NCBI GenBank assembly: GCA_023395555.1
Contig: JAEWYQ010000086.1
Span: 1 to 64,000, forward strand
Direction: 5' to 3'
DNA: 64,000 bases
Source of the DNA: Bacillota bacterium
GTDB lineage: Bacteria > Bacillota > Clostridia > Lachnospirales > Lachnospiraceae
This document shows positions 1 to 64,000 of this stretch, piece after piece (within the stretch, counting starts at the first letter, position 1; the number at the start of each line of letters is the position of its first letter). The position numbers and the translations under genes are program-made. Under the pieces are notes generated by a model that worked only from the letters and a program-made list of their open reading frames with translations, made no database searches and was not told the origin of the DNA.

Positions 1-132
1 ATATGCTATAATGCATAATATGATTTTAAATTTTTTTCAAAAACTTTTTCTATTTCAGATTCGGCAAAGGTTCTCCGTTTAAAATGATAATTGCAAGGTG
101 GCTGCCTGCAAATATGAAACGGAGGTAATCAA

Positions 133-603
133 ATGAAAGCAAAACTTTTAGGCATTTTAGGTACAGGTAAGAGAAGATTGGGTGTTATTGTCCTTAGCGC
201 AGCGCTGGTGCTGGCTTTTGGAACGACCACGGCGTTTGCCGCAAACGCTGCAACCGGCGGAAAATTGGGCGAGTTGTTCAAGTTGGATAACGGCAAGGCG
301 AGTTATTCTGATGACGGCGGACAAACCTGGAATGAGGGAACGCCGGAGGACAGCGATTTCCATTATTCCCTGGATGACGGTAAGACCTGGAACGACGGAC
401 TTCCCCCGGCCGGCAGCGAAAAAACACTTGTCGTTAACGGGCAAATCCCGGATGGAGCTGAGAGCACCCATGGTATGGCCGTCAAAAATATCGATGGCAT
501 CATGCAGTATTCAATGGACGGCGGTAAGACATGGAGCAGCACGGTACCCGATGGCTACCATACCACAGTCAACCCTGACGGCAGCGTGAGCGTCGGAAGA
601 TAA
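133..603 (+). CDS. Secreted protein with three Asp-box repeats
   Basis: The 156-residue protein starts after a clear GGAGG site at the first ATG. A basic N-terminus and hydrophobic stretch at about residues 15-37, ending in AFAANA, reads as a cleavable signal peptide, so export is likely. Three S-x-D-x-G-x-x-W motifs are visible at about residues 59-66, 79-86 and 127-134; this is the Asp-box (BNR) signature found on beta-hairpin turns of sialidases and other secreted beta-propellers. Three units are too few for a propeller, so no enzyme activity can be claimed. It lies 71 bases upstream of a response regulator/kinase pair in the same direction and could be sensed by or controlled by that system (inference). 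No specific family is recognised. Confidence 0.7.
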   Translation: MKAKLLGILGTGKRRLGVIVLSAALVLAFGTTTAFAANAATGGKLGELFKLDNGKASYSDDGGQTWNEGTPEDSDFHYSLDDGKTWNDGLPPAGSEKTLVVNGQIPDGAESTHGMAVKNIDGIMQYSMDGGKTWSSTVPDGYHTTVNPDGSVSVGR

Positions 604-674
604 GACAATTGCATCAAATGGCAAAGAGGTTGTTTGGCAGCCTCTTTGCCATAAACACAGGAAAGGAATCATAT

Positions 675-1361
675 ATGCGGATACTGATGGTGGAAGATGA
701 AAAATATATAGCAAAAGCCGTAGCGGAAGTCTTAAAGAAAAACCATTATACCGTTGATTTAGCCCATGACGGGCAATATGGGCTGGACTGCGCCCTTTCC
801 AATATCTATGATATTATTATCCTTGACATCATGCTGCCTGAGCGGGACGGGCTTTCAATTTTGAAGGAGGTGCGCCGTAACCGCATTGAAACGCCTGTTA
901 TTCTATTGACAGCGAGAGGCCAGCTTGAAGATAAAGTGAAGGGCCTTGATTTGGGAGCTGACGACTATCTGGCGAAGCCATTTCACACCGATGAATTGCT
1001 GGCCCGTTTGCGTGCCCTGGGAAGACGAAAATCCAAATTGTTGAATGACGGGACGCTGATTTTCGGCGACCTGCAGCTCTTACCCCATGTTCTTATGTTG
1101 AAATGTAACGGATCTGAAAGCAAGCTTACACTGAAAGAATCGCAATTGCTGGAGCTTCTCATAGATCATAAAAACAGGATCATATCAAAGGATTTCATCA
1201 TAGAAAAAATCTGGGGCTACGAAACCGACGCTATGGACAATCATGTGGAGGCGCACATCTCTCTGCTGAGGAAAAAGCTGTTGGAAGTCCGGTCAGGGAC
1301 GATGATACGCACCATACGGGGAGCAGGCTACACATTGGTAGCAGGAGAGGATGGGAGATAG
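675..1361 (+). CDS. OmpR-family response regulator
   Basis: A DNA-binding response regulator of 228 residues. The start is placed at the ATG at 675 because AGGAAAGGA lies just before it and translation opens directly with the receiver domain (MRILMVEDE). An upstream in-frame ATG would add 22 residues with no receiver similarity. The receiver shows the acidic pocket (E7, D8), phospho-acceptor D51 and K101 of the LAKPF motif. The C-terminal half is a winged-helix effector ending in the RTIRGAGYTL motif typical of OmpR/PhoB regulators. The stop abuts the GTG start of the histidine kinase, so the two are one transcript. The stimulus and target genes cannot be read from sequence. Confidence 0.93.
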   Translation: MRILMVEDEKYIAKAVAEVLKKNHYTVDLAHDGQYGLDCALSNIYDIIILDIMLPERDGLSILKEVRRNRIETPVILLTARGQLEDKVKGLDLGADDYLAKPFHTDELLARLRALGRRKSKLLNDGTLIFGDLQLLPHVLMLKCNGSESKLTLKESQLLELLIDHKNRIISKDFIIEKIWGYETDAMDNHVEAHISLLRKKLLEVRSGTMIRTIRGAGYTLVAGEDGR

Positions 1362-2696
1362 GTGTTTAAGAAATTACGAAACAGGTTCCTTTTTCTAAAC
1401 ATGGCGATCACTTGCCTGGTGATGCTTGCCGCATTCAGCGTGGTATACCTGACAACCTATCATAATATTCAAAATGAAAATAAAAAAAAGCTGGGCGGTA
1501 TGTCAAGATCGCTTATGATCTCTTCCGAAATTGCTGCTGATCAGACGGAGACAGTGCCAGATGGATTTCCATCCAGCAAACAGGAGCGAGAGCAAGGGAA
1601 TGTGGTCAATATGGTTTCATCCGACTATACGCCTTCTTTTACTATATTTGTAGATAAGAAGGGCAGTATTACCGATATTGACACCATCCTTGATCTGCCG
1701 GAAGAAATTTATTCTAAGGCTGTCAAAATGGCCTGGCAAAAGGAAGGGCAATCGACAATCCACCTTGAGGGGCGGCTCTGGATGTACTCCATTACCCCGG
1801 CGAGCATAACCCGGATATATGAGGATGGACGCTCCGTTACCAACACCTCCGATGACAATTATCAGATTTCATTTCTGGACATTACGGATACGCAGAAGAC
1901 ATTACGGGATTTACTGATTACTTTTGTTTTTGTGGGCGTTGCCATGCTGGCGGCCATTTTCCTTATAAGCCTTTCTTTTGCTAACCGTTCCGTAGGACCC
2001 ATCGCCTCCGCATGGGAAAAGCAGCGGCAGTTCGTCGCTGACGCTTCCCATGAATTAAAAACCCCGCTTTCAATTATCACGGCAAATTACGATGCGCTCT
2101 TATCCAATGAGGAGGAAACGATCCGGAGTCAGCGAGAATGGCTGGATTATATGAAAATCGGCACTGACAGAATGGCAAAGCTGATAAACAGCCTTTTATT
2201 GCTTGCAAAAATGGAGGATGCAGATATTAAGGCGTCCAAAGTGCCTTTTGACATGAGCGATACCATTCATAAGGACATTGCATCTATGGAAGCAGCGGCA
2301 GCCGAAAAAGGACTTTCTGTATGGAAGCAGATTGGAACGGATATTGTGATCAACAGCGATCAGGAGATGATTAGTCAGGCATTTACAATTTTATTAGAAA
2401 ACGCGATCAAATACTCCGATATCAACGGGACAATTACGGTATCCTTGACAAAGAGCGGGCATAGCGTTATTTGTTCCGTGAAAAACAGCGGAAAAGGGAT
2501 TGCCAAGGAAGACCTGCCCAGAATTTTTGACCGGTTTTACCGGGCTGACAAGTCCCGTTCAGAGGATAGCGGCAGCTACGGACTTGGCCTGTCAATTGCC
2601 AAAGCAATTATAAACCGGATTGGAGGCGATATTATTGCCGATAGCATACAAAATGAATGGACCGTTTTTCAATTCACTCTCCATGATTCTATGTAA
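1362..2696 (+). CDS. Membrane sensor histidine kinase
   Basis: The 444-residue partner of the upstream regulator starts at a GTG directly after the regulator stop, with GGAGAGGATGGGAG as ribosome site. Membrane spans are at about residues 12-33 and 183-207, enclosing an extracytoplasmic sensor of about 150 residues without a recognised fold. The dimerisation and phospho-acceptor helix has H230 in SHELKTPLS. The ATPase domain has an N-box (LLENAIKYS) and a G-box near GSYGLGLSIAK. Little separates the second span from the His-helix, so a full HAMP domain seems absent. It should autophosphorylate and transfer phosphate to the adjacent OmpR-type regulator. The signal is unknown. Confidence 0.93.
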   Translation: MFKKLRNRFLFLNMAITCLVMLAAFSVVYLTTYHNIQNENKKKLGGMSRSLMISSEIAADQTETVPDGFPSSKQEREQGNVVNMVSSDYTPSFTIFVDKKGSITDIDTILDLPEEIYSKAVKMAWQKEGQSTIHLEGRLWMYSITPASITRIYEDGRSVTNTSDDNYQISFLDITDTQKTLRDLLITFVFVGVAMLAAIFLISLSFANRSVGPIASAWEKQRQFVADASHELKTPLSIITANYDALLSNEEETIRSQREWLDYMKIGTDRMAKLINSLLLLAKMEDADIKASKVPFDMSDTIHKDIASMEAAAAEKGLSVWKQIGTDIVINSDQEMISQAFTILLENAIKYSDINGTITVSLTKSGHSVICSVKNSGKGIAKEDLPRIFDRFYRADKSRSEDSGSYGLGLSIAKAIINRIGGDIIADSIQNEWTVFQFTLHDSM

Positions 2697-2722
2697 AACA
2701 ATATCAGGACGGCAGAAGGATT

Positions 2723-3745
2723 TTAAGGATGCATTTCTAATTCATCCTTAAGCCATTTCTTTATAATTTTTATTTGGCTATCATATCTTACCAGTTCTTT
2801 CACGGTTCCTGCTATTTGCTCCGCTCCAAGTACCTTCTCTTCCTCATCCGTACTTTCTATTCCTAATGCCCGTTTGAAGCTATATTCCAGCCAGCCGAGC
2901 ATACCGGCATAGCCGCTGTCAAGCACACAATCCCAATCAACGGTTTTGATATTCATATGTTCCCGGTAAGCATTGAATAATATTATAAATTTGTCTTTAT
3001 CCAGCCCGCCGTTACCGTTATCAGCCCAGTAATTTAAGACTTCCAACAGCTCCTGATATGGGTTTACATATCCCGCGGCTTCCCAATCAATGAAATATGG
3101 GATTCCTTGATCCCACATTACATTTTTGGGGTCTAAATCTCTATGGCTGATCACCATAAATTCAGACAATATAAGATTAGCGTCATTAGCACGCTTGTTC
3201 CAATGAACCAACTTATCAATCATATGGGAATAAGCATCAGCCCAGCCGGCATCTTGTTCTTTCCCTTGGTCAAAAAAATGCTGAAAGTCATAGATAACAG
3301 AAGGGTTATTGTCTTTCTTGACTTCTGGTATGGTGATGTTTAAATGATGAATTCTGCCTAAAGCATTTCCAATTGCGTAACAATTTTTGCCCAGGATAGA
3401 AGGGGGGAAAATTGATGAGCCTGCAATCCAAGGGAAGACCATATAATATTTATTGTTGAAACGCAGGATAGGATGTCCCTGGAAATTTAACGCAGCTACA
3501 ACCGGCAGATGTTTGGAAAAGGCATTTGCAATTCGTTCAGAGTTGATCATATTTTCTATTACAGCTTTTCGCTGCATGATAGAAGGATTAAGCCATTTTA
3601 CGGCATATACATTGGTTCCGGTGCTAACCTTAAACATTTTATGCAGAAGTCCGCCTGAAATAGGGAGAGGTTTTTCAATTACGGTTCCAATTTCGTAAGT
3701 AGTAAATAAATCTTTTATATCATTATAAATTACTGTGTCATTCAT
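2723..3745 (-). CDS. APH-fold phosphotransferase (kinase-like)
   Basis: A 340-residue protein of the aminoglycoside phosphotransferase/choline kinase superfamily, cytosolic. Its diagnostic parts are the Brenner motif HRDLDPKN (about residue 200), carrying the catalytic Asp and metal-binding Asn, and the DFG-equivalent FIDWEAAG about 15 residues later. An N-terminal lysine in AVKWLN fits the nucleotide-binding lobe. The substrate is not deducible: homologues phosphorylate antibiotics, small alcohols, amino acids or sugars. It is the last gene of a tight minus-strand run (Ada-AlkA, Ogt, two Nudix proteins, this gene), 15 bases from its neighbour, so a metabolite-repair role is possible (inference). 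It converges on the histidine kinase gene. Confidence 0.85.
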   Translation of the reverse strand: MNDTVIYNDIKDLFTTYEIGTVIEKPLPISGGLLHKMFKVSTGTNVYAVKWLNPSIMQRKAVIENMINSERIANAFSKHLPVVAALNFQGHPILRFNNKYYMVFPWIAGSSIFPPSILGKNCYAIGNALGRIHHLNITIPEVKKDNNPSVIYDFQHFFDQGKEQDAGWADAYSHMIDKLVHWNKRANDANLILSEFMVISHRDLDPKNVMWDQGIPYFIDWEAAGYVNPYQELLEVLNYWADNGNGGLDKDKFIILFNAYREHMNIKTVDWDCVLDSGYAGMLGWLEYSFKRALGIESTDEEEKVLGAEQIAGTVKELVRYDSQIKIIKKWLKDELEMHP

Positions 3746-3760
3746 TTTTACTCCCTCAAC

Positions 3761-4246
3761 TTATGCTATTTCTATTGGAATTACTGGTATTTTCCCAGAG
3801 GAAAGATTATTTAGTATATCAATGATATCATTTGTAAAAAACTCATCCTTTGACTGTTTTATTTCATCTACAGACCACCATCTGCCATCCAGCATTCTTT
3901 TGTTTTCACTTTCAGTCCAATTGGTATATGAGAAATCATCTCCATCGGCATAAACAAGAAAAAATCTCTCTTCACATTGAGCTGTTTCACCATTTTTTAA
4001 ATGATAGATTGGATTTCTATAATAAATTAGTCGGTAATTCCGGTTTATATGTATGCCCAGTTCTTCGAAGACTTCTCTTTCAAGTGCCATATCAAAGGAT
4101 TCCCCTTCTTCAAGCCCGCCGCCGGGAGTGATCCAAACGGTATTACTTTTGATAAAATAATCAAAATAATATTGAAATAAAAATATCTCATTCTTTTTAT
4201 TCAAAATAATAGCCCTGCTTGATTTTCTTGTAATCATACACGCCAT
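3761..4246 (-). CDS. Nudix hydrolase
   Basis: A 161-residue Nudix-fold pyrophosphohydrolase. The Nudix box is complete: GGGLEEGESFDMALEREVFEELGI, given here as key elements G-x5-E, then REVFEELGI about eight residues later, supplying the metal-binding glutamates. The protein opens with MITRKSSRAIILNKKNEIFLFQ, the usual first Nudix strand. It would hydrolyse a nucleoside diphosphate linked to some moiety; the exact substrate is not deducible. It sits between a second Nudix gene (29 bases upstream) and the APH-fold kinase (15 bases downstream) in a DNA-repair operon, which suggests pool sanitation (inference). Confidence 0.9.
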   Translation of the reverse strand: MACMITRKSSRAIILNKKNEIFLFQYYFDYFIKSNTVWITPGGGLEEGESFDMALEREVFEELGIHINRNYRLIYYRNPIYHLKNGETAQCEERFFLVYADGDDFSYTNWTESENKRMLDGRWWSVDEIKQSKDEFFTNDIIDILNNLSSGKIPVIPIEIA

Positions 4247-4275
4247 TCCTTCTTTTAGATTATCGGTGACTGGTT

Positions 4276-4782
4276 TTACATAGGTGAATTTTCTGGACTT
4301 TCAATCACTGCTTTTACCAGTTGCCATGCAATACTTCCTTCTCTTAGCTTGGACAAGGCATCTGTTAATGGTATCCATGCGACAGAATCTACTTCCTGTG
4401 AAAGGGCAAAATCAGCTTTCTTTACATTTGCCCGATAACCCAACATAAGCATGTGCTTTTTATCGTAAAAATAGCTGCGTATATATTGCAGTTCCTCGAC
4501 ATTAAGTCCGATTTCTTCCTCGATTTCCCGTATAGCTGTTTCTTCTGCATTTTCTCCCAACTGCATAATACCTGCGACGCACACATAGCTTGTGGCCGAT
4601 ACATATTGCTGTTTGATCAATGCAATTTCATTCAATTCATTCACTACCGCACAGATAACACAGGTTGAAAACATATCCCATAACGGTACCCGGCAGGCTT
4701 CACAATATGGGATCATGCCTTCATCGCCGATCTCTTTATCAATTAGTTTATTTCCACAATGTGGACAATAGATAAAATGCAT
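4276..4782 (-). CDS. Nudix hydrolase with N-terminal zinc ribbon
   Basis: The 168-residue protein has a four-cysteine zinc ribbon (CPHC near residue 6, CEAC near residue 27) followed by a Nudix domain whose box includes GENAEETAIREIEEEIGL. A zinc ribbon before a Nudix domain recalls NudC-type NADH pyrophosphatases, but the protein is much shorter than NudC and the SQPWPFPxS signature is not visible, so NADH should not be assumed as substrate. The start is the ATG preceded by GGGAGG. It lies 15 bases after the Ogt-type gene and 29 bases before another Nudix gene, inside the minus-strand repair operon. Confidence 0.88.
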   Translation of the reverse strand: MHFIYCPHCGNKLIDKEIGDEGMIPYCEACRVPLWDMFSTCVICAVVNELNEIALIKQQYVSATSYVCVAGIMQLGENAEETAIREIEEEIGLNVEELQYIRSYFYDKKHMLMLGYRANVKKADFALSQEVDSVAWIPLTDALSKLREGSIAWQLVKAVIESPENSPM

Positions 4783-4797
4783 TGTTCTCCTCCCTGT

Positions 4798-5337
4798 CTA
4801 CAGCGCTGTGCCCTTTGTGGGGACAAACAATCCGGACATGTCAGCACCCTCTAATTCGAGCAATTTTATTTTTGTATGAATGCCTCCGGCATATCCTGTC
4901 AGGCTGCCGTTGGAGCCTACAACCCGGTGACAGGGGATGATAATCGATATGGGATTATGCCCCACAGCACCGCCTACCGCTTGACTTGACATACTTTTTT
5001 TATTCATCCTTGCCGCCATCTTTTTGGCAATGTCGCCATAAGTGGCAACCTGGCCATATGGTATTTCACATAAGATATTCCATATTTGCTGACGGAACTC
5101 ACCACCGGCGGGAGCTAAGGGCAATTCTGAAATCTGGGGCTTCTCACCCGCAAAGTATCTGTCCAGCCACTTTTTTGTGGTATCGAATATTGGTAAGTCA
5201 TGGTTCTCCGGCATATCTTCCGGTATCGTGTTCCCGTGATATTTTTGCCCCTCAATCCATAAACCGGCAAGATTACTTCCGTCACAGGCAAGTGTAATTG
5301 CTCCCACAGGGGACGAATAAGTCGTTGAATAATACAT
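4798..5337 (-). CDS. ogt: Methylated-DNA--protein-cysteine methyltransferase
   Basis: A suicide repair protein that takes the alkyl group from O6-alkylguanine onto its active cysteine. The conserved PCHRVV motif is present with C136 as acceptor, preceded by the DNA-binding helix region (GQVATYGDIAK, QAVGGAVGHNP). The start is set at the ATG at 5337 because TAGGAGGT lies eight bases upstream, giving 179 residues, the normal Ogt length. A longer reading would add 14 residues that overlap the preceding gene. The ribosome site overlaps the last codons of the Ada-AlkA gene, so translation of the two is probably coupled. Together they form an alkylation-damage response. Confidence 0.95.
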   Translation of the reverse strand: MYYSTTYSSPVGAITLACDGSNLAGLWIEGQKYHGNTIPEDMPENHDLPIFDTTKKWLDRYFAGEKPQISELPLAPAGGEFRQQIWNILCEIPYGQVATYGDIAKKMAARMNKKSMSSQAVGGAVGHNPISIIIPCHRVVGSNGSLTGYAGGIHTKIKLLELEGADMSGLFVPTKGTAL

Positions 5338-5347
5338 GGTATACCTC

Positions 5348-6805
5348 CTATAGTGTGTTCCAAAGGTTGACGGTAGCATAACTGCGCCACGGACGCCATG
5401 CTTCTGCCATTTTCAATAATTCCTTTGCTGTGTAAGGCTGTAATGCTTTCTTTACACCCGCATCTGTTTCAAGGAAAGCATCAGGCCATTCCATGGCACG
5501 CATGGCGATATATTGCGCGGTCCAGCCCCCAATACCGCGGATAGTCATCAGCTTTTTCATTTCTTCTTCCGGTTGGGCGCAAAGGTCAAAATCAATTTCC
5601 CCCTGCACCAATATCCGTGCCAGTTCGTAAATGGTATTTGACCGTGAAGCGATAACACCCAGCGCACCAAGGTGATTTTCAATAGCTCCGTCCAGGGCCA
5701 ATATATCTTCGGGTAAAGGGAAGAGATGGGTCAGTCCCTCAATCCCGGTTTGTACAGGTGTGCCGTAAGTTTCAACAATCCTTGCCGCTAATGTGCTTGC
5801 AGCTTTCACGGTGATCTGCTGTCCAAGCACCGCCCGTACCGCCATTTCAAAAGCGTTGAAGCATCCCGGCACACGGGTTCCCAAAATGCAAAGGCCGGGG
5901 CGAAGGTCGTTCATTACCCGGAGTGTTTCATACACCGCGTGGGGATCGCAAGATAAGTCAAATAAATGGCGTATCCGTGCTAATACTTGCGGAAGTACAG
6001 GAAGTAAAGCTTCGCTCACGGTAACGGTCAATGCGTTCTTTTTAGGCTTGTGGCCGACCCTTACCCAACCGTATACCTGTTTTCCCTCAGCGCTTTCTAA
6101 ATGTACGGTACGCATATATTCGCCGTTTTTTACAACCTCAACACCTGTGATCGCACGCCCGGCAAGGAAGTTCAGCATCTCCTCCCAAGGATAGGGAGGT
6201 CGGTAGCCCAATGCTAAAGTAATGTTGCCGTTATGCTTTTCTTCCGAGGTACGTTTCCGCAAGGCTGTGGGCGAAAGCTTATACTGCTTTTTGAAAAGGT
6301 CATTGAAGCGGCGCAAGCTGCCAAAGCCTGCAGCCATTGCAACGTCCAGAACCGGTAAAGCTGTGTCTGTGAGCAGACTTTTAGCAAGGAGCAATCTGCA
6401 TGTTTGCAAATATTGAATTGGTGACACATGATACTCTGATGTAAAAACGCGCCGCAGATGCCGGGCAGTACAACCGAGCCTCCCGGCTATTTCCTCTAAA
6501 CTCTGCCCGCTTCCGCAATTTTTTTCTAACATTCTTGCTGCCCGGTAAACTAAATTAGCGGTAGCATCCGTAATTGAAGTACCGGGGGCAAGCTCCGGCC
6601 TGCATAAAAGGCAGGGGCGGTACCCGGCTTGTTCCGCTTCGGCCGCGGTGGGATAAAAAGTGCAGTTTTCGGCTTTCGGCTGTCTTGCCCGGCATACCGG
6701 GCGGCAGTATATTCCCGTGGATGATATTCCTACAAAAAAACGCCCGTCAAAACGAGCGTCTTTTGCCTTAAATGCCGCATATAGACCTCTATCATTATCT
6801 GGCAT
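5348..6805 (-). CDS. ada: Ada-type regulator fused to AlkA glycosylase
   Basis: A 485-residue three-part protein. Residues 1-75 form the Ada metal-binding domain with Zn ligands C34, C38, C65 and C68; C34 is the methyl-phosphotriester acceptor in Ada. Residues about 90-185 are an AraC-type double helix-turn-helix. From about 195 onward there is a 3-methyladenine DNA glycosylase with the helix-hairpin-helix GIGGWTAQYIAMRAM and the catalytic Asp in LETDAGV. It should sense DNA alkylation, activate its own operon, and excise alkylated bases. It is the first gene of the operon continuing into ogt, two Nudix genes and an APH-fold kinase. The Ada-AlkA fusion is a known Firmicute and actinobacterial arrangement. 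Confidence 0.95.
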   Translation of the reverse strand: MPDNDRGLYAAFKAKDARFDGRFFVGISSTGIYCRPVCRARQPKAENCTFYPTAAEAEQAGYRPCLLCRPELAPGTSITDATANLVYRAARMLEKNCGSGQSLEEIAGRLGCTARHLRRVFTSEYHVSPIQYLQTCRLLLAKSLLTDTALPVLDVAMAAGFGSLRRFNDLFKKQYKLSPTALRKRTSEEKHNGNITLALGYRPPYPWEEMLNFLAGRAITGVEVVKNGEYMRTVHLESAEGKQVYGWVRVGHKPKKNALTVTVSEALLPVLPQVLARIRHLFDLSCDPHAVYETLRVMNDLRPGLCILGTRVPGCFNAFEMAVRAVLGQQITVKAASTLAARIVETYGTPVQTGIEGLTHLFPLPEDILALDGAIENHLGALGVIASRSNTIYELARILVQGEIDFDLCAQPEEEMKKLMTIRGIGGWTAQYIAMRAMEWPDAFLETDAGVKKALQPYTAKELLKMAEAWRPWRSYATVNLWNTL

Positions 6806-6905
6806 GATTCGTCTCCCTCGTTTGAAGTTAACTTAATTATACCACATTTCAAGGAAATATCTCGCCATTTTCGGACATGCTTTTGCGATTTTTATGATCT
6901 CCAAA
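6806..6905 (-). promoter_or_regulatory. Promoter region of the ada operon
   Basis: Reading the minus strand, a perfect TATAAT sits at 6841-6836, about 30 bases before the ada start. No good -35 box is visible at 17 bases, as expected for an activator-dependent promoter. About 45 bases further upstream lies CGCAAAAGCA (6890-6878 region), loosely like an Ada-box A/C-rich site, but the match is too weak to assert. The GGGAG ribosome site precedes the ATG. Confidence 0.45.
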
Positions 6906-7517
6906 CTAAGATGAGGTGTTCCATTTCAATAATGCTTTCTCTTCACAAATACCGATGTAGCATTTGCTGCCTTCAAAAAAGCTTGGAGCTAAACCATAAA
7001 CAGTCATCCTGGAATGTCTTTCCAGTATAATGAAATTTGTGTTGTCTGCGGTCAGAAGAATGACAGGAGGAAAAGAACCGCCTTGTTCAAGATAACTCAC
7101 GCCATTAATAAAAGCAGAGTTTGAGACATCATATATTTCCCTGCCTTCCCGTATCGTATCTGCAGCGATTAATGGTGAGCCGGTATGTTTTGATAGCTCA
7201 TTCCAATAGCTATAATTAATATACCGTATTTTATTAATGTCTTCACAGGTACACTCGGCCAAGATCCACCTGGATAGGTAAGGGAAGTTTTCGAATAAAT
7301 GAGTGTTGTCTCCATATCCGCGGAAAATGCGCAGAACTTCTTTTCTTTTTGAGTTTTCAATTGAGCTATTTAAATCAGCATTTTCAATTAAACCGGTACC
7401 TTCTTTTTGATCATTCAATATGTCAACGATCTGGGATTGAAATCTTTTGGATTTAATTTCACCTCTAAGAAATTCTAAAATCATTTCATCTTCTGATGCT
7501 TCTCTAAGATATATCAT
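6906..7517 (-). CDS. Unknown cytosolic protein
   Basis: A 203-residue protein not assigned to a named family. It is acidic in its first third (MIYLREASEDEMILEFLRGE), with no signal peptide, membrane span or cysteine metal site. The C-terminal half reads as alternating beta strands (FPPVILLTAD, NFIILERHSRMTVYGLA, SKCYIGICE) and might be a small alpha/beta fold. The start at 7517 is supported by GGCGGGG a few bases upstream. It is probably monocistronic: ada lies 100 bases downstream with its own promoter, and 237 bases without a gene lie upstream. The coding character and length make it a likely real gene; no function is proposed. Confidence 0.7.
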   Translation of the reverse strand: MIYLREASEDEMILEFLRGEIKSKRFQSQIVDILNDQKEGTGLIENADLNSSIENSKRKEVLRIFRGYGDNTHLFENFPYLSRWILAECTCEDINKIRYINYSYWNELSKHTGSPLIAADTIREGREIYDVSNSAFINGVSYLEQGGSFPPVILLTADNTNFIILERHSRMTVYGLAPSFFEGSKCYIGICEEKALLKWNTSS

Positions 7518-7754
7518 TTATGCAGCCCCGCCTACTTATTCATACTCTTTTATGGATATCTTTACCCTATCATTGAATATTTTTTCCATTATAGCATGGA
7601 TGAAGCAGCCTGGCAAATAGTAAAGCCGAATTTTGTTTTGATCTGATAGAAGCAGCAATTCATTTGACTTCTGCGTTTTTCCAATCGGACAGGGCAGTAA
7701 TTGAGGAGGAAGGTGTTACCGGATAAGTTGCCTGAAACCATTTGCCGGAATCTC

Positions 7755-8711
7755 TTAAGGTTTCAACAGATAATTCCCCCCTTTTCTTATGGATTCTAAC
7801 TCATTTTTACTAAAAGTTCCTGCTTTATATAAATTCAAATATTCTTGTGAAACAGAAGCATTAAAGATACACAAATCATCTGTATTTATTGTTACCTTGA
7901 TGCCTGCTTCAAACAGTTTGCGAATTTGATGTTTTTTATAACTTTCACTTCTTTGAAGCATAATGTTACTGGTTGGGCAAACGTGGCAAATGATCTTATT
8001 AACTGATAAAAATCTTAAGAGAGAGGGATCTTCTACTGCATTTATTCCATGATGTATTTCGTTTAATTCCAGCTGTTCAACACATTCACGGATATGTCCG
8101 GCATTACCAAATTCGCCCGCATGTGCACGAAGTAAAAGGCGATGTTTTTTTGCAATTCTGTACATAGGTATGATATCTTCTATTTTTCTTGAATTTTCAT
8201 CTCCCTGCCAATCGACAGATTTAAAGTAGTTATAATCCAGGATATGCTCCAGCCTTTCACAATCTTGATTAATATCGCCATGCCTGAACAACACTAATTC
8301 CGGGAAAAAGTGTGTATCCGGTATGAGCTTTTGATAATCATTCATTATATGGATAAAACAATCCATTCCACCAACTTGTTCTATCTCATCTAATCCATAG
8401 CTCATGGATAAGACTTTTATAGCATCATTTTTTGCTTGGATAAACGATGCCTTGACTCTTTCTAAATACCCATTCAATCCTGTGTAATATTTCTTAATAT
8501 TATTTTCAAACCAACACTGCATTTCTTGCAAAGAATGGAAAGGAGTAGAATTCGGTATTATTGAAATCCCTTTATTAGAGGCCAGATAATCTTGACTTCC
8601 GCCTCTGCCCACATGATTATGTAAATCACTTTTTGGTACTTTACGCATCAATGATAGAGAATTACTATCAAGTGCCTCAAAAAATAGTTCTTTATCGTTT
8701 GATTTATCCAT
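7755..8711 (-). CDS. Adenosine deaminase family protein
   Basis: A 318-residue amidohydrolase-fold enzyme that would deaminate adenosine or a related aminopurine to inosine (cytosolic, purine salvage). Metal and catalytic motifs appear in the family order: DLHNHVGRG near residue 30, HAGEFGN (about 200) with catalytic Glu, HGINAVED (about 225), and TINTDDL (about 285) with the metal Asp. The length is slightly short of the usual 330-350 residues. A start at 8711 follows GAGAGG. No purine riboswitch was recognisable upstream. Relatives include adenine deaminase and AMP-deaminase-like proteins, so the exact substrate is open. It stands alone between an intergenic gap and a decayed gene remnant. 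Confidence 0.9.
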   Translation of the reverse strand: MDKSNDKELFFEALDSNSLSLMRKVPKSDLHNHVGRGGSQDYLASNKGISIIPNSTPFHSLQEMQCWFENNIKKYYTGLNGYLERVKASFIQAKNDAIKVLSMSYGLDEIEQVGGMDCFIHIMNDYQKLIPDTHFFPELVLFRHGDINQDCERLEHILDYNYFKSVDWQGDENSRKIEDIIPMYRIAKKHRLLLRAHAGEFGNAGHIRECVEQLELNEIHHGINAVEDPSLLRFLSVNKIICHVCPTSNIMLQRSESYKKHQIRKLFEAGIKVTINTDDLCIFNASVSQEYLNLYKAGTFSKNELESIRKGGNYLLKP

Positions 8712-8867
8712 TAAATACCTCTCGAAATATATAAGGGCGAGTATCCTATAATCTGCTTGAACTTATAATAATTCAAACGCATCCTAAGACCAGGCCGGGA
8801 TAGTGCATTAGCTGCCCATACAAATAAATAGGGAAAATCACTGCAATTTAAGGATTTGGTAAAAAAG

Positions 8868-9170
8868 TTATAAATTATATCCATGTCTTATTAGAAGCTG
8901 TCTTGCAATGCTGATTGAATCAACACCAATGGCATTTTTTACAGGAGCGAATTCATTTTCACGAATCACTTCAAAGGGAAGACAGTCATCAAAAAGGTAA
9001 ACCATGTCTAATACAAGTTCTTCAAATTTATAGCCATTGGGTTCATTCGGCTCTATATACATACCGTCAGCAGATAGATAAGGTATTTTCCTCTCAACTA
9101 CGTGAATGGGTAACTCATATTGCAATATCCTTCAGTCTGTCTAAGCGGAACAAATTTTATAAGAACCTCG
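8868..9170 (-). pseudogene. C-terminal remnant of UDP-sugar pyrophosphorylase
   Basis: Only the tail of a UDPGP-family enzyme (UDP-N-acetylglucosamine or UTP-glucose-1-phosphate uridylyltransferase) is left. The open piece of 85 codons, from a TTG at 9125, includes LPIHVVERKIPYL, PNGYKFEELVLDM, and the family's C-terminal signature VIRENEFAPVKN with DSISIARQLL. Just upstream a different frame reads NLFRLDRLKDI, which matches the segment expected immediately before it, so a frameshift separates the two. The roughly 300 residues of the nucleotidyltransferase core are absent. Non-functional by length. The family call rests on recognised motifs, not an alignment. Confidence 0.7.
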
Positions 9171-9377
9171 GCAGTTATTTCATAGCATTAGTTATTGATC
9201 TCTAAATTATATTTCTAAGCTAAATACCATTCAAATAGCGGATAATAAAATAAAACTTCATTGCCATAATTAATATACTATATATCGATACAGGTATCAA
9301 TTATAATTTTACTATTGCTTTCTGAGTGAGGTTCGCTTAAACTAGTGAACTATAACTTGTGACTAGGAGAGAGTATA

Positions 9378-10712
9378 TTGAAGACGATTGATATGACCAC
9401 CGGAAATGCGGCGAAGAAAATCCTGCTGTTTTCCCTTCCTATTTTTTTAGGCAATGTTTTTCAGCAGGTTTACAGTATGTCCGACACCATTGTAGTCGGA
9501 CGCTTTTTGGGAAAGGAAGCGTTGGCGGCAGTCGGCGCATCCTCCGCGCTGGTAGTTTTTATAAATGCGATACTGATTGGATTATGTATGGGAAGCGGTG
9601 TGCTGTTTGCAGAGCTATATGGTTCCAAACGCTACAAAGAGCTGTCGGCGGCCATATCAACCTCGGCGATTTTTATTTTCTCCGTAACGGTATTCATCGC
9701 GGCGCTTTCCCTGCTTTTCCTGGACCCTCTGGTCCGCCTGTTCCAGGTGCCGGAGGATGCTCTTATGCTTTCCAAAAACTATTTGAGAATTATATTATCC
9801 GGCCTTCCCTTCCTGTTCTTATACAATATGGCGGCCGCTGTTTTACGTGCCATGGGGAATTCCAAAACACCGCTGATTTTCCTCATTACAGCCTCTGTGA
9901 TCAATGTGGCCTTTGATTTTATACTGGTCATCTGCATTCCCATGGGGGTAAAAGGCCCTGCCTGGTCCACCTTTGCGGCACAGGTACTTTCCGGGATGCC
10001 CTTGTGCATTTATGCGGTGAAAAAGCTGGGATTTCTCAAGCTTCGACTGAGCTTTAAAAAGGAGATGTTCAATAAGGTTGCCAAGTACTCCATCCTCACC
10101 TCCCTGCAGCAATCCATCATGAACTTTGGAATCCTGCTGGTGCAAGGTCTGGTGAATTCCTTCGGTGTTATTGCAATGGCGGCTTTCACAGCGGGGGTGC
10201 GCATTGATACCTTTGCCTATATGCCTGCCCAGGATTTTGGAAACGCATTTGCAACGTATATCGCACAGAATAAGGGGGCAGGAGAGGAAGGGCGTATTAA
10301 AAGCGGCTTTCAATCGGCCATTCTCTGTGCCACCATATTCTGTGCCGTAATATCCGCAGGAGTGTGGCTGTTCGCCCCGCAGCTGATCAGCCTCTTTGTG
10401 CCTGGGGATGCGGCAGTGATAGCGGCAGGGGGACAATACCTGCGGATTGAAGGCACCTTCTATATACTGATCGGATATTTGTTTTTACATTATGCCTTTT
10501 ACCGTGGCCTTGGACATTTTAACACCTCGATAGTTCTGACGGTGGTTTCTCTCGGCATAAGGGTGGCTCTGTCCTACAGCCTGGTCTGGCTGGGCTTTGG
10601 GCTGCAAAGTATCTGGTGGAGTATTCCAATCGGCTGGGCACTGGCAGATATTGCAGGCTTTGCCCGGTATTGGGGGCTGAAAAAGCGTAACGGCCTGCTT
10701 CCCCCGGCATGA
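9378..10712 (+). CDS. MATE family efflux transporter
   Basis: A 444-residue polytopic membrane protein of the MATE exporter family, which drives drug or metabolite efflux with Na+ or H+. The twelve hydrophobic segments fall into two halves. The first helix carries the typical SLPIFLGNVFQQVYSMSDTIVVGRFLG run, repeated in looser form in the second half (SILTSLQQSIMNFGILLVQGLVNSFG). The start is taken at a TTG at 9378 after AGGAGAGAG; an ATG five codons later (9393) is the alternative. No regulator gene adjoins it. The downstream sensor kinase is convergent and overlaps nothing. The substrate cannot be told from sequence. Confidence 0.92.
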   Translation: MKTIDMTTGNAAKKILLFSLPIFLGNVFQQVYSMSDTIVVGRFLGKEALAAVGASSALVVFINAILIGLCMGSGVLFAELYGSKRYKELSAAISTSAIFIFSVTVFIAALSLLFLDPLVRLFQVPEDALMLSKNYLRIILSGLPFLFLYNMAAAVLRAMGNSKTPLIFLITASVINVAFDFILVICIPMGVKGPAWSTFAAQVLSGMPLCIYAVKKLGFLKLRLSFKKEMFNKVAKYSILTSLQQSIMNFGILLVQGLVNSFGVIAMAAFTAGVRIDTFAYMPAQDFGNAFATYIAQNKGAGEEGRIKSGFQSAILCATIFCAVISAGVWLFAPQLISLFVPGDAAVIAAGGQYLRIEGTFYILIGYLFLHYAFYRGLGHFNTSIVLTVVSLGIRVALSYSLVWLGFGLQSIWWSIPIGWALADIAGFARYWGLKKRNGLLPPA

Positions 10713-10735
10713 TAATGTCCAGGGGGAGGTGCAGG

Positions 10736-12526
10736 TCAGTGGTTCTCCACCGGAAGCTTCACCATGACCTTTGTGCCGGAGCTGGGCAGGCTCTGTATCT
10801 CCAGCCCGTATTCCTCGCCGTACTTGATCTTGATTCTCTTATTCACATTTCTAAGGCCGATGCTGCTAAACAGATTATTCCGGTCGTTAATGTAATCATT
10901 CAGATCCCGGGCTAATTCCTCCGTCATACCCTTGCCGTTATCCGTGATTTCAAAGACCAGGAGCTTCTTGTCCTGCTTGTATCCGCTGACGGTAATCAGG
11001 CCCCCGGAGCGGATATCCTTCATCCCGTGATAAATCGCATTCTCCACAATGGGCTGGAGGATCAGCTTGATAATATAAATAGAATACAGCTCGGGAGCGA
11101 CGTGAATCTCAATGCCGTATACAGATTCAAAACGAATCGCCTGAAGCTGGATGTACTTCTCCAGGTTGTCAAGCTCCTCCTTTACAGTGACCTCGGCTTT
11201 TGTCTTGTTCAGCCCGTATCGCAGGATGCTGCCCAATTTGTAGGCCATCTCCGAGGTGGTGTTGTCATCGTGGATGGTAGCCATCATGCTGATGGATTCC
11301 AGGGTATTATAGATGAAATGCGGATTAATCTGGGATTGCAGCATCTGGAGCTCCAGCTCGCTCTGACGGATTTGCTCGATGTAAACCTCCTGGATCAGGC
11401 TGTTGATCTTGCTCGTCATGGAGTTGAAGGATTTTGCCAGGGTGCCGATCTCGTCCTTGCTGTTAACATTGATCTTAATGTTAAAATCACCGTTTTCCGC
11501 CAGCTTCATTAAGGATACCAGCTTCTTTAAAGGGCGGGCGATCTGGGAGGATACGAGGAATACCAGCAGCAGGGAAATGAGGATCAGCAGGGTGATTGCC
11601 AGCACGGTGGTGATCTGCATCCGCTCCAGGTCGTGGAACATTTCCTCATAGGGGATGAGGCTCACGATTCTCCATCCGCTGTAATTCGAGATCAGGGATG
11701 AGGTCATGTATTTCTGGCCGTTAATATAAATGGTCTTCTCCTCTTCCGGCGAATCCCGGCTGACATCGAGGAGGTCGCCGGAGGCGGTGGCAGCAATATT
11801 CTCCTCCTGGGTATCATAAATCACATAATCATCATGAAGAATAACAATTCGGTGGTTCTGGGAGGCTTTCATATTATCGCAGACCTCCCGGAGATAGTCG
11901 GTTCGCGTATTGACCACAAGGATTCCGATGACCTTGCTGCTCTCAAAGCGGACAATTCCCCTGGAAATGCCGAAGACATAGACCGGATTCTTCTCAAGGG
12001 ACACGTAAGGAAGCTCATAGGTATCCAGAATAACCGGCTTTCCGAACAGCTCGATGCTTTTCTGGAACCAGGGCTCCTCCGCCGGGTTCATGATATTATA
12101 GACCGGTGTGCGAACCTTATAATCGCCGACGCCGGAGAGGTTATAGACATAGCAGGCTTCCACATTGCTCTTATATGCATGGATTTCTTCAAACATCTGT
12201 CCGTTCATCAGCTGGAAATCTCGGGATATGACACCGGTTTTATTGAAATCCTCCAGGCTTCGGAGATAGGATTTGTCATTCTGCTTATAGGTAAGGGGAA
12301 TCTTCGTTATATTGGCAATATCAATCAAATAGTCGTCTATTTTGCTGAGGGCCTGATGATTCGTCTGATTGACCGAGCTATAGATGGATTCGGTTTTCTC
12401 CTTGGAGAAGATCATGAAATTCATAATCGGTATGCTGAGCACGGCGATAAACAGGGAAATGATGATCAGGGACAGACGAAAGAAAATGGATTTATTATTA
12501 TAAATGGACAGTAATTTTCTAATCAT
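10736..12526 (-). CDS. YesM-like sensor histidine kinase
   Basis: A 596-residue membrane kinase of the LytS/YesM class. A first membrane span lies at about residues 17-40. It is followed by an extracytoplasmic region of about 260 residues of the Cache type, a second span at about 305-328, a HAMP linker, and the His_kinase domain whose motif QINPHFIYNTLE places the phospho-acceptor at H403. The C-terminal ATPase has VENAIYHGM and the glycine box SSIGLRNVNKR. Such kinases usually sense saccharides or a binding protein outside the cell. It is divergent from the AraC-type regulator at 12707, which is its likely partner. Together they should control the mannan genes to the right (inference from position). 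Confidence 0.92.
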   Translation of the reverse strand: MIRKLLSIYNNKSIFFRLSLIIISLFIAVLSIPIMNFMIFSKEKTESIYSSVNQTNHQALSKIDDYLIDIANITKIPLTYKQNDKSYLRSLEDFNKTGVISRDFQLMNGQMFEEIHAYKSNVEACYVYNLSGVGDYKVRTPVYNIMNPAEEPWFQKSIELFGKPVILDTYELPYVSLEKNPVYVFGISRGIVRFESSKVIGILVVNTRTDYLREVCDNMKASQNHRIVILHDDYVIYDTQEENIAATASGDLLDVSRDSPEEEKTIYINGQKYMTSSLISNYSGWRIVSLIPYEEMFHDLERMQITTVLAITLLILISLLLVFLVSSQIARPLKKLVSLMKLAENGDFNIKINVNSKDEIGTLAKSFNSMTSKINSLIQEVYIEQIRQSELELQMLQSQINPHFIYNTLESISMMATIHDDNTTSEMAYKLGSILRYGLNKTKAEVTVKEELDNLEKYIQLQAIRFESVYGIEIHVAPELYSIYIIKLILQPIVENAIYHGMKDIRSGGLITVSGYKQDKKLLVFEITDNGKGMTEELARDLNDYINDRNNLFSSIGLRNVNKRIKIKYGEEYGLEIQSLPSSGTKVMVKLPVENH

Positions 12527-12627
12527 GGGTAAGCTTCCTCTCCGGCGAAAAGATTCCTATTTTAAACAAATGACCAAGGTTGTTGCAAAATGGAAGAACT
12601 ATTTGTTACTATTGTACAAAAAAGAAG

Positions 12628-12656
12628 TTGTAAAGGCAAGAGGTATCCATTATAAT
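12628..12656 (+). promoter_or_regulatory. Sigma-A type promoter of the YesN-like gene
   Basis: TTGTAA at 12628-12633 and TATAAT at 12651-12656 are separated by 17 bases, a near-consensus vegetative promoter pointing into the regulator gene, whose start is about 50 bases downstream. The region also has to hold the divergent promoter of the kinase gene; no good match was seen for that one. Confidence 0.65.
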
Positions 12657-12706
12657 AAATAAATGAACCTTTAGGCTGGCTCAAGATGAAATGGATGGAG
12701 GAAGTC

Positions 12707-14272
12707 ATGAACATTTTTATTGCTGATGATGATCAGATAATCAGAAAGGGTCTGCGAAGCATTATTGAGAAAAGCGATCTGAATTGTACTGTAGTCGGTG
12801 AGGCATCCGATGGAGAATTGGCTCTCCAGGAGATGGCGGAATGCGGCAAGGTGGATTTGCTGATTACGGATATTCGGATGCCGATCATGGACGGCCTGGA
12901 GCTGATTAAGAAGATCAAGGAACAAAATCTGTTGATGAAAGTCATTGTGCTGAGCGGCTATGATGAATTCAAATATATCAGGAATGCCTTTGTTGACGGT
13001 GCGGTTGACTATCTGCTGAAGCCCATTAATAAGAAAGACCTAATTGAAGTGGTGCGCAAGACACAGGAGGCCATCGAGCAGGACGCCGCAAGGGAGCTTA
13101 ACCGGAAGGAAAGCCATCAGATTCTGGCTGCCAATACGCTGAAGCAGATTTTTCATATACCGGCCAGGGAGAAGGAGGAGGAAGAAAAGCTGCTGGGCAA
13201 AATTGGCTTGAATCTGGAGAACTCCTATTATTTCGTCATGGTTTGCAGGATCGATAATTATTATAAGCAGAATATGGAACGGATGATCTATGAGGGAGCA
13301 CTGGAGGTCATATATGACCGGATGGAGGAAGCCGTCCGGGAGATACAGGGTCCTCATGTGCTGCAATATATTAATAATACGGAGATTGTCTATCTGGTTT
13401 ATTCGGAAGAGGAGCTGGATGCCAATGCGGTCTCGGAACATATTTATGCCAAGGTATGCGAGGTTCATATGGAGGATACCACCTACACCCTTGGAGTGGG
13501 GAATGTCTATCACGGACTTTCCGGGATTCGCAGGGCTTATCAGGAGGCGCAGACGGCGGCTGATGCGCGCTTCTACCTGGGAAAGAATCACCGCATCGAA
13601 TACCATGAGATCGAGAGCAAGCTGATTGACATAAATTATAACCTGGAGCCCTTGGTGGAGAAGCTGACCCAGTACATCGAATTGTATGATTATATTAACT
13701 GCAAGAAGCTGCTGGAGCAGACCTTCATCGATTTATGCTACCTCACCCCCTTGAAGTTCAGGAAGTATATGAAGGATATGCTGGAGCTGCTGATTCTCCG
13801 GGTCAAGGATTTTCAGGAGGCGGTGCTGTGCTGCGCCTATGAGTATGGGTTCTTCCTGGAGAATATCAATACATACAATGAGCTGAGAACCTATATGAGC
13901 TATCTGATCAAGGATGTGATCGAATATATCAGGAGCGAGCGGGAGAAGAGAAGCAAGAACCGGATTGAGCTGGCGAAGAAATATATCTCGGAGCATTATA
14001 AAGACAACATCACGCTGAATGATCTGGCGGAATATGTGGAGCTGAACGCCTCCTATTTCAGCAATTTATTTAAGACGGAGGTGGGCACCAATTTCTCCGA
14101 TTACCTGCTGGAGGTCAGAATGCGGGCCGCCAGGACACTGCTGCGGGACCCCACCATCAAGGTATACGAGATCGGATGCATGGTAGGCTATGAGGACGCG
14201 GTTTCCTTCGGACGGGCCTTTAAGAAGAGCGTGGGGATTTCTCCGAAGGAATATCGCAACACGGTGTATTGA
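12707..14272 (+). CDS. YesN-like AraC-type response regulator
   Basis: A 521-residue two-component regulator with an N-terminal receiver (acidic pocket DDD at residues 7-9, phospho-acceptor D55, conserved Lys in YLLKPI), a long central linker of about 270 residues, and a C-terminal AraC/XylS double helix-turn-helix (AEYVELNASYFSNLFKTE and YEIGCMVGYEDAVSFGRAFKK). The start at 12707 is chosen because GGAGG lies six bases upstream; an earlier ATG would add seven residues. It is divergent from the YesM-like kinase, which should phosphorylate it. The genes immediately downstream encode mannan-degrading enzymes, so it is the probable activator of that locus, as in other YesMN-type carbohydrate systems. 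Confidence 0.93.
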   Translation: MNIFIADDDQIIRKGLRSIIEKSDLNCTVVGEASDGELALQEMAECGKVDLLITDIRMPIMDGLELIKKIKEQNLLMKVIVLSGYDEFKYIRNAFVDGAVDYLLKPINKKDLIEVVRKTQEAIEQDAARELNRKESHQILAANTLKQIFHIPAREKEEEEKLLGKIGLNLENSYYFVMVCRIDNYYKQNMERMIYEGALEVIYDRMEEAVREIQGPHVLQYINNTEIVYLVYSEEELDANAVSEHIYAKVCEVHMEDTTYTLGVGNVYHGLSGIRRAYQEAQTAADARFYLGKNHRIEYHEIESKLIDINYNLEPLVEKLTQYIELYDYINCKKLLEQTFIDLCYLTPLKFRKYMKDMLELLILRVKDFQEAVLCCAYEYGFFLENINTYNELRTYMSYLIKDVIEYIRSEREKRSKNRIELAKKYISEHYKDNITLNDLAEYVELNASYFSNLFKTEVGTNFSDYLLEVRMRAARTLLRDPTIKVYEIGCMVGYEDAVSFGRAFKKSVGISPKEYRNTVY

Positions 14273-14405
14273 TTTCGGCCCGGCAGCGTGCTTCCGGCCT
14301 GATTTAATGATATTGCGTAAGGAACGGCAGCAAGATAACTATAAAATGACAGCGGAGCGGAAATTTGCTCCGTGCTAATTCAAACAGCCTGGTTGATTTG
14401 AAGGT

Positions 14406-14449
14406 ACCGGCATGGAAGGGATGGGATCATTCATCGCTGCCATGCCGGT
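14406..14449 (+). terminator. Inverted repeat after the YesN-like gene
   Basis: A perfect 10-base inverted repeat, ACCGGCATGG at 14406-14415 and CCATGCCGGT at 14440-14449, encloses 24 bases that can form a further small stem (GATG/CATC). It is followed by TCTTGTTGTTT, a U-rich but imperfect tail, so a rho-independent terminator closing the regulator transcript is plausible. The rest of 14273-14579 shows no gene. A possible -10 (TATGAT, 14524-14529) lies before the GH130 gene without a good -35, which would fit an activated promoter. Confidence 0.55.
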
Positions 14450-14579
14450 TCTTGTTGTTTCAATAGCTAAAGATTTGCATATAAAAACAAAGGGGAGCAA
14501 TTAATTTACAGTTCAGAACATGCTATGATATTGGAGAGGTGAGTAAAAAAATATATTTGTTATCAGGAGGAGTATCAGA

Positions 14580-15785
14580 ATGAAGGAACCAAAGATTCGA
14601 TATTCAAGCAAGCCCGTGATCGTGCCCCGGGAAGGTTGTTCCTGGGCGGACACCATGGTGCTGAATCCGGCCATTGTCCGGGAGCAGGACAGCAATATCA
14701 TACATATGCTCTTTCGGGCAACCGGCCCCTGGCCCCGGAAGAATCTGAGAGGTCTGTCAGATCCATATCCCATCTTCCTGGGATATGCCGCCAGCGAGGA
14801 TAACGGGGAGACCTGGGAGGCTGATTTTAGCAGACCGGCCCTTGCCCCCGCACTGGAATATGATATGGACCGGATGTATATCAAGAATATCTATGGGAAT
14901 CAGGTGGTCAACTATGCCAACGGATGCATCGAGGACCCCAGAATCTTTTTGCTGGAGGGAGAGTATTATATGACGGCGGCCTGCCGGATGTTTCCGCCGG
15001 GCCCCTACTGGGAGGGAGACAGGAGAAGGGACAATCTTCCGGATTGGGCCATGAAGGAGGACAATCCCTACGGCTCCGCCGCATATAAGAATGACACAAC
15101 GACAGTATTGTTTAAATTGGATCTGGAGCAGCTGAAGAAGCGGAACTATGAACGGGCCTTCACCTATGTGTGCGTGCTGACGGACGGCAATGTGACGGAT
15201 AACCGGGATGTGTTCCTCTTCCCCAACAAAATGATGATTCGCGGAAAGCTGCAGTATGTCATGCTGCACAGGCCGGATCATCCCGATGCTTTTGAGGCGG
15301 GGAGGGGAATAAAAAAGCCCTCCATGTTTCTTGCGGCGGCCGGGGAGCTGGGGGATTTCACAAGCGATAAGGCGATTCATGAGCTGCTGGCCGTGGGCAT
15401 CTTTGACTGGGAGGAGGAGAGAATCGGAGCCAGCTTTCCGCCCATCCCCCTGGATAACGGGGAGTGGCTGGTATCCTATCATGGGAAAAGCCTGCCGGAC
15501 TATGGGTATACCCAGTCCTTCATGATATTGAAGAAGCAGGAGAATGACTTCCCTAAAATTATTCACAGGTGCTCCAGCCGTCTGATGTATGCCAAACAGG
15601 ACTGGGAGCTGCCGGATAAGTTTGCCTGTCCCTGCATCTTTACCACCGGCGGGATTGTAAAGGATGATGAATTGATTATGTCCTACGGGGCGGCGGATCA
15701 GAAGGTGGGGATTGCCTGGGCCTGCTTTGACGAAATTGTTGATTATGTACGTGCCTTTGATTCTCAGGGAAATCCCCTGGACTAA
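14580..15785 (+). CDS. GH130-like beta-mannoside phosphorylase
   Basis: A 401-residue cytosolic protein of the glycoside hydrolase family 130 type, enzymes that phosphorolyse beta-1,4-mannosyl linkages to alpha-mannose-1-phosphate. It shows five-bladed-propeller repeats with the expected motifs: a blade with IEDPRIFLLEGEYYMTAA, the YHG motif in WLVSYHGKSLP, and the closing blade SYGAADQKVGIAWA. No signal peptide is present, consistent with acting on imported oligosaccharides. The ATG follows CAGGAGGA. It is the first enzyme gene after the YesN-like regulator and is separated from the GH5 gene by a hairpin. It is more divergent than the second GH130 at 19214; its precise substrate is uncertain. 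Confidence 0.82.
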   Translation: MKEPKIRYSSKPVIVPREGCSWADTMVLNPAIVREQDSNIIHMLFRATGPWPRKNLRGLSDPYPIFLGYAASEDNGETWEADFSRPALAPALEYDMDRMYIKNIYGNQVVNYANGCIEDPRIFLLEGEYYMTAACRMFPPGPYWEGDRRRDNLPDWAMKEDNPYGSAAYKNDTTTVLFKLDLEQLKKRNYERAFTYVCVLTDGNVTDNRDVFLFPNKMMIRGKLQYVMLHRPDHPDAFEAGRGIKKPSMFLAAAGELGDFTSDKAIHELLAVGIFDWEEERIGASFPPIPLDNGEWLVSYHGKSLPDYGYTQSFMILKKQENDFPKIIHRCSSRLMYAKQDWELPDKFACPCIFTTGGIVKDDELIMSYGAADQKVGIAWACFDEIVDYVRAFDSQGNPLD

Positions 15786-15795
15786 AGGAGAGAGA

Positions 15796-15829
15796 AAGGA
15801 GAATGGGGGCCGGTGCTCCGGTTCTCCTT
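15796..15829 (+). other. Intergenic hairpin between GH130 and GH5
   Basis: AAGGAGAA (15796-15803) pairs with TTCTCCTT (15822-15829), and an inner CCGG-TGCT-CCGG stem fills the loop. There is no U-tract after it, so it may be an mRNA-stability or attenuating hairpin rather than a full terminator. The GH5 ribosome site follows at once. Confidence 0.5.
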
Positions 15830-15856
15830 GCTTTATAAAAGGAGAGGAGTATTGCA

Positions 15857-18800
15857 ATGAAGAGTAGGAAAGGGAGAATCACAGTTGTAATCCTGCTGCT
15901 TGCCGCGCTGCTGGGGATGCTCGGCTGCAACGCGGGAACAGGACGAACACCAGACAAGAAAGAGGCAAATACCAAAGATGCGAATACGGAAAATACAGAT
16001 ACGAAAGCTGAGAATGCGGAAGCCGCAGATACAGGAGCTGCAGATACAAAAGAGGATGGAGCAGCAGGATTTCTAAACAGGTATCCGGAGATTGAGCTGG
16101 ATACCTCAGAAGACAGGCGGTTTGAAACCGTATTCGAGGATTACATCAAGGCAGACGGCACGAAGCTGATGGATGGGGCAAAGGAGCTGAAATTCGTTTC
16201 TCTGAACTATCCCCAGGCCACCTCGGACACATCCTGGGAACAGGCCAATGCCTTAAAGACAATCCAGGCCATGGGCGGCAAGGTCACCAGAACCTATACG
16301 ATTCCCGTATATAACGGCAATAATAACGGAAGGGCTTATGTAACAGGCGTGGACGGGAGCGGCAGCCTCACCTTCAATGAGAGCGCCTTAAATCAGCTGG
16401 ACAGCCTTCTGGCTCTTGCCAATCAATACGGTGTCCGTGTTATCATCCCGCTGGTGGATCACTGGCACTGGGTCGGAGGCATGGACGGTTATCTCAGGCT
16501 GGCCGGGATAGGGATGGGGCATCCGTCCAGCTTTGACACGAAGGCATGGGAATTTTACACGAACCCAAAAGCAAGGGATTACTTTAAGCAGATGATAACC
16601 CATTTGATGGATCGGACGAACTCCGTATCCGGCATCAAGTATAAGGATGATCCTGGGGTCCTGTGCTGGGAGACCGGCAATGAGATCGCGGCCTATGATG
16701 AGACCGGCACGAAGTTCCCCCAGGAATGGACCACGGATATCGCGGCCCATCTGAAAAGCACGGGAATCCGCCAGCTGGTGCTGGACGGCAAGATGGATGC
16801 AACCGCAGAATCCTTAAAGGACCCCAATGTGGATATTCTGGGAAGTCATTATTATACCGGACATTTCCCTACCAAGACGAAGAATGACACCTGGCTGTCC
16901 TTCAATAACGGCCAGGACGGCGCAAAGCAGGTACTGGGCGGTGACGGCCAGCCTCTGCCGGGAAAGCCCTTCATCCTGGGAGAGTTCGGCGCCTACACAA
17001 GGGTGGAGCAGGTAAATGAGGTCTTTGATGCCGGGCTTGAGGCCGGCACCAACGGAATGATGATGTGGAGCCTGAGGGCACATAAGGACGGCTATGGGTA
17101 CTATTTCCACCCGGAAAATCCGGGGAACTGGGCCGCTTACCACTGGCCGGGCTTCCCGTCAGGGGATTATTATGATGAAACCAGAATTGTAAGAAGCATC
17201 TTTGCCTATGCCAGCCTGCTGAACGGGGCTGCGGATACGATAGAAGAGGCCAGGGCCCTTCCTATTCCTCCCCCGGAGACCGGGGAGGCACCGCTCCTAT
17301 ATGAGATCAAGACAGTCGGCGACATCCAGTGGAGGGGTGTGGTGGGCGGAGCCTGGTATGAGATACAGAGAGCCGAAGGACAGAACCCCGGGGAGGGTGA
17401 TTGGCAGACCATTGCCGATGAGGGGGATTATGTATACGATTCGGGACGAAATTGGGAGGATAAAGCAAAGCCCTGTATTGCCGGTTACCATGATGAGACG
17501 GCGGTCACAGGAAGCGCGTACTCCTATCGTCTGAGGGCCTGCAATGAATCCGGCGAGGGAGCCTGGTCCAATGTGGTTACAGCGGCTTCTGCGGAGCATA
17601 TTGTGACGGACCCCCTGGATATGATCGCGGTATCAGGCCAAGATCCGAATCCCACAGAAATCCGGAATGTCTACAGCTATGACCATTCTGAAAATGTAAC
17701 AACCTTTGACGGTGCGCTTTGGAATGCCTCCGGCATAGAGGGCTACATTGCCTATAATGCGAAGATTCCCATGACCTCCATTGAAATCAGGACAAAGAAC
17801 ACCCCGGATAAACAGCCAAGGGTCCTGGTGTCAAAGGATGATATAACCTATACCGAGGTCCGGGTGACCGGTTCTGCTTCCGTCTATGCAGCGGATGCGC
17901 TGCCCGCGGGCACCTATTTTGCAAGAGTATATATCGGGGGGAATAACGCCTGCGTCCTGGAAGAGGTCAAAACGGTATATACCTATACGGGAAATCAGGA
18001 GGAGGTCTATCTTCCCCAGGTAATAGACAAGAATATACTAATTCAGGATGAGGACTTCAATCCGTCAAAGCCGTTATATGCCTATAAGTCTCCGAATCTG
18101 GACAGGATCACCGACGGCGGTATTGAGGGTCTTGCGGCCGCTGACGGCGGGGAAGGCGTGCTGATCTATAAAACCGCAGCGGATATGACCTCCTACCGTG
18201 TAACAGCCTATATGAATAAGGGGGCAGAGCTTAAGGTGGAGGTATCAGCGGACGGCGTTATCTATGAGAAGGTCTCCGCATCCGGGGAAGGAAAAGCGGA
18301 GGGCGCATATTCGAAGTATATCTTTGCCGATACAGAGCCATCCTCATCCGCCCGCTATCTCAGAGTGACTTATTCCGCAGGCAAGGGCGGCGCCATCGTG
18401 AAATCGGTGGAGGTGGGCTCCGGCTCCAAGAGGCTTCCCATGCAGGATAAGGCTCCGGTGAATGTCCTGGAGGACGGCGAGTTCTACTTTGGCAGCGATG
18501 CAAGGCTGAATGCGGCATACACCGGGAAGGCGTCTGAGGCGGCGAAACCTCTGCCGGATCTGGATTTCACAGAATATGATGTGTTATTTGCCTGGGTGAA
18601 GGGGAATAAATCGGGCAATACCCTGACCCTTTCCCTGACGGACAAAAACAATGTGGTTTGGAGCGGAGAAAAGGAGCTGACAGAGGACACGGGCGAGATG
18701 GTGAAATTTGATTTCAAGGAGCTGACTGCCTCTGTGCCCGGCGCGGTGAAGGACTTCTCTGCGGTGAAGGGCTTCGGAATGGGAATTGGGGGGGCTTCCG

Positions 18801-18883
18801 GGGTTTCCCTGCATCATTCTGCCCCAGCTAAAGCCAGCCATCGCCACCACGGTTATACTGAAGCTGCTGGGCATTTACAATGA
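15857..18883 (+). CDS. GH5 beta-mannanase lipoprotein, 3' end deleted
   Basis: A very large lipoprotein (1008 codons). The lipobox LGMLGC near residue 24 anchors it outside the membrane, followed by a Thr/Glu/Ala-rich linker to about residue 70. The catalytic domain (about 75-470) has the GH5 acid/base E276 in WETGNEIA and the nucleophile E376 in ILGEFGAY. This pattern resembles GH5 subfamily 7 endo-beta-1,4-mannanases. Fibronectin- and discoidin-like beta domains and a C-terminal carbohydrate-binding-like domain follow. The frame is native until about residue 975 (GFGMGIGGASG) and then reads an alien permease sequence out of frame (HHSAPAKASHRHHG), so the last strand of the final domain is replaced. 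The enzyme core should still work. Confidence 0.85.
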   Translation: MKSRKGRITVVILLLAALLGMLGCNAGTGRTPDKKEANTKDANTENTDTKAENAEAADTGAADTKEDGAAGFLNRYPEIELDTSEDRRFETVFEDYIKADGTKLMDGAKELKFVSLNYPQATSDTSWEQANALKTIQAMGGKVTRTYTIPVYNGNNNGRAYVTGVDGSGSLTFNESALNQLDSLLALANQYGVRVIIPLVDHWHWVGGMDGYLRLAGIGMGHPSSFDTKAWEFYTNPKARDYFKQMITHLMDRTNSVSGIKYKDDPGVLCWETGNEIAAYDETGTKFPQEWTTDIAAHLKSTGIRQLVLDGKMDATAESLKDPNVDILGSHYYTGHFPTKTKNDTWLSFNNGQDGAKQVLGGDGQPLPGKPFILGEFGAYTRVEQVNEVFDAGLEAGTNGMMMWSLRAHKDGYGYYFHPENPGNWAAYHWPGFPSGDYYDETRIVRSIFAYASLLNGAADTIEEARALPIPPPETGEAPLLYEIKTVGDIQWRGVVGGAWYEIQRAEGQNPGEGDWQTIADEGDYVYDSGRNWEDKAKPCIAGYHDETAVTGSAYSYRLRACNESGEGAWSNVVTAASAEHIVTDPLDMIAVSGQDPNPTEIRNVYSYDHSENVTTFDGALWNASGIEGYIAYNAKIPMTSIEIRTKNTPDKQPRVLVSKDDITYTEVRVTGSASVYAADALPAGTYFARVYIGGNNACVLEEVKTVYTYTGNQEEVYLPQVIDKNILIQDEDFNPSKPLYAYKSPNLDRITDGGIEGLAAADGGEGVLIYKTAADMTSYRVTAYMNKGAELKVEVSADGVIYEKVSASGEGKAEGAYSKYIFADTEPSSSARYLRVTYSAGKGGAIVKSVEVGSGSKRLPMQDKAPVNVLEDGEFYFGSDARLNAAYTGKASEAAKPLPDLDFTEYDVLFAWVKGNKSGNTLTLSLTDKNNVVWSGEKELTEDTGEMVKFDFKELTASVPGAVKDFSAVKGFGMGIGGASGVSLHHSAPAKASHRHHGYTEAAGHLQ

Positions 18884-19079
18884 TTTTTTTACCCCCTATA
18901 TGTATATGCCGAAGATAAAGACGGCGGCCACCTCCCTTAACACCTTTGCCGGGGACCGGATGGCGGACTGGCCCCTGATGTCGGCAGCCATCCTGTTGAT
19001 CGCGGTTCCTACCATCCTGTTATACATTTTCCTGCAAAACTATATCATCAGCGGGGTGACGGAGGGAGCCGTAAAATAA
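18790..19079 (+). pseudogene. C-terminal fragment of a MalG-type sugar permease
   Basis: In the frame opened at 18786 the sequence from about 18806 encodes the final 90 residues of an inner-membrane ABC sugar permease. It has the second half of the EAA loop (CIILPQLKPAIAT), IYNDFFTPYMYMPK, and the terminal helix ending NYIISGVTEGAVK. It is clearly homologous to the end of the intact permease at 23405-24253 (IYNDFYTPFLYM, YSGLTQGSVKG) but not identical, so it is the remnant of a second transport system. The first two thirds are missing, joined instead to the GH5 gene in another frame. It has no ribosome site and is non-functional. Confidence 0.85.
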
Positions 19080-19213
19080 AGAAGGATTTTCAAAATGCCG
19101 GGCCGGGCGGCTGGGAAAGGATACCCGGATATTCGAGGAAGCAGTAGAGATATTCACAGCTTAATAAATAAAAGGAGACCGGCTTTGACCGGATTTCCAG
19201 GAAAGAGGTCAGA

Positions 19214-20230
19214 ATGAGTGAAGTAAGAATAATTGGAACCGGAGTAAAAAATATTCCATGGCAGGAGAAGCCGGAGGGCTGCGGGGATGTCCTGTGGAGG
19301 CACACGGAAAACCCCATTATGGGAAGAAATAAGACCGCCAGGTCCGCCAGGATATACAACAGCGCAGTATTGCCCTATAACGGAAGATTCGTCGGAATAT
19401 TCCGCGCTGATCATAAGGACGGAATTCCCCAGCTCCATGTGGGCTACAGCGAGGACGGAATCAAATGGGAGCTGGAGGATGAGGATATTCATTGGGTGGA
19501 TGAGGACGGAAAGGAATACAACACGGGCTATGCCTATGATCCCCGGCTGGTGAAGCTGGAGGGCAGGTATTACATCCTGTGGTGCACAGATTTTGGCGGC
19601 CCTACCATCGGGCTGGGAGTTACGGAGGATTTCAAAACCTTTATACGTCTGGAGAATTCCTTCATCCCCTTTAACCGCAATGGTGTTCTCTTTCCGAGGA
19701 AGATCAACGGACATTATGCCATGCTGAGCAGGCCCAGCGACAGCGGACATACGCCCTTCGGCGATATTTTTCTGAGCTATAGCCCGGATCTTACCTTCTG
19801 GGGAAGGCACCGCAGAGTCATGACCAGCGGTCACACCTGGTGGCAGGGAACCAAGATCGGGGCAGGGGCGGTTCCCATTGAGACAACGGAGGGCTGGCTG
19901 CTGTTCTACCATGGAGTGTGCGGAACCTGCAACGGTTTTGTCTACAGCATCGGGGCGGCCATTCTGGACCGGGAGAAACCGGCAAAGGTCTTGTACCGGA
20001 CGAAGGACTATATCATGACGCCGGAGGCCGACTATGAGGTGAGCGGCTTCGTGTCCAATGTGACCTTCCCCTGCTCCGCCTTATTCGATGCTGATACGGG
20101 GAGAATTGCGATCTATTATGGGGCTGCGGACACCTGTCTGGGGATTGCATACGCCAGAGTAGAGGAATTGGTTGATCATGTGAAGAATAACTCCTATCTG
20201 CTGCCCGGAGATGGGACAGAATATCGTTAA
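19214..20230 (+). CDS. GH130 mannoside phosphorylase
   Basis: A 338-residue cytosolic GH130 enzyme, the length typical of the GH130_2 mannoside phosphorylases. The motifs follow the family: NSAVLPYNGRFVGIFRAD, YAYDPRLVKLEGRYYI with the catalytic Asp, RPSDSGHTPFGDIF, WQGTKIGAGAVPIETTEGWL, the YHGV motif, and the last blade IYYGAADTCLGIAYA. It should convert beta-1,4-manno-oligosaccharides plus phosphate to alpha-mannose-1-phosphate inside the cell. The start at 19214 has AGGAAAGAGG upstream. It follows the permease remnant by 135 bases and ends 49 bases before a strong terminator. Confidence 0.93.
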   Translation: MSEVRIIGTGVKNIPWQEKPEGCGDVLWRHTENPIMGRNKTARSARIYNSAVLPYNGRFVGIFRADHKDGIPQLHVGYSEDGIKWELEDEDIHWVDEDGKEYNTGYAYDPRLVKLEGRYYILWCTDFGGPTIGLGVTEDFKTFIRLENSFIPFNRNGVLFPRKINGHYAMLSRPSDSGHTPFGDIFLSYSPDLTFWGRHRRVMTSGHTWWQGTKIGAGAVPIETTEGWLLFYHGVCGTCNGFVYSIGAAILDREKPAKVLYRTKDYIMTPEADYEVSGFVSNVTFPCSALFDADTGRIAIYYGAADTCLGIAYARVEELVDHVKNNSYLLPGDGTEYR

Positions 20231-20278
20231 GGAAGATATAGCATTTCACTTTATGGGGAGTGAATATTATATATTTCG

Positions 20279-20302
20279 GAAGGAGCCTTCGGGCTCCTTT
20301 TT
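20279..20302 (+). terminator. Rho-independent terminator after GH130
   Basis: The stem AAGGAGCC/GGCTCCTT is closed by a UUCG tetraloop and followed by a T run (20299-20302), a textbook intrinsic terminator for the GH130 transcript. Confidence 0.85.
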
Positions 20303-20316
20303 CGGTGTCAGGCACC
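20303..20316 (+). repeat. Left copy of a 14-base inverted repeat
   Basis: CGGTGTCAGGCACC here is the exact reverse complement of 20744-20757. Each copy is also nearly self-palindromic (GGTG...CACC). The pair frames the GH26 remnant. Similar GGTGCC/CACC palindromes are short extragenic repeats in some Firmicutes, from memory only. Confidence 0.75.
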
Positions 20317-20325
20317 AAAGAATAG

Positions 20326-20742
20326 CATATAAAAACAACCTGGAGGATCATAATGTGACCGTACTGTTCAGGCCCTTCCATGAGATGAATCAAACTGTGT
20401 TCTGGTGGGGAGGAAGACCCGGCGGGAACGGCACCGGATTATAATCCGGGAGATCAATACCGGGAGATCTTCAGTGTGGATTTCTATAATGGAGACGGTT
20501 TTACGCAGAGAAAATATGACCTTGCTCTAAGTATTGCAGGGGATAAGCCCATGGGAATTGGGGAATGCGATGCGCTGCCCACTCCGCAGCAGCTTGTCCA
20601 ACAAAACCGCTGGGCATTTTGTATGAGATGGGCGGAGCTGACCTTTGAGATAAATTCCAGTGAAGCAATCCGTAACTTATATTGGGCAGAGAACACTTTA
20701 GTAAGAGAAGAGCTGCCTAAGCTGAATAATGGTATCAAATAA
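20326..20742 (+). pseudogene. Fragmented GH26 beta-mannanase
   Basis: Two pieces of a glycoside hydrolase family 26 endo-mannanase lie in different frames. The first (to the TAA at 20442) has LEDHNVTVLFRPFHEMN and FWWGGRPGGNGTG, the acid/base region of GH26. The second (from about 20473) has VDFYNGDGF, then KPMGIGECDALPTPQQL with the nucleophile Glu region, and a C-terminal FCMRWAE. Between them about 60 codons of the usual spacing are missing, and the N-terminal half of the catalytic domain is gone. No signal peptide remains. It is a decayed gene of the same mannan locus, bounded by inverted repeats. Confidence 0.8.
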
Positions 20743-20743
20743 C

Positions 20744-20757
20744 GGTGCCTGACACCG
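20744..20757 (-). repeat. Right copy of the 14-base inverted repeat
   Basis: GGTGCCTGACACCG is the exact reverse complement of 20303-20316. It directly follows the last in-frame codon of the GH26 remnant (stop TAA at 20740-20742). Confidence 0.75.
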
Positions 20758-20894
20758 TAAAAAATGGAAAAATTGGCAAGTACACCCAAAGATCTGTATA
20801 GAAATATAAATTACTGCTGTGCAAAACATGATAAAAAAGTCTTATGATAATGATACAGGTTGCAACCTCAATAAAAAAAGGGAGAGAATTCATT

Positions 20895-22256
20895 ATGAAA
20901 AAGAAATTAGCAATCCTTTTATGCTTCGTTATGCTGGGAGCCCTTCTGGCGGGCTGCAAAAAAGAAGCACCTGCCAATTCCACGGCGGACAAGGGAGAGA
21001 AGAAAGGCGCGGAAAGCCAGACCATCTTTGGAAGTGAAGTTTCTAATGATATTGCAGCCGAGCTGACAGTATTTACAAACCGGACGGATTTAATTGACAC
21101 TGTGTTTCAAGATTACATAAAGGAATTCAACAAGCTGTACCCTAACGTGAAGATTGAATATGAAGCCATGACGAATTACGAGGAGGATGTTACCATCCGT
21201 CTCACCACAGAGAATTGGGGCGATATCTGTATGATCCCCAAGACCGTGGCATTGGCCAACCTGGGTGATTTCTTTGTACCCTTCGGCACCGTGGAGGAGC
21301 TTTCTCCCGTATATAACTTCGTTACGGAGAAGGCAAGCGGCGGAAAGGTCTACGGATTGCCTTGGGCCTGCACTGCCCAGGGTGTGGTCTACAACAAGAA
21401 GATATTCGAGGCTGCCGGTGTGACACAGATCCCCAAGACTCCTGAGGAATTCCTGGCCGCCATGCAGAAGATTAAGGACAATACCAATGCGATCCCTTAC
21501 TACACTAACTATGCAGCCGGCTGGCCCTTAAGCGCCTGGGAGGATTATTGCTTCGGCGGAGCCACGGGAGATGAGAATTACAGGAACAACGTGCTGCCCA
21601 GGGAAAAGGAGCCGTTTTCCTCGGGAACTCCTCATTATACGGTATACAAACTGATGTACGATCTGGCAAATAAGGGCCTGATTGAGGATGACCCCACCAC
21701 GACGGACTGGGAAGCCTGCAAGGGTATGCTGGGACGGGGGGAGATCGGGGCTATGGCTCTCGGCTCCTGGTCGGTGGTTCAGATGCAGGACCAGGCCACG
21801 AACCGTGACGATATCGGCTATATGCCCTTCCCCATAACAGTGGATGGGAAGCAGTATGCGACAGCCGCTGCGGATTATTGCTTCGGCATCAATGTCAACA
21901 GCACGGAGGAAGAGATCCTTGCCTCCAAGGCGTATATTAACTGGCTGACTTCAAAATCCGGCTTTGCGGCTTCCCAGGGCTCCATCTCCGTAATCAAGGC
22001 GGACCCGCTGCCCGCAACCCTGCAGGATTTTGTCAACGGTAACGTGAAGCTGATTGCCAGCGCTCCGGCAACAGCGGAGAACGAAGGGCTCTTTGATAAA
22101 ATTAATGACCGTTCCGAGGTTGGCTTAACCTCCAATGAACAGAAAGCCAGAATCATAGAGGCAGCCATCGGTGTGACTAAGGAAAGCTTTGACGATATCA
22201 TGAAGGATTGGAACGAGAAATGGACCAAAGTCCAGGCGGCAGAGGGAATCCAATAG
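20895..22256 (+). CDS. Sugar ABC transporter binding lipoprotein
   Basis: A 453-residue extracellular solute-binding protein. The start at 20895 gives a lipoprotein signal MKKKLAILLCFVMLGALLAGC with C21 as lipidated cysteine; an upstream ATG would spoil the signal. After a short linker, the mature part follows the family 1 sugar-binding fold (LTVFTNRTDLIDTVF, LYPNVKIEYEAM, YGLPWACTAQGVVYNKKIFEAAGV, GEIGAMALGSWSVVQMQ). It would deliver an oligosaccharide, by context a manno-oligosaccharide, to the two permeases downstream. A strong hairpin between it and the permeases probably keeps its mRNA level higher than theirs. Confidence 0.93.
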   Translation: MKKKLAILLCFVMLGALLAGCKKEAPANSTADKGEKKGAESQTIFGSEVSNDIAAELTVFTNRTDLIDTVFQDYIKEFNKLYPNVKIEYEAMTNYEEDVTIRLTTENWGDICMIPKTVALANLGDFFVPFGTVEELSPVYNFVTEKASGGKVYGLPWACTAQGVVYNKKIFEAAGVTQIPKTPEEFLAAMQKIKDNTNAIPYYTNYAAGWPLSAWEDYCFGGATGDENYRNNVLPREKEPFSSGTPHYTVYKLMYDLANKGLIEDDPTTTDWEACKGMLGRGEIGAMALGSWSVVQMQDQATNRDDIGYMPFPITVDGKQYATAAADYCFGINVNSTEEEILASKAYINWLTSKSGFAASQGSISVIKADPLPATLQDFVNGNVKLIASAPATAENEGLFDKINDRSEVGLTSNEQKARIIEAAIGVTKESFDDIMKDWNEKWTKVQAAEGIQ

Positions 22257-22277
22257 GATAGAAGGCATTCCGGAGAG

Positions 22278-22302
22278 GGGACGCGGGTATTGGCCGCGTC
22301 CC
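22278..22302 (+). other. Strong hairpin between binding protein and permeases
   Basis: GGGACGCGG (22278-22286) and CCGCGTCCC (22294-22302) form a perfect 9-base stem with a 7-base loop and no U-tract. At this place in sugar transporter operons such hairpins protect the upstream binding-protein mRNA or attenuate readthrough. Confidence 0.65.
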
Positions 22303-22395
22303 TGCTTCGCGCAAGGAAGGGCTTATGCAGGGGCTTACCGGGGATTGTCCCGGGAGAGCTCCCGTACGGCAGCAGACGCGGAAATGGAGAGATGG

Positions 22396-22485
22396 TTGAA
22401 AGAAATAAAAGGTATCAATGAAGGGGGGACCGGGTCCATGCCAATGCTTTCATGGCGGTTTACGCGGCAAAGGGCATGGGCATAA
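22396..22485 (+). repeat. Dispersed structured repeat, copy A
   Basis: This 90-base stretch resembles 55813-55901. Both start TTGAAAGAAAT, and their last 58 bases (22428-22485 here) align without gaps at 47 of 58 positions. A stem CCATGCC/GGCATGG is possible (22437-22442 region with 22473-22480). Its outermost pair is C-G here and T-A in copy B, a compensatory change. It ends three bases before the permease ATG and contains that gene's probable ribosome site. No known RNA family is recognised. Confidence 0.6.
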
Positions 22486-22487
22486 CT

Positions 22488-23408
22488 ATGGGACAGAATA
22501 AGCGAACAGAAGGCGGTGGAGTAAAGCGCTGGGCAAAAAGCAGGCAGGGGCAGAAGTGGATCATGGTGTTCACCTTTTTGCTGCTTCCGCTGTTATTGCT
22601 CTTCGTGTTTACCTATCTGCCCTTCGCCAAAATGCTTCAATTCAGCTTTTATGAAATGAGCTATCTGGGTGACCGGACATTCATCGGTCTTGGGAATTAT
22701 AAAGAGGTGTTCTCCCGGCCGGAGTATTTTGCCACACTAAGGATCAGCATCTATTATTTCGCCGGCGCCTTTGTTCAAATGGCGTTGGCTCTGTTCTTTG
22801 CTATGCTGCTGAGCTTTCAGCTGAAGGGAAGAAACTTTTTCAAGGGAGTGCTGTTCTTTCCCTATCTGATCAACGGAGTCGCTATCGGCTTTGTATTCCT
22901 GTACTTTTTTAAGAGAATGGGGACACTGGATACTTTGCTTACCCTGGTAGGGGTTCCTGAGGATAAGCTCCCCTACTGGCTTTTGAACAGGAATATAAAT
23001 AACATATCCTTAAGCTTTGTCTCGGTCTGGCGTTATATGGGGCAGAATCTGATTATGTTTATCGGCGCGATTCAGTCCCTGGATCACACGGTATACGAGG
23101 CGTCGGATATTGACGGAGCGAACCGCTGGCAGCAGTTTTGCTACATCATCCTGCCGGGTATCAAAACCGTGGTGAGCCTGAATCTGATTCTGGCTGTCAA
23201 GGGAGCCATAAGCGTCTTTGAGATCCCCTATATCATCACAAACGGTTCCAACGGCACGGCAACCTTCGTGATCCAGACCATACAAACGGCTTTCAAATTC
23301 AAGAAGGTAGGGCTGGCCTCCGCCATGGCGGTTGTCCTGCTGGTTCTGATTCTGATTATCACGGCAATACAGGAGCACTATTTCAATGGGAGGGATCGGA
23401 GCAAATGA
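22488..23408 (+). CDS. Sugar ABC transporter permease, MalF type
   Basis: A 306-residue inner-membrane permease with six hydrophobic spans. The first is at about residues 21-45 (FTFLLLPLLLLFVFTYL), and the cytoplasmic EAA loop reads YEASDIDGANRWQQFCYIILPGI. The start is placed at the ATG at 22488; the alternative at 22452 lies inside the dispersed repeat. It pairs with the second permease, which overlaps its stop by ATGA. No ATPase gene is nearby, so a shared MsmK/UgpC-type ATPase elsewhere is expected, as is common for Clostridia. The substrate by context is a manno-oligosaccharide. Confidence 0.92.
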   Translation: MGQNKRTEGGGVKRWAKSRQGQKWIMVFTFLLLPLLLLFVFTYLPFAKMLQFSFYEMSYLGDRTFIGLGNYKEVFSRPEYFATLRISIYYFAGAFVQMALALFFAMLLSFQLKGRNFFKGVLFFPYLINGVAIGFVFLYFFKRMGTLDTLLTLVGVPEDKLPYWLLNRNINNISLSFVSVWRYMGQNLIMFIGAIQSLDHTVYEASDIDGANRWQQFCYIILPGIKTVVSLNLILAVKGAISVFEIPYIITNGSNGTATFVIQTIQTAFKFKKVGLASAMAVVLLVLILIITAIQEHYFNGRDRSK

Positions 23409-24253
23409 AGAAGCATAGAACGTCAGCCCGGAAATCGATTGCCATGGGGATGAAGTATCTGTCCCTTGCTTTTGCCTCCTTTGTCGCGGTGGTGCCATTG
23501 ATTGTCATTCTGCTGGTTTCCTTTAAGACCCAGGTTGAATTCCGGGAGACCGGGGCACTGGAGCTGCCGGAAAGCTTTATGAACGTGGAAAACTACATAA
23601 GGGCCTTCGTGGATGGGAAGATGCTGCGGGGCTTTACCAATACGGCGATTATATTGGTTATCTCAATGATCGGCGCAATTCTGACCGGCACCATGACGGC
23701 CTATGTGCTGAACCGGTTCGAATTCAGGGCGAAGAAAATCGTGAAATCCTCCTTCCTGATTGCCGCGCTGGTTCCCTCGGTAACGATGCAGGTGACCTGC
23801 TATCAGATCATGAATGCTTTGCATCTGATTAATACCAGAACCTCGGTGATCTTACTGTATATTGGCACGGACATTATTGCTATCTATATCTTTCTGCAAT
23901 TTCTGGACAATATCTCGGAATCCCTGGATGAATCGGCGATTGTGGACGGAGCGTCTTATTTCACGGTGTTTTTTAAGATTATCATGCCGCTGCTCAAGCC
24001 CGCCATTATGACGGTGCTGATTATCAAAGGGGTCAATATCTATAATGATTTTTACACCCCCTTCCTGTATATGACCAGCAGAAAGCTTCTGGTTATCTCC
24101 ACCTCCCTGTTCAACTTTCAGGGACCTTACGGAACCCAGTGGCAGGTGATTTGTGCCGGGATCGTCATCACCATTCTTCCGACCCTGGCTATTTTCCTCT
24201 TCCTGCAGAAATACATCTACAGCGGATTGACGCAAGGGTCTGTGAAGGGGTAG
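23405..24253 (+). CDS. Sugar ABC transporter permease, MalG type
   Basis: A 282-residue permease overlapping the preceding gene by four bases (ATGA), so translation is coupled. Six hydrophobic spans are seen, with the EAA loop in DESAIVDGASYFTVFFKIIMPLLKPA and the terminal signature FLQKYIYSGLTQGSVKG. It completes the transmembrane unit with the MalF-type protein. Its C-terminal third is homologous to the permease fragment at 18806-19079, showing that the locus once held two related importers. Confidence 0.93.
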   Translation: MKKHRTSARKSIAMGMKYLSLAFASFVAVVPLIVILLVSFKTQVEFRETGALELPESFMNVENYIRAFVDGKMLRGFTNTAIILVISMIGAILTGTMTAYVLNRFEFRAKKIVKSSFLIAALVPSVTMQVTCYQIMNALHLINTRTSVILLYIGTDIIAIYIFLQFLDNISESLDESAIVDGASYFTVFFKIIMPLLKPAIMTVLIIKGVNIYNDFYTPFLYMTSRKLLVISTSLFNFQGPYGTQWQVICAGIVITILPTLAIFLFLQKYIYSGLTQGSVKG

Positions 24254-24537
24254 GAGAGGGCACGAATTTTGCCTTTGGCTCTGTCACAACTTGATATTTA
24301 TTCTTTTTTGAGCAGAGCAATTACGCTCTGCTCAATGTAAATATAACCACTTCTGGAAACATCCAACACAACCACAATGAGGGCATATAATATTCCTCCA
24401 TATAATGACCTTCCTGTACGGTTTTTACCTGTATAAAGGAATAGCCGTGTTCCCTCCCGGCATAAGGGTAGACGGCTATGCTCTGTAATTGCGGGACATA
24501 ATGTGTCCGGTGATAACAGGTCATGAACGTTTTTATT
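24254..24537. other. Gap with a hairpin, no convincing gene
   Basis: A perfect 11-base inverted repeat, TTGAGCAGAGC at 24308-24318 and GCTCTGCTCAA at 24324-24334, has a T-rich stretch on its left side. It probably separates the convergent transporter and XRE/membrane operons. A 76-codon minus-strand reading frame (24321-24551) overlaps the end of the next gene and ends within the hairpin. It resembles nothing known and is not called. Confidence 0.45.
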
Positions 24538-25023
24538 TTACTCGTCATCATCTTTGAATTTTGTTTCTATCTGCTGTTTCTTTTTTTCACTTACAATATA
24601 AAGTAATTCAAATGCTACAAATGCAATTATTGTAGAGCATAGGAAGGTAATAAGCGTAACCAGTAAAGTGTTGGTGAAATCTGTTGTGAACAAGCTTCCC
24701 AGTCTCATGTAATTAAGTGTCGTATGGATCACAGTAATTGTCAATCCGCAAACAAGACTATTAATGATGACGGATCGATGGCCTGGTTTATTTGAGGAAA
24801 AGATATCATTACCATACATTATATTACGAACTAAAAGATATATGGAAGCGGATATAAAAAAGATAAATTCCACAATATACTGTGATACAGGTGCATTAAA
24901 CATAATTTGCTGAATTAGCACGGATAATAACAATCCAAAAAACAGAATGGCAAATGCATCACTTTGGATTTTTCGTTTTTGTGCTAATACTCTTTCATCA
25001 TTAATTTTTTGACTGCTCATCAT
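24538..25023 (-). CDS. Four-span membrane protein paired with XRE (DUF6773-like)
   Basis: A 161-residue integral membrane protein with hydrophobic segments at about residues 22-42, 48-67, 86-106 and 122-148 and a charged tail (KKKQQIETKFKDDDE). It starts at the ATG at 25023, which overlaps the stop of the XRE gene (TAATG), after GGGAGGA, so the two are translationally coupled. The pattern matches DUF6773-type proteins that accompany small XRE regulators in Clostridia; that family assignment is from memory. The function is unknown, possibly sensing or modulating the regulator at the membrane (inference). A like-built pair occurs at 33794-34440. Confidence 0.75.
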   Translation of the reverse strand: MMSSQKINDERVLAQKRKIQSDAFAILFFGLLLSVLIQQIMFNAPVSQYIVEFIFFISASIYLLVRNIMYGNDIFSSNKPGHRSVIINSLVCGLTITVIHTTLNYMRLGSLFTTDFTNTLLVTLITFLCSTIIAFVAFELLYIVSEKKKQQIETKFKDDDE

Positions 25024-25217
25024 TATTCCTCCCAAAATAAATCATTTAATGTTTTGTTAAGCGCCTTACAGATTGCAATGCAGAGATTAAGCGTGGGATT
25101 GTAATCGCCTGACTCAATTAAACCGATGGTTTGTCTTGTTACGCCTACAGCTTTTGCTAAATCTTCTTGTTTCATATCACATTCCATTCTAGCAATTTTC
25201 ATTTTTTTGTTTTTCAT
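25023..25217 (-). CDS. Small XRE-family regulator
   Basis: A 64-residue protein that is almost only a Cro/CI-type helix-turn-helix (MKQEDLAKAVGVTRQTIGLIESGDYNPTL as core). The start at 25217 is set by AAGGAGGTG; an upstream ATG would give an unrelated leader. It belongs to the group of tiny YvaO/HipB-like repressors (residues TRQTIGLIE are diagnostic) that commonly precede a membrane-protein gene. A consensus promoter lies 22 bases upstream, and repeats of ATGCAA around it could be its operators, suggesting autoregulation. Confidence 0.9.
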   Translation of the reverse strand: MKNKKMKIARMECDMKQEDLAKAVGVTRQTIGLIESGDYNPTLNLCIAICKALNKTLNDLFWEE

Positions 25218-25238
25218 ACACACCTCCTTACATTGCAT

Positions 25239-25267
25239 AGTATAATATATAAATTGCTTCATGTCAA
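25239..25267 (-). promoter_or_regulatory. Sigma-A promoter of the XRE/membrane operon
   Basis: On the minus strand, TTGACA (25267-25262), a 17-base spacer and TATACT (25244-25239) form a near-perfect vegetative promoter. ATGCAAT occurs on both sides (about 25238-25232 and 25279-25273), a candidate operator pair. Confidence 0.7.
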
Positions 25268-25289
25268 TTATATATTGCATTTTGAATAT

Positions 25290-25339
25290 AATGCAAGGCT
25301 TTCCGAAAATCAGGTCTGAAAATCAGAAAGCCTTGCATT
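25290..25339 (-). terminator. Inverted repeat after the P-loop kinase gene
   Basis: AATGCAAGGCTTTC (25290-25303) and GAAAGCCTTGCATT (25326-25339) are perfect 14-base arms with a 22-base loop, placed between the end of the kinase gene and the XRE promoter. There is no clear U-tract, so the terminator call is moderate. Confidence 0.5.
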
Positions 25340-25389
25340 GAATAATGAACTTAATAACGAACGAACAGGTTTGCCAATATGGTAATGGT

Positions 25390-26058
25390 TTATTTCTCCA
25401 ATCCAAAATGTTTTGCCAATAAGTTCAAGGTTTCCAATTTCGTATCGGCAACAGCATCCCTTCTCACGATTGTAAAAAATCCGCTGTTAGCAAATTTATC
25501 ATAATTTTCTTTGCTATTGATTCTTGTGATGCACTCCCGGAAATTTGCCATGGTTTTCTCGGGATTCTCGGCCTTCATAATCTGTTCCTTGAAAAACTTC
25601 TTATCTTCGTCCTCACGCTCGAAAAAATAATCAACAGACATTGACTGCGGTGACAACATAATTGCAACCTGATTATAATCTGCAATTCGCTGCAATATAT
25701 CAGTTGTAATATTTGTATCAACAATCACTTTTTGAGAATGTGAAATACTCATAAGATATGCAATTTCAAATTCCATGACTTCCTCTGTGATCCCATCGAT
25801 CCATCGAGAATATTCTTCCGGAGTTCTGTTTATAAACTCCTGCCAGTTCTTCATGGTTTCGAAATAGCAGAGATTGGGATATTCGGCAGGCGTGGCAATT
25901 TCATTGGTTATAACTCCATGATAATTTTCTCCGCAATGAATTAGACCATATTTTTCGGCAAGCATAGCTGCCATTGTGGATTTTCCGGCATATGCCGTAC
26001 CATTTATAAACATTACATTCTTTAAACAGTGCTTTATGATTTTATCATTGATTTTCAT
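25390..26058 (-). CDS. P-loop kinase-like protein
   Basis: The 222-residue protein opens with a Walker A motif, INGTAYAGKST (about residues 15-24), in the manner of small-molecule or nucleoside kinases, followed by acidic residues in VIVDTNI (possible Walker B) and a charged C-terminal lid-like region (EREDEDKKFFKE). The start is placed at 26058 on an AGGGAG site; two earlier ATGs exist. It may phosphorylate a small metabolite or antibiotic (chloramphenicol phosphotransferase-like proteins look similar), but the substrate is unknown. It stands alone, with a hairpin downstream. Confidence 0.7.
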   Translation of the reverse strand: MKINDKIIKHCLKNVMFINGTAYAGKSTMAAMLAEKYGLIHCGENYHGVITNEIATPAEYPNLCYFETMKNWQEFINRTPEEYSRWIDGITEEVMEFEIAYLMSISHSQKVIVDTNITTDILQRIADYNQVAIMLSPQSMSVDYFFEREDEDKKFFKEQIMKAENPEKTMANFRECITRINSKENYDKFANSGFFTIVRRDAVADTKLETLNLLAKHFGLEK

Positions 26059-26256
26059 ATTGCTGGTCTCCCTATAGTTCATTTTTTTCGCATAACAAAA
26101 TAAGCTTAACAGAACGAACAGTCTTGCCTTCAATGATTAGCGAATCCTATTTGTACCTATAGATTGATTGTTGCAGAACATGATACTATACACATAATGT
26201 TTTACAGCTTTTTATGATAACCTCATATTAGGTGTTGCTGTCTGCATTGACACTTA

Positions 26257-26868
26257 CTAATAGATTACTGAGGGATCAAGAATTAATTCGCGAGTAACAT
26301 AATATGCAATACCAGTGATTGTTGTGATACCACAAACGCCTAATAGCGAAGGTTGATGATCCATCTCAACACCATTTTCCTTGTAATATATAACTTTGGA
26401 AGGATAAGTTTTATAGAATCCATAATCCAGATTCTTTTCGACTTCACTAATTGCTTCATTACCGATAGTATAAAAATATCCACTCGTCCAATAACTTTTT
26501 CCTACAATCGATGGTTCAATTAACAAATTATCATAATCCGGTTTATAATTTTCCAAAGTAGCTTCTTTACTTTTACACTTAAAAATGAAAATAAGATTTT
26601 GCCCATTAATGAAGGAATCTCCTCCTATGTGCCGGATATTTGTTTTCATAACTTTTCCATAGAAATATATACCATCCTGAGGGCTGAGGACAAATATATC
26701 TCCATCCGTTAGCGCGGTTCTTTTTCTCTTTATAACCTTAAGTTGGTATTCGTTTGGATGCATATTATTTAATTTATCCAACCTATCCCTAACGTCTTTA
26801 GGCTGTGCATTATACAGTTCCTCCCACTTTTTATGCATTGGATCATTATTTACATACTTTGAATTCAT
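26257..26868 (-). CDS. Imm26-like immunity protein
   Basis: A 203-residue protein. From about residue 45 it has the pattern of the Imm26 family: a basic RKRTAL lead, GDIFVLSPQDGIYFYGKVM, a middle strand LIFIFKCKS, then WTSGYFYTIGN. Imm26 proteins neutralise polymorphic contact-dependent or type VII toxins. No toxin gene is adjacent, so here it would be an orphan immunity gene protecting against neighbours (inference). The start at 26868 follows AAAGGA; start sites 6 to 24 bases upstream are possible. Family recognition is by motif only. Confidence 0.6.
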   Translation of the reverse strand: MNSKYVNNDPMHKKWEELYNAQPKDVRDRLDKLNNMHPNEYQLKVIKRKRTALTDGDIFVLSPQDGIYFYGKVMKTNIRHIGGDSFINGQNLIFIFKCKSKEATLENYKPDYDNLLIEPSIVGKSYWTSGYFYTIGNEAISEVEKNLDYGFYKTYPSKVIYYKENGVEMDHQPSLLGVCGITTITGIAYYVTRELILDPSVIY

Positions 26869-27196
26869 ACACATCATCCTTTCTGTTTTCATAATAAATT
26901 AGCAATAAAAGAAGTGTAGAAGTAACATAAAGTAATGGTGCCTTCTTGAAATTCTCACAGTATAAGTGGATTCCGGTAAAGCTCAGAATCCACTTATGCC
27001 TGGAATATTACTGATTAATAAACCATGTTGCCCATTGCATGGCATCCTCTAAGGAAATTACAATACATAATTTTGTCCCTTTCTACAGCTTTAGAAAGCT
27101 AAGCCCTAATTCAATGATATCATAATAAAGAGAATAAAGAAACGGTTTTAATTGCGGGGACTCCGGTTTATTAGCTTGATTGCTTCCTGGCGGCAA
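26869..27196. other. Gap with an interrupted minus-strand reading frame
   Basis: No intact gene. The minus strand reads, from about 27170 to the stop at 27008, a frame broken by one internal TAG. Its pieces, FLYSLYYDIIELGLSFLKL and CIVISLEDAMQWATWFINQ, look protein-like. It may be the decayed end of a gene lying after the AraC gene; the family is not recognised. Confidence 0.3.
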
Positions 27197-28120
27197 TCAA
27201 AGATCATCCGTACTTTTCACATCGACTTTAAGGTTATCAGTGCCTCTGAGTTTTTGGTTTACCCAATTATTCAGAAGCTCCGGGGAAAAATTTTCATTTT
27301 GAAATATCAATGTATCTGGTTTCAAAATTATCTCCGTACCCGAAGAAGCTTCTAGATTGCTAATATAAAGTTCATGCTGGGCAATGCCCCGAATAAAGTC
27401 TTGCTGAAAGAGTTTTCCATCCCTTTTTACAATGATTTGCAAGGCTTCGCATAATGAATTAACGGTCTGTAAGTCTGCCTGCATAAGATCGCCCATTTGG
27501 CTGTATTCTGCATTCGTTATTGGTCTTCCGGCTAATATTTTATCCAGTACGGCTTTACCTGCATGTAAATCTTCAGACAGGGGTAATCCCCTTCCGTTAT
27601 CACGGATTTTTATTCTACCCTCTGATAAAAGCGTAATTTCTATGTTAGTACAGAAGCCAGCCTTGGCCTCTTCAAAGGATTGTTCAAGAAATTCGAAAAC
27701 AAGCTGGTGCATATTGTGTTGTAATGAACTTATTACTTCCATATTTGACCTCCTGTTAATAGTTTCTGGTACAACATACATAGGAACCGTATATGAAGTG
27801 AGATGCTTCCTAACAGTGCTTGGTGTTGAACCAAAGAGTTGGGTAAAGGCACGTGTAAACCCTTCGTGGGAGTCAAATGCATACAAAATTGCAACATCGA
27901 GAACCTTTCGCCCTTCCAGCAAGGAAACGACCGCATATTGTAATTTGCGAATCCGAACATAGCCCGTAACTGGCATTCCCATTGCGTCAGAAAACAGTTT
28001 ACTGAAATAGAAGGGACTATAGCCTGCTAGTTCGGCTAAAACACATAAACTTATTTTTTCATAAATATGTTCCTCGATATAAGCTAATACGTTTTCCAAC
28101 ATACCGCTGTTCATATACAT
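27197..28120 (-). CDS. AraC regulator fused to degenerate GyrB-like ATPase
   Basis: A 307-residue protein. Residues 7-107 are an N-terminal AraC/XylS double helix-turn-helix (LAELAGYSPFYFSKLFSD; ILYAFDSHEGFTRAF), arranged as in Rob or SoxS. Residues about 127-300 follow the N-terminal ATPase of DNA gyrase B: HQLVFEFLEQSFEEAKAGFC, IRDNGRGLP, IIVKRDGKL, and GTEIIL. Compared with E. coli GyrB from memory, E143 matches E42, D174 D73, R177 R76, P180 P79, R233 R136 and T262 T165. N46 is replaced by Q147 and the lid motif GLHGVG is lost (DLMQAD). It may bind ATP or a gyrase inhibitor without hydrolysis. The start has AGGAGG upstream. Confidence 0.85.
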   Translation of the reverse strand: MYMNSGMLENVLAYIEEHIYEKISLCVLAELAGYSPFYFSKLFSDAMGMPVTGYVRIRKLQYAVVSLLEGRKVLDVAILYAFDSHEGFTRAFTQLFGSTPSTVRKHLTSYTVPMYVVPETINRRSNMEVISSLQHNMHQLVFEFLEQSFEEAKAGFCTNIEITLLSEGRIKIRDNGRGLPLSEDLHAGKAVLDKILAGRPITNAEYSQMGDLMQADLQTVNSLCEALQIIVKRDGKLFQQDFIRGIAQHELYISNLEASSGTEIILKPDTLIFQNENFSPELLNNWVNQKLRGTDNLKVDVKSTDDL

Positions 28121-28234
28121 TTACCTCCTGATAGTATCAAGCTGCTGCCGGCAACATAATTATTATATCAATTATTTCAGCAGTATTCTTGACTTTATAT
28201 ATTATAAGTTTATATGAGTGCATGTATCAGTGCA

Positions 28235-28262
28235 ACAAAAAACCCCCTTGTAAATCAAGGGG
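28235..28262 (-). terminator. Rho-independent terminator for the GNAT remnant
   Basis: On the minus strand CCCCTTG-ATTTA-CAAGGGG is followed by GTTTTTTG, a clean intrinsic terminator between the GNAT remnant and the AraC-GyrB gene. Confidence 0.8.
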
Positions 28263-28379
28263 ATCTCGTAAGCGTGCGGTATGCGAACTGCCCGCTATTA
28301 AAATAATCATACTGATTTCCTCCAATGGAAAAGTGTAGTACAGCATTCCGTGCCGATCCATCAAGAAACCTCTGTTTGA

Positions 28380-28632
28380 TTAAAGAGGGAACCAATAGAC
28401 GGTGGCTTCATTTATTTTCTCAAATCCTAATTTTCTGGCCATATCATATGAATAAATCTAAAAAGTCTTCCTGTGTTTTAAAAGTACCAAGGAATGCAAA
28501 GCTTCCTACCGCATAGGACTCGGCGATTGCAAGCCTTGGTTCTTCGATGTTGTCAACCCATAATCTGCCCTTGCAGCCCTGGTTCACAATACCAGAAAAG
28601 CTGGCGGCTTCTAATAAATTACATGATATCAC
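28380..28632 (-). pseudogene. Remnant of a GNAT acetyltransferase
   Basis: The first piece (from 28632 to a TGA at 28446) carries a GNAT-type N-terminal segment: GRLWVDNIEEPRLAIAESYAVGSFAFLG. In another frame the last piece reads MARKLGFEKINEATVYWFPL and stops at 28380, the typical C-terminus of such enzymes (KLGF, YWF). The acetyl-CoA-binding core between them, about 150 residues, is missing, so the gene suffered an internal deletion and frame change. Non-functional. Confidence 0.65.
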
Positions 28633-28669
28633 ATCAAATAAACCTAAAGTATGATTATGTCAAAAATGT

Positions 28670-28698
28670 TTGATTATTGTAAAAGCAGGGAGTATAAT
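28670..28698 (+). promoter_or_regulatory. Sigma-A promoter of the secreted protease gene
   Basis: TTGATT (28670-28675), a 17-base spacer and TATAAT (28693-28698) lie 30 bases before the start codon, with GTGGAGGA as ribosome site. Confidence 0.6.
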
Positions 28699-28727
28699 TA
28701 TAATAATACTGTAAGTGGAGGACAAAC

Positions 28728-30527
28728 ATGAATAAGCCAATAAGATTAATCAAAATGATAGCTTTATCGTTAATCGTTTGTTTCACATTAAATGTTCCAA
28801 TGACCGGTTTTGTTATAACAGCCGAAGCAGCAGCCCAAAATTTAAATAAAAGCAGTCTTTCCCTGTATGCAGGGGATACGTATAATCTAAAAATGACAGG
28901 AACCACGGCTAAAGTAAGCTGGGCTTCTTCCGACAAATCCATAGCGACGGTGTCTAAGTCAGGCAAAGTAACGGCAATAAAACAAGGAACGGCTGTGATC
29001 ACAGCAACTGTAAGTAAATCAAAATACAAATGTACGGTAAAGGTTAAGAATCCGTCTATTAACGAGAAGGAATTATCTTTGGATATAGCAGAGACGGCAG
29101 ATCTCCGAATAGACGGGGCAAAGGGAAATATAGCATGGAAAAGTTCGGATACGTCCATTGTTTCCATCAATGAAGAGGGGCAGGTTCGTGCAAATAATTA
29201 TGGCTCTGCCAAAGTAACCGGGAAATATAAAAATAAATCATATACATGCCAGGTAACCGTAAAAGATAAAATATTACATGCAAGCGTAAATAATTTGACC
29301 TGCAGCCAGGACTCAGCAATAATGGTTACCGTTGATGGTGTGATGCCCGAGGATGGGGAGATAAGTTTCGATATTGGTGATGAGAATGTAATAAATTGTA
29401 TGTGGGGAGAATGGTCAGGTGATGACTTACCTCTTATCATCATTTTGCGCGGAGAAGGGAAGACCGAGATAACGATAGCTTTAAATTATGCGGATGAAAA
29501 GCTGGTAATTCCCGTTACAGTCATTGGCAAGAAAAGACCTAAATCAGAAAAGCTGTCACCAGAAGAAGTATATGAAAAATGTTCTCCTGCTACGGTGCAA
29601 ATAAATACCGACGTTTCCATAGGCTCAGGATTTTTCATTGACAGCGGTAAAATAGTTACAAATTACCACGTCATACAAGGTGCGTCATCAATTAAAGTCC
29701 GGATGCTGAACGGACGTATTTATGATGCCGAGTATATATTAGGGTACAATAAGACATTTGATATTGCAATACTCAGCATACCTGTTGAAACAGAGAAACT
29801 AATGATAAATAAATATAAATCAAATGTCGGTGAGAGTGTTTATGCGATAGGAAACCCACTAGGCTTAACTGACACCTTTACCAATGGAATAATCACGAAT
29901 TTATCAAGACCGGTCAATGATATCTATTGCATTCAAACGAATGCCGCTGTAACGCATGGTAATAGCGGCGGTCCCTTGCTTAATGCTTATGGTGAAGTGA
30001 TCGGAATCAATGCTATGATTTATGAAGAGGGACAGAATCTGAATTTTGCAATAGATATAAATTATTTATACCAGGTCAGCACTGCCAATCCAATTACTGT
30101 AAGCGAATTTGCAGCGAAGGAAGAAAACAGCAGTGGTGACACATCAGAAAATTATATATTTGAAGATACTTCTCTCAGCGGAAGCATGAACACATGTCAG
30201 GTTGTAACTTCCGGTTACGCTGTATTTGGGACAGCAGAATTAATAGGGATGGATCTATATAAATTTGTTCTAACGGAAGATAGACCGATAGGATTAGCCG
30301 GTGCTGCCTTAACAAATGATTCGGATACGGCAAATCTTCATTTTTCAATAATTGATGCGAAAGGTGTTCTTATGGCGGATTCTGAGACCCTAAAAAACGA
30401 TGAGAACAGGTTATTCCAGGTGATATCCAGCAATCTGCAGGCAGGAACATATTATGTTACGATATCATCGGATACGCAATTAGCTTCTGGTAGTATTGAA
30501 TATATATTTGCATTAAATTACCAATAA
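28728..30527 (+). CDS. Secreted trypsin-like protease with Ig-like domains
   Basis: The 599-residue exported protein has a signal peptide at residues 1-34 (ending AEAAA). Two bacterial Ig-like (BIG2) domains follow at about 38-108 and 112-180 (KVSWASSDKSIATVSKSGKVTA; IAWKSSDTSIVSINEEG). After a third beta region there is an HtrA-like serine protease domain (about 280-460) with the complete triad H314 in TNYHV, D345 in FDIAIL and S413 in GNSGGPL. The last 110 residues form a beta domain like bacterial pre-peptidase C-terminal domains. No PDZ domain is seen, unlike DegP. It probably acts in or outside the wall; the substrate is unknown. Confidence 0.9.
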   Translation: MNKPIRLIKMIALSLIVCFTLNVPMTGFVITAEAAAQNLNKSSLSLYAGDTYNLKMTGTTAKVSWASSDKSIATVSKSGKVTAIKQGTAVITATVSKSKYKCTVKVKNPSINEKELSLDIAETADLRIDGAKGNIAWKSSDTSIVSINEEGQVRANNYGSAKVTGKYKNKSYTCQVTVKDKILHASVNNLTCSQDSAIMVTVDGVMPEDGEISFDIGDENVINCMWGEWSGDDLPLIIILRGEGKTEITIALNYADEKLVIPVTVIGKKRPKSEKLSPEEVYEKCSPATVQINTDVSIGSGFFIDSGKIVTNYHVIQGASSIKVRMLNGRIYDAEYILGYNKTFDIAILSIPVETEKLMINKYKSNVGESVYAIGNPLGLTDTFTNGIITNLSRPVNDIYCIQTNAAVTHGNSGGPLLNAYGEVIGINAMIYEEGQNLNFAIDINYLYQVSTANPITVSEFAAKEENSSGDTSENYIFEDTSLSGSMNTCQVVTSGYAVFGTAELIGMDLYKFVLTEDRPIGLAGAALTNDSDTANLHFSIIDAKGVLMADSETLKNDENRLFQVISSNLQAGTYYVTISSDTQLASGSIEYIFALNYQ

Positions 30528-30619
30528 GCTGCCAATAAATAAGGGCTTTTCTGATGATACAAGGTGGAGAAGGTACTAAAATAATGGCAGCATCATATTG
30601 AGAGAGTAAGGGGGATTTT

Positions 30620-31132
30620 ATGTTAGATCTATTACTTACAAGGAGAAGCTGTCGGAAATTTGAAGACAAGGCTGTGGAAGCGGGGAAAAAGGAAAAGCTT
30701 CTTCAGGCGGCACAGCTTGGACCTACCGGGAAGAGTACCCACCCATGGGAGTTTGTAGTTATCGAAAATAAAGAAACACTTCAAAAGCTTGGCGACTGCC
30801 GGAAGCCGAAACAATCGTTTTTACCGGAGGCACCCCTTGCCATTGCGGTATTGGCCGATACACAGAAAACCGATACCTGGATAGAAGATGCCTCCATAGC
30901 CTCGATCATTATGCAGTTGGAAGCGGAGAGATTAGGGCTTGGCACCTGCTGGGTGCAGATTCGGGTAAGAGAATCCAATCAGGGAATGAGCAGTGAAGAG
31001 TATGTGCGTAAGCTTCTTGGAATTCCGGAGCATATGGCAGTACTTTGTATTATTGCAGTGTCTTATTTGCGTTGCTTTCTTTGTATTTTTTTTGATAAAC
31101 GGTTTGTATCTTTCTGTTTTTTGGGAATATAA
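30620..31132 (+). CDS. Nitroreductase family protein, C-terminus replaced
   Basis: A flavin-dependent nitroreductase of 170 codons. The conserved start RRSCRKFEDKAV, the GPTGKSTHPWEFVVIE substrate/FMN loop, and LGLGTCWVQIRVRE are intact. Native similarity ends at AVLCIIAVSY. There the family normally continues with a P-x-E-K tail of about 20-25 residues, but this frame runs into LRCFLCIFFDKRFVSFCF, which is antisense to the next gene. The breakpoint is near 31060, where the convergent methyltransferase ends. The lost tail often helps FMN binding or dimerisation, so activity is doubtful. The start follows AGGGGG. Confidence 0.75.
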   Translation: MLDLLLTRRSCRKFEDKAVEAGKKEKLLQAAQLGPTGKSTHPWEFVVIENKETLQKLGDCRKPKQSFLPEAPLAIAVLADTQKTDTWIEDASIASIIMQLEAERLGLGTCWVQIRVRESNQGMSSEEYVRKLLGIPEHMAVLCIIAVSYLRCFLCIFFDKRFVSFCFLGI

Positions 31133-31671
31133 GAGGAACGCTTTTCGGCAATAAAAACATAGTAGCCGTTTGTTTCAATTACTTTGACACCGCCAAAAAC
31201 GGAAGTAAGCTTATTTTTATACCAATCCTTTCGTTTTGTGACCATCACCATTTTACCGCCAACAACCAGCTTTTTAAAGCCGGCTTCGATAAACTGCTTT
31301 GGTACGGTAAAATCAACATGATAGGGCGGGTTGGACAGTATCAATGTGAAATCACCATCGGTGATATTCTCCAAGCCGTTGCTCTGTATGATTTTTAAAT
31401 CATCAAGGTTATTTCTGGCTGCATTTATTTTTGATAATGAAATAGCGTCTTCAGAGAGATCGCACATTGTAATATGATCAGCTCCAATAAGCTTGCCTGC
31501 CAGAATTCCTACAATTCCGTATCCGCATCCCAAATCAAGAACCTTGTCAGTGCTGTTAAAATCGATTTGAGACAGCATGGACAAGGTTCCTAAATCGATT
31601 GATGATGGAGAAAATACCTTATCGTTAGTCTCAAATTCAAGGGATATTCCCTTTATTTCTGCGGTTATCAT
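31063..31671 (-). CDS. RsmC-like class I methyltransferase
   Basis: The 202-residue SAM-dependent methyltransferase has the SAM loop VLDLGCGYGIVG (about residues 45-56), the acidic end of strand 2 in TMCDLSEDA, and the amino-methylation motif SNPPYHVD. NPPY is typical of N-methyltransferases such as RsmC/RlmG, which methylate guanine in rRNA. It corresponds to the catalytic half of RsmC plus a basic tail (KKQKDTNRLSKKIQRKQRK) suited to RNA binding. Small single-domain versions are common in Firmicutes. It overlaps the altered end of the nitroreductase by 70 bases on the other strand. Confidence 0.85.
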   Translation of the reverse strand: MITAEIKGISLEFETNDKVFSPSSIDLGTLSMLSQIDFNSTDKVLDLGCGYGIVGILAGKLIGADHITMCDLSEDAISLSKINAARNNLDDLKIIQSNGLENITDGDFTLILSNPPYHVDFTVPKQFIEAGFKKLVVGGKMVMVTKRKDWYKNKLTSVFGGVKVIETNGYYVFIAEKRSSYIPKKQKDTNRLSKKIQRKQRK

Positions 31672-31792
31672 ATGAATTCCCTTCCAATATTGCTGCTGTC
31701 TTGTATTGTTCTGACAAAGTCAACAACCTTGTCATTCCAGAACGGATATTGTCAAGGGGTTAAATGATATTTTTTGATTTTTCCTATAATAT

Positions 31793-31829
31793 TAAGAGGG
31801 TGTAGGCAGTTTTCTGCTTACACCCTCTT
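31793..31829. terminator. Bidirectional hairpin at the left element end
   Basis: TAAGAGGGTGTAGGCAG and CTGCTTACACCCTCTTA are arms with one bulge and a TTTT loop. It could close transcription from both sides, or belong to the end of the element. Confidence 0.6.
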
Positions 31830-31852
31830 AGTTGCCATACAGCAAAGTCAGG

Positions 31853-31904
31853 AAAAACCGTCAAGGGCGGCGCAGCCGTTCATCTTGACCCTTGACGGTT
31901 TTTC
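31853..31904 (-). terminator. Terminator of the HTH/sigma operon
   Basis: AAAAACCGTCAAGGG (31854-31868) pairs with CCCTTGACGGTTTTT (31889-31903). It lies just downstream of the minus-strand HTH gene, and on that strand the stem is followed by T residues, so it acts as an intrinsic terminator. Confidence 0.75.
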
Positions 31905-31936
31905 GTGTCTTTGCTATGTCTTTTCGCTATCCTCAA

Positions 31937-32140
31937 TTATTTCTCATAATCAAGCCTAAACTGCATAGCTGCTTTCATCAGCTTGGCTTTTACCATATCT
32001 TCAATGTCTTTGTTTCCTTTACTTAGCACATAGATATAGGGCATATACAGTCTTACTAATGCGTTCATGGCTTCGGTATCTCCCTCAATAACCTTTTCGA
32101 TTTGCTCGTAAGACAATAGCGGATATTTGGATTTACTCAT
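31937..32140 (-). CDS. Helix-turn-helix protein of mobile elements
   Basis: A 67-residue protein of the short helix-turn-helix type (PF12645-like) found in Firmicute conjugative and mobilizable elements: SYEQIEKVIEGDTEAMNALVRLYMPYI at the front and a C-terminal KAKLMKAAMQFRLDYEK. It resembles region 2 of sigma factors, where such proteins are usually encoded directly behind a sigma-like gene. Its start overlaps the sigma-like gene by eight bases, so they are co-translated. Probable role: partner or anti-sigma/co-regulator of element gene expression (inference). Confidence 0.8.
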   Translation of the reverse strand: MSKSKYPLLSYEQIEKVIEGDTEAMNALVRLYMPYIYVLSKGNKDIEDMVKAKLMKAAMQFRLDYEK

Positions 32141-32567
32141 GGTCTAACCTCTCCATTTCCTGTTGTAATTGTTTTAATATTCTGTTCTTGTGATAGTTGA
32201 TATTGCTTCGGGAGCAATCATACATTTTTGCAATTTCTTTTTCCTTAATGCCCACAAAGTAGAACAGCAATATTAACTCTCGTTTTCTTTCGGGCAGTTG
32301 TAACAAAGCCATTTCTAAGCACTCGTTTTCAATGCTTATAACGATTTTTCCGATATAAAATCGGTACATGGGGAACATGGTAAAATCGTCATTCAGACTT
32401 GACGGCACTTGATTATATTCTTCCACAAGATAGTCAAGGGATATTTCATGCTGCTGTCTGCGTTTCATATCTCGATAACAGTTTCGGGCTGCATATCGCA
32501 TAGCCTTTTTGCAGAAAGCGTCAAACCGATAGCAGATAATCTGCTTTTGTTCTTCATATATGTTCAT
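32133..32567 (-). CDS. Sigma-70-like factor of the mobile element
   Basis: A 144-residue sigma-70-related protein. A region-2-like N-terminus (FCKKAMRYAARNCYRDMKR) and a clear region 4 helix-turn-helix (LLQLPERKRELILLFYFVGIKEKEIAKMYDCSRSNINYH) are present. The start at 32567 is chosen because GGGGA lies eight bases upstream and homologues begin MNIYEEQ; an upstream ATG would add 33 residues. Such factors regulate excision and transfer genes in Tn916/Tn4451-like elements. It is followed at once by the small HTH gene. Confidence 0.85.
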   Translation of the reverse strand: MNIYEEQKQIICYRFDAFCKKAMRYAARNCYRDMKRRQQHEISLDYLVEEYNQVPSSLNDDFTMFPMYRFYIGKIVISIENECLEMALLQLPERKRELILLFYFVGIKEKEIAKMYDCSRSNINYHKNRILKQLQQEMERLDHE

Positions 32568-32777
32568 GTGATTTTCCCCGTTTCTTTTCCGTTTTGTTTG
32601 CGACAAGACGGGAAAGTCGGAGGGGAGCGTGCTGTTGGAATTGGTTTCAGGCATGAAAAAACGCACGAATAGAATATCTCTAAGCGTGCGTTTTGAAAAA
32701 TGGCATAAGAATGCCTATGGCTATTTTTAGAAGCATATAAGCAGGAAAAGCCTTGTTTTACAACATTAGTTTTTTAT

Positions 32778-33638
32778 TTATGTTGCCTGTGGGTACTTCT
32801 CAATAAAAGCCTTGTTTGCTTGTTCCATTGCGACAAAATAATCTTGATAAGATTTACTTAGCTTTCTCATAGCAGGAATGAAAATGTCATTATATCCACT
32901 ATCACTATTGAATTTTTTAAGAAGTTCTTGAAGCCTGTATGCAGGCGAATTTCTAAATTCCTCGGATTGTCTGAATGACATATAATGTTCCAATACTTCT
33001 TGATTGTCCAAAATATACTTCTCGGTATCTTGGGTAACCTTAGCAAAATTATCATGTATATTTGCAACAAAATTCTCATCAAAATCTTTGGTGGCTTCAT
33101 TTAGGTATTCTTGTAAATCAGTTGGTATATCAAAATCTATATTATCCAAAAATTTGATGATTGTTTCAAATGCTTCGTGCTGTTCATCGGTAAGAATGGG
33201 TTCGTTAAGATACGCCGCAAAATGCAAAGAAATATACTTTCCATAGTACCCTGGAAAAACATCTAATAGTCTTTGCAAAACAGATTGCTTTTTTTCAATA
33301 GTTTCTAACTGTACATTGACATAATCCCAGTCATTATCTCGTGCAAGTTTTTCTGTAAGTTCTTGTCTTTCTTTTAAATACTTAATCTCTAATTCTTTTT
33401 GGCTTAACAGCTTATTTAGCATTGCCCCGCTGTGGTCACTCAATACTTTTTGAATATCAGAAACAGACAGTCCTAATTTACGCAAGGTAGCTATCTTTTT
33501 TAACAGTTCTACATCATCTTGAGAAAAGTCACGATAGCCATTCTCCATAATGGTAGGAAATATCAATTTTTGTTCTTCATAATATTCAATAGCCTTTTTT
33601 GTTAACTTACATCTTTTACATACTTCGTTAATCAACAT
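32778..33638 (-). CDS. MerR-family transcriptional regulator
   Basis: A 286-residue regulator. The first 70 residues form a MerR winged helix-turn-helix (NEVCKRCKLTKKAIEYYEEQKLI, then RDFSQDDVELLKKIATLRKLGLSVSDI). A coiled-coil dimerisation helix follows (LSQKELEIKYLKERQELTEKL), then an all-helical C-terminal domain of about 160 residues that may bind a ligand. No cysteine metal site is seen, so it is of the drug- or small-molecule-sensing type. Its target is probably a gene not retained here. It lies within the mobile element, and a 211-base gap separates it from the sigma-like gene. Confidence 0.88.
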   Translation of the reverse strand: MLINEVCKRCKLTKKAIEYYEEQKLIFPTIMENGYRDFSQDDVELLKKIATLRKLGLSVSDIQKVLSDHSGAMLNKLLSQKELEIKYLKERQELTEKLARDNDWDYVNVQLETIEKKQSVLQRLLDVFPGYYGKYISLHFAAYLNEPILTDEQHEAFETIIKFLDNIDFDIPTDLQEYLNEATKDFDENFVANIHDNFAKVTQDTEKYILDNQEVLEHYMSFRQSEEFRNSPAYRLQELLKKFNSDSGYNDIFIPAMRKLSKSYQDYFVAMEQANKAFIEKYPQAT

Positions 33639-33793
33639 TTGTTACCACCTCCATTTATATCCTAAGCCAACCCCCAAGGGGATAGTCAAGAGGCTTTTTA
33701 ATATTTTTGTTTTTGGTTTTGGATAAAGCACAGCAATAAAAAACATATAAGGTTATACGGATTTTTAGCAGTATATGCACATAGTCATTTGCT

Positions 33794-34237
33794 CTAATAT
33801 TTTTTATTGAGATACCTAAATATAAGAATCCCTGCGACATATTGAAAAGCCGCATATCCACCTAAATATAAAATCAAGACTTTCGCATTTTGTATAATCC
33901 CCAAGGAAGATAGCACTGAAAAGACTACAATGGAAATACAAATAATGATTAGTCCCAATAGATAAGCATATCGCCCAGATTGGTTTCTAAACTTTTCTTT
34001 GCGCTCGTCATACAGATTAATTTTTTCCTCATCCATTTTTTCTGCATACTTTTTTGAGTTTTGAGGATGTGTCCAGTAAAAATATCTATAAATCATAGTA
34101 AGGCCGGGGGCAATACCGCCACCTGCAAATCCCCAAAACAGACTATTTAATTTTGTGTCCAAAAAAATCGCACACAGCAAAAATACGATACCAATAAGGA
34201 CATACAAAAGTCCTGACATAAGCATATTTTTTCTCAT
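33794..34237 (-). CDS. Four-span membrane protein paired with XRE
   Basis: A 147-residue integral membrane protein: hydrophobic spans at about residues 7-27, 32-51, 90-112 and 118-140, with a charged cytoplasmic loop between the pairs (KKYAEKMDEEKINLYDERKEKF). It overlaps the XRE gene by four bases (ATGA), so the two are translationally coupled. The same gene order, lengths and topology occur in the pair at 24538-25217, though the protein sequences differ. The function is unknown. Immediately downstream, 33655-33793 holds nothing recognised. Confidence 0.75.
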   Translation of the reverse strand: MRKNMLMSGLLYVLIGIVFLLCAIFLDTKLNSLFWGFAGGGIAPGLTMIYRYFYWTHPQNSKKYAEKMDEEKINLYDERKEKFRNQSGRYAYLLGLIIICISIVVFSVLSSLGIIQNAKVLILYLGGYAAFQYVAGILIFRYLNKKY

Positions 34238-34440
34238 TTTATAGAACCCCTTTCATTAATAAAAATTTCTTCAATAGACATTTCAAAAAAGTTTGAAATG
34301 GTAAAGGCTAACTCTAAAGACGGATTATACTTTCCCGTTTCAATCGAACTAACCGTTTGCCTTGAAACCCTTATTGCTTTTGCAAACTCATCTTGACTCA
34401 ATTTGCGTGCCTTCCTCAATTCCTCAACTCGATTTTTCAC
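34234..34440 (-). CDS. Small XRE-family regulator (element copy)
   Basis: A 68-residue Cro/CI-type repressor: VEELRKARKLSQDEFAKAIRVSRQTVSSIETGKYNPSLELA, with the SRQTVSSIE recognition helix. It is coupled by a 4-base overlap to the membrane-protein gene. It is transcribed from a perfect sigma-A promoter flanked by two 23-base direct repeats, which are good candidates for its own operators. Probable autorepressor of the two-gene unit. Confidence 0.9.
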   Translation of the reverse strand: MKNRVEELRKARKLSQDEFAKAIRVSRQTVSSIETGKYNPSLELAFTISNFFEMSIEEIFINERGSIK

Positions 34441-34460
34441 AATTTTACCACCTCACTTTT

Positions 34461-34527
34461 GACAAGTTACCTTTACATATATTATAGCTATCTCATTAAT
34501 TTTTGTCAAGGTTCCTTTACATATATT
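34461..34527 (-). promoter_or_regulatory. Consensus promoter with paired direct-repeat operators
   Basis: On the minus strand, TTGACA (34509-34504), 17 bases, then TATAAT (34486-34481) form an ideal promoter for the XRE gene. Two direct repeats sharing CCTTTACATATATT lie at 34461-34483 and 34505-34527, one over the -35 and one over or after the -10, spaced 44 bases (four helical turns). This is a layout for cooperative repression. Confidence 0.75.
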
Positions 34528-34536
34528 TTTACTCAT

Positions 34537-35943
34537 TTACAACTCCATATCCTTTGCCTTGTGTTGTTGCTGTTTCCGCTGTTCTTGCCGCAAAATACCG
34601 TAAACATTCTTTCGGATTTGCTCGGCTTCTTTCACCTCATCTTTGAGGGAAACATACCTCTCATTGAGGACTTGCCGCTTGTCGGTCAAATCGGCATATT
34701 CTTTTTTCCATGCCTTTACGGGTAGGGCAGTTCTGCCGTTCATCACATCTTTAAGATAGGTATTTGCCGCTGTGAATAGTATCTGCTCACTTTCCGTCAA
34801 TGCCTTTTTGCCCTTGTACTTTAAGTAGGTGTCAGCTTGTCCGATATGCTTTTTCAAAACGGTCATGCGCCGTTCAACGGGTTTCAATTCTTCACGAATA
34901 TTCATCTGCTCGTCAATCATGGAACGGAATTTATCATCAAGTCCCGCCATATCTCTAATATGATTTTGCTGTAAAAAGTTCAGCATTTTTGCGGCGGCTT
35001 TCAGATTGCCGATAGCTTGATATCGGTCAGATTTTCCCGATTGCTCCCGACTTGCAAGAATACCCTGTATCACATCTGCAAGGGTAGGCTGCTCGGTGTT
35101 CTGCATTTCCTCTTTCAGCCAATCTTGTAGTTTGGAAATGCGTGCCTTTAACTGTCGCAATCTCTGATTTGTTACTTCAATTTCTCGGTTCATGTTTCCC
35201 CGTTCGGTGCGAATACCTCGCCTTTCCATTTGAAAAGCCGCCACACCTAAATGAACGGTGGGGATTTGGTCTATCCCTTGCCGCTCATAGGAGCGGTGGT
35301 CGATACGCTCGGCATGGTTTTGTTTCTCTAAAGCGGCATTGCAAAAATCTGCCCAACCTTGCCGCCATTCCTCGGCTTTGGTCTGCTCGTTCCAATCGGT
35401 GGCGGGGATAGATTTGCATTTGTAGGAACGCTTCTTTTTGTCATAGATTTTGTTGCCCTGCGGGTCAAGAATGTATTCCTTTTTCTGCTTCGCTCCCCAT
35501 TCGCCGCCCTGCTCAAAGGGGCGCATGGTCAGCATGATATGAGCATGGGGATTGCCGCCGCCTGTGTCATGTATGCAAATATCGGCGCACATTCCCGCCG
35601 ACACAAAATGCTGTTTTACATATTCACGGGCAAGGGAAATGTTCTGTTCCCTTTTCAGTTCAACAGGCAGGGCAAGTTCAATTTCTCTTGCCAGTTGTGC
35701 GTTTTTCGCCTTTTCGATTTTCTCGACAGCGTTCCACAAAACAGCCCGATTTGAAAACTCGGCGGGGGCATTGTCGGGCAATAAAATCTCCGTATGCACA
35801 ACACCGCCCTTACGGGTATAGTCATGCTCGATACCGTCATATTGATTGAGGATTTTTTCACCCGCCCGATAAGCTGCCGCCGCAACAGCCGACTTGCCTT
35901 TTCCTCGGCTGATGATTTTAATACTGCAATGGTAGATTGCTAT
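34537..35943 (-). CDS. MobA/MobL-type relaxase, apparent ATA start
   Basis: A 468-residue mobilisation relaxase that nicks the transfer origin. The N-terminal catalytic region starts IAIYHCSIKIISRGKGKSAVAAAAYRAGEKI as in MobL proteins, and the metal-binding histidines are in GGNPHAHIMLTMRP. The C-terminal 250 residues are coiled-coil rich. A perfect AGGAGA site lies seven bases before codon ATA (35943-35941), exactly where homologues have ATG, so translation probably starts on ATA or was impaired by a point change. The frame is open another 35 codons upstream without a better start. Divergent from the 96-residue gene at 36048. Confidence 0.85.
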   Translation of the reverse strand: MAIYHCSIKIISRGKGKSAVAAAAYRAGEKILNQYDGIEHDYTRKGGVVHTEILLPDNAPAEFSNRAVLWNAVEKIEKAKNAQLAREIELALPVELKREQNISLAREYVKQHFVSAGMCADICIHDTGGGNPHAHIMLTMRPFEQGGEWGAKQKKEYILDPQGNKIYDKKKRSYKCKSIPATDWNEQTKAEEWRQGWADFCNAALEKQNHAERIDHRSYERQGIDQIPTVHLGVAAFQMERRGIRTERGNMNREIEVTNQRLRQLKARISKLQDWLKEEMQNTEQPTLADVIQGILASREQSGKSDRYQAIGNLKAAAKMLNFLQQNHIRDMAGLDDKFRSMIDEQMNIREELKPVERRMTVLKKHIGQADTYLKYKGKKALTESEQILFTAANTYLKDVMNGRTALPVKAWKKEYADLTDKRQVLNERYVSLKDEVKEAEQIRKNVYGILRQEQRKQQQHKAKDMEL

Positions 35944-36047
35944 GGTGTTTCTCCTTTCATTTTTGATTTGAACATATGACAGAGTAATGGTATAATGTAT
36001 TTGATTTTTCCAATAGATAATCAGAAAGTGAATGGGGTGATAATACA

Positions 36048-36338
36048 ATGAATAATGATGATTATATTGAATTGGGATTAAATGGGGCTGCTCCCCTTAA
36101 AATTATCATGAGTGGGAATGTTATAGAAAATCAAGGCAGTAAAGTTGGGGTAGTATCTGTTGTATTTGCCACAATGGATAAAGCGTTGGCAAGAGAACGA
36201 CTAAATTCGCTTATTGAAGCAAATAAGAATGATGATTATTACATGGTCTATAGCGTTCCGTTGGATATGGACTTAACACAACTTGAACATTTCCCCTCTG
36301 TTGCCATAACAACAGAAGATTTATCAAAAGCTGATTAG
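36048..36338 (+). CDS. Unknown small element protein
   Basis: A 96-residue acidic cytosolic protein with no recognised domain. The pattern (hydrophobic strands around GKVGVVSVVFATMDKALARERLNSL and DDYYMVYSVPLDMDLTQLEHFPSVAI) suggests a small alpha/beta fold. The ATG follows GGGGTG. It is the only plus-strand gene in this part of the element, divergent from the relaxase. Downstream, 36339-36473 holds a small CCTTGC/GCAAGG hairpin and nothing else. The function is unknown. Confidence 0.6.
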   Translation: MNNDDYIELGLNGAAPLKIIMSGNVIENQGSKVGVVSVVFATMDKALARERLNSLIEANKNDDYYMVYSVPLDMDLTQLEHFPSVAITTEDLSKAD

Positions 36339-36473
36339 CTATGACAAAGGCAATCCCGCCATTTTTCTTTTGTGCCGATAGGCACAAAACGCTGTCTGCA
36401 AGACCGCACATACCACACTCGTGTGGTATATAAGTGCGCCCTTGCCTAAAGCAAGGGAAAGGGCAGAAGCCCG

Positions 36474-36824
36474 TTACCCTTGTGCCGTTGCCCCGTTCTC
36501 GCCCTCGTCTTTGGTGCTGTGGGGTGCTAACTCCGTGGGGTTTTGCAGGGCGGTAGAAGTGCCTTGTACGGTCAATTCTGCCAACAGGCGGCGGCATTGG
36601 TCGGTGGCAACGGTCTTTTCAAGAAATGTTTTGAATTGCTCATCTGTCAGGGGGATAGTGTTGGGGAGCATACTTTCAAACAGCCCCATACGTTTACAGA
36701 GCCGCTTAGTTCTGTCTTTTCGTTCCTGCTCCTTTTGCTGTTGCACAAGCCGTTTTCTCTGATTTTCAAGCTGTGCAATTTGGTCTTGAATACTTTCGAT
36801 TTTCTCGGTCCTTGTCTTTGCCAT
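36474..36824 (-). CDS. DUF3847-like small coiled-coil protein
   Basis: A 116-residue protein with a strongly charged N-terminal helix (KIESIQDQIAQLENQRKRLVQQQKEQERKDRTKR), then LCKRMGLFESMLPNTIPLTDEQFKTFLEKTV. This matches the DUF3847 protein that lies next to the relaxase or recombinase in many Firmicute mobilizable elements (family from memory). It may be a mobilisation accessory protein related to MobC-type factors (inference). The C-terminal 30 residues are low complexity. Confidence 0.8.
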   Translation of the reverse strand: MAKTRTEKIESIQDQIAQLENQRKRLVQQQKEQERKDRTKRLCKRMGLFESMLPNTIPLTDEQFKTFLEKTVATDQCRRLLAELTVQGTSTALQNPTELAPHSTKDEGENGATAQG

Positions 36825-36939
36825 GTAAAAATGCTCCTTTCGACTTTGGATAGGATAGGATTGATAGATAGGGATTTTGAACGCAAAAAAGCGGCTTACC
36901 CGTTTTCGTGAGTAAGCCGCTTTCTGCGGTCAAATTGCA

Positions 36940-38754
36940 TTATGCGGTTTTCTTCTTCCTTGCTTTTTCTTCCTGCTCCTGTTCCTTTTGTTTCTGCTTG
37001 GCGGCATATCTGCGCTGTGCTTCTCGCCGCTGTTCCCGCTTGCGCCGTGCCTTTTCCTCGGCGGCGATTTCTTCGGCGGTGGGTTCGGGTATTGGCACTT
37101 CAAACTTGCCGATAAAGTTCAGATAAATATCCACCTTTTGGCTGCGCTCGCCGCTTGATTTATCCGCTTCATGGACTACGATTTTTTCAATAAATTCATG
37201 TATCATGGTAGGGGTCAGCTCGGAAAAGTCGGTGTATTTTTGCACCAGTTCAATAAACTTATCCGCTTTCAAGCTGTCAGCGTGAAAACTGTCCAGTTCC
37301 CCTTGCAGCCGTTCCATAGACTGCTCCAGTTCCGCCTGTTCCTGCTCATATTCCTGCGACAGCACCTCAAAGCGTTTATCGGTCAGCTTGCCGTTTACAT
37401 TGTCCTCGTAGATCCTGCGAATGAGGGTGTTGAGTTCCCCAATTCGCTTTTGCTCCTTTGCCATTTTCCGCTTATGGGATTTTGCCGCTTCTTCCTGTTT
37501 GATTGCGGAGGTTTCACGGACTTGCTTTATAAACTCGGCTTCGTTGGATTTCACAAAGCCGCTTACGGATTTGATGGCTTCAAGAGCCAATTCCCGTATA
37601 ACAACGGTTCGGATTTGATGTCCTGTGCATTGGCGGTTGTATTTCCTGCCCGTAAGGTTATAGGTGGAGCAGGTGTAAACATCTTTCGGCGGTTTGTTGC
37701 ATACATAGCCTTTTTTGTTTACATAGCTTGTGGGGTAGGGCATTCTGTGGTTGTACAGCTTCGCCCCGCAATCGGCACAAAACAATAATCCTGTTAAGGG
37801 GTTCGCTTCGCCGTGGTCGGTGCGCCTTACGGTCTTGCGGCAACGCTGCGCCGTTTCCCATGTTTCGGGGTCGATAATGGCGGGGTGGGTATTCTCAAAG
37901 ATAGCCCAGTTTTCCTGCGGGTTCTGCTTCGCCTGTTTGTCCTTGTAGCTGTCCTTGTAAGTACGGAAGTTCACGGTATGCCCCATGTATTCCTGCCGTT
38001 CTATGATGTGGGAAATGGTATTGCCGCTCCATGCGTAAGGCTCGGAATGGTCATAGCTGTTTTCATAATTCACAATGCCTTTTTTGTACTGATAGTAAGA
38101 GGGGCGCTCCACCTTTTCCTCATGCAATATCCTTGCAATCTGCGTCGGTCCTTTGCCCTCTATGGTAAGGGCGAATATACGCCGCACAATGGGGGCGGCT
38201 TCGGGGTCGATTATCCATTTTTCTTTGTCTGCGGGGTCGGGCATATAGCCGTATATGGCTTTGAACGTCAGCCGCCTGCCACTCATGCCCCTTGCCTTAT
38301 GGCTTGCTTTGACCTTGCGGCTTGCGTCACGCAAGTACCATTCCGACATGATATTGAGGAATGGGGCAAACTCGCCGCTTTCCCTGTTTTGACTGTCGAT
38401 ATTGTTGGAAATGGCAATGAAGCGTACCCCTTTTTCTCTGAAAAAGACTTCGGTATAAAAGCCCGTTTGCAGATAGTCCCGCCCAATTCGTGACATATCC
38501 TTTGCAATGACGGTGGTTACATTGCCTTTCTCGATTTCCTCAATCATTCTTTTCCAATCGGGTCTGTCAAAGTTCCCGCCGGAATACCCGTCATCAGAAA
38601 AATGGGCAATGTTAAAAAAGCCGTTTTGCTCGGCATACTTTTTTAACATTGCCTTTTGATTTTGGATTGATAAGCTATCCCCGATAGATTCATCATCTCG
38701 GCTCAATCGGGAATATAGTGCTGTGATTTTTTCGTTGCCTGTCTGCCTGTTCAT
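36940..38754 (-). CDS. Large serine recombinase, TnpX type
   Basis: A 604-residue site-specific recombinase that excises and integrates the element. The resolvase domain starts ITALYSRLSRDDE with S18 as the likely nucleophile, followed by the conserved IAKDMSRIGRDYL and FIAISNNIDS. A recombinase domain follows, then a zinc-ribbon region (CADCGAKLYN; CSTY; CTGHQIR), a long coiled coil, and a Lys/Arg/Glu-rich tail. This order is that of TnpX/TndX-type recombinases. It is followed by TnpW upstream in transcript order, as in Tn4451-like elements. The length is normal, so the element may still be mobile. Confidence 0.95.
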   Translation of the reverse strand: MNRQTGNEKITALYSRLSRDDESIGDSLSIQNQKAMLKKYAEQNGFFNIAHFSDDGYSGGNFDRPDWKRMIEEIEKGNVTTVIAKDMSRIGRDYLQTGFYTEVFFREKGVRFIAISNNIDSQNRESGEFAPFLNIMSEWYLRDASRKVKASHKARGMSGRRLTFKAIYGYMPDPADKEKWIIDPEAAPIVRRIFALTIEGKGPTQIARILHEEKVERPSYYQYKKGIVNYENSYDHSEPYAWSGNTISHIIERQEYMGHTVNFRTYKDSYKDKQAKQNPQENWAIFENTHPAIIDPETWETAQRCRKTVRRTDHGEANPLTGLLFCADCGAKLYNHRMPYPTSYVNKKGYVCNKPPKDVYTCSTYNLTGRKYNRQCTGHQIRTVVIRELALEAIKSVSGFVKSNEAEFIKQVRETSAIKQEEAAKSHKRKMAKEQKRIGELNTLIRRIYEDNVNGKLTDKRFEVLSQEYEQEQAELEQSMERLQGELDSFHADSLKADKFIELVQKYTDFSELTPTMIHEFIEKIVVHEADKSSGERSQKVDIYLNFIGKFEVPIPEPTAEEIAAEEKARRKREQRREAQRRYAAKQKQKEQEQEEKARKKKTA

Positions 38755-38833
38755 GGATTACTCCTTTCAGGCAAACGGCTCATTTGCAGTAATTTCATTT
38801 TACTACAAAAAGGCGGGGAAGTAAACTGCAATT

Positions 38834-39016
38834 TCACTTTCCCGCCCCCTTTTCTCCTGTGTCATTCTTGATAAGCCGCATGATTTTTTCATTCATGGTT
38901 TCTCGGCTGGTCTTGCTGAAATGAACAGATACTTGATAATTGGTGGAGCCGATACGCTTTGTGAATATGCCTGTTTCACGGGTAGGCGGCTCCTGCCTTG
39001 TTGGTTTCTCCTGCAT
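38834..39016 (-). CDS. tnpW: Transposon-encoded protein TnpW
   Basis: A 60-residue protein. The real start is the ATG at 39016, with AAAGGAGCC just upstream; the frame is open further but the extra part is unlike the family. The pattern PTRQEPPTRETGIFTKRIGS followed by YQVSVHFSKTSRETMNEKIMRLI is the one seen in TnpW of Tn4451-like elements. The function is unknown; it always lies before the serine recombinase. About 440 bases before it, up to DUF6076, hold only the divergent promoter region. Confidence 0.85.
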   Translation of the reverse strand: MQEKPTRQEPPTRETGIFTKRIGSTNYQVSVHFSKTSRETMNEKIMRLIKNDTGEKGAGK

Positions 39017-39453
39017 GGTATCGGCTCCTTTCTTGTTAAGTCCGATTGTTTGAATAGTATGGTTGTCGGTTATCACCCTTTCTGCGGGGCATAGCTGCCC
39101 CCTGTGGATTTTTTCATCAAAGACATGACGGGGGTACTGTCCTTGATTTGGTTTTTCCGCTTTCATTCCTGCCCCGTTCCTGTGTCCTGCCTTGACTGAC
39201 ATTAGACACGTTGGCTCGATTGCCGCCCCTCTCGCTCTGCTCCCCGTGGCGGTCATGACAAGAGTGTGGCGGCTTTCGGTATCTGACAAGCTGCGGTATT
39301 CAGTTTTTTGGTTACGGGGTATTTCTATTTGATTTTCCCGTACACCAATAGTATCGCACGATTTCTTGACTATTTAAGACTTTAGAGCTATCATACAAGT
39401 AACGGTTGAAACACTAAAACATTATTCCTGTTAAAAAGGGGTGAAATGATTTT

Positions 39454-40473
39454 ATGGATTATGATTTTTCAAAGCAGGAGCGGGGTCTTGGCAAAATCGT
39501 CTTTGCCCTCATGCTTGACCGCAAAAAAATGACGGAGCGTATCGTCATTGGAGAAATGAACGAAACTCGCCGCCATTTGGAACAGGGAACGGGTGCGGCT
39601 TACTATGACCGTACCCGCCCTTTAGGAACGCTTTTGATTGGATTTGAAGCGGATAGGGAAAGGGAATGGAACAGAAAAGCCATGACCTTGTGTGAAAGCT
39701 ATGATAAGGTATTTCCCTTTGAACGGGAACGGCTGAAAATGACCGCCCCTGTTTCTGATTTCCTGCGGGGGAAATATAAAAGTGATGAGCCGTCTGCCAT
39801 GTTCGCCGCTATCCGCACTTGGGAAGAATACTTGAATTGCTATCATCTCAATCACGGCGGGGATTTGCTCATACGGCGGCTGTCTATGCTGTACCGCCCG
39901 TTTTTCCTTTATGACTTTGATAGACCGTGGCAGGAAGAAACCGCCGCCGCTCTGTCAAAGGTTCTGCATGAGGAAGAAGCGGGGGTAGAATTGTGGTATC
40001 CCGCCTTAAAGCGGTCATTGGAATGTGTGGTTGCTTCGGCTTCATTTCTGCCCTTGATTGCTTACTATCTGCACAAGATTGAGGAATGGAAACTTGTCTT
40101 TCAGACCTGTAAGGTGTGCGGCAGTGATTTTCTTGCCCGCAGCCGTCACTATGAATTATGCTCTGACGGTTGCCGCAAGAAACAGGCGGCAGAAGCAAAG
40201 AGGGAGTTTGACGAACGGGCGAAACAGGACAGGCTTGAACAGTTGCATGAAGCAGCGTATTATTATTGGTATAACCGTCTGCGGAAACTAAAGCGTGGAA
40301 AAGCCGCCAATCCTCAAAAGGCGGCGGCTGTGGAGAGTGCGTTTCAGATGTTCCGTAAAGAAGCGGTCAAGCGTAAGGGGCAGGTACGGCGTGGGGAAAT
40401 GAAGCTGCCCGATTTTTCCTCATGGCTGATTGAGCAGCAGAATGAGGTTGACCGCCTTATGGAGAGTGAATAG
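39454..40473 (+). CDS. DUF6076 zinc-finger protein
   Basis: A 339-residue protein of the DUF6076 type often found in Firmicute mobile elements. The N-terminal 210 residues are helical without a known fold. A treble-clef-like zinc finger lies at about residues 222-245 (CKVCGSDFLARSRHYELC, then CRKK). The C-terminal part is basic and helical. The ATG follows AAAGGGGTG. It is divergent from the TnpW/recombinase operon. Function unknown; the zinc finger suggests a nucleic-acid contact (inference). Confidence 0.8.
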   Translation: MDYDFSKQERGLGKIVFALMLDRKKMTERIVIGEMNETRRHLEQGTGAAYYDRTRPLGTLLIGFEADREREWNRKAMTLCESYDKVFPFERERLKMTAPVSDFLRGKYKSDEPSAMFAAIRTWEEYLNCYHLNHGGDLLIRRLSMLYRPFFLYDFDRPWQEETAAALSKVLHEEEAGVELWYPALKRSLECVVASASFLPLIAYYLHKIEEWKLVFQTCKVCGSDFLARSRHYELCSDGCRKKQAAEAKREFDERAKQDRLEQLHEAAYYYWYNRLRKLKRGKAANPQKAAAVESAFQMFRKEAVKRKGQVRRGEMKLPDFSSWLIEQQNEVDRLMESE

Positions 40474-40747
40474 AATACCGCCTTTTTAAGGTGCGATACA
40501 GCCCCTAAAATGCCCCTGTTCGCTCTTTGGGACATGGGGTAAGGTTTACTATTACCTTGCCTGTTTTTGCGGGTAACTGCGTAACACAAAGCCAGTATCC
40601 ATGCGGGTTTGAGGTCTGTGTAAATCCGCTGATTGTCTGCCTGTGCCTGTTACGGTTTCGCCGTCTTGCGGCTTGTTACCACCCCCTTTGCAATTCGTGG
40701 GTTCACTGCAAATGAGCCGCCGCCTTGCTGTTTTAGTAGTGGTATCA
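40474..40747. other. Right-end region of the element, no gene seen
   Basis: No convincing coding sequence on either strand. Short GC-rich stems are present (for example CGCCGTCTTGCGGC, near 40660). This region, up to about 40745, likely holds the right end and recombination site of the element; no exact repeat with the left end could be found by eye. Confidence 0.4.
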
Positions 40748-41506
40748 TTACCACCCTTTACAGCTTACATTCCACTCCTGCAGGGTAGCCCCTCTTTGAT
40801 GCAAATAATACACCCTCTTGGCTAACTCCTGCGGAATACAGCTTTCTATCTGTTTCTTATATTGTTCCGGCACGATGCAGGCAAAGAGATAATCCGAAAG
40901 GATAACTTCATCTTTCACTTTAAGGGGATGATATCCGTCAAAAGTATGCTTCTCATGTTTAATCAGGTCTTCGTATCTAATATAGAAACGGACTCCTGCA
41001 TCAAAATTTCCCTTTAAAAAATCCTCTTCTTTTGGAAAGTCTTCTGAAAGAACAACGTAGTCGCCCACTAAATGGGTCCCCCAACCAAACATAATATACT
41101 CATAAAAATCCGCGGGGTCCTCCCAGCCGATTTCCCGTCTTTCAAGAGCAAGCTCTTCCCCTGTTTTCCCATAGACTTTTGTAGCAGAGAGAAGTCTATT
41201 ACTTGATAATATGTTTTGTGCTGCCATAGCATTTGTTGCATGGTAAACAAATTCCTCTCTAGCTTCTGGGATTGGAGGAATATATTCTGTCCCATCAAGC
41301 GGAAGGGCAGCATTGCTAATTAAGGACAGCACAGCAGAATCCTCGCAGATAAATTCGGGCTGCTGTCCGATAGATTTTTCATAACTAATGAATGCTAATA
41401 TATTATTCCATTCCCATTCCTGGATATTGGGATAATCTGATAATGCAAAATGATATATTCCATTTTGAAGCTTCGTTACTCCATCATTCGAAAGTTCAAG
41501 TATCAT
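40748..41506 (-). CDS. Unknown protein with YHAT motif (ART-like?)
   Basis: A 252-residue cytosolic protein. The start at 41506 is set by GAGGGAAAA; an earlier ATG would add 47 residues. About residues 90-190 carry VYHATNAMAAQNILSSNRLL, then TGEELALERREIG and DYVVLSEDF. A leading Y-H-A-T followed by I-L-x-x-x-x-L-L resembles the first strand of ADP-ribosyltransferase-like folds (as in DarT, DUF4433), but the downstream catalytic Glu cannot be fixed, so this is a guess. Between an element end and an AraC gene, it may be part of a defence or toxin locus. No antitoxin is seen. Confidence 0.55.
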   Translation of the reverse strand: MILELSNDGVTKLQNGIYHFALSDYPNIQEWEWNNILAFISYEKSIGQQPEFICEDSAVLSLISNAALPLDGTEYIPPIPEAREEFVYHATNAMAAQNILSSNRLLSATKVYGKTGEELALERREIGWEDPADFYEYIMFGWGTHLVGDYVVLSEDFPKEEDFLKGNFDAGVRFYIRYEDLIKHEKHTFDGYHPLKVKDEVILSDYLFACIVPEQYKKQIESCIPQELAKRVYYLHQRGATLQEWNVSCKGW

Positions 41507-41687
41507 AATATTTTCCCTCACTCGTAATATTCGATTTCTTTTTATTCGGTAAACTTTTTCTATTATACCATTCATTTTTATTAATGCCAACATATTCCTA
41601 TAAATAGGAGGTTTGCGATTGGTATTACATGAGTGAGAATAATTCATACAGCATTCCGAATATCATTTTCTTTCAACGAGATTGGAG

Positions 41688-42584
41688 CTATATCTTTTGA
41701 ACCGGAATCCAAATCTCTGAAATGTAGTCATTAGACTGTGTGTTACCAGGACCGTATACTTCAATCTGATAATTCATTGATTTTATATATCCACTGGAAG
41801 GTAACCATTCAGTAAATATCTTTGCGATCGCTGTTTCTAACGGATGGACACTTTGATTTAATGTGCCATGGGCTTTTGAAACCAGCCATAAACTTGCAGG
41901 TATTTCAAACCTTGTAAGCTCAGGATAAAATCCGCCATCATCTTCTGCACCTATGAACAATTCTATTTCCCCGGTTGATAAAGTATTCATAACCCCGAAC
42001 TGCCATAAAGGTGCTTTGTACAAATTATATTTATCTCTGATCATCCTGTTCATACCTCCATTAAGAAATTCATCCCAGGTACTCCATGACAAACCACCTT
42101 TTTCCTGCCAGCTATTACCTTGATGGTTAACTGTCCATCTTCCTAAATTTTTAACAACTCCAACTCCTTTGATAACGTTTCTTTCCTCAAAACGATACTC
42201 CATTTCAACGGTTCCTTTTATAGACATCTGAAATTGTATGCGCGGGTAAAATTTTAACTGCACACCGGTTGAAAAGGCTTCCTTCGGCGATATTCCGTGC
42301 ATCTTCCGAAACGCTCGAAAGAATGACTCGGGTGAATCGTACCCGTATTTCAGAGCGACGTCCATCACCTTTGTTAATCCTTCCTGTAATTCAAGTGCAG
42401 CAAGAGATAGCCTTCTGTTTCTTATATATTCAGACATTGATACTCCAGCCACATAAGAAAAAATCCTGCCAAATTGGTATGCTTCACAGCAAACAATCCT
42501 TGCTACATCATTATAATCAATATCATCAGTGATATGATTTTCAATGTAATCTATCACTTCAGTGAATTTATTCAGTAGATTCAC
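41688..42584 (-). CDS. AraC regulator with GyrI-like effector domain
   Basis: The 298-residue regulator has an N-terminal AraC double helix-turn-helix (IVCCEAYQFGRIFSYVAG; MDVALKYGYDSPESFFRAFRKMHGISP). A C-terminal domain of the GyrI/Rob small-molecule-binding type follows from about residue 120 (EYRFEERNVIKGVGV through EIWIPVQ). Such domains bind drugs or lipophilic ligands in a groove. It lies 10 bases after the transglutaminase-like gene and is probably co-transcribed with it, so it may regulate that gene or be the sensor of its product. The target is not evident. Confidence 0.9.
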   Translation of the reverse strand: MNLLNKFTEVIDYIENHITDDIDYNDVARIVCCEAYQFGRIFSYVAGVSMSEYIRNRRLSLAALELQEGLTKVMDVALKYGYDSPESFFRAFRKMHGISPKEAFSTGVQLKFYPRIQFQMSIKGTVEMEYRFEERNVIKGVGVVKNLGRWTVNHQGNSWQEKGGLSWSTWDEFLNGGMNRMIRDKYNLYKAPLWQFGVMNTLSTGEIELFIGAEDDGGFYPELTRFEIPASLWLVSKAHGTLNQSVHPLETAIAKIFTEWLPSSGYIKSMNYQIEVYGPGNTQSNDYISEIWIPVQKI

Positions 42585-42593
42585 ATATCCTCC

Positions 42594-43514
42594 TTACTTT
42601 GGCGCAAATATTTTATAGTATAAATCAGTTCCGAAGTTGGATAGGGAATAATATTTTTCATTGTTATTCCAAATTTCATATAATTCATTGAAATTATCAT
42701 CCGGATTTTTTACTAATCTCGCCAAGTCATCAAGCCCGCATAGTTCATCTTCGGTTATTTTTGCATAGTTATTGTAGAAATGCTTGGGTAAAAAAGAATA
42801 GAATATCTCATTATTCATCAACGAATGAAAATCCATCATCATATAGGAATAGATACCTTGACCGGGCTCTGCTTCATCTATAATTATCTTGGTTTTATCA
42901 AGTGTTCCACAACGAATTCTTAACCATGCATCCGCTCCGGAAATGAATTTTCTTACAGGCAAATCAAATTGACTGTAACCGAAACGAGATTCAAATTCAT
43001 AATACCCATCTACATCCATCAAAACCCACCTTTGTTCATTGTCGTTCCAGTATTCGTTTACCCAATGCTCGATATATGATGAGCTATCATCGCCAAAATC
43101 AATAAATCCTGCACGGGAGCGACATGGGATATTTTTAGCTTTTAATATCGCCGTCATCAGTACCGAAGCCTGACGACAAGAAACCGAAAGTCTTCCTGTG
43201 ACATCTTTATCTTCTACAAACCCCCTTTCATCCAAACGGAATAATTCTGCAGTCATAGCTGCTGCGGTGACAAACAATTCATCTTCGTTTAGAAAACGGT
43301 GTTTTTGGAACGAGCTCAGTTTACCGAAATATTTATCCTCCATATATTTTGAAACAGGCGTGAAAAAGAAGCTTGGATGTATAACCTGTCCGCAGACAAG
43401 TCTTCCAAGAGTCGGAATATCATCCGGTAATGATTGAAAATAATCTTTATATGCTCCTGCATAGGTATAGGCACTTACTTCAAGATAATGTTTTTTCATA
43501 AAATCATTAATCAT
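42594..43514 (-). CDS. Transglutaminase-like superfamily protein
   Basis: A 306-residue cytosolic protein with the transglutaminase/papain-like core: nucleophile C113 in VSCRQASVLMTAILKAKNIPCRSRAGF, H150 in YIEHWVNEYW, and D167 or D169 in WVLMDVDG. Residues beyond 170 form a helical cap (FISGADAWLRIR...; EIWNNNEKYY). No signal peptide is seen. Proteins like this are peptidases or amidases, and few are true transglutaminases. It is followed, 10 bases on, by the AraC/GyrI-like regulator. The start has AGGAGGAAG upstream. Substrate unknown. Confidence 0.8.
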   Translation of the reverse strand: MINDFMKKHYLEVSAYTYAGAYKDYFQSLPDDIPTLGRLVCGQVIHPSFFFTPVSKYMEDKYFGKLSSFQKHRFLNEDELFVTAAAMTAELFRLDERGFVEDKDVTGRLSVSCRQASVLMTAILKAKNIPCRSRAGFIDFGDDSSSYIEHWVNEYWNDNEQRWVLMDVDGYYEFESRFGYSQFDLPVRKFISGADAWLRIRCGTLDKTKIIIDEAEPGQGIYSYMMMDFHSLMNNEIFYSFLPKHFYNNYAKITEDELCGLDDLARLVKNPDDNFNELYEIWNNNEKYYSLSNFGTDLYYKIFAPK

Positions 43515-43577
43515 TGTTCTTCCTCCTATAAGTAATCATCATTTTATTAGATACTCATTGTAACAAAAGAAGGAAGC

Positions 43578-43616
43578 AAAAACCTTGCATTTTAGAAACA
43601 ATAATGCAAGGTTTTA
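43578..43616. terminator. Bidirectional terminator
   Basis: AAAACCTTGCAT (43579-43590) and ATGCAAGGTTTT (43604-43615) are perfect arms with A and T runs on the outside, so it terminates both directions. The stop codon of the truncated isomerase lies in the loop at 43592. Confidence 0.75.
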
Positions 43617-44122
43617 TAGTACATTATATGCTCCATGTCAAACATCATTTCCCATGCTTTCGGGCAAAAGCCGATGTTGCATGTGTTATGATACCAAAAT
43701 CCGTACATTGGACAATTCTCTATGCCAATTTTGATGTCACTTGATTCTGCTCTTCTTGCCAAATTCCCAAATACTTCTTTGAATCTTGGCATTGATTCAT
43801 CTACAGTTTTTCCTTCCAGTGCACCTGCAAAAGTACCTACAATCTTAGCATTAAATAAGTGCGCATTGTCAATACAATACTCCAGTTCTTTTCTTTGTTC
43901 TTCATATTGTAATGGATTACAATATAAACCAATACTAGAGACTTTTAAATCTGAATCACCAATGATTTCATTTGTTCTTTTTGATAGTTCGACAAAATCA
44001 GCACCCTCAAGAGAGACATTATAATATAATTCAATTGTTTCAAATCCTGACTTAATCACTTCCGGTAGTACTGTTAAAATTTCATTTCCCCTGACACATG
44101 TTCCAATCTTGATATTTCCCAT
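43592..44122 (-). pseudogene. Truncated TIM-barrel sugar isomerase/epimerase
   Basis: The first 165 residues follow sugar phosphate isomerase/epimerases (AP-endonuclease-2 fold): GTCVRGNEILTVLPEVIKSGFETIELY, ISSIGLYCNPLQYEEQ, and IKIGIENCPMYG, with the metal Glu in IGIENCP. After NIGFCPKAWEMMFD the frame becomes MEHIMYYKTLHYCF and stops in a terminator. The full family has about 270-280 residues, so the last third, including further metal ligands, is deleted. The fragment is presumably inactive. Confidence 0.75.
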
Positions 44123-44283
44123 GGATGTACCTCCATTATGTAAGCTTTAAGATATATAGATTATAAATTCCAAAATATAGCATGTCAATTATTAATTGAA
44201 TCGTGCCTATATGGAAAAGGCATTATAGCAGTCCTCGTACGTAAAAGGATGTTGCACACATCCTGCACACATGTTTTTAAGCA

Positions 44284-44323
44284 ACAAAAATCGCTAACCC
44301 TTGATTTATAAGGATTAGCGATA
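44284..44323 (-). terminator. Terminator of tRNA-Gly
   Basis: On the minus strand ATCGCTAATCCTT pairs with AAGGGTTAGCGAT (one mismatch) around a short loop, followed by TTTTTG. It lies 12 bases after the tRNA end. Confidence 0.85.
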
Positions 44324-44334
44324 CTTTTCAACGA

Positions 44335-44406
44335 AGCGCGAGACGGGATTCGAACCCGCGACCCTCGCCTTGGCAAGGCGATACTCCACCACTGAGCCAC
44401 TCGCGC
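44335..44406 (-). tRNA. tRNA-Gly(GCC)
   Basis: A cloverleaf on the minus strand: acceptor GCGCGAG/CTCGCGC, D-arm GGCTCAGTGG, anticodon stem TCGCC/GGCGA with loop TTGCCAA giving anticodon GCC, and T-arm with GGTTCGAATCC. The 3' CCA is not encoded. A strong terminator follows. It lies between the truncated isomerase and a nitroreductase; no direct repeats suggesting element integration were seen. Confidence 0.96.
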
Positions 44407-44541
44407 ATTATGTGTTGCACCTGCGGATTTCACAAGCACATGACATAATATACTATAGATTGGAACAAATGTCAATACCCTTAAAATAAAATTGTGAGTG
44501 AAACTACAAATTTATTTTATAATTTATATTATTCATATAAT

Positions 44542-45306
44542 TCAACCAATTGTAATGGTGCAGACGTACTCATTATTCTGGAAGGGCTTGCTTTTCAGCG
44601 CGTCTGATTTGGACAGGGAGACATCCACCCAGAGCTCCTCCGCGGCCTGCAGGAGATTGGCCATCATAACGCCCATATCAATCATCTTGTTATAATCCAG
44701 AGCCTGGGCGATCAGCGGATTTTTCTTCGCAAAGATATGAATCCGGTTCTGATATACCACAAAGCGCCAGGGCTGGCTGTTGAAAGCAGAGGGGGCGAGG
44801 CGGGCAGCGGCAAGGATCTGCCTGATATCCGGGGTTACCTCCTCCTTGTACACGACAACCTGATCCTCGGGCATGCGCTTTGCCTTGAAGCTGTCGCGGG
44901 TCGGAGCGGACTTGGTATTGCCGAAGGCCAGCGCCAGCACATATTTATATTTCATCGTTGCTTTCAGGCCGCTTCCGGGATAGGCCACCAGAAAACAGGT
45001 GCCGATGCCCTTGGAGGTCAGATACAGATTGACCTGCTGCAGCAGATAACCGGCATTGAGCATGTAATCCTCCTTCTCTTCGGAGGAAATGCATAAATAG
45101 TAGGGAGCCTTGACATTGAAAGGGCCGAAGAAGCCCTGTTTGGCTTCAATATTGCTTACCAGCTTAAATTCAATGGCGATGCCTTCGATCAGCATGGGAA
45201 GATTGTTGGCATAGTCAAGCAGGTCCGCCAGGATATTCCAGTCCAAGGGCTCCTGTTTGAAATGCCGGTTGGACTTTCCGAAAAAAATAGCATCAAAGGT
45301 ATTCAT
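44542..45306 (-). CDS. Putative nitroreductase, TM1586 type
   Basis: A 254-residue nitroreductase-fold protein of the internally duplicated TM1586 type. The first half has RHFKQEPLDWNIL and ISSEEKEDYMLNAGYLLQQVNLYLTSKGIGTCFL; the second half has IRQILAAARLAPSAFNSQPWRFVVY, the classic FMN/substrate motif. The start at 45306 follows GGAGATAA; the frame is open further upstream but has no family match. It probably binds FMN and reduces quinones or nitro compounds. It is in the same direction as the AraC/cupin gene, 52 bases upstream, so it may be its target. Confidence 0.88.
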   Translation of the reverse strand: MNTFDAIFFGKSNRHFKQEPLDWNILADLLDYANNLPMLIEGIAIEFKLVSNIEAKQGFFGPFNVKAPYYLCISSEEKEDYMLNAGYLLQQVNLYLTSKGIGTCFLVAYPGSGLKATMKYKYVLALAFGNTKSAPTRDSFKAKRMPEDQVVVYKEEVTPDIRQILAAARLAPSAFNSQPWRFVVYQNRIHIFAKKNPLIAQALDYNKMIDMGVMMANLLQAAEELWVDVSLSKSDALKSKPFQNNEYVCTITIG

Positions 45307-45358
45307 AGTTATCTCCATTCCTGCGCATATTTCCTGCGCATTAAAATCTGTCTCCTCC

Positions 45359-46228
45359 TCATTCGTTGGCAGCATTCTTGCACATGGCACTCTTCTTATA
45401 ATAAAGAGGAGAGATACCGTAGTATTTCTTAAACAACTTGCTGAAATGGTATACATCTTCATAGCCGACCCGGTTGGCAATATTCTTGATACTTCCGCCG
45501 TCATCATTCAGCAGAATATCCCTTGCCTTCTCCAGGCGGATTTTAATTAAATAGTTAATGGGCGATTCGCCCGTCTCCTCCTTAAAGATCTTGGAGATAT
45601 AGACGGGACTCAGATACATATTATGCGCAATTTGCTCCAATGATATCTTCTGCTCATAATTTTCATTTAAATAATGAATGATCTGGTTGACGGAATAACT
45701 CTTGTTGTAAGATTCAATATTACAGCCCTTTTGTTCAGGCCGTTCTGCGTCAGCGATCTCCCGCATAATCAACAGCAGCATTTGCATCAGATGGGTCTTG
45801 AACATGATGTATTTTCCGGTGCGATTGCTTTCCTTCTCCGCAATCATGGCATAGCAGTGCTTCGAAAGCTCATGCTTCAAAGCTGCGCTGGTATGCAGAA
45901 TACAGCCGCCGTCCGGGAGTTCGATGGAATTAGGAGCCATATTCTTAAAGTGAAAGCCGGTAAAGCCGGTAACAAATTTTATATAGGGCTCCTTCGGGTC
46001 GCAGAAGAGATTGGCATGGTACGTACCGGGATTGCAGATCAGGAGATCCCCGGCCTCAACCTCATATTCCGTTCCCTCTACTAGATATTTCCCTTTTCCC
46101 GATAATATATAAGCCAGTTCTGTAAAATCATGGTCATGGTAGTTTCCGCTGCCGGCTGTCTTAACCTTGGAAACATAGAAGACCGTGGGATTAAAATCAT
46201 TATAGGTTAAATCATATTCGCAACACAT
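45359..46228 (-). CDS. AraC regulator with cupin sensor domain
   Basis: A 289-residue regulator. The N-terminal cupin (about residues 20-105) shows the conserved GNYHDHDFTELAYILSG and DLLICNPGTYHAN. The C-terminal AraC double helix-turn-helix has LEQIAHNMYLSPVYISKIFKEETG and NRVGYEDVYHFSKLFKKYYGISP. The start at 46228 has GAGAGG eight bases upstream; a second ATG lies five codons earlier. Such regulators usually respond to sugars. It is divergent from the ABC exporter pair and may control the nitroreductase downstream, or the exporter (inference). Confidence 0.92.
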   Translation of the reverse strand: MCCEYDLTYNDFNPTVFYVSKVKTAGSGNYHDHDFTELAYILSGKGKYLVEGTEYEVEAGDLLICNPGTYHANLFCDPKEPYIKFVTGFTGFHFKNMAPNSIELPDGGCILHTSAALKHELSKHCYAMIAEKESNRTGKYIMFKTHLMQMLLLIMREIADAERPEQKGCNIESYNKSYSVNQIIHYLNENYEQKISLEQIAHNMYLSPVYISKIFKEETGESPINYLIKIRLEKARDILLNDDGGSIKNIANRVGYEDVYHFSKLFKKYYGISPLYYKKSAMCKNAANE

Positions 46229-46718
46229 ATAAAAACCTCTCATTCTGGCGAAAAGACTCGAATTGGAACTCCTTCTCCGATGACGTTGAGTCTCTCCGAA
46301 AAAGCAGAATAATACCTTTTGATGCTTCTGATATATTAATTATTATTATAACATTAGTATTAAGAATAGGTAAATGGATTTTTTGAAAATTATTTTCTTT
46401 TGGGTAAAATGTTGGGACATGACGGTATTTCCGTCTGTATTTTGTATCATATGCGCTATTGCCTTTGCAGACACGGCGGGTTATAGTAGTAGTCTGTGCA
46501 TGCCCGCCTTGCCTGCGGGGAAGGGAGTGTTTTCCAAAGCCAGTGGGGCTTTAGTATGACAAAAAGAGCCATAATCGCTTATTAATTGTAATCATATAAT
46601 AAACCACATTAAAACAATAAAAATCTCCATTCTTTATACTGCAGGATGTACTATAATGGGGTGGGTTCAGGTATTTAACGAATGCCAAAAATGGCACTGC
46701 CAATGAGGAGGAAATTTT
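46229..46718. other. Divergent intergenic region before the ABC pair
   Basis: About 490 bases with no convincing gene. A possible -10 (TATAAT at 46652-46657) precedes the ABC operon without a good -35. A GC-rich run with an AAAGCC/GGCTTT stem lies near 46538-46555. The base composition is AT-rich on both sides. Confidence 0.5.
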
Positions 46719-48509
46719 ATGACAGCAATGCAGTGGTTCTTTTCCTTTTTGAAAAGGTACCGCGTCAGACTGATGTTCGCAATTGTGCTAGTTACCGCCA
46801 CCTGTGTGATCGCTATTGTAAATCCCCATATTTCCGGGATTGTGGTTGACGAGATCATTGAAGGCGGTAACCGCAGTATCTTACCGGCCATGATGATTAT
46901 CATGATTGTTACCACCCTGGTAAGAGCTGCCTTAAAGTACTGGTTTCTCATTATATTTGAGACATCTTCCCAGGGGATGCTGTATACCCTGCGGGATCAT
47001 GTATACCGGAGACTGCTGGCACAGGATTTCAGTTTTTACAACAAAAACCGGACAGGAGATCTGATGTCGCGGCAGACCGGAGATATGGAGGCGCTCCGGC
47101 ATTTTGTATCCTTTGTAATTTATTCCGTATATGAGAACACTCTGTTATTCATAATTGCTCTGATTATGATCTTTGTGGTGGACTGGCGTCTGGCGCTTTG
47201 TATGATTGTCGTACTTCCCCTCACGGCTTTGGCTACGATAAAGCAGCTGAAGGTAGTGAAGCCGGCGTTTCATAATATCCGTAAGCAGTTCTCCAGTCTG
47301 AATACCTTTGTCCAGGAAAATATCAGCGGCAACCGGGTGGTGAAGGCTTTTGCAAAGGAAGACTATGAGATTCAGAAATTTCAAAAGGAGAACGACGGTT
47401 ACCGGGCGGCAGAATTAGCGGCGGCCAATATCTGGAAGAAGTATGTGCCTGTTTTTGAATTTCTGGCCAATGTGCTGTCCATCATTCTGTATCTGGTGGG
47501 AGGCATCATGGTGGTTAAGGGCTATATGACCATGGGTAAGCTGGTAACGGTCAGCGGCTATCTGTGGATGCTGAATCAGCCGCTGCGTCAGGCCGGCTGG
47601 CTGGCCAATGATTATCAGAGATTTGTAACCTCTGTAGAGAAGATTTATTCTACCATCAATGCGGAGCCCGCCATACGGGAGCCGGAGCATGCCGTAGCAA
47701 AGAAACGCTTCCGGGGAGAGATTGTCTTTGATCATGTAGGCTATAATGCTGATGATGAAGTGATCCTTAAGGATATTAATTTCCATGTAAAGCCGGGTCA
47801 GACGGTGGGCATCATTGGAGCTACGGGCTCCGGCAAGTCCACACTGATGAATATCCTCTGCCGTTTCATTGATGTAACGGAGGGAGCGGTGACCCTGGAC
47901 GGCATTAATCTGAAGGACATGGATCTGTATTCCCTGCGGGACAATATCGGCATGGCGATGCAGGATGTGTTCCTCTTCTCGGATACCATAGAAGGAAATA
48001 TTGCTTACGGCAGACCCAACTGCAGCTTTGAAGAGGTGGAGGCGGCAGCCAGAGTTGCCAATGCCCATGACTTTATTATAAAGATGCCGGAGGGCTATGA
48101 TACCATTGTCGGCGAGAGGGGTGTGGGACTTTCCGGCGGCCAGAAGCAGAGGATCTCCCTGGCAAGAGCGCTGCTGAAGGATCCCTCCATTATTATTCTG
48201 GATGATACTACCTCCGCGGTGGATATGGAGACGGAGACCCAGATTCAGCAGGAGCTGAGTTCGCTGAATCGGAAGCATACGGTCTTCCTGATTGCACACC
48301 GTATTTCCTCCATTAAGGATGCGGATCAAATTCTGGTACTGGATGACGGAAGAATAATCGAAGCCGGTACCCATGATGAGCTTCTGGAGAAAAAGGGTTA
48401 CTATTATACGGTATTCCATCACCAGTACGGAGACTTTGACGCACTGAAGCAGAGGAAGTCCCAGTATCGCGGCTATGAGCGGGAGAAAGGGGGCAGTAAG
48501 GTTGGCTAG
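46719..48509 (+). CDS. ABC exporter half-transporter, first subunit
   Basis: A 596-residue fused membrane/ATPase half-transporter. A six-helix type I exporter domain occupies residues 1-310, then an ATPase with Walker A GATGSGKST (about 370), Q-loop, signature LSGGQKQR and Walker B SIIILDDT. Unusually, the Walker B catalytic position is D (ILDDT), where active sites have E, marking the degenerate site of heterodimeric exporters. It ends eight bases inside the second subunit, so the two form a heterodimer of the BmrCD/TM287-288 type, exporting drugs or lipid-like compounds (substrate unknown). Confidence 0.93.
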   Translation: MTAMQWFFSFLKRYRVRLMFAIVLVTATCVIAIVNPHISGIVVDEIIEGGNRSILPAMMIIMIVTTLVRAALKYWFLIIFETSSQGMLYTLRDHVYRRLLAQDFSFYNKNRTGDLMSRQTGDMEALRHFVSFVIYSVYENTLLFIIALIMIFVVDWRLALCMIVVLPLTALATIKQLKVVKPAFHNIRKQFSSLNTFVQENISGNRVVKAFAKEDYEIQKFQKENDGYRAAELAAANIWKKYVPVFEFLANVLSIILYLVGGIMVVKGYMTMGKLVTVSGYLWMLNQPLRQAGWLANDYQRFVTSVEKIYSTINAEPAIREPEHAVAKKRFRGEIVFDHVGYNADDEVILKDINFHVKPGQTVGIIGATGSGKSTLMNILCRFIDVTEGAVTLDGINLKDMDLYSLRDNIGMAMQDVFLFSDTIEGNIAYGRPNCSFEEVEAAARVANAHDFIIKMPEGYDTIVGERGVGLSGGQKQRISLARALLKDPSIIILDDTTSAVDMETETQIQQELSSLNRKHTVFLIAHRISSIKDADQILVLDDGRIIEAGTHDELLEKKGYYYTVFHHQYGDFDALKQRKSQYRGYEREKGGSKVG

Positions 48510-50301
48510 AAATAAATATGATATCGATGAGACACTCCAGACCGAATTTAACTTTTCTCACTTGAAGAGGCTGGCTACCTATATCAGACCCTATCGAAGG
48601 GATATGATTTTTACTGTATTTTTATTGACGCTGTCCTCGGCGCTGGGCATGATGACTCCTATCTTTCTGATGCAGATCATGGATGTATACATACCGGAGA
48701 AGAATATCCCCGGCATTGTGATGGTAAGCTTGATTTTGCTGGTGATTTATTTTATCATATCGGCGATTATCAGAATGAAGACCACCATTACCTCCAGACT
48801 GGGACAGAATATTATCCATACCATAAGAAGTGATATCTTCTGCCATTTGCAGGAGCTGCCTTTTTCCTATTATGACGACAAGCCCCATGGCAAGATTCAG
48901 GTTCGTGTCGTGAATTATGTCAACAGCCTCAGTGACCTGCTGTCCAATGGTATTGTTAACACGATCACCGAGCTTTTCAGCCTGTTCTTTATTGTAGGCT
49001 GTATGCTTTACATCAATGTGAGACTGACATTAATCTGTATCTGCGGTTTGCCGCTCCTGATGATTCTTATCTTCCTTATTAAGAAGAAGCAGAGAGTGGC
49101 CTGGCAGCAGTCCAGCAATAAGTCTTCCAATCTCAATGCATATATTGCGGAGAGCATTAACGGAATACGGGTAACCCAGAGCTTTACGCGGGAGCAGGAG
49201 AATATTAAGATCTTTAATAATCTGAGCAATGATTACCGGACGGCCTGGATGCGGGCGGTTAAGCTGAACTTCCTTCTCTGGCCTGCGATACAGAACATCG
49301 CAACCTGGACCAATGTGGCGGTCTATGTTCTGGGAATCGCCTGGATGGATAACGGTCTGAAGGGGATCACCGTAGGCTCTTTGATTGCCCTCACCAGCTA
49401 TGTGGGAAGGTTCTGGGCTCCGGTTAACACCCTGGCCAGCTTTTACAACTCTATTCTGACGGCGGTATCCTATCTGGAGAGAATCTTTGAGACCATTGAC
49501 GAGCCGGTTCTCGTAAAGGATTGCCCGGGGGCTATTCCCATGCCTCCCATCCGGGGTGAGGTGGAATTCAAGGATGTGGTCTTCAGCTATGAGGATGGGA
49601 TTAAGATACTGGATGGCATCAACTTCCGGGCAAAGGTGGGAGATTCCTTTGCAATCGTAGGGCCTACGGGAGCTGGTAAAACAACCATTATTAATCTCAT
49701 CAGCCGTTTTTATAACCTGGATTCCGGCGTGATTACCATTGACGGCCAGGACATCAGCCAGGTGACGATTCAGTCCCTGCGCAGGCAGATGGGCGTCATG
49801 CTTCAGGACAGTTTTATTTTCTCCGGCACCATTATGGATAATATCCGCTACGGTAATATGGAAGCCACGGATGAGCAGGTCGTTGAAGCGGCAAAGACCG
49901 TACGTGCCCATGATTTTATTGTCAATCTGGAAAAAGGCTATAACACTCCGGTTAATGAGCGGGGAACCCGGCTATCGGTAGGACAGAGGCAGCTGATCAG
50001 CTTTGCAAGAGCGTTGCTGGCGGATCCCAAGATTTTGATACTGGATGAAGCTACCTCCAGTATTGATACCGAGACGGAGCTTCTTCTTCAAGAGGGATTG
50101 AGCAGGCTTCTGGCGAACCGTACCTCCTTCATTATAGCCCATCGGTTGTCTACCATTAAGAATTCCACCTGTATCCTGTATGTGGATAAGGGGAAGATAC
50201 AGGAGATGGGAACCCATGAGGAGCTGTTGGCGAGGAAGGGATGCTACAGTGAATTATATTTGTCCCAGTACAAATTCCTGGAACAGGATCAGGCGGGTTG
50301 A
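48502..50301 (+). CDS. ABC exporter half-transporter, second subunit
   Basis: The 599-residue partner of the preceding gene. A TTG at 48502 with GAAAGGGGGCAG upstream gives the start, overlapping the first gene by eight bases. It has the six-helix domain (about residues 25-330) and an ATPase with GPTGAGKTT, signature LSVGQRQL (instead of LSGGQ), and ILDEAT with the catalytic Glu. One canonical Walker B here and a D-containing one in the partner give the asymmetric ATP sites typical of heterodimeric exporters. The membrane part is well preserved. It ends before a strong terminator. Confidence 0.93.
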   Translation: MARNKYDIDETLQTEFNFSHLKRLATYIRPYRRDMIFTVFLLTLSSALGMMTPIFLMQIMDVYIPEKNIPGIVMVSLILLVIYFIISAIIRMKTTITSRLGQNIIHTIRSDIFCHLQELPFSYYDDKPHGKIQVRVVNYVNSLSDLLSNGIVNTITELFSLFFIVGCMLYINVRLTLICICGLPLLMILIFLIKKKQRVAWQQSSNKSSNLNAYIAESINGIRVTQSFTREQENIKIFNNLSNDYRTAWMRAVKLNFLLWPAIQNIATWTNVAVYVLGIAWMDNGLKGITVGSLIALTSYVGRFWAPVNTLASFYNSILTAVSYLERIFETIDEPVLVKDCPGAIPMPPIRGEVEFKDVVFSYEDGIKILDGINFRAKVGDSFAIVGPTGAGKTTIINLISRFYNLDSGVITIDGQDISQVTIQSLRRQMGVMLQDSFIFSGTIMDNIRYGNMEATDEQVVEAAKTVRAHDFIVNLEKGYNTPVNERGTRLSVGQRQLISFARALLADPKILILDEATSSIDTETELLLQEGLSRLLANRTSFIIAHRLSTIKNSTCILYVDKGKIQEMGTHEELLARKGCYSELYLSQYKFLEQDQAG

Positions 50302-50346
50302 GAATTTGAAGAGAAAAGTGCCCATAGTATTATAAGATCAGGTTGT

Positions 50347-50410
50347 AAGAAGGCCTGGGGTCGTAGGAGTTTCCTCATATTACGGAGGTTCCTGTGCCCC
50401 AGGCCTTCTT
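50347..50410. terminator. Strong hairpin after the ABC exporter operon
   Basis: AAGAAGGCCTGGGG (50347-50360) and CCCCAGGCCTTCTT (50397-50410) are perfect arms; the loop can form a further stem (GGAG/CTCC). It lies between two convergent genes and can serve both. Confidence 0.75.
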
Positions 50411-50445
50411 CTGGCATAATTATGCGGTATTTCCTGGCAACCCTG

Positions 50446-51255
50446 TCATGTGGAGATTCTGTTACGCCCCTTTCTCTTTGCCAGATAGAGTTTCTGGTCC
50501 ATCATTTCGATAACATCATTGACGGAATGGATGCCGCTGTTTTGGTTGATAGTCTGAACACCGAAGCTGCAGGTAACCTGTACATAGGTATCATTGACGG
50601 GGAAATGAATGGCAGCTACGGCGCGATGCAGGCGTATGGCAAGCTTATTCGTGCTGATGCGCCCGTGGTCAGGAAGGCAGATCAGGAATTCATCACCCCC
50701 ATAGCGGGCCACCCAGCCGTCCCTTCCTCTTACATGGCGCAGAAACAGACCGGCGATCTCTTTCAAAATATAATCACCGGCCAGATGCCCGTAAAGGTCA
50801 TTGACCTGTTTGAAATAGTCAATATCCGCATAGATGAAGGATACGGACTCATTGTTTTGGAAGGCAAGCTCCAAATCAAGCGGCAGCTGTTCGTCAATAT
50901 ACCTTCTGTTATACAGATTTGTAAGAGCATCTGTGATGGCCAGACGGTACATATGTTCAAGGGAAGCTCTGTCAGGAGCTTTGTTCCCGAAATGGATCAG
51001 TTCAAGCAGACAAGTCCGGCCTCCGATCGTAATCGGTATGCTTGTAATGATTTCCAGAAGACCCTCTTTATCACTGATGCAAAGAGATGCCTCGTGAAGC
51101 CCTATGATTGGGGCGGGAACATCTGTGCAGGAGATTGTGTTTTCGCTATCATACAATATTTTTCGATGTTCGGGATCCCAGATACGGGTAACAGCGTAAT
51201 GCTTCTGCAGTATCCCAAGGGATGCGGCAGCTTGTGTTATGCAATCAAATTCCAT
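50446..51255 (-). CDS. GGDEF diguanylate cyclase
   Basis: A 269-residue soluble protein: an N-terminal sensor of about 100 residues (a GAF- or PAS-like beta fold) and a GGDEF domain from about residue 105. It has DALTNLYNRRYID, the D in YADIDYFKQVND, and the active motif RYGGDEF, all intact, so it can make cyclic di-GMP. The inhibitory RxxD site is not evident in front of GGDEF. No membrane span exists, so it senses an internal signal. The start follows AAAAGGAAG. No c-di-GMP receptor gene adjoins it. Confidence 0.92.
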   Translation of the reverse strand: MEFDCITQAAASLGILQKHYAVTRIWDPEHRKILYDSENTISCTDVPAPIIGLHEASLCISDKEGLLEIITSIPITIGGRTCLLELIHFGNKAPDRASLEHMYRLAITDALTNLYNRRYIDEQLPLDLELAFQNNESVSFIYADIDYFKQVNDLYGHLAGDYILKEIAGLFLRHVRGRDGWVARYGGDEFLICLPDHGRISTNKLAIRLHRAVAAIHFPVNDTYVQVTCSFGVQTINQNSGIHSVNDVIEMMDQKLYLAKRKGRNRIST

Positions 51256-51458
51256 ATTCTTTGCTTCCTTTTGTAATATACGACATTCTCTTTCGTGTGA
51301 GGCAGATAATACAGTGTGGCTAAATGCCTATATGATACAAGGTATAAATTATCCTCCGCACAGGTATTCTATATGAATACATTTTAATATTCTTTAAGAT
51401 AGTTTTCAAGTACAATCGTATTCTTTAAGATTACTAAAAAGGAGGCGGATAGTATATC

Positions 51459-51797
51459 ATGATAAATCGAAGAGAATTTGGAGCTGCCATACGAAATGCC
51501 CGACTGGAAAATAAGCTGACCCAGGAAAAGCTGGCAGAGATACTTGAGGTGACACCTATCCATATCAAGCAGCTGGAAGCCGGAAGCAGAATGCCATCTC
51601 TGGAGCTTCTTCACAGTATAGCGGTTGTACTTAACTTCTCGGTTGATGACGCATTCTTTCCTGCAGAAGAAAAGAACATGGATATGTTGAATAAGATTCA
51701 GCGGAAGCTGCTTTTATGTAGTTCTCATGAGTTGCGGGTGGTCTATGCGACGGCCAGCGCTTTGATCGATAAAGAAGCGGAGGCACCTGTACTGTGA
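51459..51797 (+). CDS. XRE-family regulator
   Basis: A 112-residue protein with an N-terminal Cro/CI helix-turn-helix (FGAAIRNARLENKLTQEKLAEILEVTPIHIKQLEAGSRMPSLELL) and a C-terminal helical half of about 45 residues (KIQRKLLLCSSHELRVVYATASALID) that may dimerise. The start follows AAAAAGGAGGCGG. It is probably monocistronic, 150 bases before mutY; no operator could be fixed. Confidence 0.88.
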   Translation: MINRREFGAAIRNARLENKLTQEKLAEILEVTPIHIKQLEAGSRMPSLELLHSIAVVLNFSVDDAFFPAEEKNMDMLNKIQRKLLLCSSHELRVVYATASALIDKEAEAPVL

Positions 51798-51947
51798 CGA
51801 AACCTTTGTCATGGGAGGAATTATTTAACGAATCAAAGTAATTGATGCAACGGTGTAAATAGGTTAAAATGAGTAGGTAGCAGATACTTGAGACGGAAGG
51901 AGGATTATACTCCGAAGGTTCTGAAATGATGATGAAGGAGGAACATT

Positions 51948-53009
51948 ATGAGATATGACTATAGCGAAATTGTCCCCTATCTGCTGCATTGGTTTGAATA
52001 TAATGCGAGAGTTCTGGCCTGGAGGGAGAATCCCAGGCCGTATTATATCTGGGTGTCTGAGATTATGCTCCAACAGACCAGGGTGGAAGCGGTAAAAGGA
52101 TATTTTGACCGGTTTATTACTGCATTGCCGGGGATCGAGGCACTTGCGGATGCGGACGAAGACAGGCTGCTTAAGCTGTGGGAGGGGCTGGGCTATTACA
52201 ATAGAGTCAGGAATATGAAGAAAGCGGCGGTTATGGTAATGGAGGAGCATGGAGGTGAGATGCCGGCCAGCTATGAGAAGCTGTTAGCTCTGCCGGGGGT
52301 AGGGGAATATACGGCGGGAGCCATTGCTTCCATCGCCTTTGGCATCCCGGTGCCCGCCGTGGACGGCAATGTTCTCCGGGTGATGAAGCGGATTGCCGGA
52401 AGCTTTGATGATATCACCAGGGCATCTGTAAAGAAGGAGCTCTGGCAGGATATGAAGGAGATTATACCCCGGGACAATCCGGGTAATTTCAATCAGTCCC
52501 TGATGGAGCTTGGAGCAACGGTGTGTCTTCCCAACGGAAAGCCGTTTTGCGATTCCTGTCCTGTAATGCACTTGTGCAGAGCCTTTCATGAGGGAATCCA
52601 AATGCAGCTGCCGGTAAAGCCGGAGAAGAAGGAGAGGCGCAGGGAGGAACGAACCATCTTCCTTCTGGAGTATCAGGACCGTTATGCAATCCGAAGACGT
52701 CTTGCCAAGGGCTTACTGGCCGGTCTGTGGGAGCTGCCGGGAATTGCCCGGCGGATGAACCGGGAGGAAGTAAGGAATTATCTGAGAGCCCAGGGAATGG
52801 ATGCGGAGCAGGTCGGCAGCATGGGGGAGGCAAAGCATATTTTCTCCCATGTAGAATGGGATATGACAGGCTATCATGTCCTGCTGAAGGAGCTGCCCCA
52901 AGCCTATACCCGGGAGAATGCCATAATATGGGCGGACCGGACGGAGATCAACGAGGTATACAGTATTCCGAATGCCTTCGGAGCATATACGAAATCCGTA
53001 AAATGCTAA
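51948..53009 (+). CDS. mutY: A/G-specific adenine glycosylase MutY
   Basis: The 353-residue repair glycosylase removes adenine opposite 8-oxoguanine. It has the glycosylase core with catalytic Glu in MLQQTRVEAV, the helix-hairpin-helix LPGVGEYTAGAIASIAFG with catalytic Asp in VPAVDGNVLR, and the 4Fe-4S cysteines in the LC-LPNGKPFCDSC-PVMHLC arrangement. It also has the C-terminal Nudix-like 8-oxoG-recognition domain (RRLAKGLLAGLWELPG). The start follows AGGAGGAAC. Full length for the family. It is transcribed alone. Confidence 0.95.
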   Translation: MRYDYSEIVPYLLHWFEYNARVLAWRENPRPYYIWVSEIMLQQTRVEAVKGYFDRFITALPGIEALADADEDRLLKLWEGLGYYNRVRNMKKAAVMVMEEHGGEMPASYEKLLALPGVGEYTAGAIASIAFGIPVPAVDGNVLRVMKRIAGSFDDITRASVKKELWQDMKEIIPRDNPGNFNQSLMELGATVCLPNGKPFCDSCPVMHLCRAFHEGIQMQLPVKPEKKERRREERTIFLLEYQDRYAIRRRLAKGLLAGLWELPGIARRMNREEVRNYLRAQGMDAEQVGSMGEAKHIFSHVEWDMTGYHVLLKELPQAYTRENAIIWADRTEINEVYSIPNAFGAYTKSVKC

Positions 53010-53070
53010 AAGAGCCGGGGTATTATTGTCAGATCTGGTACAAATATATGGTTTTATTTACAAATAAGGA

Positions 53071-53098
53071 TTGTAAAATGGGCCAAATATGCTATGAT
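53071..53098 (+). promoter_or_regulatory. Sigma-A promoter of the SH3 lipoprotein
   Basis: TTGTAA (53071-53076), a 16-base spacer and TATGAT (53093-53098) lie about 85 bases before the start codon. The long leader has no further sign. Confidence 0.5.
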
Positions 53099-53181
53099 AA
53101 TAGAGGGTACACAAGCAGAACTATCTCTGCGGTCTCATATCGGCTGCAGAAATTTTATGGATAACAGTTGGAGTGTGGACT

Positions 53182-53745
53182 ATGAAAAAGAATATACTAT
53201 TCATTATATTAACAGCAGCGGTAATGATGGCGGCAGGCTGCAGCAGCAAGGAAGATGAGATGCCGGATTTTATTCCGACAGCGATACCAAAGAACGGCGG
53301 CGAAGTGATTGATTCTGAGGATACAGCAGCCGGGGAGGAGCCCGGATCAGAGGAAACACCGGAAGATAGCGGGACAGAGGAGGCTCCGGGAGATGACACC
53401 CAGGCAACCCCCACTCCCCCGACGGTTCATGTTGGGCAGACAACGGTAATGTATGTAAAGCTGAAGGCATACGGTGCAATATTGAATGTCCGGTCAGCGC
53501 CCTCCAAGGATAGTGATATTGTAGGATTTCTTGTACATACGGAGCGCATCCGGGTGGTTGATATTGCGGATGGCTGGGCAAGCTTTCTTTATAACGATGA
53601 GGTTCGCTATGTCAGTGCCGATTACCTGGTAACAGAACGGCCGGAATATCTTACTCCTCCTACCCATACGCCGGTACCAACGGTAAAGCCGAATCAGGAG
53701 GGCACGCTGGAAGGTGATTCCGGAACGGCATCGCCAGAGATATAA
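53182..53745 (+). CDS. Lipoprotein with SH3-like domain
   Basis: A 187-residue exported lipoprotein. The start at 53182 gives a lipobox with MMAAGC (C about 21). An acidic, Thr/Pro-rich linker follows to about residue 85 (DTAAGEEPGSEETPEDSG). A bacterial SH3 domain follows (about 92-160: ILNVRSAPSKDSDIVGFL, ADGWASF, DEVRYVSADYL), and finally a Pro/Thr-rich tail. SH3b domains bind peptidoglycan peptides, so it likely sits between membrane and wall. Its last 52 bases overlap the convergent LysR gene. Confidence 0.85.
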   Translation: MKKNILFIILTAAVMMAAGCSSKEDEMPDFIPTAIPKNGGEVIDSEDTAAGEEPGSEETPEDSGTEEAPGDDTQATPTPPTVHVGQTTVMYVKLKAYGAILNVRSAPSKDSDIVGFLVHTERIRVVDIADGWASFLYNDEVRYVSADYLVTERPEYLTPPTHTPVPTVKPNQEGTLEGDSGTASPEI

Positions 53746-54611
53746 TCTATAAATTTAAGCATTGAATCAGAGAGGAAGGCATTCCTGGGATAGGAAAAAC
53801 CGACCTCTCTTTTGCTGACAGGAATTCTTAGAGGGATCTGGATTAAAGTGCCGTCCTCCAGCTCCTTTTGAACAAATTCCTTGATTACGCAGGCAACACC
53901 CAGGCTGGTTTTGGCAAATTCAATCAGGAGATCCATGGTGCTGACCTCCAGTATCTGCTTCGGCTCAATATGATTCGATTTGAAATAGTCGTCCATATGC
54001 TTTCTGGAGATGTTCCCGCCGTCCAGCAGCATAATATTGGCACAGGAGAAGATGTCCTCACTGTTTTCACGAAGCAGCAGATTATCCAGATAGCTTTTGG
54101 TAGCAACAAAGATATCTTCAATAGGCCCAAGGGAGTAGAAGAGAAAAGCGTCATTGCCCGGATTGGCTACGAGGCCCACATCCAGAGTACCGTTCTCCAG
54201 CAGCTTCATGGTATGGGAGGAGGATTGGTTATGAATATTGATCTTAATGTGGGGATATTCTCTCACAAAGCCGTTCAGGTAGGGAAGGAGAAGATGCTTG
54301 CACAGGGTGGTGCTGGCACCGATCCGCAGCTGTCCGATGCCCAGATCATGAACATGTCTCAGGCTTGTTTCTCCCTGCTTCAGTATATCGAAGGCGCTTC
54401 TGGTATATTCATACAGAAGCTGCCCCTCTTCGGTCAGCCTGACACCGCGGGAACTGCGTACGAACAGGGTTACACCCAGATTATCCTCCAGGCTCTGGAT
54501 GGATTTGCTGACTGCCGGCTGGCTGATATAGAGCTGCTTTGCAGCCTTGGAGATATTCCCGGCTTCCGATACACAATTGAAGATATAATATAAGGACAGA
54601 TTTTGCTCCAT
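53694..54611 (-). CDS. LysR-family regulator (likely of leuBCD)
   Basis: A 305-residue LysR regulator: N-terminal winged helix (LYYIFNCVSEAGNISKAAKQLYISQPAVSKSIQSLEDNLG) and a C-terminal LysR substrate domain to about 290. The start is set at the ATG at 54611 with AAAGGAG upstream; a GTG three codons earlier is possible. It is divergent from leuB, across a palindromic intergenic region, and is the obvious candidate regulator of the leucine operon (inference). The stop lies inside the coding end of the SH3 lipoprotein gene (52-base convergent overlap). Confidence 0.9.
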   Translation of the reverse strand: MEQNLSLYYIFNCVSEAGNISKAAKQLYISQPAVSKSIQSLEDNLGVTLFVRSSRGVRLTEEGQLLYEYTRSAFDILKQGETSLRHVHDLGIGQLRIGASTTLCKHLLLPYLNGFVREYPHIKINIHNQSSSHTMKLLENGTLDVGLVANPGNDAFLFYSLGPIEDIFVATKSYLDNLLLRENSEDIFSCANIMLLDGGNISRKHMDDYFKSNHIEPKQILEVSTMDLLIEFAKTSLGVACVIKEFVQKELEDGTLIQIPLRIPVSKREVGFSYPRNAFLSDSMLKFIDYISGDAVPESPSSVPS

Positions 54612-54632
54612 TGCAAACACTCCTTTGATGAT

Positions 54633-54647
54633 ATAACGATTGGTTAT
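54633..54647. promoter_or_regulatory. Palindromic LysR-type operator
   Basis: ATAAC-GATTG-GTTAT is a perfect palindrome of 5-base arms with a 5-base centre, matching the T-N11-A pattern of LysR boxes. A second, imperfect palindrome (ATAATATGTATTAT) lies about 15 bases to the right. Both are in the 116 bases between the divergent LysR and leuB genes. Confidence 0.5.
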
Positions 54648-54727
54648 AACTGATATTAATAATATGTATTATGATTATACCAGACACCATGATAAAATGG
54701 CAATAGAAAATTTATACGGAGGTTGAT

Positions 54728-55810
54728 ATGCAATATAATATCGCAGTCATTCCCGGTGATGGAATTGGGCCGGAGATTATTACGGAAGCAAAGAAGGTGC
54801 TGGACCAGGTCGGTGAAGCGTTCGGCCATGCCTTTGCTTACACGGAGGTACTGATGGGCGGAGTCTCCATTGATGCAACAGGGGTTCCCCTGACGGAGGA
54901 GGCCCTGGAGACAGCAAAGAAAAGCGACAGCGTACTTCTGGGCGCAGTGGGCGGCAATGTAGGGCAGTCGAACTGGTATAGCCTTCCTCCCCACCTTCGG
55001 CCAGAAGCAGGGCTGCTGGCCATCCGTAAGGGATTGAATCTGTTTGCCAATATCCGTCCGGCAGTGCTTTATGACGAGCTGAAGGGGGCCTGTCCGCTGA
55101 AGGATGAGATAATAGGAAAGGGCTTTGATTTCGTAGTAATGAGGGAGCTGACGGGAGGACTTTACTTTGGAGAACGTCATACCCGGGAGGAGAACGGAAT
55201 TCGTAAGGCGACGGATACCCTGGTGTACGACGAGAATGAGATCAGAAGAATTGCAAAATGGGCCTTTGAGATAGCAATGAAGCGCAGCAGGAGGGTTTGC
55301 AGCGTGGATAAAGCCAATGTCCTTGATTCCTCCAGACTGTGGAGGCAGGTAACCAAAGAGGTGGCGAAGGAATATCCCGAGGTGGAGCTTACGGATATGC
55401 TGGTGGACAATTGCGCCATGCAGCTGGTGAAAAACCCGGGGCAGTTTGATGTTATCCTGACAGAGAATATGTTCGGCGACATCCTTTCCGATGAAGCCAG
55501 TATGATCACCGGTTCCATCGGTATGCTGGCCTCCGCCAGTCTTGGGGATACCAGGCTGGGGCTGTACGAGCCAAGTCACGGATCGGCGCCGGATATTGCG
55601 GGGCAGAATAAGGCGAATCCCATTGCCACCATATTATCCGCAGCCATGATGCTTCGCTACTCCTTTGATCTGGAGAAGGAAGCAGACCGTGTGGAAGCAG
55701 CGGTGAAAGAGGTTCTCAGAAAAGGGTACCGTACCATTGATATTATGTCGGAGGGAATGACTCTGGTGGGAACGAAGGAAATGGGAGACCTGATTGCTGC
55801 TGAGATTTAA
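54728..55810 (+). CDS. leuB: 3-isopropylmalate dehydrogenase
   Basis: The 360-residue NAD-dependent decarboxylating dehydrogenase catalyses the third step of leucine synthesis. The Rossmann-like start [13 protein letters not shown] is clear. So are the substrate arginines ([17 protein letters not shown]), the D-x-x-x-D magnesium site ([23 protein letters not shown]) and the adenine loop ([20 protein letters not shown]). Standard length. The ATG follows ACGGAGG. It is divergent from the LysR gene and followed by a dispersed repeat, leuC and leuD. Confidence 0.97.
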
Positions 55811-55812
55811 GT

Positions 55813-55901
55813 TTGAAAGAAATGGGACAGATAAAGGAAGGGGTACCGGGTTCATGCCAGCCCTTTCATGGCGATTTGCGGGGGAAAAGGCATGGACATA
55901 A
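55813..55901 (+). repeat. Dispersed structured repeat, copy B
   Basis: It matches 22396-22485. Both start TTGAAAGAAAT, and the last 58 bases (55844-55901) align without gaps at 47 of 58. The arms TCATGCC and GGCATGGA can pair. Compared with copy A, the outer pair is T-A instead of C-G, and the loop keeps TTTCATGGCG. It lies between leuB and leuC, 26 bases before the leuC ATG. Alternative pairing GCCA/TGGC is possible within the element. Confidence 0.6.
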
Positions 55902-55927
55902 GGATGATAGTGAAGGAGGATATAACG

Positions 55928-57211
55928 ATGAGTGAACCTTGTAACAAAGGCATGACAATGACGCAGAAGATACTGGCTGCTCATGCGGGACTGGAGCAGG
56001 TGACGGCAGGACAGTTGATCGAGGCGGATCTGGATCTGGTTCTGGGTAATGACGTTACTGCGCCGGTAGCCATCCGTGAGATGGAGAAGATGAAGAATAA
56101 GAAGGTATTTGATAAGGATAAGATTGCTCTTGTTCCGGATCATTTTACTCCCAATAAGGATATTAAATCGGCAGAGCACTGTAAATGTATGCGTGAATTT
56201 GCAATGGATCAGGATATTACCAATTACTTTGAAATCGGTGAGATGGGAATTGAACATGCCCTGCTTCCGGAGAAGGGACTGGTAGTTGCCGGAGACGCAG
56301 TAATCGGAGCGGACTCCCATACCTGTACCTATGGAGCCCTCGGAGCCTTCTCCACCGGCGTCGGCAGTACGGATATGGCGGCCGGGATGGCGACGGGCAA
56401 AGCCTGGTTCAAGGTTCCTTCCGCAATCAAATTTGTTTTGACGGGAAAGCCTGCTCCCTGGGTCAGCGGAAAGGATGTTATTCTTCATATTATCGGCAAA
56501 ATCGGTGTGGACGGGGCATTGTACAGGTCCATGGAATTTGTGGGAGACGGAATAAAGAATCTTACCATGGATGACCGCTTCACCATGGCGAACATGGCCA
56601 TTGAAGCCGGGGCAAAGAACGGTATCTTCCCTGTGGATGAGCTGGCTATAGAGTATATGAAGGAGCATTCCAAGAAAGAATATAAGATATATGAGGCGGA
56701 TGAGAATGCCGAGTACGATGAGGTGTATGAGATTGATCTCTCATCCCTCAGGCCCACGGTTGCATTTCCCCATCTTCCTGAGAATACACGCACCATTGAT
56801 GAAGTGGGTGAGGTGAAGATTGACCAGGTAGTGATCGGCTCCTGCACCAATGGACGGATTGATGATCTCCGGATTGCCGCTAAGGTTTTGGAGGGCAGGA
56901 AGGTTGCGCGCGGGATGCGTGTTATCATCTTCCCCGCAACCCAGGCTATCTATCTTCAGGCGATGGAAGAAGGGCTGCTTGCTACCTTTATCAAAGCCGG
57001 GGCGGTAGTCAGCACACCCACCTGCGGACCCTGCCTGGGCGGACATATGGGAATACTGGCAGCGGGCGAGCGGGCGGTTGCCACTACGAACCGTAACTTT
57101 GTCGGACGTATGGGACATGTGGATTCCGAGGTGTATCTGGCAAGCCCGGCAGTAGCGGCAGCCAGTGCGGTTACCGGCAAGATCTCCGGTCCTGCCGAGC
57201 TTGGATTATAA
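55928..57211 (+). CDS. leuC: 3-isopropylmalate dehydratase large subunit
   Basis: The 427-residue aconitase-family subunit with leuD isomerises 2- to 3-isopropylmalate. The start at 55928 follows AAGGAGG; earlier ATGs lie in the dispersed repeat. The 4Fe-4S cysteines are in [20 protein letters not shown] and [13 protein letters not shown]. The length is that of the shorter (archaeal/HacA-like) leuC clade common in Clostridia. It is followed 18 bases on by leuD. Confidence 0.97.
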
Positions 57212-57229
57212 TTGGATGGAGGGATAAAA

Positions 57230-57715
57230 ATGAAAGCGATTGGAACAGTACACAAATATGGCGATAATGTTGATACCGATGTAATCATTCCCGCACGGTA
57301 TCTGAATTCCTCCAATCCGAAGGAGCTTGCCGCAAAATGCATGATCGATATTGACAAGGACTTTGTAAACCGTGTAAAAGTCGGAGATATTATGGTCGCC
57401 AGCAAGAATTTCGGCTGCGGCTCCTCCAGGGAGCATGCACCCATTGCCATAAAGGCTGCGGGAATCAGCTGTGTTATTGCTGAGACCTTTGCAAGAATAT
57501 TCTACCGCAATGCCATTAATATCGGTCTGCCCATCATAGAGTGCCCTGAGGCTGCAAAGGAAATTGAGGCCGGTGACCAGGTGGAGGTTGATTTTGACAG
57601 CGGTATGATCTATGACCGGACAAAGGGAACCCGGTACCAGGGTCAGGCATTTCCTGAATTCATGCAAAAGATTATTAAGGCGGAAGGCCTGATCAATTAC
57701 ATTAATAATAAGTAA
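57230..57715 (+). CDS. leuD: 3-isopropylmalate dehydratase small subunit
   Basis: The 161-residue swivelling subunit of isopropylmalate isomerase. The start at 57230 is preferred because GGATGGAGGG precedes it and homologues begin [25 protein letters not shown]. Substrate residues are in [14 protein letters not shown] and [15 protein letters not shown]. The length is normal for the short leuD clade matching leuC here. A strong terminator follows. Confidence 0.96.
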
Positions 57716-57758
57716 GCTATAATCGGATTTTGATATAGAATGTAGAAATAAGAACAGA

Positions 57759-57798
57759 AGGGTCTGCCGGGTAAGAATATTACCTGGGAGACCTTTTT
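57759..57798 (+). terminator. Rho-independent terminator after leuD
   Basis: The arms GGTCTGCCGGGTAA and TTACCTGGGAGACC pair with two mismatches and are followed directly by TTTTT (57794-57798). It ends the leu operon. Confidence 0.85.
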
Positions 57799-57925
57799 CA
57801 GGCCGTTATAGGCGGTTGAAAAGAGGAATAGAATGGATGAATTAGGAATGTGACCTGCTTTCGGAACATTGACCAGGCTGGCATCATATTTTGAAATAGA
57901 ACTTCTTATAGGTGATGGTACTGAC

Positions 57926-58933
57926 ATGGATGGTACAATAAGATATACAATCAGGCCATATGATACGGTGTGGATGCTTGCCCAGATATTTAATACCACG
58001 GTGGATTCGATCATGGATCTGAATCCCGGAATCGATCCCCGCAATCTGATGATTGGGCAGGTTATTACAATACGGCCCGGCTACCAGAACTATCCTGCTT
58101 ATCCGGTTGCTCCGGGAACGTCGGCAAATACCGGCGTAGGGAACGGTCAGGACGGAAGGAATGATGGAAGCAGCACGAATACTCGGGACAACATGGATAA
58201 CCGTAACGGAGTAAATGACCGAAACAGCGTAAATAACCGTAGTGGAGTAAACGACAGCAACAGCATGAATAGCCGTAATGGAATAAATGACCGAAATAAT
58301 ATGGATAACCGTAATAATGTAAATAACCGTAACAGCATGGACAGCCGCAATGGAATGAATGACCGGGACTGGCAGGAGAGCGATGGGCTGAATCATGAGG
58401 CGGAAGGAAATATGATGGATATGGTGAATTATTTCCGTCTGCTTTGGGAACAGCATGTGGAGTGGACGAGAATGACCTTCATGGCGGCAATCCATCAGCT
58501 TCCCGATGCGGAACAGATCTTGCAGCGGCTTCTGCGGAATGCTATGGATTTTGCCAATGCCCTGGCTGCTTTCTATGGGGATGAGGCGGCAGAGGAATTT
58601 GAAAGGCTTTTTACGGAACATATCAGAATTGCCGGAGAGCTGGTACAGGCAGCAATGGCGGGAGATAACGGCGCAGTGGCGGATGCGGACCGCAGATGGC
58701 ATGAGAATGCGGATCAGATTGCGAGACTTCTTGCCGGCATGAATCCCTACTGGAGCGAAGAGGACTGGAGTGCGATGCTGTATGAGCACCTGGAATTACT
58801 AAGATCCGATATAGAGAATATGCTGGCCGGAAATTATGAGGAAAGCATTAACGGATATGATGAAATTGAGATGCAGGCCCTTGAGATGGCTGATATGATG
58901 GCGGAAGGAATAGCAATGCAATTTCCCTGGTAA
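57926..58933 (+). CDS. LysM protein with Asn-rich hexapeptide repeats
   Basis: The 335-residue protein starts at the ATG at 57926; the frame is open 19 codons further but has a poor ribosome site there. Residues about 5-50 are one LysM domain (YTIRPYDTVWMLAQIFNTTVDSIMDLNPG, then IGQVITI), which binds peptidoglycan glycans or chitin-like polymers. Residues 91-148 are an Asn/Arg hexapeptide repeat. The rest, about 160-335, is helical (HVEWTRMTFMAAIHQLPDAEQILQ...), perhaps a four-helix bundle. No signal peptide is seen, so it may be a spore-coat or forespore protein, as other LysM proteins without signals are (inference). Confidence 0.8.
   Translation: MDGTIRYTIRPYDTVWMLAQIFNTTVDSIMDLNPGIDPRNLMIGQVITIRPGYQNYPAYPVAPGTSANTGVGNGQDGRNDGSSTNTRDNMDNRNGVNDRNSVNNRSGVNDSNSMNSRNGINDRNNMDNRNNVNNRNSMDSRNGMNDRDWQESDGLNHEAEGNMMDMVNYFRLLWEQHVEWTRMTFMAAIHQLPDAEQILQRLLRNAMDFANALAAFYGDEAAEEFERLFTEHIRIAGELVQAAMAGDNGAVADADRRWHENADQIARLLAGMNPYWSEEDWSAMLYEHLELLRSDIENMLAGNYEESINGYDEIEMQALEMADMMAEGIAMQFPW
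58196..58369 (+). repeat. 18-base in-frame tandem repeat
   Basis: Nearly ten degenerate units of 18 bases encode the hexapeptide [ND][NDS]R[NS]x[VMI], where x is G, S or N. Units stay in frame throughout. The copy number is likely variable between strains by slippage. Confidence 0.85.
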
Positions 58934-59052
58934 ACAATATAAAAAGAAAAAACATCCAATGATATAAAAGTATTTTGGTGAATGATTTGTATTTTTCCTG
59001 CAAACACTAATACCGCAATAAATAAAATACGTTAGAAAGTTGGAGGAAAACT

Positions 59053-59232
59053 ATGGCAGTCAGAAAAATGGATAAACCGAATGAAGGGATAAAATGCGTT
59101 GTAAATACCTGTGAATATCATATGAACGGAGACCACTGCGCGGCAGAAAAGATTCAAGTGGAACCCAGGAATGCCAAGGATTCGGACCAGACCGATTGTA
59201 CTACCTTTACAAGAAAAGATAAGATGTATTAG
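59053..59232 (+). CDS. DUF1540 small cysteine protein
   Basis: A 59-residue protein starting at the ATG at 59053 after GGAGGAAA. Its cysteines (C15, C20, C29, C51) follow the DUF1540 pattern (KCVVNTCEYHMNGDHCAAEKIQV, then TDCTTF), a short domain common in Clostridia and often linked to sporulation. It may bind metal through the cysteines. It lies between the LysM gene and a strong terminator; 119 bases of AT-rich sequence precede it. Confidence 0.85.
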   Translation: MAVRKMDKPNEGIKCVVNTCEYHMNGDHCAAEKIQVEPRNAKDSDQTDCTTFTRKDKMY

Positions 59233-59261
59233 AATATACATTGCAGGCAATGTATAACAAA

Positions 59262-59303
59262 GGGCTGTTTTTGAGGAGAAGATCTTCTCTTCGAAAACAG
59301 CCC
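59262..59303. terminator. Long bidirectional hairpin
   Basis: GGGCTGTTTT (59262-59271) and AAAACAGCCC (59294-59303) are perfect arms. The inside, GAGAAGATCTTCTC, is itself a palindrome. It separates the convergent DUF1540 and AI-2E genes. Confidence 0.75.
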
Positions 59304-59310
59304 GAATTAT

Positions 59311-60378
59311 TTATGTCTTTTTGAAAAAATGTATGCTGCCATCGTCATTCAGCTTAACAATAATGGTGGCGATGATGGGAAGAATGAAGAGGCCGAGAAC
59401 ACCCATGAGCTGGGCTCCTACATACATCAGTATCAAGGTAATAATGGGATGCAGGCCGATCTGCTGTCCGACAATACGGGGCTCGATAGCCTGGCGGATT
59501 GCGGTGATAACAACATAGAGCAGCAGCATTCCGACACCGATCTTAGTGTTGCCGATGATCAGGGAAATAATGGCCCAGGGCAGCAATACGGCTCCGGTTC
59601 CCAGAATAGGCATAACATCAATGATTGCAACCAGAGCTCCGAAGAGAAAAGGGTTCGCAATGCCCAGAATCCAAAAGCCGATGGACAGCTCCAGGAAGGT
59701 AATGCTGATGATGGTAGCATAAGCACGTATAAATTTCCCAATGGTTCCGATGCCGTTGTCCTTGAGTTTGAGAATCATCTCCCTGCGCTCCGGCTTGATC
59801 TGGAGAATGAGGAAGCGGGTAATTCTGTGATAATCAATAGTAAAGAAGAAGGAAGAAACAATAGTAAAGATAAGATTAATCAACAGGTTCGGCAGGGAAG
59901 CCGCAAAGCGTGCAATGAAGCCTACCACAGCCGAAGAAGCATTGGTTAAAAATTGAATAATGGAATTGCTGATATTATTTAAGATATCCTCGAGATAAAA
60001 CTCAATGTCGGGAAAACGTCTGATTATTTCATCGGTTGCCTGTTGTATCGCAGGAAGAACCGTGGTTTCATACAGGGAGGGAAGGCTGTAAAACAAATTG
60101 CTCAGGAAGCCGAAAGCCTTAAAGCCTATCATGCTGGCCACAACGCCCAGCACCCCGTAAAAAATAATCAGAATAAGAATGGACATCAGGATGCGGTTGA
60201 CGCGGAATTTCTTATTAAGCATATCAATGGGCTTGCGGAAAATCAGCGCAAGAATGACACCGATGACAAAGGGCATCAATAAAGGCAGCAGGTATTTAAT
60301 CCCTACATATACAATTCCAAGGAGAAAAATAATATAAATGACATGTATGATAAATGCTTTTTGTTTCTCGATATTCAT
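59311..60378 (-). CDS. AI-2E/PerM family transporter
   Basis: A 355-residue membrane protein with seven or eight spans, of the AI-2E exporter/PerM family: spans at about 10-28, 30-47, 60-80, 150-175, 205-235, 240-275 and 310-340, with the family motif (ALVAIIDVMPILGTGAVLLPWAI, about 240-262). Members export autoinducer-2 or exchange Na+ for H+, so the substrate is not fixed. It is probably the third gene of the pit operon, 42 bases after DUF47. The start follows AAGGGAAGGAC. Confidence 0.88.
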   Translation of the reverse strand: MNIEKQKAFIIHVIYIIFLLGIVYVGIKYLLPLLMPFVIGVILALIFRKPIDMLNKKFRVNRILMSILILIIFYGVLGVVASMIGFKAFGFLSNLFYSLPSLYETTVLPAIQQATDEIIRRFPDIEFYLEDILNNISNSIIQFLTNASSAVVGFIARFAASLPNLLINLIFTIVSSFFFTIDYHRITRFLILQIKPERREMILKLKDNGIGTIGKFIRAYATIISITFLELSIGFWILGIANPFLFGALVAIIDVMPILGTGAVLLPWAIISLIIGNTKIGVGMLLLYVVITAIRQAIEPRIVGQQIGLHPIITLILMYVGAQLMGVLGLFILPIIATIIVKLNDDGSIHFFKKT

Positions 60379-60420
60379 ATCGAACTATGTCCTTCCCTGT
60401 TTTGATCAGTCTGGCTCCGA

Positions 60421-61044
60421 TTAGGAGTTCTTCATCACAATACTCTCCAGCACATCTGCCACATCCTCGCAGTTATCGCAGCAGCGCTCCATACGGTGAA
60501 ATATCTCGGTCCAGCACATTAATTCAATGGGGTCCTTGGAGGTCTGGAACAGCTTGCGCATGGAGTCAACATATAAAGCGTCAGCGTCTTCCTCCAGACG
60601 GTTGATTTCAATTGTTTTCTCATGAAGCTTCTTAGGGCTCTTAAAGTTCTTGAACTCCTCCAGGGCTTCATCCATGGCCTTGCAGCAGTCAACAATCAGC
60701 TTTGTAAACTTCAGGATTTCAGGACGGATGGACTGGATGTTAAACATATCAACATAGATTAACACATCCTCAACGGAGTCGGTCACATCATCAATTTCCT
60801 GGGTGAGGGTGGTGATATCCTCCCGCTCGATGGGCGGAAGAAATTCCTTCACCAAATGGTGCATGATCTCATGCTTTGCCAGGTCGGCTCCGTGCTCGAT
60901 CTCATGGGCAGCTTTTACCTGATCGGGAAATTTTGCGGGATCAAAATTGGATAATGTGGAATGCAGGCTCTCGGCTAATTTATAGGAATATTTGGAGAGA
61001 CCGGCAAAGGCATCAAAATAATTATATTCATTTTTTCTTTTCAT
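60421..61044 (-). CDS. DUF47 (PhoU-like) regulator of PiT
   Basis: A 207-residue soluble all-helical protein of the DUF47 family, related to PhoU. The typical metal-binding motif E-H-x-x-D (EIEHGADLAKHE) and EITTLTQEIDDVTDSVEDVL are visible, as is a second copy of the motif near INRLEEDADALY. It usually follows a pit gene and modulates its phosphate uptake. Here it lies 34 bases after pit, in the same direction. Two halves are internally homologous, as in PhoU. Confidence 0.92.
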   Translation of the reverse strand: MKRKNEYNYFDAFAGLSKYSYKLAESLHSTLSNFDPAKFPDQVKAAHEIEHGADLAKHEIMHHLVKEFLPPIEREDITTLTQEIDDVTDSVEDVLIYVDMFNIQSIRPEILKFTKLIVDCCKAMDEALEEFKNFKSPKKLHEKTIEINRLEEDADALYVDSMRKLFQTSKDPIELMCWTEIFHRMERCCDNCEDVADVLESIVMKNS

Positions 61045-61078
61045 GCTGATATATTTCCTTCCTTATTTAATATTTAAT

Positions 61079-62128
61079 TTAAAATATTTTCATAAACAGA
61101 TAAGCCATCAGATATCCCAGCAATCCGCATCCCGGGAAGGTTAAAACCCAGGCGGCAGTCATTTCCTTAACGATTCCCCAATTGACGCTGGAAAGTCTCT
61201 TGGCAGCGCCGACACCCATGATTGCGGTGGTCTTGGTGTGGGTGGTACTTACGGGAACACCCAGCGCGGAAGCGGTAAAGAGGCTGGCTGCGGCAGCAAT
61301 GTCAGCGGAAAAGCCCTGGTATGTAACAAGCTTAACCATACCCATACCCACCGTTTTAATGATCTTATAGCCGCCGATGGAAGTACCCAGAGCCATAACC
61401 AGGGAACACAGCACCATGAGCCAGATGGGAATACTGAATTCCGTAATATCAGCCTGTCCCTTGGCAAGAAACACACCCAGAAGGAATACGCCCATGAACT
61501 TCTGGCCGTCCTGAGCTCCATGCATAAAAGCCATGGCAGCGCCGCCGGCGACCTGAGCCTTAGAGAAAAAGGAATTTGTTTTTCTGCGGTCCATACCCTT
61601 ACAGATAAAAGAGATCAGCTTAGTCACGAGATAGCCTATTCCAAAACCAAGGATGGAGGACATGAACAAGCCGTAGATTACTTTGATCCATTCACTTCCG
61701 TTAATACCCTGCCCGCCCTGAATTGCAATGGCAGCGCCTGAAATACCTGCAATCAAAGCATGGGATTCACTGGTAGGAATACCAAAAGCCCAGGCGGCAG
61801 TCGCCCATACCACAATGGCAAAGAGCGCAGCGCACAAAGCAATCAATGCATTCTTGGGGTTATTGCCGAAATCAACCATGTTATAGATTGTCATGGCTAC
61901 GGCATTGCTAAGCAGAGTCATTACAAATACGCCGAGAAAGTTAAACACAGCCGCCATGATTATGGCGCTTTTTGGACTTATGGATCTTGTCGATACACAG
62001 GTCGCAATCGCATTCGGTGCATCGGTCCAGCCATTCACCAGAATTACTCCCAGAGTAAGGATTACGGTGATAAACAGGGCCGGATTGGATGTCAGCTGCT
62101 TTAAAAACTCAGCTAAAGTTATTGTCAT
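61079..62128 (-). CDS. pit: PiT family inorganic phosphate transporter
   Basis: A 349-residue low-affinity phosphate:cation symporter with about ten membrane spans and the inverted-repeat signatures NGWTDAPNAIATCVSTRSI (about residue 27) and MAFMHGAQDGQKFMGV (about residue 200). GxxxHA-like FGIPTSESHALIAGI and GVPVSTTHTKTTAIMGVG complete the family pattern. The start at 62128 follows GGAGGCTC. It heads the operon pit-DUF47-AI-2E. Repeats of TTTACA 160 bases upstream may be a PhoP binding site. Confidence 0.94.
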   Translation of the reverse strand: MTITLAEFLKQLTSNPALFITVILTLGVILVNGWTDAPNAIATCVSTRSISPKSAIIMAAVFNFLGVFVMTLLSNAVAMTIYNMVDFGNNPKNALIALCAALFAIVVWATAAWAFGIPTSESHALIAGISGAAIAIQGGQGINGSEWIKVIYGLFMSSILGFGIGYLVTKLISFICKGMDRRKTNSFFSKAQVAGGAAMAFMHGAQDGQKFMGVFLLGVFLAKGQADITEFSIPIWLMVLCSLVMALGTSIGGYKIIKTVGMGMVKLVTYQGFSADIAAAASLFTASALGVPVSTTHTKTTAIMGVGAAKRLSSVNWGIVKEMTAAWVLTFPGCGLLGYLMAYLFMKIF

Positions 62129-62677
62129 AATAGAGCCTCCTGTAACTTGATTTGATTTAAAGCATAATGTACACAATAACAATCATAAAAATCTTAACAC
62201 GAATAAATGACATAAGCAATCATAATTTACATTAAAATGTCATAAAATTCGCCTGAAATTTGCCGTTGCTGTTATCAAAAAAGATAAATTTTACGTGAAT
62301 TTTACATAGACTTTACATAACACAGAATCTTGGTAAGCCAAAATTATGGTAAGAATATTTCTTTAAAATTATTCCCATAATTTTACTTTTTATAACCTGA
62401 TATTCGCCGGAAGAATGGAAGCCATAAATTGAGAGAATATTTATAAGTCTTTGTGGAAAAAAATCCACAATTATTTGAATTTTGACATTGATTTTTCAAA
62501 AGAAATCCTTTAATATATACAGTATTACCCCGAAGTACCGTGAAAACAATACTTTGCGAGGATTTTAACAGACTTTTATAAATATGAACAAAACAGCTGC
62601 TCCGTGCCGAAGGAAATGAATCACGTAATGGTCACGAAGTGAGATATAATTTTAATTAAGAAAAGGTGGTAATGAGG
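62129..62677. other. Divergent region between pit and ilvD
   Basis: About 550 bases, strongly AT-rich, with no gene on either strand. It contains PhoP-like repeats at 62290-62317 and several TTTACA/TGTAAA hexamers to the left. No T-box antiterminator (no GGGTGGNACCGCG) was seen before ilvD, and no leader peptide rich in Leu/Ile/Val was recognised. Confidence 0.6.
62290..62317 (+). promoter_or_regulatory. PhoP-box-like triple repeat
   Basis: TTTACG at 62290, TTTACA at 62301 and TTTACA at 62312 recur exactly every 11 bases, each separated by five bases. This matches the PhoP box of Firmicutes (TT-A-C-A hexamers with 5-base spacers on one face of the helix). It lies about 165 bases upstream of pit and 360 upstream of ilvD; phosphate control of pit is the natural reading. 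Confidence 0.5.
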
Positions 62678-64000
62678 ATGAGAAGTGACGCAGTGAAAAC
62701 AGGAATGGCACAGGCACCCCACCGGTCATTGTTTAATGCCCTGGGCATGACCAGGGAGGAGCTGAGAAAGCCGCTGATCGGTATCGTGAGCTCTTATAAT
62801 GAAATTGTTCCCGGTCATATGAACCTGGATAAAATCGTAGACGCCGTCCGGCTCGGCGTGGCAATGGCCGGAGGAACACCGATTGTATTCCCTGCAATCG
62901 CTGTATGTGACGGTATCGCCATGGGGCACCAGGGAATGAAGTATTCCCTGGTAACCAGGGATCTGATTGCCGATTCCACCGAAGCGATGGCAATGGCCCA
63001 TCAATTTGACGCCCTGGTTATGGTGCCAAATTGTGATAAGAATGTCCCCGGACTTTTGATGGCGGCAGCCAGAGTGAATATCCCCACCATATTTGTCAGC
63101 GGCGGTCCCATGCTGGCGGGCCGGGTGAAGGGAAACAAGACCAGCCTTTCCTCCCTGTTTGAAGCGGTGGGCGCATACAGTGCGGGAACCATGACGGAGG
63201 AAGAGGTGGAGGAGTATGAGAACAAGGCATGTGCCACCTGCGGTTCCTGTTCCGGCATGTATACCGCCAATTCCATGAACTGCCTTACGGAAGTAATCGG
63301 AATGGGACTGAAGGGGAACGGAACGATCCCCGCCGTGTACTCTGAGCGAATCCGCCTGGCAAAACATGCGGGCATGAAGATTATGGAATTGCTGGAGAAG
63401 GACATTAAGCCCAGGGATATTATGACGGAGAAGGCATTCATGAATGCGCTGACGGTTGATATGGCTCTTGGCTGCTCTACCAACACCATGCTGCATCTGC
63501 CGGCAATTGCTCATGAAGCCGGCTTTGAACTGAACATTGACATAGCCAATGAAGTGAGCGCCAGAACACCAAATCTGTGTCACCTGGCTCCGGCGGGCCA
63601 TACCTATATGGAAGACCTGAATGAGGCCGGCGGTGTCTATGCGGTAATGAATGAATTAAATAAGAAGGGACTCCTTTATACCGACCTGATTACCGTAACA
63701 GGCAGGACGGTGGGAGAGAACATAGCATCCTGCAAAAATCTTGACCCGGAGGTGATCCGCCCCATTGATAATCCTTACAGCGAGGTCGGCGGAATTGCAG
63801 TTCTGAAGGGGAATCTGGCTCCGGATTCCGGCGTGGTAAAGCGTTCGGCGGTTGCTCCGGAGATGTTAAAGCATAGCGGTCCGGCCAGAGTATTTGATTG
63901 TGAAGAGGATGCCATTGATGCCATCAAGGGAGGAAAAATCGTTGCCGGAGATGTGGTGGTCATCCGCTACGAGGGTCCCAAGGGCGGACCGGGTATGCGG
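62678..64000 (+). CDS. ilvD: Dihydroxy-acid dehydratase (3' end outside window)
   Basis: The first 441 codons of ilvD, in frame to the window edge; the full length is about 550. The enzyme dehydrates dihydroxy acids in isoleucine and valine synthesis. The start [23 protein letters not shown] follows AAGGTGG. The iron-sulfur cysteines are in [11 protein letters not shown] and [32 protein letters not shown] and the metal region [14 protein letters not shown] also match. It is separate from the leu operon but completes branched-chain synthesis. Confidence 0.96.

Follow-up and report, generated by a model that had tools for sequence, protein, structure and literature searches.

We propose, with slightly better than even confidence, that a minus-strand gene fusing an AraC-type DNA-binding domain to a degraded gyrase B-like domain encodes an autogenous, TipA-like two-product ligand sensor. 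The gene lies in a 64,000-nucleotide stretch of Lachnospiraceae DNA, hereafter the window, by which we mean the whole stretch that was analyzed. This reading is favored because the gene's own promoter appears to be its chief target and because a second start lies inside the gene, a combination that matches the logic of tipA. The full-length protein (AraC helix-turn-helix, HTH, plus pseudo-GyrB) would bind a TCAAGAA element just 5' of its own −10 hexamer, and a ligand held in the GyrB-like pocket would cause it to switch its own promoter. From the same mRNA, a second ribosome-binding site in the interdomain linker would direct ribosomes to make the 181-residue pseudo-GyrB domain alone, and we infer that both proteins are produced. 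Because a regulator that chiefly targets its own promoter needs an output among its own products, the useful output would probably be the short protein, which could bind the same ligand as a buffer or sponge, or tune the full-length protein by pairing with it. An adenine-like or GyrB-site compound is a likelier ligand than ATP. The features on which this proposal is built are collected in Table 1.

Table 1. Positions in the window of the fusion gene, its domains and its predicted expression signals
Feature	Position	Strand	Remark
AraC-GyrB-like fusion gene	27197..28120	minus (28120..27197)	307-aa open reading frame; likely start M3 at 28114, giving 305 aa
AraC/Rob-type double helix-turn-helix, residues 5-106	27803..28108	minus	profile and PDB matches
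GyrB-like GHKL pseudo-ATPase domain, residues 129-307	27200..27736	minus	aligns with E. coli GyrB 28-211
Main-start Shine-Dalgarno AGGAGG	28124..28129	minus	
Predicted −10 TATAAT	28162..28167	minus	
Predicted self-operator TATAAAGTCAAGAA	28186..28199	minus	ends exactly 18 nt before the −10; TCAAGAA core 28192-28186
Terminator-like hairpin then T tract, 5' of the promoter	28243..28262	minus	consensus match only
Internal Shine-Dalgarno AGGAGG, codons of R123-R124	27749..27754	minus	
Predicted second product, GyrB-like domain alone	27197..27742	minus	in-frame open reading frame from ATG 27742 (Met127), 181 aa

The AraC-GyrB fusion is real. As the original prediction held, the first hundred or so residues form an AraC double HTH: both AraC-type motifs of the AraC/XylS family are present, Pfam profiles match (HTH_18, E 3e-16, residues 28-105; HTH_AraC, E 5e-10), and the best solved relatives are Rob, RamA and SoxS. 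The GyrI-like effector domain of the Rob subtype is absent, and the C-terminal half is instead a GHKL ATPase fold of the 24-kDa GyrB type. Here, too, the profile search bears out what was predicted, with a clear match of the NCBIfam GyrB model PRK05644 to residues 119-289 (E 2e-29); its 102 bits lie well short of the 740 required at full length, which is what a single domain should give. A phmmer search of the PDB matches this half to P. aeruginosa GyrB (E 2e-21), and the Pfam HATPase_c match is weak (E 3.5e-4; 21.4 bits against a cut-off of 26.4). The protein stops at residue 307, near GyrB position 211, and the transducer, TOPRIM and C-terminal parts of GyrB and ParE are absent. No HTH match appears in the best 50 rows of the GyrB-matching search, which one domain fills. 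A structure model from 58 alignment rows is good, with pLDDT 91-98 in the HTH block and a GyrB-like part that was helped by GyrB rows in the alignment; a first model from 45 close rows was set aside with a poorly modeled HTH.

Translation of the fusion more likely begins at M3 than at M1, since M3 is conserved in 94% and M1 in 6% of 119 aligned sequences and the upstream AGGAGG lies 9 nt from M3 and only 3 nt from M1. In the promoter region, a −10-like hexamer follows TCAAGAA at exactly 18 nt in 21 of the 22 records from Clostridia and 30 of the 32 from Treponema, where base-shuffled DNA would give 0.02-0.20 such arrangements per set. A relaxed form is found in every record (22/22 and 32/32, some Treponema records repeating a gene), and among representatives with at least 150 nt of upstream sequence the counts are 20/21 strict and 21/21 relaxed. 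The element would thereby occupy the position of a class-II activator site, replacing a −35. Upstream of AraC-GyrI genes the strict form occurs in 0 of 31 cases and the relaxed form in 1 of 31. The hairpin 5' of the promoter is consistent with the fusion gene being its own transcription unit; terminator-like hairpins number three in the region against 1.3 expected in shuffles. The next gene downstream, about 300 nt away on the same strand (26257-26892), encodes an Imm26-family immunity protein.

Genome-wide scans suggest that the fusion gene is the main target of the strict element at the stringency used, at which weaker sites would escape. The scan pattern was stricter than that of the upstream survey and, in 5 of the 17 clostridial genomes, misses the site of the fusion gene itself, so weaker targets would go unseen as well. 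Across these 17 genomes it gave 22 matches (13 genomes with a match), 12 of them at the fusion gene, against 3 for a reversed control pattern. Nine of the other 10 fall inside open frames of at least 100 aa on either strand, a mild test in that open frames also cover 4 of the 12 self sites. Thirteen Treponema genomes yielded 24 matches against none for the control, and 15 of these were assigned to the fusion gene, 11 because their site letters are identical with those of the upstream survey and 4 from inspection of the DNA (one of them, L224, showing only the start of the HTH at a contig end). Seven of the remaining nine lie inside open frames of at least 120 aa, and one (L218) has no gene after it. 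We considered a wider regulon and rejected it, as the other matches are mostly in-frame and the three possible targets, all named from their translations, are single or ambiguous cases. These are another AraC-HTH gene 41 nt after the element in one Anaerocolumna-group genome (L211), a deaminase-like gene 26 nt after it in one Treponema genome (L213), and a lipoprotein-like gene 65 nt after a match that lies inside an open frame and overlaps a reverse frame (L206).

The linker N122-R123-R124-S125-N126-M127 is encoded by aac AGG AGG tca aat ATG, which places a full Shine-Dalgarno (SD) sequence 6 nt from an in-frame ATG and suggests a start that would release the GyrB-like domain alone. Met127 is 96% conserved within an otherwise variable linker, and the DNA signal persists despite residue changes, as AAGGAGGgccatATG in L004, GAGGAGGttgaaaaaATG in L037, GGAGGaaaccattATG in L017 and GGAGGaagaaaaaATG in many Treponema. 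The 66 open reading frame records reduce to 45 distinct genes and 22 representatives (23 before L043 and L115 were recognized as one gene). Internal SD duplex energies are −6 kcal/mol or lower in 42 of the 45 genes, against 14 of 437 other in-frame ATG/GTG codons, and in 19 of the 22 representatives, against 11 of 209. Because these counts set the best of a few linker candidates against single codons, we also compared equal-length, overlapping windows, obtaining 19/22 versus 58/915 at −6 or lower and 15/22 versus 20/915 at −8 or lower. Synonymous recoding with family codon usage gave a combined p of 1e-7, with p <0.05 in 6 of 22 single, related genes (8e-7 and 7 of 23 for the earlier set); these values are weakened by the choice of the best of several candidates, by overlapping windows and by kinship among the genes. 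Mean SD energy is the same at internal and main starts (n = 21). The internal SD is weak in L005, L013 and L108, and L015 is a doubtful case, its best site being a GTG that is probably a non-homologous start. A domain-only search also finds many free-standing proteins close to 180 aa long, and among the best 120 of 124 matches, 28 of the 36 with 165-192 aa begin near the family's Met127. We do not count these as proof of an internal start because short contigs carry most of them and the one such case whose DNA was seen, L125, lacks the HTH and has no clear SD by eye. An AraC regulator with a GyrB effector domain had been predicted; the fusion stands, but the plain one-component regulator it implied overlooks both the internal start and the promoter element.

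The pocket itself is degraded and probably non-hydrolyzing. A joint alignment with E. coli GyrB, the source of all residue correspondences given here, agrees with the predicted counterparts of six contacts (E42=E143, D73=D174, R76=R177, P79=P180, R136=R233, T165=T262) and with two predicted losses, that of the Mg ligand N46 to Q147 and that of the ATP lid G114-G119 (GLHGVG) to D211-D216 (DLMQAD). It adds the replacements K103 to P200 and H38 to Q139. Across 41 fusion loci, D73, G75, R76, G77, E50 and G164 are kept in 100%, Y109 in 98%, R136 in 95%, T165 in 80% and P79 in 54%, the last two varying (P79 is K in Treponema). Lid-side G113 (80%) and L115 (73%) are often retained, N46 is kept in 56% and G119 in 29%, G117 and V118 are nearly lost, and D45, D49, G114, H116 and K103 are kept in 0 of 41, with Pro replacing K103 in 93%. 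In 117 closer relatives, G119 is kept in 86% and N46 in 22%. The general base E42, present in the window protein, is found in 97% of these relatives and only 46% of the 41 loci; its presence in the window protein and in these relatives counts against complete catalytic loss.

To summarize this pattern, we scored retention at positions where 37 sequences labelled GyrB show 95% conservation or more, dividing pocket positions according to what we take to be their contacts. In the 41 loci, the adenine/aminocoumarin side (10 positions) has a mean retention of 0.85, the Mg/phosphate/lid side (18 positions) one of 0.24 and the remaining 18 positions one of 0.60; the 117 closer relatives give 0.82, 0.34 and 0.52. 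Mann-Whitney p values for the three contrasts are 1.6e-4, 0.025 and 0.0035, the positions not being independent. This fits a pocket that is past triphosphate handling and may still accept an adenine-like or GyrB-site ligand. Of the predicted non-hydrolyzing sensor of ATP or gyrase antibiotics, the degraded, probably non-hydrolyzing pocket therefore survives, and ATP sensing looks less likely, given the losses on the Mg/phosphate/lid side and the mostly kept adenine side. The ligand may also differ among members or be absent, since P79 and T165 vary and roughly half of the 41 loci have another residue in place of E42.

It is possible, if unlikely, that the protein is a plain one-component AraC regulator whose pseudo-GyrB domain senses ATP, ADP or another nucleotide, the internal SD being a relic or a pausing site that yields no protein. 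The domain architecture would suit such a sensor, as would the retained adenine-side residues D73, G77 and Y109 and the E42 of close relatives, and folding might benefit from an SD placed at a domain border. However, 20 of the 22 distinct representatives (21 of 23 before merging; the start credited in L013 is a different Met) have an in-frame start after their strongest linker SD, compared with 15 of the 122 SD-like sites in the rest of these genes, which argues that the linker SD is not a mere pause site. A relic would also fit poorly with a signal that survives residue changes and is stronger than synonymous recoding would give, and the loss of K103 and most of the glycine lid, with Gln for N46 in the window, argues against triphosphate binding.

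An equally tentative proposal is that of a gyrase-mimic drug-response module, in which the AraC protein, its pseudo-GyrB pocket adapted away from ATP, would sense GyrB-directed natural products and, chiefly activating its own promoter, flood the cell with a GyrB decoy, translated from the internal start, that soaks up the compound. A GyrB-directed antibiotic as ligand would be the boldest step here, drawn from the pocket pattern, and adenosine-like metabolites are equally open. To our knowledge, the habitats of the carriers, often the gut, are not known as sources of aminocoumarins, and the loci examined contain no conserved neighbor pointing to a drug.

Somewhat more doubtful again is that the short isoform serves as a dosage partner, a structural pseudo-enzyme with no ligand that would pair through its GHKL domain with the full-length protein and damp it. 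Degraded catalytic and lid residues would be compatible with this role, as would an internal start combined with an autoregulatory element. The six invariant pocket residues are nevertheless what would be expected of a pocket in use, even if they also belong to the fold core, and the N-terminal arm through which GyrB dimerizes has no aligned counterpart.

Returning to the two-product sensor, the fusion recurs in other genomes. Homology searching gives 481 matches at E ≤1e-3, the window's own included, so the fusion is not a chance event; an AraC domain is present in all 120 listed, nearly all of them close to 300 aa in length. A BLAST search with the C-terminal domain over 53 loci from genome contigs finds 46 open reading frames in 44 loci plus the window (L011 being split in two), the locus scan having been blind to domains without an HTH because its patterns were derived from the HTH. 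The search in other Clostridia that had been suggested thus finds carriers, by record title, in Lachnospiraceae and other Clostridia and also in Treponema and other spirochaetes, many of them from animal guts; the nearest named relatives of the window's organism are Anaerocolumna. In a tree the fusions form one clade (support 1.0), nearer GyrB than ParE with weak support, and each of the 7 carriers tested has a GyrB of its own as well as a ParE-like match. Counting the centre genome each time, the fusion occurs in 1 of 391 genomes at class level (among the matches listed, where fusions would rank top), 5 of 397 at family level (E ≤1e-44), 18 of 245 in the Treponema family and 2 of 15 in the genus Anaerocolumna, one of the latter copies lacking the HTH. 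The regulator, which the original prediction called unusual, is sparse in occurrence, but it is a conserved family and not a lone oddity.

Damaged or rearranged copies occur as well. The Anaerocolumna AGMB13025 copy (L011:8001-8895) is frameshifted and split in two frames, the L047 copy (about 8001-8400) is degenerate, and L044:8004-8768 appears to have lost an internal segment in frame. The 463-aa relative P0003, whose contig has 2443 bases, repeats part of the fusion, which could be an artefact of assembly. The idea of gyrB debris fused to an AraC gene and now decaying, to which the broken copies L011, L047 and L125 and the patchy occurrence might point, is very improbable, being already contradicted by the shared architecture of the matches listed, the invariant residues and the conserved promoter and internal start.

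Gene neighbors offer no partner: with open reading frames clustered over the 53 loci and the window, none recurs, the AraC cluster drawing on 52 sources and the next largest shared cluster, ABC ATPases, on 11. Pfam searches on 30 chosen neighbors returned ABC (beside L010, L012, L017, L036 and L037), GNAT, Mrr and others in no pattern discernible by eye. None of 116 records in a phage collection covers 80% of the query. In a plasmid collection of 1462 records, 10 do, and among the 20 rows listed these are AraC-type alignments from Rahnella at 23-25% identity, the others being GyrB/ParE halves or partial AraC alignments. Searches of an open-access library turned up no report of an AraC-GyrB fusion or of an AraC internal start; subscription journals could hold one.

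Compared with an authentic GyrB/ParE N-terminal ATPase domain (GHKL), the fusion has no aligned N-terminal arm and no transducer, TOPRIM or tail. Like Rob and other AraC-GyrI regulators, it places an AraC HTH before a C-terminal effector, and the two effector domains are unrelated. AraC-GyrI genes of Lachnospiraceae and Treponema (L160-L188, L011:11437-12279, L022, L035, L046) nonetheless carry an SD and in-frame start close to the GyrI-like domain border. In a homology-based survey the junction SD is −6 kcal/mol or lower in 27 of 33 records against 38 of 274 other starts, and −8 or lower in 20 of 33 against 10 of 274; the counts embody best-of-candidates choice, kinship and some near-identical records, and a few best sites lie off the domain border. 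Two superseded regular-expression surveys had given 7 of 9 records at −8 or lower (background 0/67) and, from 5 genes found in 30 loci, 2 at −8 and 3 at −6 or lower (background 6% and 18% of 33). E. coli rob, the single outside control, has no such junction SD (−3.7). This signature suggests that these effector domains, too, are made separately, and since AraC-GyrI genes share it without gyrase parts, the short product need not concern gyrase.

The junction signature may be the wider finding. It hints that other regulators make their effector domain separately, products that gene callers and proteomics could overlook, and clostridial AraC-effector regulators may regularly have internal starts that release the effector. 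If our proposal is true, the fusion would represent a second, independently built tipA-type two-product logic, whose parts are an AraC switch and a copy of a drug target that the cell itself contains. The conserved operator, the conserved internal start and the degraded pocket would allow each step to be tested directly.

The closest known counterpart is tipA of Streptomyces lividans, as described in PMC7762955, in which two start codons give TipAL and a predominant TipAS that sequesters thiopeptides. The predicted scheme shares with that MerR-family system a single gene, a full-length HTH-effector protein, the effector alone and autogenous control (PMC7762955). The domains are unrelated: TipAL joins a MerR HTH to the TipAS domain, both absent from the fusion, in which Pfam finds only the AraC HTH and the weak HATPase_c match. 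The ligand of TipAL/TipAS is an antibiotic. For the AraC-pseudo-GyrB fusion, the two products and autogenous control are predictions from its sequence.
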